The notes below the pieces were generated by a model. The model made no database searches. It worked only from the letters and a program-made list of their open reading frames with translations, and was not told the origin of the DNA. From positions 124,001-188,000 of the forward strand of contig NXFV01001368.1 of the NCBI GenBank assembly GCA_002803225.1: DNA of 64,000 bases, in the 5' to 3' direction. The stretch's first letter is position 1. Each line of letters begins with the position of its first letter. This document shows positions 1 to 64,000 of the stretch, in pieces. The translations under genes and the position numbers were made by a program. This DNA is from Gamarada debralockiae. Lineage: Eukaryota; Ascomycota; Leotiomycetes; Helotiales; Hyphodiscaceae.

Positions 1-1560
1 CAGCAGCTAAACCCCTACAAGTCCCGGCAGAGCCTGTGTAGCGTGAAGCCCTCTATGCAGCATGGCGGGCACGCTTCCTGCTTTAGTGCCACGGCGAACC
101 AACCCTGAATCGACATCTAGCTTGATGCCAAAAACGCCGAAAGAAGTCTGCTGGCCAAATGTTGGTCGTTCTTCTGCGACAGCTCCACAGCTAATTCATC
201 TCCCAATATTATTTTTATATCAGCTCTGGGTCCATGGACAAATCGAGAGTCCGAAAACACGATTAAAGATTTTACAGACAATGCAATGAGTTCCAGGGTC
301 ATCGAGAACCTCGCTTCAAGGCACCTGAAGCTTCCTGTGACGCGGGGTCTGCATGTCTGCACAGAGCAGCTGCCATCTGTATGCATATTCCTGTATCTGG
401 CCACGGTCCACCCAGCGATCCAGCTCCCAAAAAGCAATTCTGCTGCTGTGTTGTAGGAAGAGGCAATTACCCGCGACCAACGGCATAAAGATGTACGATT
501 CATCAATGCTGACACTCCTCACAGATATCTTCAAAGTTGGGATGTATCATGAGACTGTCGGGATTATTTTTGATGCCATTCAATATGCAGATGATCGTCA
601 GGCCACTCACCGCTTGATAAGGCAACCACCCCCTATTGGAGAGGTTGCGAACGCCGTCATACTCGAAGCAGATCTTCTCGGCGACTGCTTTACAAATGCT
701 CACCCTCCTTTGATTTACCGGTATCGGTGGCTGGATGTTGATATTACGATATCAGAACCCTATATCTCGCCACTCTTGCTTTCAACTGCTTTGTTTTCTG
801 CAACGCGGGTATTGGCGGCAGATGCACACTGAGCCATTTTCGTTCTCCCGTGATACTCAGGACCGTACTTACAGCAATTGAGAACATTCGGATCAAATAT
901 TCGCTCAAAGAGTCGGAGAATGATGAATTGCCCTTCGAGTCACGTATTGTTTGCTTCCGCTCAGACTTGGCTCCGTCTGAACCTATATCCAGTAGCGCTG
1001 GGTGTACTCTTAGAAGTGCTTAGTCCTTCATAGATAGCTGCGGCAGCCCCTTATTTGTTTGGATTCCCTGTAACGCGTTGAGGGCTCCGAGCGTCTCATA
1101 GCATTGGAGTTCAAGTTGATAGACACAGAAGTTTTAGGCAGGCAGGAAGATGGCCACGTGATTCACGTGGTGCGGTTTTGGCTGGTTACAACAGACACGG
1201 GTCAAATCAGATTAGAGACTGTCTATGTCTATAGAAGCCTGAATCTTTGGCAGATAGTTTTCTGTTGTGGTGTGGAAGAAAACTGCCTCCTCTCGCAGCG
1301 CAAAGGAGCTGATATACCTGCACATCATGTGACACCGCACTTTCATTTCCCCTACTGCATCAATGCTTTTGTGACAAAATATTACTTCAATGAGGCATTC
1401 CTCTAATATTCTCCGAAGGTTGCATAAAGAGAAGTCCTCAAGCAAGTCTTTTTCAATCGTTCAAAGAGAGCAATGATTCAACAAACCAAGGCAAAGGCAG
1501 TGGATGTTAAACACTTGGATTAACTGAGTAATTGCAACAACTCAATACATAAATTCTCTC
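1..1560. other. No supportable gene
   Basis: Open frames exist on both strands (for example 353-832 on plus and 117-515 on minus). None shows a recognisable domain, and I could not join neighbouring frames with good splice sites. The stretch could hold a decayed gene or the edge of one lying outside the window. I see no clear tRNA, repeat or transposon end. Confidence 0.4.
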
Positions 1561-2296
1561 TCAGATCCCTTTCTTTGTGTGCTTCCTGCCCAACCAAAGC
1601 CTGCAGTCCTGTTGATAAGTTTCATCGGTTCAGCCTTAAGTCTCGTAACTCAAACCGTCGGACGACACCTCCTGACATCGACTTTTCCTTCATCTAGTCT
1701 GGATCTTTCGTCAACTCTTCCATCAAAATTAGTAATTCGATTTCACTGCCCTTATAAGTTCTTTCCTCTAGTTACTCCCACCTCTTATTGCCGTACTTTT
1801 ATTTCTAATCTTCGTCACTTTCGGAACTGGCCAATTCGCTGCTCAATTTACCCCCCAATTCACTACGCGGCAGCTCTGTCCTCGCAGCTCACTCAAAAAT
1901 ACGCTAAACTAGCGCCGAACCTCAACCTCGAACATATATTTCATTTCACCCTCGCGGGGTCACATCCCAAGCGCATGGTGGACGAAACATTAGGCATCGC
2001 TCGCCCTCCCGGAGTTACCCCCTGACCGAACGGTGAGGAACCATCAACCACCGCTCACCTTCCTTGAAACTTCTCCCAGACCGAACATTAGATTGCTATT
2101 ACTCTCACACATACTCGAGGCTTCATTCTCTTTGTCAAATCCCTTCATCATCTCCTTCTCGTCTTTAGGTTGTGGCACAGCTACCTCAACTTCACCTCCA
2201 CTTAGGCTCTTCACAATCTCTCTCTTACTTTCCTTCGAAGAACCTCAACTTACGACTTCTTTTCAGGCCACTAACAAAAATTATTAACAGTCAATC
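1561..2296 (+). promoter_or_regulatory. Pyrimidine-rich leader/promoter of the gene at 2297
   Basis: The plus strand is unusually rich in C and T runs for about 700 bases up to the ATG at 2297, as is common in promoters and 5' leaders of strongly expressed filamentous fungal genes. Small open frames here (1579-2025, 2033-2287) are low-complexity translations of the pyrimidine tracts and are not taken as genes. The transcription start cannot be fixed from sequence. Confidence 0.45.
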
Positions 2297-3253
2297 ATGT
2301 CTGATCTACCAATCATGATGCAGGCGTCTGCCATCAACGGTAAGAATTTAATAACCCCCTGCGCCTTCTCCCACCGCCCCCGACCAGCATCTTCGAAGCT
2401 TGTTCTCTCCCTCAGACCCCCTCTCAGTCTTTCATATCCTTGCTAACTGAGTTCCAGACCTTTGGAGAAAGACGGAGCAGATCGATGAGAAGCTTCAGGA
2501 ATGGCTTTGGCGTCAAACTGCTCCTCACAAGTTGGTCACCTTGGCAAGTGTCTTCTCTCTTCTTAATTGGAATATAAGATCTCAATTCTTCAACCCCTTT
2601 GAGCCATCTGAGAATTGGAGAATGTGTTGGAAAGCTCCAAGGCCTCAATCACTCTCCCTCTCTGAGAAATTGAACTTGGCGAATCGAAGCCAGTTTGGAG
2701 GTATTCAGAAGCGCTGTTTGACTCTCTTAAACAGAAGCAACGAATCAAAGCTAACTAGTGTGCAGGCTTCTTATCTACTTAACAACCTCCGGGACTCCAC
2801 GAAGCTGGGTCAACCCTTTGCCCTTCCCGAAGTCGAGCAGATCTGTCTCCTCTTTAATATGCTCCTAAGCAATGAGCTTATCCGTCAGAAGCTCACTGGC
2901 TTGCTGTTTCAAAACCATGATACGGCTTGGAAGTTTGCTGCTACCTTCTGTCACTCTTGGCGTTACATTACCCTCTATGTCGTAAGTTCCCTTTTATCCC
3001 CTTTGCTGTGGAGTTCACCTAGCTGACGGTTGAACAGGCCAACTGGGACTTTACCCGTGGCTGGTTCGGCAATTGCGAGCATCCCAGAGACCAATTCCAT
3101 GACACCGGTAATTTGATTGCCGAGCCTATCTACGGATCGGTTCCTTCTGTTGTCATCGCCAGTCCGGTGCGAAGATCCAAGGTCTTCCCATCCAACATTG
3201 AGGATCTGGAGGAAGTTAAAGAGATTATTGATAAGCACCTTTATGAGGATTAA
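2297..3253 (+). CDS. Unrecognised fungal protein, 260 aa, three exons
   Basis: The model is ATG 2297, exons 2297-2339, 2458-2981 and 3038-3253. Both introns are GT-AG and the frame stays open throughout, with 260 codons plus TAA. I do not recognise the family. The start is short and hydrophobic (MSDLPIMMQASAIN), followed by a charged helical stretch (LWRKTEQIDEKLQEWLWRQ). The last third is rich in aromatic residues (WDFTRGWFGNCEHPRDQFHD) and the end is acidic (EDLEEVKEIIDKHLYED). There is no signal peptide and no convincing transmembrane segment. The TAA lies only 18 nt before the first possible ATG of the next gene, so the two may share a transcript. Exon structure is reasonably sure; function is unknown. 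Confidence 0.6.
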
Positions 3254-3271
3254 GTTCGGAGCCTGCACAAA

Positions 3272-4540
3272 ATGTGTAAGTCTTCTCAATCCAACATTTC
3301 CAGACAGTGTGCTAATTTCCTACAGGCTTGGCCATGTCTAACTTCGCAGACTTTTTCAGAAAGCTCCAGCTCCACCAAATCCCATTCCTCACTACCAATG
3401 TCCTCAAACTCATTATCCCTATGATGCTAAACCTAAACGTTCTGGGGATTTATAAATGCCCACTCATCCATGTTGGAGACACCTTGAAGTTCTTGGAGAT
3501 CATTCAGACCGACAAATTAAAGGATAAAGATACCCAAATCTCCTGGGACTTCTATCCAAACTACCACGTTTGGCCTATCTCCTTCCCTGGCTACGAATAT
3601 TGTAGTGGCTCCTTTGGTCCGACATGGGACAACTGGAATGGTGATACTCGGCTGGCAGTCTGGGAGCTGGTCTCCGTCATCATGCCCCAAGCTTCGAAGC
3701 AGAATCAGGGTTTTTGGTCCAAGCACACCATGTTTAGACAGTGGCTTGACAAGTCTCCTTGTTGGCGCGTGACTGAGACTTTGGCTACGTTGATGGGCGG
3801 GAAGGATGATACTAGAACCGAAGATGAGATCGACGAGGATTTCGTTGTTATGGTTGACTTCCCTAATACCGGTGGTTCCAAGAACAAGTTCAAGAGCAAG
3901 TTCTCCAATCGTCCCGAAGGGTACACCTGGTATGTTCACCTCCTCTTTCCGTTTTTAACGCGTTCAGAAGCAAACAGGTCTTAGGATGCTCGAACATCAT
4001 CCCTGCCGTGTCTGTGGTCTCAACCCCCTAGGCATCTTCTTCTCCTACGATGATATTCGTCAAGCCACGAATCAAGGTCTCACCGGCGCCCAGGTCCAAA
4101 TGACTTGCATGGCTTGTCGTATGGTCGGCTGGCTCAACGCTGAGACTGATCATTGCAAGAATCGAAAGTGCGGCGTGATCGAACGCTGGCTCCAAGAACC
4201 AGAGGATGAGCAGAGTGGCAAGGCAGTGTGGAATACCAATAATATGTCGAAAGCCTTGGAAGATTTCCACGAGCGAAAGGTTGGATACGAAGCTTGCAAG
4301 ATGGATCGTATTCGCTATAAGGATATGATGCACCTTAACAAGCCAGAAAATGCTCTCGATCGAGAGAACGACGAGCGCCAAGTCCCTTTGATGCATCACG
4401 AGAAGGGCAGAGTCGGCATGAAGAATCGATCTCGACTGTTGAGACAAAGGATGAAGTGTTCGATAAGTGCAATGCCATTGATCGCTCCCGAACTTGGGCC
4501 TATGACCATGGTATTGCCTATTAAGTGGGCACTCGACTGA
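3272..4540 (+). CDS. Unrecognised Cys-rich fungal protein, about 385 aa
   Basis: The well-supported part runs from ATG 3334 through exons 3334-3929 and 3985-4540 (intron 3930-3984, GTATGT to CTTAG), giving 383 aa. A slightly longer form could start at ATG 3272 and splice from 3275 to 3326, adding MCLA-type residues in frame. The C-terminal half has zinc-site-like cysteines: CRVCG, CMACRM and HCKNRKCG. The rest is charged and probably helical. No known domain is recognised, and no signal peptide is visible. It follows the 2297-3253 gene almost without a gap, in the same orientation. It may be functionally or transcriptionally linked to that gene, but this is inference. Confidence 0.6.
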
Positions 4541-5664
4541 GGGCTGAAGGGCAATTTGGCTCTCCTCATCGTTTGCTTATTATTCTCGATGATTGAGATC
4601 CCTTATCCCTCCTCAATATCTCGTCACACCATCTCTCAAACTCAGACAACTTCACGACTTTACATACCTATACACAGCTGCGTTCTAGATCGTTCATTGA
4701 GCATTAGCATTTCAGCGTTACTTTTCAACTTCCTTTTTACCCCTTTCAAAACATTAATGTCCCTTAACCCACACCGGCCTCACCATCCCCTTTACATTTC
4801 AAAATCATTCACCCCCTTTCAAATATCCATACATACATACCCCGTCTCCCAATAGCATAGACATCCTCGGTGTTCATCCATCCATCGTATCTGCATCAAG
4901 CAGTCTCCTCCTCGTCCATGGCGGAAAGGGAATTTGTGCTGAGCTTCACATACCCCTCACATATCATACCCAACATCGCATTATCATCCAGGCGTTAATC
5001 TATTCTGGTTATCTGCATCAAGCATCATCGGATTTTAGGGCGTATGGATTTGTTTTGCTAGGCGCTGATTTCAAGGATAGAGGAAGGCGTTAGGGATATA
5101 ACTACATATTTAAGGTTGACTGATCATTGCGTTCTTCTTAGATAGTCTTTGACTTGAATATAATTGCGATGGTTTTCCAAGCGTTAATACATATGGGAGC
5201 GATGATTGTGTTTGTGTTTGTGAAGTGCGATGAATGATAGAAACTGGAGTCATGGCCGTTTGCTCCGTTCAGCAATTAGCTTCGAGGATGTCAAGAATAG
5301 TTTGTAGCTATCCGAACTTTCTAGGTTTTGGGAAATGGAGAGGACAGAGGGACTAATATCATATTCTAGAGCATCGGAATGACACTGAGAAACTCTAAAG
5401 GGGAAGAAAAGAAACGGCCAGAGAAAGAGGAAGTCGCTGAATAAAGTGGACAGGCATATTTAAGTTTATAAATTACTCGTTGAGTATTGCATTGTGGTTA
5501 TGGATGGTAGTAAGAAAAGAAAAGGCTATAGACAGTGTTTACCCCCATTGACCTAGTCAAGGAAATTAAATAAATAAAACCCCACCCAATCCATATATCA
5601 TATACACATCGCCTCTTCCCCTGTACCCAACCGGAACTCCATTATGCAATTGTCCTTTCATCCG
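4541..5664. other. Intergenic region, convergent 3' ends
   Basis: This stretch lies between the TGA at 4540 on plus and the TAA at 5665 on minus. It begins pyrimidine-rich (4541-4860), then becomes AT-richer. No frame has a plausible domain. It presumably holds both 3' untranslated regions and terminators. No repeat or RNA gene was recognised. Confidence 0.5.
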
Positions 5665-6768
5665 TTAAGCCCAACGATCCTCATTTTGCGCAGCTCTTAA
5701 TGGTAATTGTCGATCTAATGTGTTGAAAGCAAGTGTGCGGGGCGTGTAGGGTGTCTTGGGTACTTTGGTTGTTCGCAGACCCTTCATCTCCCATTCTTTG
5801 TCTGAGGTTTTGTCTGATACAGGAGAATCTTTCATTTGCATCTCGTCGACTTCGACTCGGGCTGCTGCGCGTTCGGAGGCGCTGGGGATTAGGGACCAGA
5901 CGCCTAGGAGGAAGTTGAGGAAGAAAGTCGTACTATAAAACTATCATTTAGCTTGTATTCCTTTAGCTGTGGGACGGATTGAATGGGACTTACGCCATGA
6001 TTACTGTAACAGCAAAGGTTCCTTTAGCCATCAAGCAGTAATGCTTGTTCCCGGATGCCTGTGCGTACGAGCAGCTTTTCCTGATGTACCAGGCGACGTT
6101 GGATGGGAACTTGGGATCCGAGTGATCCGGTCCAGCTTGCCCGTAGATGCTCACACACCATAAAGCGGTAATGACTGCATTGACAATCGTGCCAAGTATT
6201 GGGAACCAGACGTGCAGGACAAACATCACTGCTTTGACCAGTAGGATGAAGGTCGAGAGCACGGAGATCGCAACATTGAAGGAGGTCAATCTATTCTACT
6301 CGTCAGCATCCTACCCTCCTCATACCACATGATTGTAGAAATGTACGTTTGTGACCACACAAAAGGAGTCTTGGGTATAGGCCGGTAGTTTGCGTATGCG
6401 TATAATATTTGCGACGGACTCGAATTAAAGCCGTTGTCTGAACCCACTTGCCAGAGTGCGGTTCGAAACAGATCAGGATCCGCGATACCGAATAATGCCA
6501 ACGCTGCCACTGTCCCTGCCAACTCAAATACCATCAAGGCAATGAGCACTTTTGGCCACTTCCACTTCCTCGACAGGTAGGGTATTCTGAACATTGTGCC
6601 GGAAGAACTGGGTCTACCGAAGACCGTCGTATCGATCGAGGTTGGAAGACGATAAACCGAAAGTAATTGACGGTCGCAATCCCTTGAGATGCTGACGGCG
6701 TTGTTTGTCGACGTCGTCGTCGCCTGGTTTTCTTGGGCCTTTACATTGAGGATGGAAAAAGGCTTCAA
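5665..6768 (-). CDS. Small multi-pass membrane protein, 328 aa, fungal
   Basis: Exons on the minus strand are 6768-6347, 6290-5994 and 5932-5665. Introns are GTACAT...AATAG and GTAAGT...TATAG, and the summed exons give 328 codons plus TAA. About 95 N-terminal residues are polar. They are followed by four hydrophobic segments (around VLIALMVFELAGTVAALAL, VAISVLSTFILLVKAVMFVL, ILGTIVNAVITALWCVSIYG and TFAVTVIMATTFFLNFLLGV), then a charged cytosolic-like tail. The layout of four spans with a Cys-containing loop before the fourth (KSCSYAQASGNKHYC) resembles small fungal MARVEL-like membrane proteins, but I cannot name the family. The likely location is the plasma or vesicle membrane. Confidence 0.75.
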
Positions 6769-7449
6769 GGCGGGCGGCCCATTATGAAGAAGAGGCTGTC
6801 CATGTCAGCTCAACTGCAGTTCGTTGCTGCTGCCGCCAATGAGGTGTGATGGCACGTTGTACAGCGCTTACATGCAGTCGATGGGTGAGCGGCGTCGTTC
6901 AATCAGCGTTGTCGCCAGGGACTTTGGGGTCTAAGCGCTAGCACGCATTGAGGGGTAGTACAAGGCAATGTTCCGGTGGTGGTCACAGTTTTGGGTCAAT
7001 CACATCCAGACCCTCATCCACCACTGCAGAAAAGGCCGATAATCCGGGCGCGTGTATAGAGCATAAATCTCACCTAAGTCACGTTTTTCAATTATTGAAA
7101 CCCGAATGAGGTGATGAGATCTCCAAGCACGGCGTTACGAGGAGTTCCTGGTTACGCATGTGTCGCACCTCAGAAGCCAAGAGATTTTGTGTGCTTGGAA
7201 GTCTCCAACATTCAGGCTGATAAGAAATCCTCCGAGAGGATTAATAAAGTTGCATCTTTTCCATTCGGCAATCGTGAGGGGCGTCAGCATCGGGTATTGA
7301 GATTTTATTTTGGTGGGATGATGACATGAATAGAGGAGTACGATTGATTAGATCTTGAAGATGTCTTCTGCTGAGAGATGCAGTTCTTTCTATTCTAGCT
7401 CAAATCTATGCACCGTCTCGCTTCCTTCACCAATCCGTCTCTTCTCCTG
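6769..7449. other. Intergenic / promoter region of the 5665-6768 gene
   Basis: This is upstream sequence for the minus-strand membrane protein gene and the 3' flank of the UNC93-like pseudogene. The open frame at 7111-7329 has no recognisable content. No repeats or RNA genes were seen. Confidence 0.4.
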
Positions 7450-8870
7450 ACCTCCATTATTCTACTCTCTCCTTTCTCTTCCTCTTCCAGCAGCTCCAAA
7501 AACTTTGGATATCGCCGAATAGATGGAACACGCGAGCGGGTCATTGGAAAGTGTTCCAAGCACCCACCAAGCTGTATCCAAGTTAGTCGTTGACCTCAAT
7601 CGAACGATTGAGATTGATGTGAGTTTGAAGGGGACGTACCGAATGTCTGCCACACCCATAAAACACATAAAGCGCAATATATCCATCACTCCTCGCATTC
7701 TCCCCCACACTCAGCAATTTCTCCGGCGCAACACCACGATGCGATTCCCGCATGGGAAAGGCACCATCAATAAACATCGCATTAACTAGCACAAAAAGCG
7801 TCGTCTACCCCAAGAAAGCTCTCTTCCTCCTCCCCAATCTCTTCAATCAAGCAAATACCCCATCCCGACCGCCAAAGCGAATTGTCCAAAATAATACCAC
7901 AAGCTCACAAATCCTCTGGTCCTGAGATCAAAGAATACCCGCTGAAATCGTTGGATTGGTAAAGTATATACCAGAGACCGGGCGAAGGCATGAGGGAGGA
8001 AGAGGATGATGGGCGGCTCCCGCTTGATCGCTTGCGGTAGATTTTTGATTTCTGTCCAGAATGAGGTTTTGGCGGGGGACCAAGACACGAGTTCCGTCGT
8101 TATGGGAAATTGTTGAGGGGTTGGCGACGAAGAGCACGACGATGCTGCCTATGAGCATTACCACGAATAAAGCGATGTACGTCCCATCATTCGCATTCCC
8201 GGCCGTCGTGACGCTCTAGTTCTCGTTGGTGGGTATTATCGCCCCGATTACGGTTATAAAGAATTAGAGTCCATAAAAATGGAGATGTAGTGCCCCTCGT
8301 CTTTTTCGAGTGGGAGATTCATGATTATTGCACTCTTGGCGCTCCAGAGGAAGGCTGCAGCAATCCCACAAGCTGCACCGCGAAGTACACGAATCCTTTG
8401 TTGGCAGTGTGGTTGAGGACCAGTACGAGGCGCAGAGCAGAGAATAGTCAATGTTGCCAGATGCGAGCGTGAGGCGTGGGCTGAAGAAGTTGACTATGGA
8501 GCCGGAGAACAAAGAGAAGAGGGCGTAGAGGATTATACTACTGTTGTTGGATGTGGTGGGGCTTACTTGGCCGCCGCCGCCGAGGCGGGGAGGACGTTGG
8601 ACATTCCTACCTGGGGGCTGTTAGTGGGTTAGGAATGGAGAGGGGAAGGGAGGGGTTTAAATAGTAGACGAGGGCGATGATGAATGTTTGAACAATTGGG
8701 GAGTGGTAGGCTGGGAGTTGAACCCCGAACACCTTAGGGCTTTTGGGCTAGATGTATGTGCTTTGACCGAGCTCGTGGTCCACACTCGGCGGCCCCGTAA
8801 CTTCTTCAGCGTTTTCATCCTTGAGGTCGATATCGGTCTCGGTTGTGCGGTCGATGTTGGCCGCGTTCAT
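7450..8870 (-). pseudogene. Decayed UNC93-like (DUF895) MFS transporter
   Basis: Read on the minus strand across all three frames, this recovers most of a fungal UNC93-like transporter. The order is ATG 8870 and a hydrophilic N-terminus ending in STYI, a TAG stop at 8748-8750, then AYHSPIVQTFIIALVYYL, GGGGQVSPTTSNNSS, NFFSPRLTLASGNIDYS, LVLNHTANKGFVYF and GAACGIAAAFLWSAKSAIIM. Next come NLPLEKDEGHYISIF, GAIIPTNEN, a second TAG (8216-8218), NANDGTYIALFVV, VFFDLRTRGFVSLWYYFGQ and WWVLGTLSNDP. Frame changes occur near 8580, twice near 8440-8390, near 8095 and near 7950. The identification rests on family hallmarks such as the GLGGGGQ-like loop, the PLEKDEG motif and ALSNDP near the C-terminus. 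The gene cannot make a full protein. No transposon insertion is seen; the damage is indels and nonsense changes. Confidence 0.85.
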
Positions 8871-9364
8871 GGCTGCTTGTTGGATATCGTACTTGCGAGT
8901 TGCCACAGGCCATGGGATTGGGACCAGCTCAAATTTATGTAGGTGGCTTCATCTTGTAGTTGTTATCACGCCTTGATGTCAAGATAAACTCTTCCCTTCC
9001 CAACAGTGGGATAGCTGTTTGGATCATCCTTGTTGTGTTTGTTCAAGCCTTCTAGTGGGGTAGGAAAGGGACTTTGTTGGACGTGGGATGAATCCACATT
9101 ACCTTACGTGGAATTCAGAACCTCGAGGTATATAGTACGGGACTCAAAAAATGATTGACAGCTTTGATAGTGGTGTGATCCACAGAAAGTAAGTGGGTTA
9201 TTTAGGTGGGTTGTAGGTCCTCCTTGCTTGTGGGGTAAGTGGGATGGTGGGTTGGGTCCATGCTTGGATTTTGAAGCTCGCCCCTTAATGGAGAGACGAC
9301 ATTCCCTGACTTTGCGAAGCCTATCCTAACGATCCCACGCTCGCGATTCCTCAAGCTTCCTAAA
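8871..9364. other. Intergenic, G-rich
   Basis: This is former promoter side of the decayed transporter and upstream of the oxidoreductase fragment. It has several short GGGT/GTGGG runs (about 9180-9260) but no coding content or recognisable signal. Confidence 0.4.
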
Positions 9365-9667
9365 ATGGATGCGAAAAGGATCGATTGGAGCTTCAAAGAT
9401 GATGGATCGAGGGTGCCGTTAAATGAACCTCCCGTAAAGATAGCTTTCTTGGGAACGAGGCATCCTCATGTGATGTATCGTTTCTCCATCTTGGAGAAGA
9501 TGGGAGGATTCGAGTTCACAGGATTCTATTTCATGGCAACAGATAATTACTTTTGTGCTGTGATCACTATTCACGATTTTGTGAAAGTTGCGAGGTGGGC
9601 AGAGGAAAAAGGAAGTGCATTCGCAGCAGAAGTGTCAGTCACATTTGACCCTGAGAAGCCACCTTGA
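9365..9667 (+). pseudogene. Gfo/Idh/MocA-type oxidoreductase fragment
   Basis: This is a 100-codon open frame. Residues 24-50 read VKIAFLGTRHPHVMYRFSIL, which matches the N-terminal dinucleotide-binding strand and loop of Gfo/Idh/MocA-like NAD(P)-dependent oxidoreductases, where the first strand is followed by a G...H turn. The next strand (FEFTGFYF) also fits. The rest of the Rossmann fold and the whole C-terminal domain are missing; family members are usually 330-400 aa. Only a remnant of a gene is present, beside another dead gene. A short expressed protein cannot be ruled out. Confidence 0.55.
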
Positions 9668-10398
9668 CTTCAGATAAACGTCACTATGCAAGCCAAATGA
9701 CGGAAACTGAAGCAAAGATCCCCATTGTTGGGTCGAAAGATTAAGGGTTGTACGAACCAACTGTGCAGAGCTGAGGCCTAGAAATACTGTGCACAGGCTC
9801 CTGCAGGATTAACCTCAACCCTTTGGATCTTGACAAGTTTGAATACAAGATACTATCGAATCGACCTCGCAGCAGACTTAATTGTTCAAATCCATGGGAC
9901 TTTTTACGGATTGTCGCCTACCCTGCATTTTTGGGATTGTGCTCCAATCATAGCTCACCATTTGGGAGCTTTCCTTCGCTTTGCCTTTTCCAGAGCTCGT
10001 TGATCAACCTGTCAACTCCCCGCATCTTCCCCATGATGCCCGCAGAATCTACGATCTCCCCAATATCGAATTGAAATTACTGTCACCTCATCACCTATCA
10101 GTTGAGAATTACTATTATTGACAATTGAAATATTTTGCAGACTTGACTTATCAGCCGCCCAACCTATCTCGATTGGCGATTTCCTCCTCCGTAATCGAAC
10201 CTCCCTGGTCAAGCCACCAAGAAGCTTTCCAATTCTGGGTAATTTCAGAGACACCTACGCCATTCGGAGCACCCTCCAGCAGGCTCCCTCGTCGATGCCC
10301 AGGCGTTGCCATTCTGGACTATCGTCCACTGTCAGAGTACTATTCGCTTCAGCGGCTCGTTGTCGCTCGAGAGACGACAATCCTAGTTCTCTCTCCCC
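9668..10398 (+). promoter_or_regulatory. Upstream region of the hybrid histidine kinase gene
   Basis: About 730 bases precede the ATG at 10399. Pyrimidine-rich patches (10020-10100, 10190-10400) suggest a long 5' leader. Upstream frames at 10118-10402 and 10125-10478 overlap the start but show no domain. They could act as upstream open frames if the leader is transcribed. Confidence 0.4.
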
Positions 10399-13300
10399 AT
10401 GACGCGGGAAACCGAGTCTATTTTCACATCACAGAAAGAATTCAACAGCCGATTATTAGACCGGGAACAGACAGCTGATATCTTGAGCGCGTCCTCTTCG
10501 AACGCCAACGTCCCTCCCTCTCCTAGCAACAATAGAGAGAGGGACATGGTCACGAGCAAACGACAAGACGGAGAATCAACTGCGCACGCAGACAAAGCCA
10601 TTGTTAAGGATACAAGAAGACCCTCTTTCAATCTCAATGCGCAGCTACAAGGATTGGCAAATTCGACAGGCGACCGCCCTCCCCCTCCTTTGTTTAAGAA
10701 ACCCGACAAACCGCAAAACCTTACTCTCCCATCGACCCCAAAGCTAACGCATGCCCAGAAACACGCAAGAACGGAGGAGAACGGGACTGCAAGAGCTGTA
10801 TCAAGCTCAGTGCCACCGCAGAAAAGGTCGTGCTCCAATTTAAGACCTCGACATACCCTCGATCCGGACACATTTCCCACCGGCTTCTCGAAGAACCTCG
10901 CACAACCTCCATCACCACTATTCTTTTCACATTCGCCCCGGCAAAGACCCATTCTGCCACCAAGCTTCTCGGACGCGGAAGCCGCTGCCATGTTAAACAC
11001 GAGAGATGAGGCTGCTGCTGGGGGAGGGATCACAACGCTGAAACTTGCAAGAGGGAGCATAAGTACGGCCAGTCCCCCTCATTCTACAAGTACGCCCGGG
11101 AGTTGGGCATCGATGGAGAGGAATAGCATACCCAGGAGTCCGGACGCGAGAGGGAAACAAACTGGGTTACAGCTGCTTGGAAATGTTGGCATTATTGAAC
11201 TCCTGGAACAGGACGATAGGCCACAATTTATCATTGATGTCGGCAATTCAGCCAATTTCGATCCTGGAGGCCCTCTACATATAGTCTTTGCAAATGCTTC
11301 ACTGCGCGCTTACCCCGCGATCCTTGAATTAGTAACCTCCAAGCCTGATCTTGACAGCCCGGGGATCGCCATCACAAATAACTTCAACGAATTCAAGGCG
11401 TGGGCATTAAGTTTTGTGAAGAATGGCGAATCCCTTGATATATGCCTTCCGTCGTTTCAATATGAAGGCATGATCTGGACATGTTCTACTCTTCGGAAAC
11501 GACTCCGTCTTATAAGCGGCAGTAGTAATACTCTTGGGCTTGGTGCCGGATCCTCCTCATCGAACGGGGCAGGAAGTACTCCATCAGTCTTGGCCGAACG
11601 AACTCGAGGTCAATCTTTGAACAATCTAGCACGAACGCCTGTGTTTGAGGAGCGAACTGAGCCAACAGATTATTTTGGCGATGCTACAAATGCAACCAGC
11701 TCTGATGTAGGAGAGTCGTCTCTACCTTTATCGAGCCCTGCGACTGCTGAGAGCATCCTGAATCCTCCAAGACAGGCCATAATTGCTGCACAGAGTGAAT
11801 CTCTCACGGCCGAGATGCTAAATGCACGGTATCCTGAGGGCTCGTCTTTCGACTGGACCCGATTGCCACTGACGCCTGCTCTGCCAAGACACATCCAATT
11901 TGCTCGGAGTATAGACTGGGCTGCTACGCCTCTTGGATCTATCGAAACTTGGACGTTTGATTTGAGGGCCATGTGCAATCTCATAATGGCCTCTCCTCAT
12001 CCCGCGGTGCGCTTCCTGAGTACTTTCGTTTGCTCTTGAGACTCTGATGAGGGAAGTGCTAACTCCCAGACTCTCTAGGCTATGTACTGGGGCGATGAAT
12101 ATATTGCAATCTATAACGAAGCGTAAGCAAATTCTCGAAGTCATTCACTTCCCACTCCCATATTAATTCAGGAGTTTTACTCCCGAATTCTACTCAGAAA
12201 TAAATATCTTCTGAGTAGGAGGCTGTATCAGAACTCCCGAAAGCGAAAGCTCTCTCTGCTCTGTTCTGTTCCCTTGTCAAGCATATACTGATCCCGAGAT
12301 TTTCAGATATATACTCCTCGCCGGGCAAAAGCATCCGTCTCTTATGGTAAGATACTATTGACATTTATGCAGATTTCAGCGACCGCTGGGCAAGAGCTAA
12401 CAGTAAAATAGGGGCAAAGTTAGTAAGTAACTCGACTCTCTCCTATTGGGGCCGGATTCATAGTTTTACACGAGATCTCTTCTCTCAAAAGAAAGCTTTT
12501 GAGTTCAGAACTCCGATAACTTTGATTAGCTTCCTTCCTCTTCTTTTATCAAGCAGTTGTTAACTCCGAGATTACAGTAAAACCGCATGGAAGGAAATCT
12601 GGCCCGATATCGAGGGTATCTTCTCTCGGGCGATGCTGTCTGGACAAGCCACGATGAAGGACGATGATTGTCAATTCATCAAGAGGAATGGCTATTTGGA
12701 AGAGTTCTACTTTTCTTGGTCCATCATCCCACTAGTCGGTGAGGATGGATCAGTGGTCGGGATATATAACCCAGCTTTTGAAAAGACGCGCAGGAAGATC
12801 GCTGAGCGAAGGATGCTGACTTTGAGGGAAGTCGGTGAGAGAACGGCAGCTGCTCGGGAAGGGAAAAGCTTCTGGACGGCAGTGATCAAGGGACTTGAAT
12901 ACAATGGTGCGCATATTTCTTCTCCAATCCTTTCAATATCATTGCTTGTCTCGACTCTTCACCAATTTCTTCCCAATATCCCGAAAGCACAATTTACCGA
13001 AGATCATTTCTTCTATGATATCGTTCTAATACGAGAGCTTTGGATGAAAATGCTTGATGTAATACTTAAGAATATGTCGTATGGTCGAGAACTCCAAAGA
13101 AGAGGCCTGCTCACAAACGCCAACTCCCCAGTAGGCTTTTGATACTGACCAAATTCTAGAATATGACGTGCCTTTTGTGTTTCTGTACTCGGTTAGTGAA
13201 GACGTCGACAGCGAAATGAGTTCGATTCATTCGGGCTCGCTGTCAGCGGCTCCTCACTGTGTACTTGAAGGAACTCTGGGGGTCCCAGTCGGCCACAAAG

Positions 13301-15826
13301 CGGCTGTAAGCCCACTCGATCTGAAGACCAGTGATGATGGATTTGCTCCGTATCTCCGAGAGTCTATGAAGACTGATCGGCCTGTACTGTTGACAACCGA
13401 AGAAGGCACTTTATCTTACGACCTCATCGACGGTCTTGAGTGGCGTGGTTTCGGCGACCCATGTCGTGCGGCCGTTGTCTGCCCAATCCATCCTACTACT
13501 GGGGAGAGCATTCTAGGTTTCCTGGTGATGGGCGTTAATCCGAGACGACCATACGACGACGATTACAGTCTGTTCATCCAGCTGCTGTCTCGTCAGCTTG
13601 CAACGTCAATGGCAAGCGCTATGTTATTCGAGGAGGAAATCCGACGCGGTCAACGTGCAGCCCGTCTCGCAGCTTTGGATCGTCAAGAGCTGTCGAAACA
13701 ACTCGATTTGCGAACCCAAGAGGCCGTTGAGAGCGAGACGAGATTCACGCGTATGGCAGAGTTTGCTCCTGTTGGAATGTTCATCGCAAGCTCTTCTGGT
13801 GACATCATTTACTCAAATGACATGTGGTGGCAAATTTCACGCCATCCAAGATCGGAGAATAGTGCGAGCACTTGGATGGAAAGTATCAAGGAAGAAGATC
13901 AGGAAGGAGTAAAGGAGATTTGGAAGAAGATCACCCAAGAAACGACTCCTGCAACCCATGAATTCCGCTTCAAGACGCCATGGGTTGATCCTAATGGCAG
14001 TCGAGGCAATACTTGGGTGCTCATGAGTGCATATCCCGAGAAGGATGCGGATGGCAAGCTGAAGAGTGTTTTTGGATCAATTACCAACATCAGTCAACAG
14101 AAATGGGCGGAGGATTATCAGAAACGAGAAGCGTCGAATGCTATCGAGTTGAAACGTCAACAAGAGAATTTTATTGACATGACTTCGTATGTTCCACCCA
14201 CCCAATCAGAATCATTTAGCTAACTGCAAAACAGACACGAGATGCGTAATCCTCTTTCTGCTATCCTCCAGTGTGCAGACGAAATCAGTACGTCTCTTTC
14301 TGATTTCCGAGCTTCAGAGGATATTACGAAGGCAGCGGACAAGATATCGGATCTCCTGGACAGCAGTATCGACGCTGCTCAAACCATCAGTCTTTGCGCA
14401 CAGCACCAGAAGCGCATCGTTGATGACATTCTGACCCTTTCCAAGCTTGACTCAGCGCTTTTGATCGTAACTCCTGTAGCCGTTCAGCCGGTGGCCGTAG
14501 TCCAAAGAGCTCTGAAGATGTTTGAAGGAGAGCTAGACACGAACGACATCGCCATGGAGTTCAGGATGGAGAAGTCCTATTTGGACATGAATGTTGACTG
14601 GGTTAAATTGGACCCATCTCGACTTCTGCAGGTTCTTATTAATCTCACAACCAACGCCATAAAGTTCACCAACGGCCAGGAAAAACGGACAATCGTTGTG
14701 AGCATAGGAGCCAGCCGAGAACGGCCTAGCGGCACGGACAGTGACGTGTCCTATTTCCCTTCGAGATCAAAGAGAAGCGACTTGACTACCGACGATCCAG
14801 AATGGGGCACAGGTGAGAATATCTACCTGAAATTTGCAGTCCAGGACACGGGCCGTGGCCTCGACGAATCCGAACGAACTCTTCTTTTCCAGCGCTTCCA
14901 TCAAGCCTCTCCTCGAACGCATGTTCAATACGGAGGTTCAGGCTTAGGCCTGTTCATTTCTCGAGAGCTCACTGAGCTGCAGGGCGGTGAAATTGGCGTA
15001 TCGTCAGAAAGAGGCGTTGGGTCCACTTTCGCATTCTACATAAAAGGACGGAGAATAGACAACATGCCAACAGACACTCCAGTAGCCTCATCTCTCAACT
15101 CTCTCCGCAGAACCTCTTCGTCAAGCACCAGTGCAGTCACCATTGAAAGCAGGAGGAACTCGTCTGGCAAGGCTATCTACCGCTCGAACACCACAGGGAA
15201 GCGACGGCCTTCCGCAATCACGTCAAACAACACTCCACCCGTCCCCCATGCCTCGATGCTGGACTATAGCAAGATGAAAGTCCTCATCGTAGAAGATAAC
15301 CTCGTCAACCAACGCGTTCTTCAAAAACAGCTCCGCAACATTGGGTTCGTCGCTGAAGTCGCTAATCACGGCGGCGAAGCTCTTGAGATTTTGAAGACGT
15401 CGCACTTCTGGACTGGCCAAGAGAAAACTGGTATGGATCTCGCGATTATCTTGATGGATCTAGAGATGCCGGTGATGGACGGCCTGACCTGCGCTCGAAC
15501 GATCAGAGATTTGGAGGCTGATGGAACGATTGTGAGACATGTGCCTATTATTGCTGTTACAGCGAATGCGAGGTTGGAACAGATTGAGAGCGCCATATCT
15601 GCTGGGATGGTAAGTTGAAACTTTCCTTGGGGGAGAGATGAGCTGGTGGGATAAGGCTTATGGATATGAATAGGATGATGTCGTCTCGAAACCATTCCGC
15701 ATCCCGCAACTTATTCCAAAAATCCAAGAGCTGGTTACGAAAAGTCAAGCAGCCGTTCCATGGGCATCTAATATTTCACCGGCACCACCCAAACTGGAGC
15801 CCACTTCTTCCTCTTCAATTTCATAG
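10399..15826 (+). CDS. Hybrid sensor histidine kinase (GAF/PAS-HisKA-HATPase-REC), 1528 aa
   Basis: There are eight exons: 10399-12006, 12079-12122, 12307-12346, 12412-12422, 12578-12906, 13160-14186, 14235-15609 and 15674-15826, totalling 1528 codons in frame. The first ~500 residues are low-complexity and Ser/Pro-rich. A PAS-like region follows (MYWGDEYIAIYNEAYILLAG...). Next come a GAF-like region (about 13160-13700) and a PAS/PAC region (TRMAEFAPVGMFIAS to VFGSITNISQQ). The kinase core has H-box SHEMRNPLSAIL, N-box NLTTNAIKFT, G1 DTGRGLD, F-box FQRFHQ and G2 GGSGLGLFISREL. The receiver has VLIVEDN, the phospho-acceptor Asp in ILMDLEMPVMDG and the SKPF lysine. All catalytic residues are present. 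It should autophosphorylate and pass phosphate to a histidine phosphotransfer protein. The stimulus is unknown, and no transmembrane segment is seen. One exon is only 11 nt. Confidence 0.9.
12123..12306 (+). repeat. Long intron, related to the intron at 12423-12577
   Basis: This intron of the histidine kinase gene is 184 bp, well above the 50-75 bp typical here. It contains a hairpin (CTACTCAGAA, 8-base loop, CTTCTGAGTAG, around 12190-12218). It shares ordered blocks with intron 12423-12577: AGTTTTAC, TCAGAACTCC, TCAAGCA and CCGAGATT just before the acceptor. It is spliced GT-AG. It is a candidate introner-like element. Confidence 0.6.
12423..12577 (+). repeat. Long intron, related to the intron at 12123-12306
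   Basis: This is a 155-bp intron of the same gene. It has its own hairpin (CTCAAAAG, AAAG loop, CTTTTGAG, about 12494-12513) and the same order of conserved blocks ending in CCGAGATTACAG. Homology with the other intron is patchy but colinear, suggesting both came from one source sequence. Confidence 0.6.
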
Positions 15827-16911
15827 ACATATACATACATACGACACACCTTGGCCCTTTTTTCTGGGCATATTTTATAGACACGGATGGAGGCATATAC
15901 GGATTCTCGGATGGGGGTTACCATACGATAGGAGTTGGGCGACGGCAGGACTGGCGAGGAGAGGTAACAAAGGATGCCAGGGAGTTTCGGTCTTGTTTTC
16001 TGGATTCGTTTTGCATTTGCTGGAGTGGTCTGGGAAGATACCCTTGGTATGAGCGTTCTGGGTTGATTTTGCATTTTAAGGAGCGAATATACAGGATATT
16101 GGAGGCATTTAGGCCTTGCATATACCTACGACCTAGATGAGTGGCATGATTTACGATATGGTTGGGGGTTTGTTGCAGCTATTGCTCTCATCGAAGCAGC
16201 TTGAGGGTAGCTGAGAATGTCGACATAATTATTGAAATATCACTCACCAACGAGTCATGCTGTGTCGTCTTGAGAGTGATAAGTTTGCCGTGAACCATAT
16301 GTATGTATGCATGAATATTGCAATGGCAACACCGTGGCCCATCTCTGACTGGGGAGAGATACTCAGGACCATTCACTGTCCGCTTGGCAGCAGAAAGTGC
16401 CGAGAATTCTCATCGACAGGTATATATAATCAATTGATAAGTTTTCCGTCACAAATGGGCGTAGGGAGGTGCCAAAGACTTGAAATTTGGTCGTCAGACC
16501 ACACCCGTTACCGGACCTTCCATGTGGGATCCTCGTGTGGTCTGCTAAATCACCTTGTGGTTTTCATGGCACCTTGGGGTTAAGGTTTAAACAGCCTGAT
16601 TTTCAAACAACATCTTAATAAATTTTTTTTGTGGCTTTGGGTTCCTTCATTTTTCTTCCATTGCCCCCTTTTTAGTATCTGTTGTGTTTGCCGGATTTGA
16701 CCCACCAACAGAAGATTGCAGGCTTGAATTCTAATTAGATGTGCACAGCAACTCAAGACTTGCCTCACTCAAGAATTGAAAGAGGTAAATCACTGAATTT
16801 GTAATATCTAAGGTCAAAAGACCAACAATGCATCCCATCCAACTCCCAACGCTGATGCATATGCCACCCATAAAACGCCATTCCCAAATCTACATGCAAG
16901 TATGCTTAAAA
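15827..16911. other. Intergenic, convergent 3' ends
   Basis: This is the 3' side of the histidine kinase and of ERO1. A G-rich stretch follows the kinase stop. Open frames such as 16257-16583 show no recognisable content. No RNA gene or repeat was found. Confidence 0.45.
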
Positions 16912-18872
16912 TCAAAGCTCATCCGGTCTTGGATGTTTTATCTCCCATGCTCTCGGCGACACTGGTAGTCCGATGTAATATTGCCAAATTCTGTAGATCT
17001 CTAGAACAAAGATTTCCCATCTATCATGTATTAGCCTCGCATCTATCAAATATGAGAGGGGAGTGGGTGAGAGCGACAAGGGAAGGGAATACTTACATCT
17101 TAACAGGGAACATGATCCACCCCTTAACCACATATTTCGTCGCCTTCCATACGAGATTCAACTCCGCCGTGAGCTGATCTCCGAAAGTTGAATTATCTTG
17201 TGCTTGTCGCCTCATCCGGATTTCCTCTTTCTCGAACTCAGCGAAGTCTTCTTCCGTAGGATCGTATGCCTTCCCTGGCACGATGTGGTGGGGTTTCGTC
17301 ACGCGATCAGGCATCTTGTGGAAATGGCCGATGCTCTCTTCCTCTGTCTCTTCTTCTTCGACCATGCCTCTGAAATCGTTGATAGCGGCCAACGACTCCG
17401 AGATCCTAGCCAGAGTGTTGAAAAGCGCCACCAATTCAGTCCTCTTCAACATGGGAACATCGACGGCATTATTGTCGAATTCAAACAGAACTTTGAGAGC
17501 AGCTCCATAGCCAGCGGTCTGGAGCTTGCCCCAAAGTCTGCACTTGTCGCACCCAACGCAATCCATGATCCGACTGACATTCCTAAAGCGATTGCGGAAA
17601 TCTTCTTTCAGGTATGGACCCTCGCCGTTGGCGAACATGAGGCTTTCATCGAAGATCTGGGGAACGGTTCCAGCTTGTGAGATCAAGGCTTGGACCTTGG
17701 ATTTGGTGATGAGATCTTGGGTTGGGTCGCCGGAGCAGAATGTGTAGTCTTCTAATGAGGGGCCGAGTTTGGTGACTGCTCGCAAGACTAGGGCATAGTT
17801 AAAGTAGAGGTTTGATACCCAGTCTGCGTGGCCGTGGAGACGCTCTTTGTAGCATTGTAGATTTGGACCCCATTCCCCGGTTGTTTGATTCAGGTATTCC
17901 TTGCATATATGCGTACTTATGGAAGTGTGCATGCCGGAGATGACTCTGTAGAAGACTCGTTTTTCGAGACATTCGTCTTCGTTCTCCAGACCCGATTCCG
18001 CGACAAATGGAGTGTTTGGGCTGTGCTTCTGATAATCCTCAAGAGCCTGTTGCCGCCCACGCTCCTTGAGCACTGTTTTGAGTTCATTTGCTGCCGGTCC
18101 TCTCTGCGATCGTTGTGACGTTCCATAAGAGGCTGATTTCGGGAAGGACTCCTTCGAGAAACAATTCTCTCGGTATATCGCATCCCAAACCTGCTTTGCT
18201 CCTTCGCCCATATACCCCGTGAATCGTTCCGGATTGTCCACCAAGCTCACATAGTCTCCCTTGGCACCCGCACTCTCGTCCTCCGGCACACAGTAATCCC
18301 GCTCGTCGCATTCATCATCGTACTCCACCACGCAGCTCTCCCCAACATCCTCTCCCAACATTCCCTGTAACGGTCTCTCCGGCCCTCTTTCCTCCTGTAA
18401 CCGTTTCCCTGGATGACCAGCCTTCGGACCCTCCAATTTCCCCAACTCCTCCGCCCTCCAAATCGGCGGAATATCCTCTTCATTCTCCAACGTATTAACC
18501 GCACACGCAATATTCCCACACATGCCATTCGCATCCTCCCAAAACGGACATTCCTTCCCAAACAGATTCAGTCTATAATATGCGAAGAAGTCGGTATTCT
18601 GCGTGACATCTTTAAGGGTTGGGGAGAGCTGGCGGTTCAGGTCGTCGAGCGTAGAGTAGGAGGCACATGCGTCAGAGACGATGGCTTTGGGAGAGATCTG
18701 GAGGGCGTTAGATGGATATGCCTCATTGCAGAGAAAGAGGAGGAGAAAAGCGTACCGCGCAAACATCTGGACTGGGAATTTGGGATCTTGATGCGCTCTT
18801 GGGGTCGGAGGCGTGGGTGGTACTGTAGAGGGCGAAGACGGCGAGATAAAAGAGTTGGGATGCGCTCTTCAT
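16912..18872 (-). CDS. ERO1: Endoplasmic reticulum thiol oxidase Ero1, 608 aa
   Basis: Exons are 18872-18756, 18697-17097 and 17020-16912, giving 608 codons. The start at 18872 supplies a signal peptide (MKSASQLFYLAVFALYSTTHA) that a start inside the first intron would lack. Ero1 uses FAD and oxygen to oxidise protein disulfide isomerase in the ER lumen. The active-site cysteines are in CVGCDKCRLWGKLQ (the CxxCxxC motif), followed by the FAD-contacting helix. The N-terminal DACASYSTLDDLN and CPFWEDANGMCGNIAC shuttle-type cysteines are in place. The C-terminal exon (WEIFVLEIYRIWQYYIGLP) is the membrane-associated tail region of fungal Ero1. The gene is complete. Confidence 0.95.
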
Positions 18873-19897
18873 GATTGCTACAGGACAAGATGTCCTTTAT
18901 CCTCAAAGTGAATTTAGCCACGGGTTGAAGAACAAGCCAGTGAGTATATTGAGGTGGGGTAGTCGTCCAGGTGGATAGTTAGGTCAAAGAATTGAAGGCT
19001 ATTGAGACCTCAATTGTTGAAGTCGCTGCACGCATCAAAGAAATACGCTGGACGAATGCTTCGTAAATGCAATCAGGTGTTCATGGTTGGAACGATATGA
19101 AGTACTTGAAAGAAAGAAATCGAGGAAGGACGGTGGTTTTGGTTCATCGAATCAGGCAATTTCAAATCATGTTATGTTTTAGTGTTGGATACTGTGTCAT
19201 TTTTGGCGGTTGTGTAGCGATTATAACTCTAAAACTCTACTTCTATTACGGGCTCTTTGCGCTACTAAGATTTCGGTTCCTGGAAATCCTGCACGCCCCT
19301 CTCCTTTTAAGGTTCTTTTTTGCCGGGATATTCCATTTCCTTCAACGGGAACGTGGCATCAAACGTCTTTGGCACAAAGGGAGACGGACAGGCACTTCTT
19401 TATCGCCACTATCCATTGTAAAAAAATGCTGGAATTATGAATCGGCCCCAATTTTGAAAGATAGGGTATCACCTGGAATAGAACATCCTATTTGACAGAT
19501 GGTTTTGTATTACGGCTCCAAAAGCGGACACTCAGAGGCGAGACCCGTCAGAAGCCCTCAAAATCAGGAGACGCAGCGCAGCACAAGACACATACGAAGT
19601 ACAACCAATTATTCCATGGGCATATGCACCTCCAATAGTCAATCTCCTCCAAAATTGCATGCTGCAGTAATGTACACATACACCAGGATCCGAAGAGGGG
19701 AAGGACAAGTCTTCAAAGAGAGGAAAACCCATTAATCCTAATTTAGTACATTGTAGAAACCATCATCAAATCCATGATGTTTATGTATCCGAGAGACATG
19801 AGACGTAAAATCATCAAAGCATGCATACGCCGCCTGTCTTGCGCTGGATGAGAACCGCCAAATCAAATTCAAGAACATGAGCAGAGAAACCGCATCT
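18873..19897. other. Intergenic: ERO1 promoter and CKS1 3' flank
   Basis: No gene is recognised in either orientation. The region upstream of 18872 would carry the ERO1 promoter; I did not find a clear unfolded-protein-response element. Open frames at 19067-19495 and 19499-19735 lack domain content. Confidence 0.45.
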
Positions 19898-20428
19898 CTA
19901 TTGACTCGGAGGGACGTAGTTGATTGGTCGCCTGGGTAATGAATTAGTGACTTCGGAGAAAGAGTTGTTCAATGATTACTTACTTGAAGAGGAGGATGTG
20001 TGGCTCTGGCTCATGAACTTCGTAATGCTCCCATCCAAGACTCTGTTTGACACAGTTAGCACCACTTGCCCACTTTTATTGAAAGTTCCTTGCCATACCT
20101 GAGTGATACCCAATGCTCTCCACTCTTCCTCCCACAGCAATTTCAGCGTGCCCTTCGACGGGTCATGGTACTCTTTCGGGATCGCCTTTAGCATATTCTT
20201 CGGGAGTTGGACATGGCGGTACTCGAACTCATTATCGGAATATCTATTAATTGGGTTAGACTTGATCTATTCGAAGACATTTGCCTTATTCTATTGCAAA
20301 GTAAAGGGAACAGGAGCTCACCTTGCGGAGTAATGAATTGAGTCGATGAACTCGTCCAAGCGTGCCTTCTCCGAATCCGAAAGAGGCCTAGGAACCTTGT
20401 TCCGTCGGTTGTAATCCGAATCTGCCAT
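19898..20428 (-). CDS. CKS1: Cyclin-dependent kinase regulatory subunit Cks1/Suc1, 114 aa
   Basis: There are four exons: 20428-20322, 20243-20099, 20042-19984 and 19931-19898, totalling 114 codons. Cks1 binds the cyclin-dependent kinase and phosphorylated substrates and is needed for cell-cycle transitions. The diagnostic sequence is nearly complete: [36 protein letters not shown] (with the anion-binding R and W residues) and [15 protein letters not shown], which contains the HxPEPH beta-hinge. Exons are tiny and no single frame exceeds about 70 codons, so the gene is easily missed. It is divergent from RSC4, with 837 bases between the starts. Confidence 0.95.
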
Positions 20429-21265
20429 TGTGTTTCTCGTACGCTATAAATGCTTCTTCTCGTAGTCGGAGTTGGAAAAAGGGCGGATGGTGGGGCAGCA
20501 CGCGATACAGATCTTGCGAAGCTGCTCCCTCGAGAATTTGGCGTAGAAGTTCCTTTCTTAACCGATGGATCCAATTGACTCAAGCGTATCCAGTCAACGA
20601 GAGTTAGTAAATATCGAGGGAGTGTAGTTAGGGTGGAGTCGAGGGGGTTGAGTTGCACGGGCGTCCGTTGGTAGGAAAAGCAAATTGAGGAAATGGGGCA
20701 GCTCGAAGCGATGTATGCTGTAAAGGGAAGACCTGGGTAGTTGAGAAGTTCCTGTAACGAATGGGCAACGAAGAAGGAGCGTTTGGTAAGTTGTTCTGAA
20801 ATCTGTGATTGTGTCGTGGTTTGTTTACTTGACTTCTCGGAAAGTTTTTGGGATGAGCAGCAGCCTTGTCTTTCCGGTCGCCAAATCTGTAGCGCAGAAC
20901 TAGCGGTCATGACACGTGACTGAAAGACATACTGTTTCCGCACACCTGCGAGAATTGCGCCTGCGAATAATTCCCAGATTCGAAGTGAATTTGTCAACAA
21001 ATCTTCAGGATATTACAGCCAAGCCTGAATAATAGTCAGGGTCCTTACAATCGCTCACTCCATTTCAACAATTTCCGTTCGCGGACAACAGCCCTTTACA
21101 GGGGTCCATCCACCAACATTGCGTACCGACCTCCCTGCGCGCAACTCAATATTCACTCGACGCGTCCGAAAGGAAGCCATTGTATCGTCACAACAACTTC
21201 GCAGACGCCGCGCATTACTTAACTGATTCCTAGGTTCGCCAGCGATCTAGGTCGTGAAGCGCAAG
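20429..21265. promoter_or_regulatory. Shared upstream region of CKS1 and RSC4
   Basis: These 837 bases separate divergent starts at 20428 (minus) and 21266 (plus). It contains a 270-codon minus-strand frame (20188-21000) that overlaps CKS1 out of frame and has no domain, so it is dismissed. GC-richer sequence lies near 21100-21265. No specific binding sites are claimed. Confidence 0.5.
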
Positions 21266-23839
21266 ATGGAATCGAAACGAAAAGTCAACAGTGGCGGAGG
21301 GGGCGCGCGCGACGACGTCGATGACCGTGCATCAAAGAGAAGAAAGTTCCCGGATGTAGGTCATTATCTCTGCTTTATGTGAAGGAACTGCTGCAAGTTG
21401 CGATGCGAATCGTCCACATTTTGCAGTTGATTGAGCAAGGGTTGGTTGAACCGGCGCATTGAAGCACAACCACCTAGCCTTTCTAGCACCGCCAAAGACC
21501 TTCGAGACTGCAACTTTTATTCAGACGAGAAGGCTGACAGTGCACAAGGACGATGCAGAAACCCCCCAAACAACCAAAGACCATGGGCTCAAATTCTTGG
21601 AGACGATCAAGAAGACGGAGGATAAGAAGTAAGTTCACCTGCTCCTCTAGTAATTATCACGAATCAAGACCCTCTCCTTTACTTCCAGCCTCGTGTAACC
21701 GGTAAAGACTTCAGCAGATCACATATCTTCTGCATCTTCGCCGTCTCTATCCCTGCGGATTCCCTTATCACACACAAGCCTCTTTCCTTCCCTTTGCATT
21801 TGTGCATTTGTCTCTACCTGCAAGTCTTAGATTGAACCGGAGCTTACAAAACATACAGTGGACGACTTATCGCGACGGCCTTCCTCGAACTCCCAAACAA
21901 ACGAGAACTACCAGAATATTATAAAGAAATTAAGATGCCGATTGCGTTGGACACGATCGAGTCGAAGTTACGGCGAAACGAGTTCCCAACCCTTACCTCT
22001 CTCGAAAGCTACTTCAAGCGTATGATATCGAATGCCAAAGAGTTCAACGCGAAGGGATCAATTATCTATGATGATGCTGAACGATTGAGGAAAGCTTTGA
22101 GCAATTACATGACGAAGATCAATCCAGCATACAAAACACCCGGCTTCGTTTGCCATCCTACGCCATTACCAGGCGACGAGGAGGAGGAGAATGCTGCTGC
22201 TGCTGCTGATGAAGATAAAGATGCCGAAGGAGAACCGGACCCAGAAATTGAAGTCGCACCTCCCCCAAAAAGAAGGGGCCGTCCGCCAAAGAACCCCCAA
22301 GCCCACGCACTAAGGAAGAGCTCAACACCTGCGTCGTCGGAGTCACACTATGCTGGGGTCAATTATACTGGTCTAAATTTCCAGCAAGCGCAAGAGAAGA
22401 TTTTGCTAGACATGATAAACTACAAAGAGAATCCCGAGTAAGTAATTTATTACTGGTGCATGGCAATCTGCTTACTTGTTCAAAGGGATGACTTCGCAGG
22501 CTTTGAACCATTTCTCGATCTTCTAGACCCAGTAGATTTCAAGGAATACTACCAAATCATTCAGCACCCGGTATCAATCAAGCAACTTCAGAAGCGTGTC
22601 AAGGGTGTCCAGGGAAAGAAGGCTGCCACTGGCATTTCGGACTTCAAGCATTGGGCAGCTTTCGAGGAAGAGATGAGCTATCTCTGGAAGAACGCTTTCC
22701 AGTACAACGAAGATGGAAGTGATATCTACCTTCTTGCCGAAGACCTCCAGGTTCGTCAATCCTTTGTCTCTGCCCTATGCGTGACGTTTGCTGAAGTATA
22801 TAGACCTTCTTCTACAAGTGCTTGAAAAAAGCCAAGCAGGCCGTTCCCGAGCCAGCGGGCCCTAAGATCAAGCTTAAGATGCCTGAACCTGCGCCTAGGA
22901 TAACCCTCAAATTTGGAGGAGGCAAGGCCAGTCCTGCCGACTCTCCTGCCCCTCAGACGAACGGCTCGAATGGCAGTGACACTCCTGTCAATGGAACAGC
23001 TCGCAGAAATCCGTTTGGTGGTTCTTCTTCAACTCCTGTTCCTGCTCTTGACCAACTTGAGAGGGCCCGGAGTATGTCAGACTCTGTGGCTTCTCCAACG
23101 CCTTCAAACGCTGCCTTGGTTAAAAATGAAGAAGGTGCCCGCAACTCTCCGGCTATTACTGCTGGATACAGCTACCGTGGTTCCAGCCAAGCTGTGTCTA
23201 CTCCAGGTCTCAATGGAAGTGGAATGCCACCTCCTTCGACTCCCGGCCTCCCACAACAGAATCAATATTCACAAGGAGGCTATGCGCAGTCCTTCAATCA
23301 CCAAGCTCAATATCAACCACCCAATTCTAGTTACGAATCGAAGTGGAGACAGCCCGGCAAAGGTCAGTAACAGCTCCAATCTCCAATCTATATTACTTTG
23401 TGCTAATGCCTCCTTAGACGCTTCTGATGCTATGATTACAAACTTGAGCATCTCGACTCATCCGGGCCTTAACATCTCGAAGCACCTTCGTATGAACCTT
23501 CCACCATCTCCGACCAAGACTCAACAGTCTGTTACTATCAACCTTCCTCCAACCCACTACTACCTTCAGATCAAGCCGACTATTGCGGCTTCCCTGCGTG
23601 AACGACAATATAAGCTTTTTGTCACATCTGGAACTCAACGACTGCATGCCATGCCAAACATACCAGGCCAAGCTGTCGATAACCTCCACCCCCTCTTCGA
23701 AGCCAGGATTCTTCCAGGCGTTAACCGAATCGAGATTGAATTAATTGCTGCGTTGCCTAAGGGTGCCCCAAAGCTGGCGAATGGACAAGATGTTGAGCTA
23801 GAGAAGATCACTATTTTTGCCAACCTAATGAAGTCGTAG
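21266..23839 (+). CDS. RSC4: RSC chromatin-remodelling subunit Rsc4, two bromodomains, 692 aa
   Basis: Exons are 21266-21355, 21465-21628, 21859-22437, 22486-22750, 22804-23362 and 23418-23839, totalling 692 codons. The acceptor of the first intron (CATTGAAG at 21464) is weak, so the first 30 residues could differ. Bromodomain 1 spans roughly residues 75-165 (LPNKRELPEYYKEIKMPIAL, then NAKEFNAKGSIIYDDAERL). It is followed by an acidic linker and an AT-hook-like KRRGRPPKNP. Bromodomain 2 includes DFKEYYQIIQHPVSI and NAFQYNEDGSDIY. Then come a Pro/Ser-rich linker and a C-terminal beta-rich domain (SVTINLPPTHYYLQI...). Rsc4 reads acetylated histone H3 for the RSC complex in the nucleus. Confidence 0.9.
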
Positions 23840-24350
23840 TGGACGATTGTAGATATGTTTGCATGACCGGGGAGTGGAATGAGGTATGGAACTTGAGGAT
23901 TCAGAAATGGCGTTTCTGTTAATAAGAATGGTCATTGGGATGGAGTTCATGGTCTGCATGCATCCAAGGGCGATGTGGGAGTTGTACAAGTAATTAGCTT
24001 AGCATGTTTGTTTGAGTAGAATCGTCTTCCCTAGCTACTCTGATCTCCTCGCTTCAAATTTGAGTGACTCTTATGAGAAATTCAATTATGCATTCACTTG
24101 TAGGAATTGTGATAAATGAAGCCAAGAATTGCCTTCAAGTTGGCCATAGAAGCTGGAGAATTGACGACTTGAAGGTACAGTAGAAGGTAAATTGGTTCTG
24201 ATTGGCTTGGTGGCGTTTACTAAGCGACCTCGGAATTTTGGCGCTAAAAAAGTTCCCACCACCAGAAAAAGTTGAAGTGGAATTCCTTCTCAGCCCGCCA
24301 GTTGAAGTACATTTCCAATTCAACGAGAAATCTTAATAACCACATCCAAC
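23840..24350 (+). promoter_or_regulatory. RSC4 3' flank and SSB1 promoter
   Basis: This is 511 bases between the RSC4 stop and the SSB1 start. The last ~110 bases (GCGCTAAAAAAGTTCCC to CATCCAAC) are A-rich just before the ATG, as in highly expressed fungal genes. A GGAATTCC core near 24279 is too short to claim a heat-shock element. Confidence 0.45.
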
Positions 24351-25146
24351 ATGGCTGACGAGGTCTACGAAGGCGCGATCGGTATCGATCTTGGTAGGTT
24401 TACAATACCTGTTTCTGCAAATACGATTGCCGTCGGCTTTATCGACTTTATCTTCAAAGGCTGACTTTTTTGTTCGAATAGGCACCACATACTCCTGCGG
24501 TACGTTCTTCGATATGGTGTCTCAATGCGACGAGCCAGAGATGTCAAATACAGTTTATTAATATCAAAACAGTTGCCAACTATGAGGGAACCAATGTCGA
24601 GATCATTGCCAACGAGCAGGGTAGCTTCACCACTCCATCCTTCGTCTCTTTCACCGACAAGGAGCGTTTGATCGGTGAATCCGCAAAGAACCAGGCTGCT
24701 ATGAATCCAAGAAACACCATCTTTGATATCAAGTTAGTTTGCTCTCTCTGTTGACCGCCATCGTCTCGTGAGGTCTTTTCCGCTGACAAGGCTGTAGGCG
24801 ACTGATCGGGCGACGATTCGACGACCCCACAGTCAAGAAGGATATCGAGTCATGGCCATTCAAGGTCGTTGACCAGGATGGAAACCCTATGGTTGAGGTT
24901 GAGTATCTCGGAGAGAACAAGACCTTCTCACCTCAGGAGATCTCATCCATGGTTTTGACCAAGGTAAATTGCCTCATAACTACGGCAGATGATCGTGTGC
25001 TGATTTGCAATCACGTATAGATGAAGGAAGTCGCCGAAGTCAAGTTGGGCAAGAAGGTCTCCAAGGCCGTAATTACCGTCCCTGCCTACTTCAACGACAA
25101 CCAGCGTCAAGCTACTAAGGATGCTGGTGCCATCGCCGGTCTCAAC

Positions 25147-25178
<32 letters not shown>

Positions 25179-28100
25179 TGCTATTGCATACGGTCTCGGT
25201 GCTGGAAAGTCAAACAAGGAGCGCAATGTCTTGATCTACGATCTCGGTGGTGGAACTTTCGATGTGTCCCTTCTCAACATCCAGGGTGGTGTTTTCACCG
25301 TGAAGGCTACTGCCGGTGATACTCACTTGGGAGGACAGGATTTCGATACCAACTTGCTTGAGCACTTCAAGAAGGAGTTCCAGCGCAAGACCAAGAAGGA
25401 TATGTCAAATGACCCCCGTGCCCTTCGACGTCTCCGAACCGCTTGCGAGCGTGCCAAGAGAACCCTCTCCAACGGTGCTCAAACCACTGTTGAGATTGAT
25501 TCCCTTTTCGACGGAGAGGATTTCAACGCCCAAATCACCCGTGCCAGATTCGAGGACTTGAACTCCAAGGCTTTCAACGGCACTTTGGAGCCAGTTGCCC
25601 AGGTCTTGAAGGATGCTAACCTCGACAAGAGTAAGGTTGACGAGATTGTGCTTGTTGGTGGATCTACCCGTATTCCTCGGATACAAAAGCTCCTGAGCGA
25701 TTTCTTCGATGGCAAGAAGCTTGAGAAGAGCATCAACCCTGATGAGGCCGTCGCATACGGTGCCGCTGTCCAGGCTGGAATCCTCTCCGGAAAGGCCACC
25801 TCCACCGATACCGCCGATCTCCTCCTCTTGGATGTCGTTCCTCTTTCCCTCGGTGTTGCCATGGAGGGTAACATCTTCGCCCCTGTCGTTCCTCGTGGTC
25901 AGACCGTCCCTACCATCAAGAAGGTCAGCAGAAAACTTTCCCTTTCACCCTCTACTACACCATGTTTTATCCCCTGCTTGTTTTGATGCCAGTCCAAAAG
26001 TACTTTTGCGGTGGTGGTGCACTGGAGTGAGGGTGTTCCTTCCCTACTGGGTACCTTCTCTTAGGGATGGCGGCACCTTCTACTCTTGAGGATGCTCCTT
26101 CCTTCAGTAAGGAGGGATAATCTTACTTACTTCTCCTGCTTTCCGTCTGCTGTTTTCTTCTTGTCATCCTCTCCTTCACGCACATTCCAGCAGAGAGCCT
26201 GCGATCACTTCTGCTGCTCCTGTCGAGTCTTGTCCACGATCACTACTGCTGCTCCTCGAATCTCGTAAATCGGCGGCGTCTGTTCTCCCACCCTGGGCGT
26301 CATCCAGTCACAATGGCGTTCGAGGTTCCCACCATCATCTCGACGATGGTGCTGATGACATTTGCTTGTCTCGTCATGCCAGTTCACAAGCACGGTCTGT
26401 TCAGCCAAGTCTTCCCGACTAAAGAAGTACTTTCGGAGATCCTCTCTGCCGCCTCCCTGTCTTTCTGCCCTGGTCTTCTCGAGGCAATCGGTGGCACCAA
26501 TCCTCCCGGTCTGAGCTTCTTCAAGTCATTGCCTACCGATGTTCACAAACGATGGGGCATTTATGCACTGGTCCTCGAGAAGCACAATGCGATGCCACTG
26601 GTCTACATTGGATCTGGAACTCAGGCCACGGCTGGTGTTCGGATTCGCTTTCGCCAATATGATTCATCGGACAACCCCATTCTACCTACGTATGTCAAGG
26701 CTGCTATGCAGGACGGCTACGTTGTAGTTCACAAAGGACTTCTCATATGGACTCCTCTTCCATCCGCTGCAGATGCTCCGCGCACTCGTCTTCTGTTCGT
26801 CGCAATGGAGGCCGCATTGAGCTTCACGTTCTGGACTATGTATTCTCGCAAGAAGGACTACAGCATGACTGGCTTCTGTCGTTGGCCTCTCGAGTCGTTC
26901 GAATACCATGGACTATGTAGTCACAATGCCATGTGGGAAGGTCCCGCCGGCAACTTCGACCTCTCTCCCGAACAGCTCGAGTCCATAGCCGCCGCGGTCA
27001 AGGAGAAGAATCGTCTGTACCTTGTCGACTACTATCAGAACAATATCAAAGGCGATCCTGCGGCCGAGGTTTTACGGCGCGAGGCCCAGAAGCGGTATGC
27101 CCAAACAGACAAGGCTCTACAAAGAGGACAGCGCTTCGAGGAGAGAAGAATGGAGTCCAAGGATTACCACTGTTACACCTGCAATGTTACATGCAGGAAG
27201 CAAAGCGAACTTGACAGACACCAGCTCTCGAAGAGGCACAAGCAGAAGGTGGAGCTCGAGAGTCGGGGTCTGTCCTACAAGCCGAGTCGCTCTACGCTCA
27301 AGCAGGCCAAGGCCAAGGAGCGCGGAAATTACTTTTGCGAGACCTGCGAAGTTGTCTGTTCCAGTCAATACGAACTGGACAGACACGATAGATCCAAGCG
27401 TCACTTGAAGCAAGTGGCGGAGGACAAGTCGAGCGTGAGCTCGACTTGACAAAATCGACGGCACCGATTTTTGGCTTTTCTGGACTTGCATCTTTCTCGG
27501 ACTTTCATCATTGTCAGACTTTTCATCGTTCTCGAACTGTCGTCTATCACGAACTATTATCATACTTGAATATTCGCTAACATATCAATTCAGAGAACTT
27601 TCACCACCGTTGTATGTACAGATCGCGCCCCCAAACTCCCAGTGTCTCCAGAACCGAAGACCTCAGCTCCCCACTCCCAACAGATCTCTTGAATGCCCAT
27701 ACTAATCTATTTCAGGCTGACAACCAACAAACCGTTCAATTTCCCGTTTACCAGGGTGAGCGTGTGAACTGCGAGGATAACACCTCCCTCGGAGAGTTCA
27801 CTCTTGCACCAATTCCTCCTATGAAGGCTGGTGATGCCGTTCTCGAGGTCGTCTTCGAGGTCGATGTCAACGGTATCCTTAAGGTTACTGCCACTGAGAA
27901 GACCTCAGGACGTAGCGCCAACATCACCATCTCCAACTCTGTCGGCAAGCTTTCCTCAAGTGAAATTGAGAGCATGATCAGCGGTTAGTACAGCTCTCTC
28001 TACTCTTGGTGTCAAATACTAACGAATTATAGATGCCGAGAAGTTCAAGAACAGCGACGAGGCTTTCAGCAAGAAGTTCGAGGCTAGACAACAACTCGAG

Positions 28101-28301
28101 TCCTACATCTCAAGAGTCGAGGAGATCGTTTCCGACCCCACCATGTCCCTCAAGCTCAAGCGTGGAACCAAGGAGAAGATCGAGTCTGCGCTCAGCGACG
28201 CCATGGGTCAGCTTGAGATCGAGGACTCTACTTCAGATGACTTGAAGAAGAAGGAGCTCGCACTGAAGAGAGTGGTCACCAAGGCCATGTCTACCCGCTA
28301 A
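24351..28301 (+). CDS. SSB1: Ribosome-associated Hsp70 chaperone Ssb, 614 aa, eight exons
   Basis: Exons are 24351-24393, 24482-24499, 24573-24732, 24798-24963, 25021-25923, 27594-27611, 27716-27983 and 28033-28301, totalling 614 codons, close to the ~613 aa of yeast Ssb. Ssb binds nascent chains at the ribosome exit tunnel with the RAC co-chaperones. The ATPase domain shows [34 protein letters not shown] and [11 protein letters not shown]. The substrate domain has [19 protein letters not shown] and [13 protein letters not shown]. The C-terminus lacks the EEVD of cytosolic Ssa and ends in VVTKAMSTR, as in Ssb. Two exons are only 18 nt. Intron five is 1,670 bp and houses another gene. Confidence 0.96.
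25924..27593 (+). other. Giant SSB1 intron hosting a complete gene
   Basis: The donor is AAGAAG|GTCAGC and the acceptor is CAATTCAG|AGAACTTTC, with a CTAAC branch-like site about 16 bases before the acceptor. The intron is 1,670 bp against 50-105 bp for the other SSB1 introns. It splits the invariant TIKK|RTFTTV sequence, so it must be removed for a working chaperone. Retention would stop translation after about 20 extra codons. An 11-base sequence near the donor (AGAAAACTTTC, 25930-25940) closely matches the acceptor/exon junction (AGAGAACTTTC, 27592-27602), 10 of 11 identical. Confidence 0.85.
26313..27449 (+). CDS. GIY-YIG-like protein with two C2H2 zinc fingers, nested in the SSB1 intron
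   Basis: This is an intact, intron-free 378-codon frame on the same strand as its host. The N-terminus is hydrophobic ([15 protein letters not shown]). Residues about 83-125 read [20 protein letters not shown] followed by RIRFRQY, which matches the GIY...YIG...R signature of GIY-YIG nucleases. A later Glu (VAMEAALSF) could be the metal-binding residue. The C-terminal third has two fingers of the form C-x2-C-x12-H-x5-H (CYTCNV...HQLSKRH and CETCEV...HDRSKRH), the spacing of U1/JAZ-type nucleic-acid-binding fingers. Nuclease plus DNA-binding fingers is the architecture of a homing endonuclease, but host-gene domestication is possible. Activity is inference. Confidence 0.8.
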   Translation: MAFEVPTIISTMVLMTFACLVMPVHKHGLFSQVFPTKEVLSEILSAASLSFCPGLLEAIGGTNPPGLSFFKSLPTDVHKRWGIYALVLEKHNAMPLVYIGSGTQATAGVRIRFRQYDSSDNPILPTYVKAAMQDGYVVVHKGLLIWTPLPSAADAPRTRLLFVAMEAALSFTFWTMYSRKKDYSMTGFCRWPLESFEYHGLCSHNAMWEGPAGNFDLSPEQLESIAAAVKEKNRLYLVDYYQNNIKGDPAAEVLRREAQKRYAQTDKALQRGQRFEERRMESKDYHCYTCNVTCRKQSELDRHQLSKRHKQKVELESRGLSYKPSRSTLKQAKAKERGNYFCETCEVVCSSQYELDRHDRSKRHLKQVAEDKSSVSST

Positions 28302-28638
28302 ACTCTCTACCTACCCACCACACAGACAAGATCGCACATACGGAGAAAGGGGTGTTGATGCATCATGATTTTCATTTCATGAAATGGATTGGCCCATCTG
28401 GTTTCTGGCTCATTTTCTTCTTTCATCACTGGGATAAAAAGTCATTTTACGATTTTCTGATCTGGCCGCTCTGTGATCCATTGACGGAGGATAGCTTCTT
28501 CTTTTGACTACGGGCATAAAGCGCGCTTGTAGAATAAGAAGAACGGGAATAATCAAATTGAAGCAAACATCCAAAAATCTTGACTTCCATTCTGCATATC
28601 TGAGTGACCATTCTGTGATCTTGGATATCGTAACTTCC
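28302..28638. other. Intergenic, convergent 3' ends
   Basis: This separates the SSB1 TAA and the stop of the minus-strand 2EXR gene. It is AT-rich 3' untranslated sequence with no coding content. Confidence 0.5.
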
Positions 28639-29298
28639 TTACGTCCTTACTATGTGCCTCCCATCAGAAACCATCCGCCACGCGCCTTCCCCCTCATCAT
28701 CAAACACCCACCCGACATGCTGAAAGGGCTCACGCTGGTACAAAACTCCAGGCTCCCAATCATATATCTCATCCGGCCAGGCCGGCCCCGCCATCAGCAC
28801 GGAACGCTCCAAATAAGGATCTGCCAGTAAGGTCCTCAAGGCCTTCCAATTCGCATTGCCCTCTCCAACTTCCCCCGCCGTCATAATCCTCATCCAGTCC
28901 TCTCTCGTCCTAACCTCCAGATCCCTCAGTCGCCCATTCAATATACAATCCTCCAGTGCGGGAAGTAAGCGCTGAACAAAGAAATCTTTCGTTCCCCATC
29001 GGATAATGTTGAGGCGCAGAGTGCGGATTTGCCTACGGTTGTCGAGCCAGGAGGGAGAGAGGAAGTACTCCCAGATGTCATTGCGCTTGAGTAGTGTTAT
29101 GGAGAAGCCATTTGATGTTAGGTACAGAGGACGTAGCTCATGGTATATTTGGACATTGGTGAGGAGGAGGTTGAGGGGAAACGAGGCGTGGGCATCGGGA
29201 GCGTTGAGTAGGATGTATGGTTTTGAAGAGGTGCTGATTAGGATGTATATCTTCTCGCGGATCTCTGGTGGGAGTTCAAGAAAGGGGAAGCTCTTCAT
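28639..29298 (-). CDS. 2EXR/F-box-like domain protein, 219 aa
   Basis: This is a single-exon frame from ATG 29298. The first 70 residues read FPFLELPPEIREKIYILI, then NLLLTNVQIYHELRPLYLTS. This is the F-box-like start of the fungal 2EXR family (named for its 2EXR motif), which is widely expanded in Leotiomycetes and of unknown function. A middle helical part (RRQIRTLRLNIIRWGTKDFF) and a Trp-rich C-terminus complete a typical length of 200-300 aa. It is divergent from the ribosome recycling factor gene with 295 bases between starts. Confidence 0.75.
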   Translation of the reverse strand: MKSFPFLELPPEIREKIYILISTSSKPYILLNAPDAHASFPLNLLLTNVQIYHELRPLYLTSNGFSITLLKRNDIWEYFLSPSWLDNRRQIRTLRLNIIRWGTKDFFVQRLLPALEDCILNGRLRDLEVRTREDWMRIMTAGEVGEGNANWKALRTLLADPYLERSVLMAGPAWPDEIYDWEPGVLYQREPFQHVGWVFDDEGEGAWRMVSDGRHIVRT

Positions 29299-29593
29299 GG
29301 TGGAAGGTGGAGGAGAGGAGCAGATCCGTGGTGGCGTTGAGAGAAAGGTACCAGTAGTTGTTCAATTCGAATGGAAGATCAAAGAGCTAAAAAGAAAGCT
29401 GTGAGACTTGGTAGATTCAAAAAGTTCGAGTTCATAAGACAGAGTAGTTGGAAAGACTCTGGGTTGTGCTGTTGACATGATGTTGTTGATGACTCTAACG
29501 TGAGAAGGCTGAAAGACGAGGCATCGCAACTGCCTTGCCGCCAAAATTTCGAACGCGGTTGAATACACGACCTTTTTTACAAACAGCACAATC
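29299..29593. promoter_or_regulatory. Shared promoter region of 2EXR gene and mitochondrial RRF
   Basis: A 295-base gap lies between divergent start codons, so both promoters and leaders must overlap or abut here. No distinct elements were identified. Confidence 0.5.
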
Positions 29594-30539
29594 ATGCCTA
29601 CACCATTATCAGTTCGCGCAAATGCGCTGAACCAGCTCCTCAGAAAGGCTACTGTCAGCATTGAAGCTTCAGCCATGTGAGCGGACCTAAATTCATCCAA
29701 TTGAGCCCTACTAACACCTCACAGCACACGAGCAGCCTCCTTATCCGTACCACTCTCCCGCAACCCCATCCCACAACCCCTCGTCACCCGCAGAGTATTC
29801 TCCCACACACCCTTCCTTCTCAAGAAGAAAGGCCGCGCCGAGCGCGAAAAGGAAGAAGAAGCCGCCGAAAAATCGTCTGGTGTAGTCGAAGACCCATTCG
29901 ATTTCTCAACCCTCCAAGCAGGGATCGAAAGGAGTCTCGAGAAACTCAAGAACGATTTATCGAAGCTACGTACTGGAGGAAGGTTTAACCCGGAGGTGCT
30001 GGAGAATGTCAGGGTGCATTTGAATAAGGATAGTAAGGCTACGGAGCGATTGGGGGATTTGGCGCAGGTGTTGCCGAAAGGGGGAAGGAGTTTGATGGTG
30101 CTGGTTGGGGAGAAGGATGTGAGTTGATCAAATGGATGAGATGGGAGAGGAGGGAGGTTTTGGGACTGTGCTAATTATGGGGTGATAGCATGTCAAGCCG
30201 ATCATCTCTGCGATTCAAGGCTCGAAGGACCTGAATCTCCAACCACAGCCAGATGCGCATAATGCCTCTCAGCTAAACATCCCCATCCCACCACCCACGA
30301 AAGAGTCAAGAGACCTAGCATTAGCGGCAGCGAGCAAAGCGGGGGAGACGGCGAATGTAGGAGTTAGGAACGCTAGAGGAGCAATGCAGAAACGATTACG
30401 AGCCATGGAGTTGAAGAAAGCTGTACGACCAGATGATTTGAAGAAAGCACATAAGGAGATGGAGAAGATTGCAGAGAAGGGAGTTGCAGATGTCAAGAAG
30501 ACTGTTGATGCGGCACGGAAAACTATGGAGCAGGCGTAA
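29594..30539 (+). CDS. RRF1: Mitochondrial ribosome recycling factor, 275 aa
   Basis: Exons are 29594-29676, 29725-30118 and 30189-30539, giving 275 codons. RRF splits post-termination mitochondrial ribosomes together with a mitochondrial EF-G. The N-terminal ~60 residues are basic and hydroxylated with no acidic run (SVRANALNQLLRKATVS, TRRVFSHTPFL), as in a mitochondrial presequence. The RRF core follows: IERSLEKLKNDLSKLRTGG with the conserved R-T-G region, then LPKGGRSLMVLVGEKD and KPIISAIQGSKDLNLQPQPD. The C-terminal helix pair (NARGAMQKRLRAMELKKAV... DVKKTVDAARKTMEQA) is complete. The gene ends 67 bases before the stop of the convergent RGG-rich gene. Confidence 0.9.
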
Positions 30540-30606
30540 AATTGTGTATGTTACATATCTGTACAATTATACCAAACACCCGTCTATTTCATACATGCAA
30601 ATCCTT

Positions 30607-31730
30607 TTAGAGTGGTTTTCGTACAGCTCCTGGTGCTGCTGGTCGCGCCGCAGCAGCAGGTAACAACGACGCCAGCTTAGCTTGTAACTTCCTCGAGTCC
30701 TCTGGTAGATACGTCTCATTGCGAATCGTATACGCCTCCACCTGTCCCAGAACGTCTCCTTTCTCTGCAGGCTTCGGCCCAACGTAATGACCCGCAATCC
30801 AAGCCTTCGAAAGTTTCTCTCTTTCAGCCTCCGGCATCGTAGGGATCTCCAACGGCTGATACTCCAAACCCAAACGATCGGCTATCCGCTCCCTCTTCTG
30901 ATTGAGATACTCCTGCGTAGTAGCCTTCGCCGCACCACTCTCAAATAACGTCCCATGTCCGTCTTTCCATCTCGAAAGATGCTCCTCAGCAGCTCTATGC
31001 GGCCCATTGACATTGTCCGTAGCAACTTGCATCTTATACACAGCTGTCTCAACCACTCCCCTCGGACTCGAAATCACAGAGGGTCCCTTCCCAATCAATT
31101 GTTCCAGACTCGTCTTTGGTACGTAGGGTGTAGGCCAACCGCCGTCATTGCCCGCCAACCAAGCAAGCTCTTCCTCGTTCCAAGGATCTTCCGCAGGATC
31201 TTCCTCTTCCCTCTTCGGTCGTGGTCCTCTTGGACGTTTTCCGCGTCCTCCTCGTCCCCCTCGTCCGCCCCCTCGCGATCGCATACCAGTCCCGCCTCGA
31301 CCGCGTGATGTGAATCCTCCTTGTCCACCTCGATCCCCTGAAAAGCCGCCTCGTCCTCTAGGCGCAGAGCCACTAGGTCGTGATGGTCTCTCGTCTACTC
31401 GGCGGATTGTGAAGCCTTGGGGTGGTGGTTTGGCAGCGAGAGAGCGAGCGTCAATCCCTCTCGGTGGTACTGCTAAGATTTCTCTGGCTGCTTCCGCTCC
31501 TTTTTGAGCGCGTGATGATCTGGGAGCATCTATTCATGATATTAGAATTTGGTTATGGGAAGGAGGGTGTCCAATAGCAAGGGGGATAACGAACCTTTAT
31601 CTTCCTCTGCTCTTGATATCGAGACGGAAAATTGTCGTAATGAAGCCGCAATTCCATCTGCAACTCTTGAAAAGTCATTGGCGAGAGGCCGTCCACGACC
31701 AATGGCCGAATTGACATGCCACTTGTACAT
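30607..31730 (-). CDS. RGG-rich protein with mitochondrial-type N-terminus, 352 aa
   Basis: Exons 31730-31595 and 31529-30607 give 352 codons. The first exon encodes a basic, acid-free stretch (MYKWHVNSAIGRGRPLANDF...LRQFSVSISRAEEDK) that looks like a presequence with a possible cleavage region. Residues ~85-140 are RGG/FSG repeats (APRGRGGFSGDRGGQGGFTS, RSRGGGRGGRGGRGKRPRG), a disordered RNA-binding type region. The C-terminal ~190 residues are helical and conserved-looking (LSRWKDGHGTLFESGAAKAT, WIAGHYVGPKPAEKGDVLGQ). I do not recognise the domain. A mitochondrial ribosome- or RNA-associated role is a guess from the presequence and RGG region. Confidence 0.7.
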
Positions 31731-31972
31731 AGTGTGCTGTTGAGGTAGAAAGCAATGAAGCTTCAAACATCGCTGTCTAAAAATTGGTCGTGTTGATGGA
31801 ACTTGATGCCTGAGACTATAGCGTTGCCTTACAGCCTCATTGCTTTGAATTTCCCTATTCGATCTGAACGCGGCTCCCTTTCCAAACAAACCACAAAACT
31901 TCACATCGAAATCCGGAACCCAATCACACACTTACCATATAAACCGATCAAGGATCTCCCACCACAGAAATC
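31731..31972. promoter_or_regulatory. Bidirectional promoter between RGG-rich gene and CDC26
   Basis: Only 242 bases separate the head-to-head start codons at 31730 and 31973, so the two genes share a promoter. No TATA box is obvious near either start. Confidence 0.6.
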
Positions 31973-32230
31973 ATGCTCCGTCGCAAGCCGACAGCAATAA
32001 CCCTCACAACGGAAGACGTCGCGATCTACGAAGATGCACGCGCACGAGAAGCTCTGCAGCGCGAACAAGCCGCTCTCCAAGCACAGCAGAATATCACGCC
32101 TCAGCAGAAGAACCAGAATCGAGATCCAAATGATGAGCTGAGGCCTTTGCCGGGAGATAGGGCTAGGGGTGCGCAGGTTAAGACAAGGGAGGAGAGGCTC
32201 GGTTTGGGCGGTGGGAGTTCGAGGAGCTGA
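31973..32230 (+). CDS. CDC26: Anaphase-promoting complex subunit Cdc26, 85 aa
   Basis: This is a single-exon 85-codon gene. The first 28 residues (MLRRKPTAITLTTEDVAIYE, then DARAREA) match the fungal Cdc26 N-terminus. There a short segment beginning at Met1 binds in the TPR groove of Cdc16/APC6 and stabilises it within the anaphase-promoting complex. The remainder is a polar, Gln-rich helix and a disordered tail (AALQAQQNITPQQKNQ), as usual for this small protein. It is divergent from the RGG-rich gene. The alternative, a spurious short frame, is unlikely given the match at the extreme N-terminus. Confidence 0.85.
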   Translation: MLRRKPTAITLTTEDVAIYEDARAREALQREQAALQAQQNITPQQKNQNRDPNDELRPLPGDRARGAQVKTREERLGLGGGSSRS

Positions 32231-32569
32231 GGGAGGAGTTGGGCATTACGGGATGTGGAAGCATGGGTTAGCGGAGGGATCACGATCACATTGAAAGGCA
32301 TGGACAAAGGTGGAAGACTGAAGATCTCGATTCTCATCGCGCTCTATCCGCTCGCAACACACAACCGAGCATCCAGTCCCCCTTTGGTACTATAAACCAC
32401 CTTCTTGCTACCAAATCCCTCAAATACCATGGAAATGGGAGTCTATATGTACAAAGCGCGATCCAACGCACTATCGTATGCCCAAAGTCGCCGTTTCGAT
32501 GATTTTCCACGCTGCGCCTTTCGCTAAATTCAATCGAATCAAAGAAAGAAAAGAGGAGAATGGGTAGTA
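32231..32569. other. Intergenic, convergent 3' ends of CDC26 and TAF2
   Basis: About 340 bases of 3' flanking sequence. The only long frame (32334-32573, minus) has no domain and overlaps the TAF2 stop. Confidence 0.5.
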
Positions 32570-35500
32570 TCAAGGAGAAGGATCTTTCTTCTTGATCTTA
32601 AACTTGATGGTATTGCTTCCCACTCGATTCAGCGGGGGAGGAGGTGCGTCTGGAAGTGGTTTGCGCGCCACTGCCGCTGAGTCGGGGAGAGGTTTGCGTG
32701 GTGGTTTGACGACGATGCCACCTGATGGTGCAGCAGGTGTTGATGCGGGTGATGCAGAAAGAGTAGAAGCTGATGGACTTGGCGCTGCGATTGAGGGGGA
32801 GGGGGAGGGTCTTGGTGCTGGCGAGCTGCGAGTCGAGGAAGAGGACTTTGCGGCTGGTGTGGCGGGGTGGGGAGGGGAACGTAGAATTGCTTGTACTTTC
32901 TCGACGGGGACCTTGAATTTGAGGATCTTTGACTTCTTTCGAGGTGGTTGGCCGCCGTCTGAGCTTGTTGTGCTCTGGCTTCGTTCTGGTGCCAATGGTC
33001 GCTTGAGTGTCTGCTTGGGCGGTCCCATGGATGTGTTTGCGCTGCTGGATACTTTGATGGAAGGAAAAACAGGTCTTTCCACCGGCTCCACTTTCACCAC
33101 TGGTTGTGGTGGAGGTTGTGGCAAAGCTTGTGGTTGTTTGGACTTTCGAGGTTTCATCATCTTTGTCCGCACCTTCTCTGTTTCCTTGAAGACCAATTTG
33201 CCCTAGATAAGTAGTTAGCACGATGAATTGAAAACGATATAATTTTAGTGTACCTTTCCATGATTCTCTACAGCCCAGAAACGTGGGTATCGCAGCTTGA
33301 GCACCAGAGACTCTTTCGGATCGTAAAGCGCCCAGCAGACATCGAGCAAATCGTGCTCCTCAAACAACGTAAGAGTTGAAGACTGTACCGCCTTCCAGAT
33401 TGCCTCCTTTAGTGAAAGATTGTCCTTCAATTCCACTTTCAAAGCATCCAGTGCACCATCCATGCTTGTAGTACGTATGATGTGAGCTTTTCGAGCTGCA
33501 CTCGAAGCCTCTTCATCGATGATCAACATATCTCCGTCTCCATCAATCCCAGCTTGGGGAGCTTCAACAGCCTTGTTGTCGTCGAGCGCGATCATAGCCA
33601 AGCCGAGAGCGAAGGCCTTGAAGAGTTGATTGCGTACGTATGGGGAAGAGTCTGTGCTCAGAACGCCCAAGAGGAAAGCAGTCACCGTATCGTCTGTGAT
33701 TATCAGTCCAAGGTCAACCAATGCTTCCCATGCCTTTATGCGAACATATTCTGATGTGCCATCGTGTGTATATTGGGCGAATTCCATTGGATCTTGAGGG
33801 ATGACTCCAGCTTTCATCAGTTTTCGCTTGCAATCCAAGACGGTGGTGGTGTAGATATTGTGATAGGAGTGTGTCCATTGGTCTGAGCGGCAATAACGAT
33901 CAAGCTCCTCAATGACGACGTCTCGGAATTGGTGAGGCTCATCATCCTCATCGTCTTCATCGTCAGCGGCAAAGACTATTTCCTCTGCCTCGCCCCCCTT
34001 CTTCTTGATAGGCAAAAGACTATCAGCCAATGCATTTAGGAGATTTGCCACCTTGAAGTTGTCCGAATACTCATTATTCCCATTATCGTTGAAGCGTAGT
34101 TGATCAAGAATGAAATATCTGGCCTCCTTGGGACACTTCCCATCTTGGCGGATCTGAGAAACGGCCTTGGGAATGGCGTTTGACACCCAATACGCTTGTT
34201 TATCTGTAAAGTCATTGGATCGAGGCGTCTTGGTACCTGGATAACAGAAGAGCTCCGAGAAAGCCTTTTCCAGATGTCTCCAGCCTATCCAGTGAGCAAC
34301 AGGGTCGGCATGAGTTACGAGACATTCCGCTGCCATTTGACGAATGCCGTAATAATATCGTGTGTCCATCAATGTTCTGATCAAGAACGTCGCCGCAATA
34401 GGATGTGGCGGTTGAGTCTTGAGCCAAACCATTGACTCTTGCTGAGCGACAACATCTCGATCCTGCTGAAGCTGGGAAACATACATCCATGGCTGCATGT
34501 TGATCAGCTGCTTACTACAGAGCCATTCAAAGTCTGCATCGATTCGGAACCATTCGTAAGACTCGTTCTCCATTAGCTGTTGTTGTTCGTCGTTCCAGTC
34601 AACAAGTCCCCATTCTTGCATTTCCTGTTGGGATTGAAGTATATCTCCCAGGCAGTAAATGAGAGCATCTTCTCCAAGTTCGGCTCCAATTTCACCACCT
34701 CCACCAGCAGCAGCTCGCTCTTTTTGACGGCGACTTCGCTTTAATCGCTTGTACTTGGTGCTATAAGGAATCTCGATCTGGCCGTTGCCTTCTCGGATCT
34801 CCACAACGTGTTCATAGGGAGTGCCATCAGCTTCGTGAATGCGAATAGTCATAGAGCCTGTAAAAAGGGGCTGCACCTCTCCGGCAAACACTTCAGCAAC
34901 GTCCTCCTTAAATTCTCTCAGGAAGTCGCCCTTTTTCAGCTTTCGTTGCGAAGGAAGAGTATCCTGTTTCTGGAGAATTCTCATCTCTATCATGAGACGC
35001 TTCTTGTTGAATTTTTGGGATACAACAAATCTAGGGCATCCAGCGTTAAGAATCCATTGATTCCAGAATGGCTCTGTCTTTCGATACTTTGCGATCTTTT
35101 CGACCTGTCTCCGGAATGGTTCTGTAGATACGACGCTTTCGCTAGCTGCGCCAGTGTTCGCTCCCAAAGCAATCTTCGTGATGACACGGGCAATGCCTTG
35201 GGTTCCGGCTTCTTTGATGATTCGTCTGTCCAAGATGAAAAGAACAAGTGGTGCTTTCAGTGCCACGAAATCGTACTCAAAGGAACCCAGATGCAAGACT
35301 TCTCCCAGCGCATACAGTGAAGGTCTGTTGATGTCTAGCTCCACGAGCTTGTCTGCAAGCGTCTTCTGTCGAAACATGAATTCGTTGTTTCCGCAAAGGA
35401 CCTTCATAAACATCCCAGTCATGAAGTGAGAAAGACCAATTGTGATCCATCGGTCAGCCCGCTCATTTGGCACTACAGTGACGCCCATCCACTGACTTGC

Positions 35501-36880
35501 AAGCGCATGGACTAGAGTTCTTGTGCTCTCAACCTCTGGGTCTATGATTTCCTCTGGGCAAAGAAGACGTATGTCGCATAAAGAGAGCCCTGCTGTGTGC
35601 TCAACATCTCGAACCTGGTCATTGATGAAGACCATTTTATATTCGGAAAAGGGGAAGCCAGCGAAGTTGAGAGAGAACCAATCCATGGCATGAGCCATTG
35701 GCTGACAGGTATTTCGGGCCTCTTCAGCTCGTCCAGGAAGAACAAAGGCTGACACAGGGACAGACTGGCCTTGTCCAAGTTTCTCTTCGTCCTCCTCATC
35801 GCGGAACTCTGAGAGATCAACCTGTTCGAATGGACCAATAGCGAATCCGATATGTTTCGGGGCCACAATTGTGCCAACTTCAAAGGAGACAATCTTCTTG
35901 GAGCTGTCATCAGGATCGACCACCTCGTTTAACATTTCTCCAGAGCAAACGACCATCATCTCCAGAAGCTTGTCCTCATCATTGATCTCAGAGACTTCTG
36001 GAGAAAGCAGTCCATTAGTACCGTGCAGGATGCCATTAGCCTGGGGTTTCTTGGTATGGTGAGATGGCTTTGGACGTTTCTTGAGAGCATCTCCCAATGT
36101 CCGAGAACACTTGATGACAAGCTCCCATGTACATCTCATGGCTGGGTCATCGACGCAAGGAAAGATGCAGGAAGCAGTTCCGGGTTCTACCGAATGCCGG
36201 GAATAGACATGTGGAAACCGTTGATCTCCCTGTCCCAAGCCAACAAAGTGCAGACCATCTCGAAATTTGCTCACGGAGAACGATATGCTGATGATCAGAG
36301 GTTGGAATCGTGCTGATTGTTCAGCTGCAGTCTTTGGAGTCATTGTTGATGTCGCTGAGAGTGGATCTCCCACCCCATTGATCGCAATGGACGAATTTCG
36401 TGCTGCAGATGCGCCAATAGCTCGTTCCGTGAGGGCATTTGCTGCATTTTCTCCAAAGGGATCGACTGCCTCAATACCAACGCTCTGGGGGACCTCGATT
36501 TCCAATGCGACCTCGCTCCGCGTATCATCATCCATCAGTGGCTTCAGCCTCTCCCTCTGCATGTCATATTGATTTGCAGTCCAGTTGTAATGCGGTGGAA
36601 CCTCTAAGAGCTTCATAGGATCCTCATAGTCAAATGTCGCGGTCGTGCCATTCACCATAACCCCTTGTGAAGGTATCGTGCATTGTCGGGCATCAACTCT
36701 AATTGTATGTAGGTTTTTCTGTAGAGGAAGGATGGTAATTTCAGTGCGCCCAGTCACGCTCTGGGTTGAGAAGTCGACCTCTAGCTCCACCTTCTGATGT
36801 GAAACGACGAAGCCATACTCTGGCGCCTTGGGCGTAGGAATTGTTGGCTGCTCCATTTCGTCGAGGAGCACGCCAGGCAT
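32570..36880 (-). CDS. TAF2: TFIID subunit TAF2 (M1 aminopeptidase-like), 1419 aa
   Basis: Exons 36880-33254 and 33202-32570 give 1419 codons; the first in-frame ATG is at 36880. TAF2 is the large TFIID subunit that contacts the initiator region of core promoters. The N-terminal half follows the M1 aminopeptidase fold (YGFVVSHQKVELEVDFSTQS, then SVEPGTASCIFPCVDDPAMR). The zinc site is gone: where peptidases have HExxH, this reads LVHALASQWMGVTVV. It is therefore a non-catalytic scaffold, as known for TAF2. ARM/HEAT-like helices follow (MADTRYYYGIRQMAAECLV-like region), then an acidic loop (DDEDDEDDE). The last exon encodes a basic, Pro/Ser-rich tail with KKKSKILKF and KFKIKKKDPSP, common in fungal TAF2. 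Confidence 0.93.
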
Positions 36881-37841
36881 GCTGTCCAGGGAGGTATGCA
36901 ACTGTCGGGTCAGGTCGAGGCTCGGGGAGTCCAGAAACCCTGGCGCGTCGATGCTCTTCTACGACACTTTCATGAAGTCCACCAGAGCCCGGCGCTCTTC
37001 CGCCCTTCTACCAGATAGATGCGCGCGTTATGCGTAGTATGTGATGTGCTTGAAAGCTGTTCTCGAGGAGGTCGCGATGTGAAATACTGTGGATTCTGGA
37101 CGGTCGTGAGGCTCGTGTGCAGAGGTCGGATTCGTTGCTGGGCTCAGCTTGTGCAGAATTCAGTGTCGATGATGCTTCGTAGCTTGTCGTAGAGCTTGTA
37201 TTTGTTGTGTGATTGTCGTGGGAAACGTTTGAAAATGGTTTGTGAAGGTCAGGGCAGTTTTCGGAGGTTGATTCACAAAGGTTGACAAGAGAGAGCTTTA
37301 TTTTGCGGAATCGAGCTACCAGCCGACGACGTGTTCTTCTGCAGCTTTGCTTGCCAGAAGGTGACTTTATTATCTACCAAATCGAATTCTTACTATTGTG
37401 CGCTATATTGTGCTCGAGCGTGAGGAAATGACGCGCTTTTGGACTTGTTCACTTTCAAAGTTGCAGTTGAGAAGTTGAGTTCGCGATCGGAAATTCGAGG
37501 GTGTATCTAGCGAGAAGAAGCACGTGAGCACAAAATTCATCTGGCAATTGGCTTGGAATTTTTTGTGAATCCCCTCATCAGCGAGCAACTAGCAAGCAGA
37601 AAGGAATGATAGTCATTGAATTATACACTCATGAATGATTATTTTGAGAGGCATATTCATTTGAAGGCACGTCCGCCTCTGCATTTATTCATACGAATAA
37701 TACCGCCCTCCAAGCTCACCGCCATCACCTATTCAATGCCTGAGACACAATGATACATCAAACCAGACCAGCCGAATGAAGCACTTTCAGTACGGCTCTC
37801 ATCTTTTACTCACCCATATTTCCTGAACTCATGTAAGAAGC
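36881..37841. promoter_or_regulatory. TAF2 upstream region and SAS4 3' flank
   Basis: The TAF2 leader and promoter lie at 36881 upward. Sequence near 37620-37800 is AT-rich 3' flank of SAS4. No separate gene was recognised. Confidence 0.45.
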
Positions 37842-39427
37842 CTAATTTTTACTGACTCTCCGGTCTCTCCTTTTCTTCCTGGCATGTGCCTTCAAGGTCT
37901 CCTCATCCCTATACTCCTCCGGCAAGTCGAAGTCGGCAGGAGGGACCTCAGGAACTGGTTGACCCCATGCAGCAACACTCCTTCCACTTCTTCGACTTCT
38001 ACCAAGAGCCGCCTCTCTCAGATGTGGCTTCGAAAAGAAGGATTTGAAGTCCTTCTCCAGCTCATGCACCGCCAGAGGCACTGACTCGACCTTCGCTCGT
38101 TTTTCTCGGTGTCTCGAAGTATGTAGAGGTGCTGATCGAGCTATTGCTTCTTCGTGTAGTTGCCTGGCTGCAGATGCGTCCACATCGCTGTAATCGGGCG
38201 GATCTCCATCACTGGCATAGCCTTCTTCTTCCTCGGCCTCCTCCTCCACTTCCTCCTCCTCGGCCTCTTCTTCCTCTTCTTCCTCTCCTTCTTCTCCTTC
38301 TTCTTCGTCCTCGGCCTCCGCTTCAGCCATGGCCTGCTCCTTCTCCAACTTCCGACGTTTCTCCTCTTCTCGCCATATCCGGAACTTCTCTATGATTGCT
38401 TGGCAACCTTTGATGAAGTGGGATCGTGCTGGCTCAAACTCCTTTTTCCTACTATCCGTGACACCGCTGACACCCATAACCTTCAACCAATCGGGGCCTT
38501 GAAGTCCTTCCAGCAACCGTATAACTTGGTCCTTCTCATGTTGAGCTCGACCTTTGTCGTTGTTGCGGATGCCTTTCTCCTGCCGCTCAGGCCTCTTATG
38601 TATCGACTCGAAGTACTCATCTGAAAGCGGATCCTCACCATCATCCTTGTAATGTGTATTCAGGAACGAGAAATCCACTCTCTCGGCATTGTGTAAGTCG
38701 TCGAAAAGGGAGGATGGGAATACTTTGAGAGGGTATTCGTTTCGTTTTCGCGTAGAGGGAGGCTGCTTTGTAGAGGTCTTGGCACTATCGACGATGATGA
38801 TGGGCGTGTCGAAATTCAAAATATCTAGAACAAATCAGCCTTAAATCTAATTGCTCTGCAAACTTGCGACCTACGATCTTCCTTTGGCTCATTGCCAATG
38901 ATCTCATCATATTCAGGAAAATACAAGGATAATTCACTTTTGAACCTCGTGCCTTCCTGTGATCGTAACTTCCGCTTCTCATCTTTGAGATCAGGCTTCC
39001 TTGGTTGTAATCGATCTTGTAATCGATCCAGCTCGTGTTTAATGCCATTGACAACCTTCTCGTGATGATTCGTTGGTTTTCGAGGGGGAGATCCGGTGAG
39101 AGTTTGAGTCGTGGCTGTCTTCACTGTTGCTGGTGCTGCTGCTGCAGATCGTTTTGGAGGAACATCATTCGTGTCAGCCCGTATGAGGACAGGTCTGGTT
39201 TTTGGCTGACTCTTTGGAAATGCGTCGATTTCTATCGCGATTTTGGCTCTTTTGGGATTAATAGAGTGTTTCTCGTCGTCGAGGGAGTCTCGATGGCGTT
39301 TTTTGCGACCGATGTTCGATTGCGGATATCTGTTGTGAGGGTTGCCTAACGCGACATTGTTCCTGGCAGACGATCTGGTCGTGAGACCTTCAGATCTTCT
39401 GGAAGACCGGAGGGTTATAGACGCCAT
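37842..39427 (-). CDS. SAS4-type histone acetyltransferase complex subunit, 511 aa
   Basis: Exons 39427-38875 and 38824-37842 give 511 codons. The donor CGTAGGT keeps the frame (EDH|ILNFD). The N-terminus is basic and disordered with nuclear-type Lys/Arg clusters (RKKRHRDS, NPKRAKI). The central part (VFPSSLFDDLHNAERVDFSF, EDPLSDEYFESIHKRPERQE, then GPDWLKVMGVSGV) matches the domain of Something About Silencing subunit 4 as I know it from fungi. It is followed by a helix (IIEKFRIWREEEKRRKLEKE) and a ~45-residue Glu-rich run. The C-terminus carries FKSFFSKPHLREAALGRSRR and basic KKRRDRR. The likely role is as a scaffold for a MYST acetyltransferase at chromatin. Confidence 0.75.
38212..38335 (-). 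repeat. Glu-coding low-complexity tract
   Basis: This is an imperfect GAG/GAA-type triplet tract inside the SAS4-like gene, encoding a long run of mostly Glu with a few Gly, Ala and Val. Such tracts commonly vary in length between strains. Confidence 0.8.
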
Positions 39428-40014
39428 TGATTCTAATGAGATCGCAGCTCATGTTTCTGCCAATTAATTTGATGGACTTTGGCAGCGATCGATGTTGCAG
39501 AAGGTCTTAATGTTTTTGCTGGTACTTGGGAGGGCCTCAGCGAAGCGACGACCTCATAGCAAGGGAAGGCACGCGGCGGGGAGCTATTCACTAAATGGTA
39601 CCTATTATTCACATCACAATCTTTTGAATATTGCATCAGCATCATTCGCGCATCTTTGTTTGAGAAATCAACCTCCAACAATTCAATGGCAAATTGATTA
39701 ATAGTTGCTAAGTGCAAGAAGCAGGGGTCACAAATGGTTTTAAGGTCACTGCGAAATCGGGCCATGAGCTTTGCATGGATTGAAGAGAAGGCTCGAAATA
39801 TCAAACCGTTCAATTGACAAAGGAAACCTGTATGTTAATACGGGTAACAGCAGCAATCGTCAATCATCCAAACATTTGGATTTCGATTGATTGTTTATGG
39901 TGCAAGGCAAGTCAGGGAGCATTCTGTTGTTCCAGATTTCGATCTATCCAGAAATATCTACAATTGGTATCATCTTCGTATCTCATGTCTTGCTGATCCA
40001 TTCATCGTTGAGCA
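39428..40014. other. Intergenic
   Basis: This holds the SAS4-like upstream sequence and the 3' flank of the IQ-motif gene. The frame at 39433-39813 has no domain. AT-rich sequence lies around 39590-39700. Confidence 0.45.
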
Positions 40015-42054
40015 TCAAACATCTTTCGTTGAATCCGGAGCCACTCCATTTGATGGTCCAGCCCTAGGAGCTTCTGATCTCGTTCCTTCAGGAGCAACCG
40101 CACTTTCTGGTCCAGTACCAGGAGCCTCGATATCGACTGCTTTTTCGGTTTGCTTCTTCTCTCCTACAGGCTCCTCAAGCCTAGTTTCCCCTTCACGGGA
40201 TTCAGTCCTCGACCGAATACGGAGCTTGTCCAGAAGCTTGATATTTGCATTCTGCTCCTTGTCTTCACGGTCTGCTTGCTCTTTTAACTCAAGGAATCTC
40301 TGCTCTCTCGCTGCACTGTCGCTCTTGTCGCGTTCCTCTTCTTCCCTTTTCGCTACTTCGTCGGGAGACAAGAGTTTATCGCGGCCGTGTATTAGCTTTT
40401 GGACCAGTTTCTTCCCTCTTTTCCGGCTTCTGACGTAGGCTTCTAATCCAACAAGCACGGCGTAGGATCGGGATATTGAGACATGGCTCATGTCGGCACC
40501 CGCGTCTTTCAGCGAGTGAACAAAGGCTCGAAAATTCGATACTAGGCGTTTGTCAGCTGAGATGTTCTTACAAGTCTTGTCGTAGGGTCACAAACCTGGT
40601 GGTCGGTAGTGTCCACTTAGAGGACTCAATTTTGAGAGTTTTCCGTCCTTGACTTTGATCAGACCGGCCGCGGATATTCGAGAGCCGTGTAAAAAAGACG
40701 AATGTTGAAACGCGCCAGATTGCTTTATACCAACATAAAGCCTAAAACTAGTATCGGCCACGAAGATCCAGGTATTCTTCTGGACCGATCCTCTCAGGAG
40801 TTTGTTGAAGATGGTAGCAGCAGATACGTGCTTGATCTTCTTCACTCCCCTCGATTTGTCGTATTCGGGAGTAGCGTATTTGTTGGCCCGGTCAGCTTCA
40901 TCATCGGCTTCATGGCCATGGTGTTCTGATTCGTGAGAAGTCTCTGAAGTCTCGCTCGAACTATCTTGGAGCCCAGGAGCTGCTTCCTCTTTAATAGGTG
41001 TGTATGCTGGGGTGTCGTCGGTATCCGGTACGATTCCATGGATACTGTCTTTGTACTTTTCGGTCGTGTCTATTCGAGCGCCATTCTTCGCCCAGCAAAG
41101 TCGACCCTCCTTGTCTATCTTCACCAAATAGTCCAACCTCTCTTCTTTGGAAAGGTACCTTACTTGCTCGCGGTCCAGCCGTTCCCTTGGGCAGCCCTGA
41201 CAATCAATAAATCGACCTTCTCCATAGTCCAGCCAATAGAAGAAATTCTCATTCGTGTCCGATTTCTTCCACTCCTCGTGATATGTCCTCAGATTACTTC
41301 CATAGCGATGTTTGAGGTCGACCATTTCAAGGAAGTACTGCAAATCCATCATCTTCGCGGCCTTCTGCCTCTTTTTCTTCTCCTCCATCCTTCGTTTCCG
41401 CCGTTCTTCTCGTTCTTGCTCGGGCCTATCCTCATTATCACTATTCGTGCTTTCCGAGTCCTCATCCCAACCAGCCCTCCGCGCAATAAGGCCAATCTTC
41501 TTCCAATTCTGCCTCGCCGCACTATTATGCTTCACGCCATCTTTCCCCACATCCCCAATCCCATCCACACTAACCATTGACACATCCGCACTCTCTCTCG
41601 CCCTCGGCTGCGTCATATATCTATACCTAGCCTCCTTAATAGCCTCAGCCCATCGTGTACTCGGATCCAAACTCATCCCCGCCAACATCCTCCGCTCCCT
41701 ATGCCCCCTATAATTCCTCTGTATTAACGCCGCAGCTCTAACTCTCTCCTCCTCCGACAACCCCGCATGATCCTCACTCAACCTCTTCATAATAGCCTCC
41801 TCTTCCTTATGTTCCTGCAGCATACTAATCCGCTCCAATTCCGCTTTACACGGCACCTCTAAACTATCCAGATATTCTTGATGGCTGCGCGTAGATCGGT
41901 TAGAAGCTTTCGTTGCGATGGAGACTTTGGAGTCGTGTTTTGAATGGGAGGGGGCTCGGGATTCTTGTGTTTTGGAGGTGGGAGAGGAGGGGTATATGGG
42001 TGCGTTGTTGACGGCGTCGCCGGATTGGACCGGCGACGACGCTGAGGGCGTCAT
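40015..42054 (-). CDS. IQ-motif calmodulin-binding protein (IQM-like), 661 aa
   Basis: Exons 42054-40596 and 40541-40015 give 661 codons. One IQ motif lies near residue 110 (AAALIQRNYRGHRERR), the calmodulin-binding consensus IQxxxRGxxxR. A region with DLKHRYGSNLRTYHEEWKKS, FFYWLDYGEGRFIDCQGCPR and YLSKEERLDYLVKIDKEGRL follows. It resembles the plant IQM family, which shares the YWLDxGxG and CPR..L landmarks. The C-terminal half has HVSAATIFNKLLRGSVQKNT and SFLHGSRISAAGLIKVKDGK. A charged coiled-coil-like tail (EEEERDKSDSAAREQRFLEL) ends the protein. A calcium-signalling role is inferred from the IQ motif only. The gene is complete. Confidence 0.85.
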
Positions 42055-43116
42055 TGCACCTGCTCAAGGCCTGGATCTTGCCAAGAGAACAATGTGTGGT
42101 GTGATTGCTGCAGCACTTGCATGTGCGAGAGGGGCAGACTATTGGTGTTGTGTGGATGTGACACAGGCATGCGACTTTGACTTTTGTTGGTTTTGGTCCG
42201 CAAGCTGGTCGAGGGTTTCTACGAGCTGCTAAAGTCTTGAACTCAAGTCAACGATTTCTCAAGAGTGAAGAGGTGGAATTCGGTGTGAATAATGATACAC
42301 GAGGAACGCAGGTGTAGTGTGCGACTGTGCCTTCAAAAATACTCCGAAGCTCCAGGAAGTTGGATTTTGGCTGGCGCGCACCGATTGTGGCTGACGTTGA
42401 ACGCGTACCCCAACGAGTCCTTGCTCCTGAGCAGCAAGTTTCGGTTAGCATTCTGTGGCTAGTGAATTAATAGGCCCTAGTTTCGACCAACAAAGCTTTG
42501 CTGGAATTTCCCTGTTACACGTCTGTTCCTCAAGGATGACGACGTTGGAGCTCGGCTCAGTCGATCGGTGGCTGTGCCCCTCCCCCACTTTGATGGCTCA
42601 AACACGATGTTTGGAAGTCAGTGAACCATTGAATTATATTCGGTGACCTACTAATCAAAAGCTTATTTTGACCAACATGAATAATTAGTGGGGGAGTTTC
42701 AGATGCTTACGTACAGTCACTCATGGTGTCTGGAGACAGCTCCTTAGTAGGGCATAAAGTAACGAGTAACGATTGACAGTAAGTCTCGCAGCTCTGATGC
42801 TCTCTATATTATGTATACAAGATGACCTCAAACACAAACACCGCATCATAATGCTTTCAGTTGCTTCTGACAACGCCGATTCCATGCTGATATGCTTTTC
42901 ACCTCATCCAAAATATCCACAACACTCGCCAATAAAACGGATAGCGTCTATTAGTGTCTATACACAACCAGTGTCCTTTCAAAGTAATTAGAAGAATCCT
43001 CCCTGATCGTAATCATCATAAACACCCGTAAGGGTTGAAACCTAAAATGAAAGTCCTGTTGAAAACCTTGGATCCCGGATTCCAGATTCCGAATCCCGAA
43101 TCCTTCAAGCATCAGT
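42055..43116. other. Intergenic: promoter of IQ-motif gene, 3' flank of the phosphotransferase gene
   Basis: No coding content was recognised. A short imperfect repeat of GATTCC/GAATCC units occurs at about 43070-43100, just beyond the phosphotransferase stop codon. Confidence 0.45.
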
Positions 43117-44580
43117 CTAATCTAATCTCTTTTCTGTACCGTGGCCATTTGCGGCGACCTTGGCAAAGCCGTTAGATGCATTGGCTTTCTCTTTGTTGGA
43201 GGCTTGTTTGGCTGTTGGTATCGTGAGGCAGTTGATGCCTAGGTAAGCGCAGATGCTGTTGATGACCAAGAACGCCCATCGGAAGTACACGATCAATGCG
43301 AATGCGAAATAGCCTCGAAGGTACCATAATTCGACAAACGAACTGACTTGTGGGAGACCAACTCGGGGTAGGTTGCCCAGGATAGCTCCGCCAACCAAGG
43401 GAGTGAGCATGACGGTCCAATATGGGAACGGCTGGCGGGTTAGATGGGCCAGGATAATTTTGGTAGTCATTCTGCCGAAGACAAACGACATCGTGAGACA
43501 GAAGAGAACAAGATGATTCTCGCGCATCAAGGTCGAATACGGCGAGAACAGCCATGCTCCAATGGACAAGGTGTATACGGCCATGGGAGTCCACTCCAAG
43601 AAGACTGGGAGGACTGGGAGATTGTCCCTCCTTCGAGCCTTAACAACGTTGATGACACAAAACGGAACGTGTGCGCCGAACAATGAGGTTACGAGGATAG
43701 GTACCCACAGATCCCTCACTGAATAAGAGCCAAAGAGCTCATGGTAACCAAAGAAGTAGTGGTGGCCGACAAGATCCGTAATTCGATGTGTCCAGATCTC
43801 CGGTCCGTAGTATCCGGAAAGAATCATAATCATGCAGGCAATAATGAGTCCCTCCGTAGGTCCATTGAAGACACCGAGATACAGTGTGTGGGTATGATAT
43901 GTCTCCCAGGTCGAGAAGAACATGGGCAGGCAAGGAATCAAGGCCGTGAAGATGCCTGATCTTGATGTGCCCAGACCCATGGCTGCTGTTTCACACAAAC
44001 TTGCCAGAGTGCAGTTGAGAGAGTCGATTCCATGGTCAAATAGCTCCCCAAGACCACTCGATGTACCAGTTCGTCGTGCCTGCTTCCCGTCCACGTTGTC
44101 CATAGTCGAATACATCCATAAACCGAAGGCAAAGCTGTAGTACAACCACGATGGTCCCTGGTGGAAGCAAAGCATCAGTACTTGACTTCATCTTCTCCAG
44201 TAAGGTAAAACGTACGGGTCCCACTAAATCCGGCATGAAAATCACCAAACAGGTCACATTCGATAGAATAAAGAAGAATCCTAATAATGTAACCATGTTC
44301 GGTGCCAGCCATAACGGCAGAAGTTCTACGAATCCATTCCACTATATTGTTCTCAGTATATTATCCCATATATTCGTAGAGAGATCAGTTGCATACGTAG
44401 TGCTTGAGGATGTAATTCGAAATCAAGGATTTGTCGACGCTGGAATATTTGTACGACTTCAAATGGACAAGAGCCTCTTCAGACACGCACTCGTGTGCGG
44501 CCTCCTCTATCAACACCAATTCATTAGCAAAGGCCCTCCAATATCTTCCAGGGCTGTAACGTACTTTTGCTGGGTGCCAT
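43117..44580 (-). CDS. Choline/ethanolamine phosphotransferase (CDP-alcohol family), 430 aa
   Basis: Exons 44580-44565, 44506-44397, 44341-44216 and 44157-43117 give 430 codons. The 16-nt first coding exon (MAPSK) joins to KEAAHECVSEEALVHL in frame. The enzyme makes phosphatidylcholine and/or phosphatidylethanolamine from diacylglycerol in the ER (Cpt1/Ept1 family). The CDP-alcohol phosphotransferase signature is perfect: DNVDGKQARRTGTSSGLGEL followed by FDHGID, i.e. DG-x2-AR-x8-G-x3-D-x3-D. The N-terminal LKSYKYSSVDKSLISNYIL and WLAPNMVTLLGFF are typical. Eight to ten transmembrane spans follow, and the tail is polar. CDP-choline versus CDP-ethanolamine preference cannot be read from sequence. 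Confidence 0.93.
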
Positions 44581-45443
44581 AGAGGATTTGGGTGTCGTAA
44601 CTGGCTGTGGGAGCACAGCCTGGTCCGTCTTGACCGCAAGCAAGTCTGCTAGAGGCTGAATTTTGAATAGAGGCAGTCGGAGTACGCTCCGAGCTGGGCG
44701 ACAGACTTGGGAAGCAGAGAGATTTATATGCAAGAGGCTATCGAGACATAGTTGAAAGTTTGTGGGGGATAGGGGGACGCGGATGGCCGGTTATAATGGA
44801 CGATGGAGTTTTCGGTCAGGGACAAAATTCCTTGGAAAAACGTGGACCCTTGCACAACTCGTCATTTCCAGGAGGCGAGAAGCACGTGAAGGTATTTTTG
44901 GTCGAAATCGATTCTCAAGAAAACAACTCCAAACCTCAAGTTTCAACCCGAGCCTTATCACTGAGGTACTGTTTCATTGGGATCAACCTTGTCCATTGAT
45001 CTTACCACTTTTATCATCGATTGGCGTTGGTAAGAGCTGTGGATTAAATTCATCCAGAGTCAATTTTCAGGGGTGGACAGCCTCGGCGGTAAATTTATTT
45101 TGATGGTTCGTCGTAGAAAACCACCAAACACATCGACCAGATGACCACAGCCAGAAGCTACACAAATCAGAGATGGTTTGACAAAGATAAAGCCCTGGGA
45201 ACTGGTTCAATTTGTCCAATGGCATCCTATTACCAGAGGCCATTGCATTCTCCCGCTACGTTCATTATCAATTAATATAGAGGTCAGCTCTCCTCTCACC
45301 CACGCTGATGCAGTCGCACAAGATACCTTCAAGTGCAAGGTAACAAGAATTTTCCAGAACCATCGCTAAAAGTCAAACCAAATATTGCACCAACGCGAAC
45401 CTTATATTAGAGAAATCAACCAAGTCCCATCATCGAAACCGCT
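44581..45443. other. Intergenic: phosphotransferase promoter, DUF7707-type gene 3' flank
   Basis: The leader upstream of 44580 contains short overlapping frames without domains. No RNA gene or repeat was recognised in 44760-45400. Confidence 0.45.
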
Positions 45444-46174
45444 TTACATAACCAAAGCGAATCCAGCGAAGAGGCCAGTGAAGACTGCAATGAGACCATA
45501 GCTGCGTCCAAGGTCCAAAGCAGCTTGTGCGTTGCTCTTCTTGGTGTCTGAGCTAGAGGTACTTGTTGAAGTGGCCGCAGATCCTCCAAGGCCGGTGAAA
45601 ACAACGCCAGCGGTTCCACTGGAAGCTCCAGCAGGGAGGGTAGTCGACGACATGGCGGAAGATGTGGTTGAAGCATTGACTCTTGTTGGGTTCTGAGCAC
45701 CGCAAGGGTGGTTATCTATGCACGCACTCTGGCAGGTAGAGTCGCCATTGCAAGCAGCAACGCATTGGCTGCCATATTCCTGGCACTCAAAGTATGGGAT
45801 CGTTTGGGAGTATTCGGAGGCGTTAGGGGATTGTCCGTTTCCGCAGACGCAGTCGAAGGTAAGGGTGGTCTATTCTAAGTCAGCAATGAGCTCATAATGG
45901 ACAATGGCACGGCTACATACAGGATTACAGTCGTTAGCTTCAGTAGTACTTGACGCAGCTGGGAGTTGAAGGCAGAGCAGTGGGCACGAGGTAATTTGAG
46001 ACTGGCACCATTGTGCTTCGAGTTGTCAGCAAAACTCTCTCAAACACCGAAGGATCTGCACATACTCCGAGTGGACAATGGAACACTGTTGGGATCGATG
46101 CTGTATTGGGCTTGACCAGTGATGGAGAAGAGTGCGGTGGCCAGAATGGCGGCTGAAATCTTGAACGAAGGCAT
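45444..46174 (-). CDS. Secreted Cys-rich GPI-anchored-type protein (DUF7707-like), 209 aa
   Basis: Exons 46174-46066, 46015-45921 and 45869-45444 give 209 codons. A signal peptide (MPSFKISAAILATALFSITG) is followed by a ~120-residue Cys-rich domain with ten or more cysteines: WCQSQITSCPLLCLQ, FDCVCGNGQSPN, FECQEYGSQCVAACNGDSTC and CIDNHPCG. Next are a Ser/Thr/Ala linker and a C-terminal hydrophobic tail (LIAVFTGLFAGFALVM) after a small-residue stretch, the arrangement for GPI attachment. The cysteine pattern fits the fungal domain annotated as DUF7707 rather than CFEM. It is probably at the cell surface or wall; the function is unknown. Confidence 0.8.
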
Positions 46175-47337
46175 TTCGGAGATGTAATTCGAGTTCACAG
46201 AGAGATGATCGAAGAGAGTCGACTGAATCACTGACTACCGTTGTTAGTTATTTATTTGCTTCACAAGTGCATTTTTCGTTGGAGCCTGAGTAACAGAATC
46301 GGAGGTAACAGAAGCTCGGGATGTCTGGAGAATATAGTAAGGGAACCCTTACCTTTTCAGAGGAAACGGAGCGAGGTGGCTGAGAATGAGCGAACGAATT
46401 CTCAAGACACAATGCAGGTAATTAGAAATAATATATGAAAAGATAAAGCGAATGTCGATGACAGCAAGTGAAGTGAAGAAGCAGTAAGGATGAATCAAGA
46501 CAACGAGAGGAATGAGAGGAGGTCTAGTCTTTATTAGGATTCCCCCAACCATCCAAGACATCTTGTCCGGAATCAACACAAAATCGACAAGCCACCGTGC
46601 ATTTAGAGTAACGGCAAACAGATAAGCGTTGAACAAATTGACCAATCACGGAACTTCAGGCGGCACAACCCTGGACTTTTTCACATTCAGTAGCGCAAAG
46701 AGGCAAGCTCAACTTTCTTGCCGGATTTCCATCTTTAGAAAATCACACATGTCGTACTCTTCGTATTTGAGTTTTGTGCATGAATCGCCATCGGATCGAG
46801 CCCCGTCTGGACAGCTATTTACCCCTCTTTTGCCGCCGGAAGAATTTGTAAAGTTTGAAGCAAAGACGAACGAAAGAAAAAAAAAGGGCCGGAGAGCTGT
46901 GGGTAGTGGAGGCTGGAATATCGAAATGGAGCTTGTCAAATCAAATCTCGCCAATCCTCGGTTGGTGTTGAAATAATCATTAACCTTGTATTAAATAAAT
47001 AGGAGGTCCCTTGTCTCCAGAGGCTAAAACGATTTAGTCTGGGGGTCTAAGCTCCAACCCTTTTGGCCATGGGCAAGCTCTTCGATTTGAAGCCTCTAAA
47101 TATCCCAGAAATAAGATGTTTCACCACACTTTTATCCAAACGCGATTGTGAGAACACGACTAGGGAGCGAGTGTGGAGCAGACTTGAGGAACCATCACTC
47201 CGCAAATCGATTGCAGGGGTCGGCGTCTGCGGTCATCTGCATATCGCCAACCTCTTTTAAAGTCTCGACGAAAGTCGAACTGATATCCAGCCCAACCCCA
47301 CAGAATCCTGCGTTGCTACGCAGCCATCCGCAAATGG
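46175..47337. promoter_or_regulatory. Shared upstream region of the DUF7707-type gene and YPT35
   Basis: This is 1.16 kb between divergent starts at 46174 and 47338. The plus-strand frame 46629-46976 has no domain. A purine-rich patch (GAAAGAAAAAAAAAGG) lies near 46870. No distinct sites are claimed. Confidence 0.45.
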
Positions 47338-48066
47338 ATGGAGTCTGTCCCAAATCATCGATCTAGCAATGGCAGCGCGAACGGCGGCGCTGTTCATCCA
47401 CCGAAATCCAGACTCGATACGAGTGCGTCATCTCATGAACAGCAACAGATTGACAACGATTCTCCTGTAATATCGCCAGTGACTTCGCCGCCATATTGGG
47501 TGCAGTCTCATCAAAGGACTCCTTCGAATATATCTGTCGAATCGATTGCTGCGGGCGCTATAACGTTGGAGGATAATACCGATGGCGAGGATCCGAAGAA
47601 CAAAGCGTGTTGGGCCAAGAGTGTATACATTGAGGACCATGTGGTAATAAATGGGAACTATGGGAGCAAGACTGGCATTGGGGCGTTTGTGGTTTGGAAT
47701 ATTACTGTAGAAACTCTGCGTGTAAGTTCTCAATGGATTGAAGAGTGGGATACTTGCTGACTGGAGTCTGTTTAGGGCAGCTCTTTTCGCATTCGAAAAC
47801 GGTACTCCGAGTTCGATGACTTGCGTTATAAACTTCTCCAGACATTTCCCAACTCTACGGCTGCTATGCCGCCTCTGCCTCCGAAGAGCGTGATATCGAA
47901 GTTCAGGCCCAAGTTTTTAGAAAATCGGAGAGCTGGACTACAATACTTTCTTAAGTAAGTGCTGTTGGAGGATTCTATGCAGGATAGAGTTGATGTCTTT
48001 AGTTGCATCCTGTTGAATCCCGAGTTCTCTGGATCTCCTGTCCTTAAGGAATTCTTATTCGAATGA
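47338..48066 (+). CDS. YPT35: PX-domain endosomal/vacuolar adapter Ypt35, 208 aa
   Basis: Exons 47338-47721, 47776-47954 and 48003-48066 give 208 codons. About 75 N-terminal residues are disordered and include SPPYWVQSHQRTPSNISVES, a Pro-x-Tyr-Trp type motif shared by Ypt35 proteins. The PX domain runs from about residue 95 to the end. It has ACWAKSVYIEDHVVINGNYG, the phosphoinositide-binding RKRYSEFDDLRYKLLQTFP, PPLPPKSVISKFRPKFLENR (the PxxP loop) and a final helix NPEFSGSPVLKEFLFE. In yeast, Ypt35 recruits the lipid-transfer protein Vps13 to endosomes and vacuole contacts. The length agrees with the family. Confidence 0.88.
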
Positions 48067-48572
48067 AGATATTGTACAGAATCTGTACATTGGACGAGGC
48101 GTTTTGGCTACTTTGATGCACCCAGTTGGATAGCATTGGAGCGTTGTACTCTTGGAATATTGTATAGATACATATGAAGTAAGGTAATGATGAAGCGTAA
48201 TACCCAGGAGATAGCTCTCCACTTCCCATCCCCTTGCGTCCTGGGTTGCTGCCAAAAGAGATATTCCATCACAGAAAGGTTGCTCTTGCTCCAAACTTAG
48301 AAGCCGCATAACAGAGGATCTTTATTTACCGTAATTCCGGATCCGACGACCGAGAAGCCGTCCTCAAGCTATGGAACGTCCGCAACCTCGGTGGCGTGAG
48401 CGATTGCACGTGCTTCATTCGCACGTGTTGATAGCCTTATCGGATTTCGTCATTGAGCTACCCACTCTACCTCCCTTGTATTAATACAACACCACCTCCA
48501 GCTTCGTCAATCGAAACTTTCCGCAGTTAAAAGGCACTCACTAATCCCATCACTTTGAACCATACCATTAAA
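48067..48572 (+). promoter_or_regulatory. YPT35 3' flank and promoter of DsbA-like gene
   Basis: This is intergenic sequence with no coding content on either strand. The repeated hexamer-like CACGTG/GCACGTG (48406-48428) sits about 150 bases before the ATG at 48573. CACGTG is the core bound by bHLH factors such as Cbf1/Pho4 types; that link is speculative. Confidence 0.4.
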
Positions 48573-49266
48573 ATGGCGCTCGCACCCAAATTCGCAGGCC
48601 AGAAGTTCACCGCAGCCAGTGCTCCGACCCTCCACACTCTAGAGCTATACCTCGACTATGTCTGTCCTTACTCCGCCAAAATGTTCAAGACAGTCTATAC
48701 TTCTGTCTTTCCTCTCATCCACGAGAAGTACTCCTCGAAAGTACAGATCCTATTCCGCCAACAGATCCAGCCTTGGCACCCAAGCTCGACGCTTGTGCAT
48801 GAAGCCGGAGTTGCCGTGCTCAAGCTGCAACCTGCTAAGTTTTGGGATTTCAGCAAGGTAAACCTCTATTCCTGCCTTTCTGTGATTAGTTTGTCTAGTG
48901 TGAGGATCAGAGCTGATTGGAGTCTAGGCACTCTTCGACGACGCCCAATCATTCTACGACGTAAATGTAGTTCACGAAACTCGCAACCAGACCTACGAAC
49001 GCCTCGCCAAGATCGGAGCCAAAGTCGGTATCGACGAGAAAGAGATGATGAAGCTGTTGCACATTGATGATAAACCTACCTCGGATGGGAGCCTGAATAC
49101 AGGAAATGGAGTCACAAATGAATTGAAGGTGTTAGTTAAGATGAATCGCATGCAGGGAATACATGTTACCCCGACCGTGGTGTTCAATGGTGTTGTGGAG
49201 AATAGTATTAGTTCGAGTTTTGATGCGAAGCAGTGGGAGGAGTGGTTGGAGAAGAATGTAGTTTGA
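48573..49266 (+). CDS. DsbA-like thioredoxin-fold protein, 207 aa
   Basis: Exons 48573-48857 and 48928-49266 give 207 codons. The start is thioredoxin-like: TLHTLELYLDYVCPYSAKMF, with a CPYS in place of the redox CxxC, so one active-site cysteine is present and the second is Ser. This favours a monothiol or glutathione-linked role over classic disulfide oxidase activity. The cis-Pro loop is near the C-terminus (MQGIHVTPTVVFNGVVENSI), and the helical insert between is of DsbA type (EKYSSKVQILFRQQIQPWHP, then DEKEMMKLL). There is no signal peptide, so it is probably cytosolic. The substrate is unknown. Confidence 0.8.
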
Positions 49267-50219
49267 CTCGGAGCCTCCGAGGGGAAGGACGTTGACGGTG
49301 GAAGGGAGGGTGGTTTGTGAGAGAAGTTATGAGGAACATAGCACGGAAGGAAAAAATATGATGGGTGTAAATCATGTTAGTCATGGAGACAAAATGTTTG
49401 AGCTCAAGTAGTGCTCGGAGATAAAAAGCACCTGTATCGTTCATTCCCAAAATGAAATCCAATATCAAGATATCAATCACTGTGGTCTCCTCTTTTTGCT
49501 ACAAAACAAGTCAAATTTGGTTCTCAGCACTTGGGTTTGGTCTTGTCGTCACTGGAAAGACCTTTCTGATTGAAGCCTGGAAGTCGAAAATTGTATATCG
49601 AATCTTCCAAATCCCAATGTCCCATCTAGAAAGTCGTTCAATCATTGTTCGATCCTCGTCCTGGAAAGCACGGACCACTTCTTGAATGCAACTTCCCGTT
49701 TCAGCGATATTGCGGCACAGCAGTGTGGCTGAAACTTCAGCCTTGTAGGTCTCTTTTGAGTTGTGACACCTTGTGACGTCTGGGTTGCGATCTTATAACC
49801 CGTTTCGTCTTCTTCCTGTTGGAATCTGCAACTTTATTTTTACCGGACGAGAAAGAGCCAGTGAATTTTGGACTTTTGTTCTTGGGACGATTTTGAGGAC
49901 TGTTGTTCTATTCAGACCCATGCTCGAATCACGTGTTGCAGGGGCTGAATTACACCAACGCAGTTTATTCGTTAGATTTTACGACCTAGACCGCTTAGCC
50001 CTGACCATCAAACCCAACATCCTTAACGCCGGACAAGTGTCGAGGGATCGGCGTTCCCTAGACCCCGTTTTACTTTCCCTTTGTTTTACTGTTTGTACCT
50101 GCCTTGTTCCTTACCTCGGATTTTCCTAAGTTTCGTAGTCCAACGTCCTCTTGTCTCTTGAAGTTGAAGACTTCTTTACGACTCTCGTTAAAACCTTAGA
50201 TCGAGGCCTCGAGGTCGCC
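49267..50219 (+). promoter_or_regulatory. Intergenic; upstream region of the 50220 gene
   Basis: A long C/T-rich leader-like stretch precedes the ATG at 50220. Frames 49452-49685 and 49773-50129 are not supported as genes. No repeat was recognised. Confidence 0.45.
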
Positions 50220-51274
50220 ATGGTTTCAGGAGCCATGAGCAGCTCTCTACTCCTCTCTTCCGCTGCTCTCTTCTCCTTCCTCGCGAACCTTGCATCGTCC
50301 GCGACTGATATGCCAACTACATGTTACGTTATCGACGGGAATCACAACTCAAATGCGGGCTTCAGATGTAACAATCAGACAACAGGTCACAGCTCTTGCT
50401 GTGGGATAGGAGGAATATGCTACTCGAATGGTGTATGCCAGCAAAGCAACGGCGATGTGCAGGATTATCTGAGAGTGGGATGTACAGATCCCACATGGCA
50501 AGATCCAGCTTGTTTGGATCAGTGCACAACTTGTATGTCCAAATCATGCACGAACGCCGGGCTTAAACCTGACTTTTTTTTTCAGTTGCGAGGGATTCGT
50601 CTGCAGGGATAAGATTCTGCAATGGGGCTATAACTTCTACAACTGAATAGTACGCATCCCATTCATAAAGTGCAGCCAGGTTGTACTAATTGATTTCAAG
50701 CTGCTGTGATAATGGTACCTTCGGCGTAGGCTCCTTTGCATGTTGCAATACACCTTCCAGTATATTTGCGATCAAACCCGCAGCATCATTCCTCGCGCAA
50801 ATCCCCCTATCCTACAGCAGCACATCGACCTCATCGTCCTCGACATCGACCTCCTCCTCCACTACATCGACCTCCTCCACTACATCTTCCACCGCAGCAA
50901 GCGCAGCAACCACCTCTCCCGCAGCCACAACATCTACAGCATCCTCTGGCTCTAGTTCTCACGCCGCAGCAATTGGAGCAGGAGTAGGCGTACCCGTTGG
51001 CCTTCTCGCCTTAGCTGGCATTGGATTCTTGTTCTGGAGACAGAGGAGGAATGCAAGGAAGGGCGCATTTGTGAATCCGAATCAACATGATGGGGGATAT
51101 GGAAATTATATGGACAATCATACGCCACTGCAAGAAGCTCCAGGATCGATACCAATAGGTACCAATGATGCGAACAAAGGCTTTTTCGGGGGGAGACAGT
51201 ATAATTCTTCGCCTCAGGAAATGCCGTTAACTTCACCGCATATGGTGCATGAGATGCCTGCGGAGGGACGGTGA
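50220..51274 (+). CDS. Cys-rich single-span surface protein with Ser/Thr stalk, 316 aa
   Basis: Exons 50220-50532, 50586-50649 and 50701-51274 give 316 codons. The layout is a signal peptide (SSLLLSSAALFSFLANLASS), an extracellular Cys-rich domain (CYVIDGNHNSNAGFRCNN, SCCGIGGICYSNGVCQ, then CCDNGTFGVGSFACC), a ~60-residue Ser/Thr stalk, one transmembrane helix (AIGAGVGVPVGLLALAGIGF) and a basic stop-transfer (WRQRRNARKG). An ~80-residue cytosolic tail follows. This resembles fungal plasma-membrane wall sensors of the Mid2/WSC layout, but the extracellular domain is not WSC and I cannot name it. A role as surface sensor or mucin is inference. Confidence 0.8.
50815..50935 (+). repeat. Ser/Thr-stalk low-complexity repeat
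   Basis: Imperfect tandem copies of a CATCGACCTC(N)-type unit encode the Ser/Thr stalk of the surface protein. The length probably varies between isolates, as in other fungal mucin-like stalks. Confidence 0.7.
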
Positions 51275-51868
51275 GGAGAGGGGGATGAGAGCATGAGGAA
51301 TGGATTTGAAAAATGTTGAGATACCTGCTAGTGCATATTTGGAGACCGGCGAACATGGCATTGTATAAATCTTAGGAGCGGCATTTTGCAAAGCGTAGGC
51401 GTACTTTGCGGTACGATGTAATGAACATAATTCTTGGTTATCCCCCTTTCCTTAAATCTCAAGCTTTGATTGTTAGATCTCCACTTGAAGGTCAGGTCCG
51501 ACCACGTGAAGTACCGCATTAATAATCGTTCAACCTATCTAAGCGATTAGGGATAGATATTTCGGATAGCTACTGGCTGCCCTAGACAGCGGTGGTTCAA
51601 TTGCTCAAGGGGAGTGAAATATCAAGGCTCTAGCGGGCAACGGAGGGACTCTGCCCGAGTTCCTTCTCACTGATCTGTATTCAGTGATTGATATCTTAAA
51701 TCCCAATCAATACGGTACATCTCGGTTTGACCGATACTTCGCTGCTCAGGTAATTCAGGTCCGGCTTCTACAATGCTCGGGAAGTTAAACCTGCACTGCC
51801 ATGGGTGGTATCTGTCTCATTCTTATTCGTTAAGATGAGATGAGACTTTCATTGTGTCTATTTGACAT
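51275..51868. other. Intergenic
   Basis: No gene was recognised. The sequence becomes AT-richer toward 51700. Short palindromic stretches (for example around 51655-51700) have no clear meaning. Confidence 0.45.
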
Positions 51869-52213
51869 TCAGTCCCTGCGATTCCCTTGCCGATTCTTCC
51901 ATGCCCGGTACCCCTTATTGTACATCCTAGCATTCTGTTTGTTTATTCGGACTGATTGAACGATCAACAAAGCAGGCTGCGGTTCATCAATCTTGAATTT
52001 ACAATCCTCATCCTTGGCGTGAATGTGGAAGTCGCAGATCGGGGCGAGCACCGGGTTGGTTGGACGCCGCTTGCCCCAGTTGAGTCTGAAGAGCTTTGTC
52101 AGATCTTGCGCCAACTCCTCGCAAGCCTTCATATCTTCGTGTATCAGCGACGTAGTCCAATGGTCCGCATCCATATACGCGATCATGCCCTAATGCAACG
52201 CTAGAGTGGCAAA

Positions 52214-52311
52214 CTATAAAATAAAGTTCAGGAGTCAGCAATTTCTCAAAAGAGGTGAATGATTCGAGCTAAGCGGGTGTTTGACAATGGAGGTCTCTGA
52301 GAATTACGTAC
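52214..52311 (-). repeat. Second intron of BTB gene, copy of the same intron sequence
   Basis: This is a 98-bp GT-AG intron whose centre is the counterpart of the block in the first intron, in the same orientation and at a similar distance from the acceptor. That is the pattern expected if one intron seeded the other. Confidence 0.65.
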
Positions 52312-52732
52312 CTTTCGCAGAGGCGCCTCCGAGGACGATTTGCCAGACGTCACCTGGTAAATCATCCGGCTTCCTGTATAGCTCAAGCCATCATTATACT
52401 CCCTGAAAGCGGACATCATGAAAGTTCACAGTATAGTCCATGAGATCTAGCATGCACATGCGTTCGGCCCAACCGTAGAGTTTGATGCGATCGACAATAG
52501 GACCCTCAGTGGGGGAGCTCTTTGTCATGTCGATAGGTCGGAAGCTTCCTCGATAAACCCGCTCCGGAAAGAGCTCGAACGTTTCAGGGCCGATGTCAGG
52601 TAGCTTGGCAGCTTGGTCGTGGGTCTCCATGAAGCCACTGTTGAACATCTTGTGGAAGTAGTCGGAGCTGGCGCAGAGACTTGTCTTGTGGATTCGATAG
52701 TACTTCTTGGAAGGTCCGACGTAGATTTCGAT

Positions 52733-52921
52733 CTGTGAAAAGCAGAGTTAGTAATTGCTCAAAAGCGTTGAAAGATTGGAGCTAAGCGGACTCCATGAGT
52801 TTCGAGATATTTACTTTGCTCGAAAGATACCCTCTTTGGAGCAGACTGTCTTCTCAAAGTCGCGAACTTGCGAACTCAACCCATAAAGAATAGGAAAGGG
52901 AATGCGCCGCGAAATACGTAC
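52733..52921 (-). repeat. Long intron sharing sequence with intron 52214-52311
   Basis: This is the 189-bp first intron of the BTB gene. Its 3' part (52746-52791 on the plus strand) matches 52231-52276 in the next intron at about 38 of 46 positions without gaps. The shared blocks include CTCAAAAG and GAGCTAAGCGG. Confidence 0.65.
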
Positions 52922-52975
52922 CATATCGACTCCGAGAGCACCGCCAAACCCGCCAGAAGATGTTGAAGAGGTCAT

Positions 52976-55900
52976 GGTAGTCGAGTTTTGTCGTCTGCTT
53001 ATCAATTAGAAGTGAGAAGATACTTCGACATTGGGAACTTTGCGATTAAGCCTTTGGCTCAAGTTACGGAAATAAGAGGGAGTGCGTCCCATTGAAAAGA
53101 TGAGCAATGACGTTGCGCTGATGAATTGCGCGAAGTTGTTGGTCTTGATGTTTTCTCTGGCCGAGTCTCGATGATGTTGACAAAGCAACATAAGATGGTG
53201 ACTGAGTTGTTCGACGACATGTTTAAGCAGCCTTATTCCGGTATTGGCGAGTGTCTTCAGGATGTGAATTTATCCTCAAATTTGTGTTGACCGATACCGG
53301 AAGTGAAAGAGCTGGACGTTCTCACTTTTAAATGGTTGAGAATGAATGAGTGAATATACTCAATGGAGGCGCTCCGCTTTGTCCTTGCTTGTGAAGATTA
53401 TCTGGTTTCTGTAAGGTCGAGCACTAAAGCTACTGCATTAATACTTTATAGATTCAGAATGTATATTGAGCATTTTATCAGATCCGTTTGAATGCCCTGT
53501 TGTTGCACTTGGTTTACTACACGCTTCGCTTTGCCCCTTAGCCCCTTTTGATAAGCGAGCCAGATGTCTACCCCACTGATGTCCACTATTATATACCGTA
53601 TTAACTAAGTACAAGAAGAGAATGGATAAATTCGTTTCAGTTAACAAAAGCGAACTTATTGAAGAGCGAATGACTCCTTCAGGTATCCTCGATTTCAATC
53701 GCTCAGTCTGAGCGAATGACTTGGCTCTCTGTTCCCGGAGTTCTGCTGCCGAAAGTTTAGTCGTTGAGAGAAATTGAACGATTGATCTCTCTTATTCTAA
53801 TTAATGTGGTATCTGCGATCAAGTGCGGATGTTCTAATATTTGGTATCCTATTTGATATTCAGTTTATTTCCTCGATTAGTTGTTTATTCTGTGAAACAT
53901 ATTGTCCTAAACTTTACTAAACAAAACTGGTTATTTGTGGCCTAGATTGTCGAATGTTATGATAGACATCTTTCTTCAGCTATTTATGCTGAAGGTTTTG
54001 CTATGCAAAGCGAAAATGATCTTGCAACCCTTCTAATTCAGACTACTAAGGACTTGGAGGCGCGTTACCTGACGTGGATATCATGAGAGCTGGAAAGACA
54101 TCTGTAGGAGCTCAGCGTTCAAATCGGGGTCAGGCTGAGCTTATAATTTGCTATGCAGCCTCACTCATCTAACTAAAACTCTTTCATGTAGACCTATCTG
54201 TACCTGGTGACCGGTGAAGAAGGACGAAGGTTTTGATCGTCCTCAGACTGGGGAGCCTTTCCAGCCTGGCCTGGAGCCCTCCTCGTGGAATCAGCTGACT
54301 AGCTTTACCAGATCGAGATTGACATCCCAAAACTATTGCTGAAACACATTCTTGTCATCCAAGCACACTCGATGTGATACCTGGTCTTGCTTCCAATTTC
54401 CAAGATGTTGTCCAATTTGTCTTGGAGGGGTGTGCTGAAGGAAACCGGTGTGCTGTTGCCTGCATTCGTGGTGATAAGAATCTCCCTCAATCTTACCTAT
54501 CATGTTTATTAATGAGAGGTGGTAAGATGGCTTCTGACTTATGCACGATGTGGGAGGACAAGTTGATTCGCAACCCACTTAGAACTTCGGAATTTGTGGT
54601 AAGAATACAGCAAGTACCCACATGCAAGCCCCTGCTTCTAGATACGCTGTACCGTATCTCTACTGGATGCCTCTCGAAACAGCGAGGATTGAAAATTCTG
54701 ACGGAGTTCGGGAAAACTCACATCAAGAACGAAGAGGATGCGAATGGCTTTAGGAGAAGCTTCCTCTCAAGGCTTCCACTGACGCCACATAGCTCCCCAA
54801 CTACAGCCTTGTCACTGTGGCTCTAAGCCACATTTTCCCACATCAGAACATGTCACACAAGACGGATCACCACCTCTGGGCGCTCCAACGTCTGTTAGAT
54901 GAGGAAGCATTGACGCCCAACGAGTAGAGAAAACCGTGCGCATTGCATCAAGAGGAAATCGCCGAGGCATAGACGAACGATTCGCATTGAAAAAAGTGCA
55001 ATTGGTATTTCGAGGGCCTTCTTCGATGCCTTGGATGATGGCCAGGAGGAAGCAAGAAGGCAATCCCACTATTGGAACATTCGAGGACACCGGACTATCG
55101 GAAACGGGCCCCTGGTCGATACAGTGGTGCATCCTGGGAAAAGGGCTTGTCTTGTCTTCTCGATCTCCCTGGCGAATCGACAAATGACCAGTTCCTCTCT
55201 CAGCCTATTGCAACCATGCCATGGGCTCCTAGTCTTCCTAGAGGTGGTGTAGAATGAATGTAAAGTTCGCGGGCTAAGCTTGCAATTGTGACCCCCGTCG
55301 AACCAGTTTTCAACAAACTCTGCGTCCTTCACTTAACCTTCATAACTGTCAACTTTACAGACGTGGCCTGGCTCATATTGGTGGCATGTCCAAAGAAGGC
55401 CTTTGCAATGATCTTAGCACGTCAGAACGAGCTTTAGAGGATCGCAGGTTGCATTGGATGCGAAGTGACTAACATCGATCGAACCTGTTATTCAGTAGAG
55501 AGAAAGCTGGTAGAGGCAGTGGTGCATTAGAGATAGCTAAACTGAATAGGGAAATGGACGCACTTGCTGGGTACAGAAGAAGGCAGTTTAGACAAGGTCG
55601 TTGATACAACAGTCAGTCCTGATGGCCCTCTAACTAGAATGTATCAACACTACAGGGGGGGCATGGACTTTACCTGGGAGTTTGTAGAAGTGCGTGGTCC
55701 GGGGTAATCGTGATTGGCAGAAACCCCATTCATTGGCACCGCCAATCGCAAAAGATGAGACGAGACATAAGAGTTCTGAAATTCAGAGCACAACGGTTCA
55801 ATACGTCAATATGCACGATGGATTGCAATGCAGGGAACTTGTTCGAACTCATGATCTTCAAGCCGTTAAATGGGTTAAGCTGGACAGGCTGTCAGGAGGA

Positions 55901-56338
55901 AACGCGATACAGAGATGCAGAGACGCCAAGAGGAAGGCAACCAGTATAAAAATAGCTCGGTATTTTGGACAGGTGTTAGTGACGGCCATGGCACTACAGA
56001 CGACAACTGTAAGCAGCCATTTCGCCAAGGATGCTCTATGCAGAGCGGCTCCCCCATCTTGATGCCCCATCTCTCAAATCTCAGATCTGTTTGGTGCCTG
56101 CAAGACCCTGATCCATGCAGCAAAAATGTCTTTACCTCTTTAAGCACATACTTGATGCACATCGCCCAGGAACAAGGATGCATCTATTCCCTGCAGCCTC
56201 GAAGTCGGATGTGTCGACACGAAGTGATTAGGAGGGGCTGTACGGGGAAGAAATAAGCGGTCGATTTTTTGCACGTGCGCAACTACTAAAATCCACGATT
56301 TGTTTACCTCCTTGTAAAACATACCAACTTCACACTCT
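52976..56338. other. Gene-poor accessory stretch
   Basis: These 3.4 kb lie between the broken BTB gene and the transposase. Frames such as 54374-54826 (plus), 54812-55183 (minus), 55694-56062 and 55915-56256 (plus) are open but match no domain I know and cannot be joined convincingly. 53800-54000 is AT-rich. The sequence probably contains decayed genes or transposon debris. I could identify none. Confidence 0.4.
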
Positions 56339-56350
56339 TTGTACTACGCA

Positions 56351-57570
56351 ATGGGCCGATCAAGGCCTCGAAAATCTGTCGCACGCTACTATACTCCTCC
56401 TCCTGATATATCTACTGCACCGGGTGAGCACCCGCGAACGCCAGCCCGGGCCGGAGTGCTTTTCGCAAAGCTCTACGCGCAAGAGCTCGGCCGTCCTATA
56501 CCTCAATCGATCGTACGCAAAGTTACTAGTATTATAGAGAGCGCGCAAACTCGAATTCACTCTTCAAAACAAGCGCGTACCTTCCACAACCGTCCTGACT
56601 CCGGGTCAGATGCTCGCGGTCGAAAGAGAGCTTTTCGACGCTCTAATACAGCTGTAATTGCTAATTATCTCGACGATGATACGTCCCTCTTAATGATCGT
56701 AGCGCACCTTGGCAAGACATTATAGAAGCTGCTGGCGTTCCCCTTCTGAAAACAACACACCTTAAAGTAGCAGGCCTTCGCGCAGTTACTCCAAAAACAA
56801 TCCAAAAGCCGTGTCGAGACGACGAGGATATAATAAACGTAGTTTGTGAGGAGGAGAAAGAGTTAGAGGAAAAGTAAGCACGCTTACGCTATGATTACGC
56901 TACGCAACAGCTTGCGCTTCGCCCACGGTCTTACAAGTGGAAAGACATTGTATTTTGCGACGAATTTCACCTCAGTATTGGCCCGCAAGTCACAAAGCGT
57001 GTAAAATAGAGAAGAGGAAGAGCATCTCGAGAAAAGACTTATAATGTTCACAAAAAGAAAGTTACAACAAAAGACACAAGGGCGAAAGCAAGGGAAGAGG
57101 CGCATTTAAACCTTTTGAACGTCTTCATAGTTATTAGACACAACTATAAGAAGATGATACCGTATGAGGTTCCTGGGAATTTAATTGGGAAAATGATAAT
57201 AAAAGTCTATACACAAGAGATTTTGCTTGCGATTAAAGACGACCTTCTTTCGCGGGGATTAACTCTATGGCAAGATAAAGACTCTGCGCACGATTCGAAG
57301 GCAACAAAAGCTTGGTTTCAAAAGAATAATGTTCCTTATATTACTTCTTTAAGTAACTCTTTTAATCTCTCAATTTTTGAATCGTATGCATACCCTTTAA
57401 AGAAGCTATTCCACGCGCGGCGGAGTACTACAAAGAAGGCAGCGTTAGCACGGTTTACACAAGTTTTTAATGAGGAAATAGATCAAGAGATGATTCAAAA
57501 TATGTACAAGTTCTATACTTAGCGTTTGCATGATTGTAGAAGGCGTAAAGGGCAAATAACGAAGTATTAG
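56351..57570 (+). mobile_element. Degenerate Tc1/mariner-type transposase
   Basis: From ATG 56351 a basic, helix-turn-helix-like N-terminus (PARAGVLFAKLYAQELGRPI) runs to about 56690. After a one-base frame change near 56690 it continues (APWQDIIEAAGVPLLKTTHL) to the catalytic region. The first catalytic Asp is in WKDIVFCDEFHLSIGPQ and the second in LTLWQDKDSAHDSKATKAWF. The third acidic position seems to be in NLSIFESYAYPLKK, corresponding to the usual SPDLNPIE block but poorly conserved. Three in-frame stops (56875-56877 TAA, 57007-57009 TAG, 57520-57522 TAG) interrupt it; each would be Gln if a CpA were restored from TpA, the RIP signature. Terminal repeats are not certain. The copy is dead. 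Confidence 0.75.
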
Positions 57571-57992
57571 AATAGTAGATATTTTTGATTTGTTGTGTAC
57601 ACCATAGAGGACCTACTTGCGCCCACCAATAGAGATGATACATTCACATTCCCAGGATCACTAAGGTTGAAAACAGCAAAATGCGACACTTTTGTTCCCA
57701 CAAACTATGTAATTGCTAGCACTCACACAGACTCAACTTTTTGTGATTTCTTACAGTTCGCAATGTAAACCAATTTTGGTTAACTGTCGCGGTTACGAAG
57801 TACTATCATATATAAGAAGTTTCAGGCCTCGGATTTCGGCGAAATGTGCAGGGCTTGCCCCTCTCCTTGAATCAATAGCTGACATGTCTTACAGAATTCC
57901 ACAACGCCATCCAAAGATTCTCCTTGCAAGTTTATTCAACTTTTACATTTTATTTACACTTGAAACTGGAGGGTAACTACAAAGCTACACAA
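57571..57992. other. Transposase flank and 3' flank of the iron-dependent dehydrogenase
   Basis: This contains GGCGCAAGTAGG-type sequence (57610-57625, minus orientation) that resembles the GTGCGCAACTAC at 56274-56285 on the other side of the transposase. The two may be worn terminal inverted repeats. No gene was seen. Confidence 0.4.
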
Positions 57993-59278
57993 CTATTCTA
58001 CAGCTAATTCCAAAAGCTCCAGAACATGCGCTTTATCGTCAAGTGGAACAGGATTCGTATGAACAAAATGATCCTGAAGACTGTTCGTGGCTAGCTCATC
58101 CAATTTTTCTCTTCCAATGCCAACATCTTTTAAAGATTTTGGCATGCCCAAAGTATTGAAGATTGCTCTCAGAACATCCCCAAGATCGGCCTTCTCCTCG
58201 TCCAAGCCAGCATCTTTCAATACCGAGCTCACCACGTTCTCGTCGCACAAAACTTTTTTCAAATCCGCCTGCTTTTCTCCATTTACCTTTGCATTATATT
58301 TGCAAACGGCCGGAAGCAAAATGCAACTCGTCTCTCCATGTCCAACGCCTTGCGGACCAAGCTGGTGTCCAATACCATGGCTCGCTCCCTTCCAAACATT
58401 CAAATACAGAAGCGTCATTGACAGGTTCGAGCCAAGCTGGCACTGCAGTCTCGCGTCCAAATCATCGGGATTTGTCTTTGTCTTCAACAATCCTTTTACG
58501 AGCAGCTTGAGGCCTTCTAATGCAGCAGCATCGGATTCCTGCGTCGGATTTTTTGACAGAAATCCTTCGACGCAGTGATCAATAGAGCGCACGCCGGATG
58601 AGAGCCATATCTTCATCGGTGTCGAGGTAGTCAATTCTGCGTCTAGGACCACAAGATTAGGGAACATCTTTTCATGTGTGAGCATTGTCTTTAAGTGCGT
58701 TCTCGTGTCGGTCACGCCCGCATACCGCGAGTACTCGCCGCCTGAGAGGGAGATGGGAATGCAGATGAGCGGGATCGTGGGTGCGTTGCCGGGAGATGCT
58801 CCAGTAGCTATTTTTGAGGTCAATCCTAAACGGAGAAAGTCGTCTTCGGTCTTGACTCCATTTGCGAGACCCTACATATTAGTTGTCAGATGTGCTCAAT
58901 CGAAATGACGGTTTAACTCACATAGGTAATGGCTTTTCCACCATCAGACAGACTTCCACCGCCGAGTGTTATCAGACAGTCTGCTTGTTTAGACTTCATA
59001 TCTTCCATGATAGGAAGCAGCTCATTTAAAGGGGTATGTGACTTGATGCCGACCCATGTTCCGACCAAGCTCGAACCCAGTGCCTCTTGCAACTGGGTCA
59101 GGAAGTTTGTCTTCTTAGACAAGGTATTGGATGCGATCACGTAAGGTCTTTGAGAGTGGAAGCTCTCCTTGACATGCTTTGCGCAAGCTTCATAGAAAGG
59201 AAGTCCGTAGGTGACTCGAGAATATGGGTGGTTGTTAGCATAGGGAAAGGTAGGACGAAAAGTCTCCTTGACAGTCAT
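57993..59278 (-). CDS. Iron-containing alcohol dehydrogenase (maleylacetate-reductase-like), 411 aa
   Basis: Exons 59278-58922 and 58871-57993 give 411 codons. These NAD(P)H enzymes reduce an aldehyde or ketone using a metal ion. The dinucleotide loop is LITLGGGSLSDGGKAITY, with the family GGGS motif. The C-terminal helical domain supplies metal ligands in SSGVRSIDHCVEGFL and in KGASHGIGHQLGPQGVGHGE. TPMKIWLSSGVRSIDH and SRYAGVTDTRTHLKT are closer to maleylacetate reductases, which act late in aromatic ring degradation, than to yeast Adh4. No other ring-cleavage gene lies nearby, so the substrate is uncertain. It appears intact despite sitting between dead elements. Confidence 0.88.
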
Positions 59279-59823
59279 GTTGGGATTAGTAGTATAAGGC
59301 TGAGCGTTAGAAAATTAAGTTTTTAAAGTTTTCGAGTTTCTTTAAACTAAGTTAAGCTCAATTATTAGTGTCTGACGGACGCTTTGAAGAGACCCTGAAA
59401 TGAGCTCTCCTATATAGGCTTGAGAATAATGTCAGATTACGCCACTTGCGCGTCCCGACATAGTCGAACCCCATCCCCTATTACACTCGGAGCTAAGATT
59501 GGTCAATTGGCAGAGCACTTGTCGGTGGAATCGGCAATGATTAGCTGAAGTGTACGACAAGCGAGAGCGCGGTAGCGCCGTGCCGTGAACTCCGAGGCTT
59601 GTCACGTGCGCTTCTCCCCCTTTCTTGAGACTTTAGCTGGGGGAAAACCTCGAGTCAGGCTGTTCCGATGTACCTCCTCCCTCCTAGCTCTAACACGTCA
59701 TCATCAACTTTTTTGACATCACTCGCCGTCACTTCTTACAGGAAGATGGATACAACGGAGTATAGCGGCAAACCAGATCCACTTGCAGATGTCTCCCCGG
59801 ATGGTGTTAGGGCACTGGGCTAG
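59279..59823. promoter_or_regulatory. Upstream region of the iron-dependent dehydrogenase
   Basis: An A/T-rich leader adjoins the start codon at 59278. GC-richer sequence without coding content follows (59440-59700). No element was identified. Confidence 0.4.
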
Positions 59824-59931
59824 GCGCTGACAGCGCTGAAGAACTACGCTAAGAGAGGGTTGGTTATGTCTCTTTAGTACACTGAAATCAAAGTTGTTCA
59901 CAGCGACCTTAGGCCTAACAAGTCCAAGTAA
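59824..59931 (+). pseudogene. Possible protein-kinase fragment (HSDLRPN)
   Basis: One frame reads ALTALKNYAKRGLVMSL, a stop, then YTEIKVVHSDLRPNKSK before another stop. The segment VVHSDLRPN matches the catalytic loop of fungal kinase-like proteins (consensus hHxDLxPxN, with the HSDLRP variant common in fungal orphan kinases), and the helix before it fits the preceding part of the C-lobe. Nothing else of a kinase is left. Given the short length this is a weak but plausible relic. Confidence 0.4.
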
Positions 59932-60029
59932 GATGAACTATCGGCGACGCCTAGCCTGTTAGAAGACTAGGTCACCACCTGTTAGCAGTTCTATTAGGCT
60001 GTATCCATTGCGCCCATTAGTGCCTAGTA

Positions 60030-60631
60030 CAGTCTGTTCCGGCAAGTGTTCGTCGAAAATTTGTATATATATATGCACTTTCGACTTCAAAGCTAAATAT
60101 TCCACAACCCCAAATTATTTTAGCTTAAAATTAAAGGATATTATAAAAAATATATTTCTTTATACGTATTACTAATTTTATAATATTATTATAATTAGAA
60201 CGCAAGTAAATAAAGTATTTATAAAGAGGCTTTAGGAAAATTATTACGAAAATTAAGCGAAAATTAAGAAAATCAAAAAATCTTATAATTTTATATTAAT
60301 TATAATTATAAACTTATACACCTCTATATTATAAAAGAAAAAAGCTTTATCTTATTATAATATTAGTTTTGAAATAAAATACTACAGTTTCATTAAATTA
60401 TTTAAATCTTAATTTAAAATAAATTTATTAAAAAATTAAAAAATTACTTTTTGAAAATTTAATGTAGATATCTTATATTTTATAAGATTTTATATTGGTA
60501 CTTATTAAGAACATCCTAGTTTGTATAAGGGTTTAAAAAGTATTTAATTAGCTTTAGTAGTTAAAAAGTTATAAAAATTGAAAGTTAGAGTGGGTATAGG
60601 ACATGTAACGAACACTTGCCGGAACAGACTG
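60030..60631. mobile_element. 602-bp AT-rich TA-flanked inverted-repeat element (MITE-like)
   Basis: Perfect 23-bp terminal inverted repeats lie at 60030-60052 and 60609-60631 (outer end CAGTCTGTTCCGGCAAGTGT). TA dinucleotides flank both ends (60028-60029 and 60632-60633), as in Tc1/mariner insertions. The interior (about 60055-60600) is strikingly A+T-rich by eye and has no frame of note, in contrast with the normal composition outside. It is either a non-autonomous MITE or an internally deleted element mutated by RIP. Confidence 0.85.
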
Positions 60632-61184
60632 TACCCATAATATAACGTGATACACAGGGGTTTACTTGCGCATGGTCTCCCGTCTTCCGCGCGAGTTCCA
60701 CATCCCAGCGCCGGCGAAGGTTTCCTGGGAAAGCTCCCTTGCCCCTCGACGGCTTGTTCGAGCACCACATCCTCTGAGCCTGCTCTTGGCCCCGGTACCT
60801 TGGCTCCTCCGCTACTGCAAACCAACGCCTGCAGCCTCAAAGCACCCCAGCTTGCTCCTACCAAAAAGACCCGCTACGACTAGGACCCTGGACGATTCAT
60901 GATTCTTGAGGATTTGGTACCGTAAAAGGAGCAAGTGTCTGTGGGTATGGGCGTGGGACTGGGTCGATTCGAGGTCCACAAAGCTTGGGTGCTCCCCGAT
61001 TTCCCTCAGCCGCAAGGACCGTCTGCCGCGTATGGGCGTGGGACTGGGTCGATTCGAAGTCCATAAAGCTTGGGGGTCCCATAGCTCTTTCCGCTCACAT
61101 CACCCCCAATTTTCCTCCCGTCAGAAGCCGCAAGGACGCTGGTAAATAGTCTGCCGCGTAACACCTCAGTCCTAGTTCTTCACA
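60632..61184. other. Region with a duplicated ~50-bp block, upstream of the small membrane gene
   Basis: The first part (60660-60885) is GC-rich with overlapping open frames but no domain, possibly a transposon or gene scrap. The second part carries direct repeats described separately and ends at the ATG 61185. Confidence 0.45.
60946..61080. repeat. Direct repeat, ~45-50 bp, period 85
   Basis: The copies are 60946-60995 and 61031-61080, both starting TATGGGCGTGGGACTGGGTC. They differ mainly by G/A and C/T changes in their second half. A shorter block (CCGCAAGGAC and GTCTGCCGCGTA) also recurs at 61011-61031 and 61128-61160. The arrangement suggests a local duplication of promoter or leader sequence. 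Confidence 0.8.
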
Positions 61185-61431
61185 ATGGGTACGTCCTTTC
61201 ACCACTTGGCCAGCGAATCTTATCAATCATGCTGAATCCGTCTCAATTACGATCTTCTCTGCAGATCCAACCACCATCCTCCCTCGTGGGCTTTCCATGG
61301 ACAACAGAATCAACCTCATCATCGGTGTTCTGTCCATCGTCATTAGTATCTTGAGTGTCGCCCTGGCCTGGGCAATGTGGAGACTCATGGAGAGACCTAG
61401 AAGGCAGAGACATCAAAGTATGTTGAGTTAA
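61185..61431 (+). CDS. Small single-span membrane protein, 56 aa
   Basis: A 4-nt first coding exon (61185-61188, ATGG) is spliced over intron 61189-61264 (GTACGT...TGCAG) to exon 61265-61431. The 56 codons begin MDPTTILPRGLSMDNRINLI. Residues ~17-42 form one hydrophobic helix (NLIIGVLSIVISILSVALAW), followed by a basic tail (RLMERPRRQRHQSMLS). The donor and acceptor are good and the frame is clean. No homolog is recognised with certainty. It may be one of the many short fungal membrane proteins. Moderate support only. Confidence 0.5.
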
Positions 61432-61969
61432 GGATTCCAAGTGCTGGAATCGACTGACTCCAAGAAAGGCCACCGCTTGAGCCGAGTTCGCTTGAAACAA
61501 TACCTTCTACACGTGCGGGTTATGAGTTGACGCTGCGTTTTGGGAGGAATCATTGACAAGGATGTAACTCTGCGAGGAAGGAGGTGGCCTCGACCAGGGT
61601 TTAAAAGGGGTGATTGAGATGTGGAAAACTGTTTCATTTTATACTTGTTCTTGTTCCTCGTGTATGACACATGATCCGTCAACCTTGACGTATCGGGGAC
61701 TTAGACCGTCACCGTGGATATCTCCCTTCTCTCAAGGGTTGCACAGCATTCAACTAGTGCCATAAAAGACTCAAAAATATCGCAATAAACTCCTCAAGTA
61801 TGCCGTAAACTCATACAACGGACTCCTGAAATCCGTATACATTTAGTTTTTGATCAGCCTTTCAGTATCCCAAACTCCATCCATCCATTCCCAAAGCATC
61901 GCCGACATCCAATGTTACTTAGACAACGGAAAGAAGCGGATTTCACAATTTAGGCTCATTCAAACAGCT
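61432..61969. other. Intergenic, convergent 3' ends
   Basis: This lies between the small membrane gene and the stop of the LMBD1-type gene. No coding content, repeat or RNA gene was seen. Confidence 0.45.
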
Positions 61970-63804
61970 TTACTCATCGTCGTGGGCGTCGTCCCCACGA
62001 ATGCCTCGTCCCGCAGCACCAGTGCTGGGTTTCTTCGTCTTCCCTCTGATATCCTGCCATGTTGCACCAAATCTCCGGCCTGTGCTTGCCAAAAGTCCTT
62101 CCTCTTCATCTGCCTCCGCATCCTCATCCAGCTCGCTCAAGTTGAGTTTTGGTGTGCGGAACAGCGAGGTAATGAAGACGATCAAGAAGACAGCCAAGAA
62201 AGCAAATTGTGCCCAGAACACCAGAGCTCCGAAGAATGGGAAGTTGAAAGTCACTCGGTTGAGGAAAGTCGAGACGACACTAGGCGTGCAGACATTCTTT
62301 GAGCCGTGTTCGTCTGATAGTTCTGAGCAGGGCTTGATCAGCTCTTTGTGGTTGGAGCAATCTGGTTGATCGTCTGGGTGCTTTGTTGGGTTTGTGCAGA
62401 AGGATTGAGCGCCGTAGATGGCGTATTGGGGTGCGACGATCATGGCGATTGCGTAGTTGATTGCAAGCATAATCAAGGTCAACATCACGGTTGCCATGAG
62501 GAGTGCTTGAGGCGAGGTGTGGCCTTTGCGGATCTCGAATAGCCTGACCCAGAGGAATCGAATGCCGATGGCGGCAATACCGACCACAGAGCTAGCGAAG
62601 AAGTAGAGGACAAGGAGGGCCATGATCGCATAGTCGACTGGGAAGATTTTTGAAGATTGGACGAAAACCCAGTTGACAGGTTGGAAGATGTTAATGCTGT
62701 TCAATTGTTAGTATGTGTATGTCAACATAGTAATTGTTTCACTTGCCTTCCAAGGATGTAACCGCAATGTTGCTTGCAAACAGAGTTCTTGGCCTTGTCA
62801 ATGCCAGTGATCAACATCGAAACCCAGATGATGATGGCGATAATAAGAAGCAAGATTCCTCCGATCAACTTAAGAGGTCTGAAAAATGCGCAAACCTTGG
62901 TCCAGGCTTTGACGATGAAGCTCCTTCCCTCGCCTTGAGCTTCGGCAGCAAGGCGTTCACGGCGCACGAGAGTACGTTCCTCACGCACCAAGGCTTCAAG
63001 TTCCCTTTGGTCTTTGGCTGGGAGTCCTCCCTCACGGCTAGCATTGCGACCCTCGAGTTGACGTTGTCTTTCCCTGTTCTGCTCTAGAGCGCTGGCCGTA
63101 GTCTCGGATAGTTGCGGAGCGCTGATTGAAGGTGCAGACTTGATGAAGGAAATCGGCAGTAGAGCAAAACCAGCTGCAGTATATAGAATGTAAAGCAGCG
63201 TTCCAAGTGAGATGAGCAATCCAAGAGCAAACGTCAAGGCCCGCTCGCCATGGTTCTCAGCCAACAAACGCTTGAAATAGTCGAGATCCAGATGAGCTCC
63301 CTTGCGGTACCTCGCTATTGGCACAAAGAATCCTACAATAAATAAGATTACGACGAGGGCGAGGAAAATGACGGTGTATTTCAACGCTCCGAAGAACCTC
63401 TGGCCAAATGTTTGGTTGCCCTCTTCCGCCTCGACATCATCGTATTCTTCATAAAGGAAATATGTAAATGGCACAACCAGGAGACAAAGGACGGCATCCA
63501 AGCTGTAGAGAAGATAGTACACAATCTTAAGCGTCAAGAGAATATTGTGCACGGCCTCTGGTGTTGCCCATTCCTTCTTTGCTCCCAATTTCGAAGTGGT
63601 AGAGCTGACAAGAGCGATATCAACGGGCAGTAGTAAAACGGTTGCCAGCAACGAGGTCAATGTGATGATGGTCACGGTCGACACCAGCGCGGATCGGTCT
63701 CGTGGAGTTTGGTACGTGTATATAAAGATGGCAGCAATGAGTGCTACAAGTCCCACAGCCACGGCATATGCGACCCATATGAAGGCGGTTTGTATGAGAG
63801 CCAT
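61970..63804 (-). CDS. LMBR1-domain lysosomal/vacuolar cobalamin-transporter-like protein, 594 aa
   Basis: Exons 63804-62747 and 62696-61970 give 594 codons in frame. The intron has a GC donor (AG|GCAAGT). Nine or so hydrophobic spans are arranged as in the LMBR1/LMBD1 family. The N-terminus is [20 protein letters not shown]. The conserved block [20 protein letters not shown] follows, then [20 protein letters not shown] and YEEYDD. A central cytosolic coiled coil ([20 protein letters not shown]) is followed by more spans and an acidic C-tail ([15 protein letters not shown]). In animals LMBD1 helps export vitamin B12 from lysosomes. Fungi generally do not use B12, so the true fungal role may differ. 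Confidence 0.9.
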
Positions 63805-64000
63805 GGCGTCGCGCCGTACGAGGTTCTCTCCTCGGTGTATCGGAGGATTGGTGGTGTTTTGACTGAGAACGCGTCTTTGTTAGCAGCCACTCGACTTTCA
63901 ATGAAAACTAGAGTGATAAACCCAAGCCTACTTACCTCGATATGAGTCTTCGTCCGGGTGAATATATTGTAAGTAATCTCTGTAACAGTAGAATTTGTCG
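63805..64000 (-). promoter_or_regulatory. Upstream region of the LMBD1-type gene
   Basis: The last 196 bases contain the leader and proximal promoter. No further gene can be supported before the window ends. Confidence 0.4.

Follow-up and report, generated by a model that had tools for sequence, protein, structure and literature searches.

A 64,000-nucleotide stretch of DNA from the ascomycete Gamarada debralockiae (the window) carries an intact gene for a GIY-YIG and zinc-finger protein inside a large intron of SSB1, a gene for an SSB-type Hsp70. Judged from sequence comparison, this nested gene is very probably a selfish gene of the homing-endonuclease type that occupies a spliceosomal intron in a housekeeping gene of the nucleus, and the whole insert would represent a cellular spliceosomal homing intron. 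The reading is drawn from the nuclease fold of the protein, from lineages specific to conserved sites, from the intact, decayed and empty states of the site, and from diverged alleles beside identical exons. An earlier note had proposed a homing-type gene using a nuclear spliceosomal intron, and the comparison supports it through the predicted fold, the grouping by target gene, a remnant and intron-free sites.

The SSB1 gene and its large intron

The features of the locus, in window positions, are the following.

25021..25923, plus strand: exon of SSB1 (an SSB-type Hsp70) that precedes the insertion and ends in QTVPTIKK, with Hsp70/SSB homologues; presumably part of the recognition target
25924..27593, plus strand: GT-AG intron of 1,670 nt, phase 0, between KK and R, running from GTCAGC to a CTAAC placed 12 nt from the end, and housing the nested gene
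25924..26312, plus strand: intron leader, 389 nt long and containing four upstream ATGs; parts of it can be recognised in the relatives P0131, P0079 and P0017
26313..27449, plus strand: nested gene, encoding a 378-aa GIY-YIG and double zinc-finger protein, by sequence and model a candidate homing endonuclease
26547..26945, plus strand: GIY-YIG nuclease fold, residues 79-211, with Y98, G100, R112, R159, E166 and H204 invariant
27165..27239, plus strand: zinc finger 1, residues 285-309, a zf-met match
27330..27404, plus strand: zinc finger 2, residues 340-364, a zf-C2H2_jaz match
27450..27593, plus strand: 3' part of the intron, with a branch-site-like GCTAAC and the acceptor TTCAG
27594..27611, plus strand: SSB1 micro-exon RTFTTV, 18 nt, with the nested-gene intron on one side and the 104-nt intron on the other
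27612..27715, plus strand: ordinary SSB1 intron of 104 nt
27716..28301, plus strand: remaining SSB1 coding sequence to the stop codon, beginning ADNQQ and including one more short intron

In the reading of the window, the upstream exon ends with ACC ATC AAG AAG at 25923. The large intron, which opens with GTCAGC and closes with CGCTAACATATCAATTCAG, is followed by the exon AGA ACT TTC ACC ACC GTT, by the 104-nt intron and by GCT GAC AAC. Translation of the joined exons gives VPTIKKRTFTTVADNQQ and runs to the SSB C-terminus with no internal stop. It had been claimed that the SSB1 exons join once the 1,670-nt GT-AG intron is removed, and this has proved correct, the reading frame being restored. 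The nested gene is accordingly placed in an element that spares its host, to the extent that predicted removal of the GT-AG intron restores SSB1. The donor GTCAGC is atypical at +3 and +6, yet it is preceded by AAG; the donor site of the large intron looks weak from its sequence.

A search of Rfam with positions 25500-28400 (E up to 1) gave no matches, that is, no group I or II self-splicing RNA structure, and a self-splicing intron was rejected for this reason. Since there is no group I intron, removal must be by the spliceosome. No inverted repeats of at least 14 nt occur at 25800-27720 and the intron holds no other ORF of at least 200 aa, and a transposon was discarded on both grounds. An SSB1 exon probe found one exact place in the genome assembly, so that SSB1 is single copy and carries the insert. 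Its second match, at C805 (71% identity over 158 bases), is presumably another Hsp70 gene. In the one assembly of the source species, no empty (intron-free) SSB1 allele was seen.

The start of the intron, CAGAAAACTTTC (25929-25940), and the exon junction, CAGAGAACTTTC (27591-27602), match at 11 of 12 positions, and 37 of 2000 shuffles did equally well. A target-site duplication was considered here; by eye none is present at the three other introns described below, and the match is probably due to chance, or else may be a duplication scar. Directly downstream of SSB1, the minus strand contains an ORF of 219 aa (window 28639-29298).

The nested protein

The nested gene is a single intact ORF of 378 codons in the same orientation as SSB1, as had been described earlier from the letters alone. 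In 1000 dinucleotide shuffles of the intron, the longest ORF reached 293 codons (mean 99). GC3 is 0.62 in the nested ORF and 0.62 in the SSB1 exon, and overall GC is likewise equal; a recent mitochondrial transfer was rejected on the GC3 values.

The motifs reported earlier, namely GIY, 13 residues, YIG, a downstream Arg and two C-x2-C-x12-H-x5-H fingers, have all been located. GIY occupies residues 82-84 and YIG residues 98-100, the Arg is R112, and the fingers start at 287 and 342. In an alignment of 56 sequences, made up of the window protein and 55 of the 79 relatives from the first search, Y98, G100, R112 and E166 are present in 56/56 and Y84 in 55/56. From their position and conservation, R112 and E166 may form the catalytic pair.

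The predicted structure of the protein has a pLDDT of 92, and the nearest solved structure to its GIY-YIG domain is I-TevI. The earlier note had staked its reading on a GIY-YIG fold, and the fold predicted by the model is GIY-YIG, according to VIA-align and one BFVD match (E 8.3e-4). Plain Foldseek searches of the PDB with each of two models gave no significant matches. The Pfam GIY-YIG family (PF01541) was not matched by the nested protein in hmmscan, is absent from the 25 families shown for 56 family members, and found nothing when its profile was run against the source genome. A profile search of PDB sequences returned 285 chains, the best 60 of which all matched through the zinc-finger part. 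In structure comparison of the model, its C-terminal fingers are similar to chains from the U2 and U1 snRNPs. From this likeness, the protein might favour splicing of its own intron.

Relatives in other fungi

The family comprises 116 protein clusters, 79 from a first search and 37 new ones among the 40 rows of a second; P0079 is counted among them on a short-stretch match. Seven named relatives whose classes were established belong to the Dothideo-, Leotio-, Sordario-, Eurotio- and Lecanoromycetes, five classes of Pezizomycotina. The earlier note had suggested a search of fungal genomes with the nested protein and a mapping of the insert across the Helotiales; the family extends well beyond that order. 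All relatives are known as predicted proteins, their introns being deduced from read-through or from gene-model fusion.

By precomputed Pfam annotation, nine of the 116 clusters are joined to a host domain, which is always Hsp70 or aconitase; this tally is biased, as the second query was the aconitase-fused P0043, picked to admit long fusions, with the nuclease part scored. Hsp70 is joined in P0013, P0033 (Alternaria alternata), P0049 (A. arborescens) and P0079, and aconitase in P0043 (Vermiconidia calcicola), P0103 (Diaporthe eres), P0106 (Lachnellula subtilissima), P0108 and P0112 (Zymoseptoria tritici). Gene models may misplace the exact junction of nuclease and host. After the nuclease, P0013, P0033 and P0049 continue with SSB sequence from TFTTVADNQQ, and in P0013 an R stands before it, which gives the junction of the window. 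The joins within aconitase fall at two points or more: P0103 and P0112 have theirs after LTVKGGT(G), P0043 and P0108 before SIISSYNRNFTGRND. In P0198 (Diplodia seriata), fingers of the family are joined at a second site in SSB; they are closest to those of P0050, P0047 and P0038 (44-46%).

Six family proteins with unfamiliar Pfam entries were rescanned, and their matches were to zinc-finger-type families, with no host domain in any of the six. The end of P0001 resembles, by eye, the translated 3' part of the SSB1 intron. The family member P0084 (Neophaeococcomyces mojaviensis) is annotated as carbamoyl-phosphate synthase cpa2. Perhaps this name reflects another host gene absorbed by annotation, the CAD copy of the source genome (see below) lying in a related enzyme.

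Occupancy of the SSB1 site

The SSB1 site has been found intact, decayed and, by all appearances, intron-free. In the two Alternaria proteins P0033 and P0049, the SSB part downstream of the insert is identical (183/183 aa) and the nucleases agree at 156/261 residues (60%), with the reservation that the two rows could be unlike loci. P0079 shares 230/231 exon residues with the window, continues into the intron leader and has little beyond the last finger, as expected of a remnant. In P0017 the leader is in frame, there is no Met at the expected start, and about 166 internal residues are missing.

The survey of the site covered 120 of 2,385 matches, and the counts given here are among those listed. 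KK-R[TS]FTTV is unbroken in 76/120 rows; 35 of these overrun a later exon end and look like unspliced genomic ORFs that are intron-free at the site, while 41 extend to the normal C-terminus and may be models already spliced. The remaining 44 consist of six without the site motif, seven with a residue other than R directly after KK, as in the window (P0079, P0131 and P0204 among them), P0214, which stops one residue past KK, and 30 that continue beyond KKR, or 28 when two apparent gene-model oddities are set aside. SSB1 introns lying two bases apart suggest independent gains. The intron after RTFTTV also occurs in SSB1 ORFs that have no large intron, the clearest being P0130. A similar read-through after KKR (RYV) is seen by eye in P0122, P0143, P0144, P0182, P0196, P0205 and P0215, and may represent a partly conserved 5' intron leader. 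A check of site occupancy had been called for, and it has yielded a near-identical exon with a mere remnant (P0079), intron-free SSB1 ORFs in many fungi and the 60%-identical Alternaria nucleases.

Other copies in the same genome

Searches of the source genome with three family members led to the same four loci among the best candidates scored, the SSB1 copy included. All four copies lie within introns of host genes, in host orientation. The three others are all broken, and all occupy long introns of conserved genes.

C432: CAD/pyrABCN-type gene (GATase, CPSase, MGS and ATCase domains), intron of 1,565 nt, one TAG and a frame change
C278: NIK1/OS-1-like gene (HAMP repeats, HisKA, HATPase and receiver domains), intron of 1,251 nt, stops and frame changes
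C277: tricalbin-type SMP-C2 gene, intron of 1,449 nt, stops and an internal 284-nt repeat at 72%

The domains were computed, and CAD and NIK1 are the names that we take to fit the hosts at C432 and C278. NCBIfam confirmed the CPSase/ATCase and the hybrid kinase from the host exons and gave no match for those of the C2 protein. Removal of each of these introns is likewise predicted to restore its host gene. Each of the four introns has GT..AG ends and a CTAAC or CTAAT that lies 11-14 nt from its 3' end. Their DNA shows no cross-match in blastn (E up to 1e-3), and the proteins of the other copies are 34-46% identical to that of the window; an introner-like element was rejected on these figures for the four loci. 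No target motif shared by the four sites is evident by eye.

The kinase-gene intron splits its host between SHEIRTPM and NGIIG. This copy (L007, C278, at about 4381 and 5633) breaks up the codons of SHEIRTPMNGIIG, where the HisKA phospho-acceptor region begins, and judging by its sequence the insertion site is again a highly conserved motif. In the 3' part of the same intron, bases 880-977 and 1033-1130 form a 98-nt repeat at 80%, perhaps of duplicated zinc-finger units. The tricalbin-type intron (L008, C277, 3987-5435) contains two pieces of the family, one short and N-terminal, the other longer and broken, which would fit a second hit at the site or a partial duplication of it.

Grouping by target gene

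Trees of the family have been built from several sets of rows. With 19 labelled rows, a single branch separates the six copies at the SSB1 site from all other rows (94/89; recovered in 96% of 200 bootstrap trees); its values fall just under the mark for strong support, and the second-site group is set apart by another branch (100/100). In that set, labels were inferred for P0001, P0016 and five second-site rows. The SSB1 label of P0016 derives from its contig having the same length, 24,791, as that of the SSB1 ORF P0227, and the second-site labels from finger similarity to P0198 alone. The 12 rows in which the host is directly seen omit all seven, and the SSB1 copies are again together (94/95). 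The careful tree omitted P0017, P0071 and P0079.

The Alternaria copies resident in SSB1 group with the window copy, and the window copy does not group with the others of its own genome. Forced monophyly of the four own-genome copies, a test selected after a first tree, was rejected with p-AU of 0.0027 (12 rows) and 4e-55 (19 rows). In these trees, the first 60 or so residues of the L007 piece are out of the family frame, which lengthens its branch, and the L008 piece is short. The aconitase copies do not form one side of a branch, and two changes are needed to place them. A quick tree of 109 rows has the SSB1 copies in one group of 45 rows (SH-aLRT 87), which includes no row labelled CAD, NIK1, tricalbin or aconitase. 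This tree left out 11 clusters, several of them long-branched (P0017, P0044, P0056, P0059, P0069, P0070, P0071, P0072, P0077, P0078 and P0079).

Lineages that track their target site, with patchy presence and decay, are therefore found for the SSB1 site and not for aconitase as one group. According to the earlier note, plain inheritance would leave the gene in all relatives with a congruent tree; instead, the nucleases group by target gene, not by host genome.

Proposed mechanism and alternative explanations

In a homing cycle, the C-terminal fingers and their neighbouring regions would bind the intron-free SSB1 exon and the GIY-YIG domain would cut it. Repair from the occupied allele would copy the whole intron into the cut site. 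Splicing would take the intron out of the SSB1 mRNA and so spare the host, and the conserved exon would keep the target present in other strains and species. After fixation, the nested gene would decay, as the three other own-genome copies have done, and the lineage would survive by invading new strains and species. A more tentative extension, rated a little short of an even chance, is that such introns are widespread mobile elements of Pezizomycotina, which act as natural nuclear gene drives on housekeeping genes, cross between species by site-specific cutting and, through copying of the whole intron into an intron-free exon, create spliceosomal introns, some introns at the SSB1 site or two bases from it being their decayed remnants.

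Catalytic residues kept family-wide, an intact frame and GC3 equal to that of SSB1 (0.62 each) would also be expected of a domesticated host gene, a GIY-YIG and zinc-finger repair or regulatory protein nested by chance in the SSB1 intron and serving the host. The other copies of the same genome are broken, however, and lie in three unrelated genes; P0079 retains a mere remnant beside a near-identical SSB1 exon, and two Alternaria species differ at the same SSB1 site, which makes this origin very unlikely. Another alternative is that transposition or ectopic repair placed the gene by chance in an SSB1 intron that was already old, and in other introns, with introns as sites of survival and no site-specific homing. 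Survivorship would favour introns, and among the matches listed SSB1 ORFs enter an intron at the same position (7/120) or two bases on (28/120). Random survival would not predict that copies from different fungal classes fall together when they share a target gene and site, whereas this is what the trees indicate; the same SSB1 site is occupied in the window and in Alternaria, and the intron lacks inverted repeats of at least 14 nt. Chance insertion is considered improbable.

Fungal mitochondria commonly carry GIY-YIG homing genes (PMC7487136, as far as available), and an organellar, contaminant or chimeric sequence could have been placed in SSB1 by assembly or gene modelling. Such an artefact is scarcely credible, given that the nested gene matches the host exon in GC and GC3, that a 91%-identical relative and the SSB1-intron leader occur in proteins from other sources, and that Alternaria gene models have the same arrangement. 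A viral carrier was also rejected: a scan of IMG/VR gave 46 pattern matches with none confirmed, and blastn against 'phages' gave none. A host of the mirusvirus type was dismissed as well, the window belonging to a 54-Mb genome of 1,112 contigs in which the neighbouring ORFs read as ordinary cellular genes. A homing gene carried by a spliceosomal intron is the explanation retained.

Comparison with known systems

Spliceosomal homing introns ('shintrons') were described from mirusviruses in 2025, in a report declaring that the association had not been observed before (PMC12768974, Nat Microbiol, in its available part). Their endonucleases were HNH (171), GIY-YIG (132), VSR-like (16) and PD-(D/E)XK (15). 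They share with the SSB1 insert an endonuclease gene in a spliceosomal intron without recognisable group I/II signatures, and with the fungal family a preference for target genes and a homing that is deduced; the likeness meant here is one of arrangement. The viral introns lie mostly in virion genes, whereas the fungal family occupies housekeeping genes of a cellular genome, and the terms 'zinc finger', 'fungi' and 'fungal' are absent from the main text of that paper (PMC12768974). The sequences at SSB1 agree with the definition of a shintron, an endonuclease gene in a GT-AG intron of neither group I nor group II with target-gene preference, and the insert looks like a cellular, fungal version of the mirusvirus introns. 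In the open-access literature searched, no report of cellular spliceosomal homing introns came up, and the one precedent met was that of the mirusviruses, which are giant viruses; most subscription papers and bioRxiv lay outside this search, which leaves priority unproven.

Copies in fungal housekeeping genes would bring the phenomenon out of viruses that are mostly known through environmental genomes and into testable organisms. Genera with sequenced, named species are included, and cutting, splicing and inheritance are open to test in them. Such elements would provide a concrete means by which spliceosomal introns are gained and pass from one species to another, and would be a natural equivalent, in the nucleus, of the homing introns of organelles. 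They also carry a warning for annotation, since some current gene models fuse nucleases of the family to Hsp70 and aconitase.

With I-TevI and other phage and organellar GIY-YIG enzymes, as covered in the available part of PMC3943268, the nested protein shares the catalytic fold, a nuclease tethered to a separate elongated DNA-binding region in which zinc fingers are possible, and a gene lodged within the intron of a conserved host gene. Their introns are of group I (PMC3943268), and Rfam finds none in the SSB1 insert. The nested protein differs from the I-TevI type in its two C2H2 fingers of the zf-met/JAZ type and in an extra N-terminal helical region. UMAG_11064 of Ustilago maydis is likewise a homing gene of the GIY-YIG kind carried in the nuclear genome of a fungus (PMC7593156, available part). 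Unlike the SSB1 insert, it came recently from the mitochondrion, whose codon usage it keeps, and is inactivated; it truncates a telomeric RecQ-type helicase gene, and the word 'spliceosomal' is absent from that paper. Fungal introner-like elements are multiplying spliceosomal introns of ascomycetes, with parallel gains up to 15 bp from regular introns (PMC4457414, available part). By comparison, the introns of the source genome are four single ones, mutually dissimilar in DNA, and each contains a nuclease gene or its remains.
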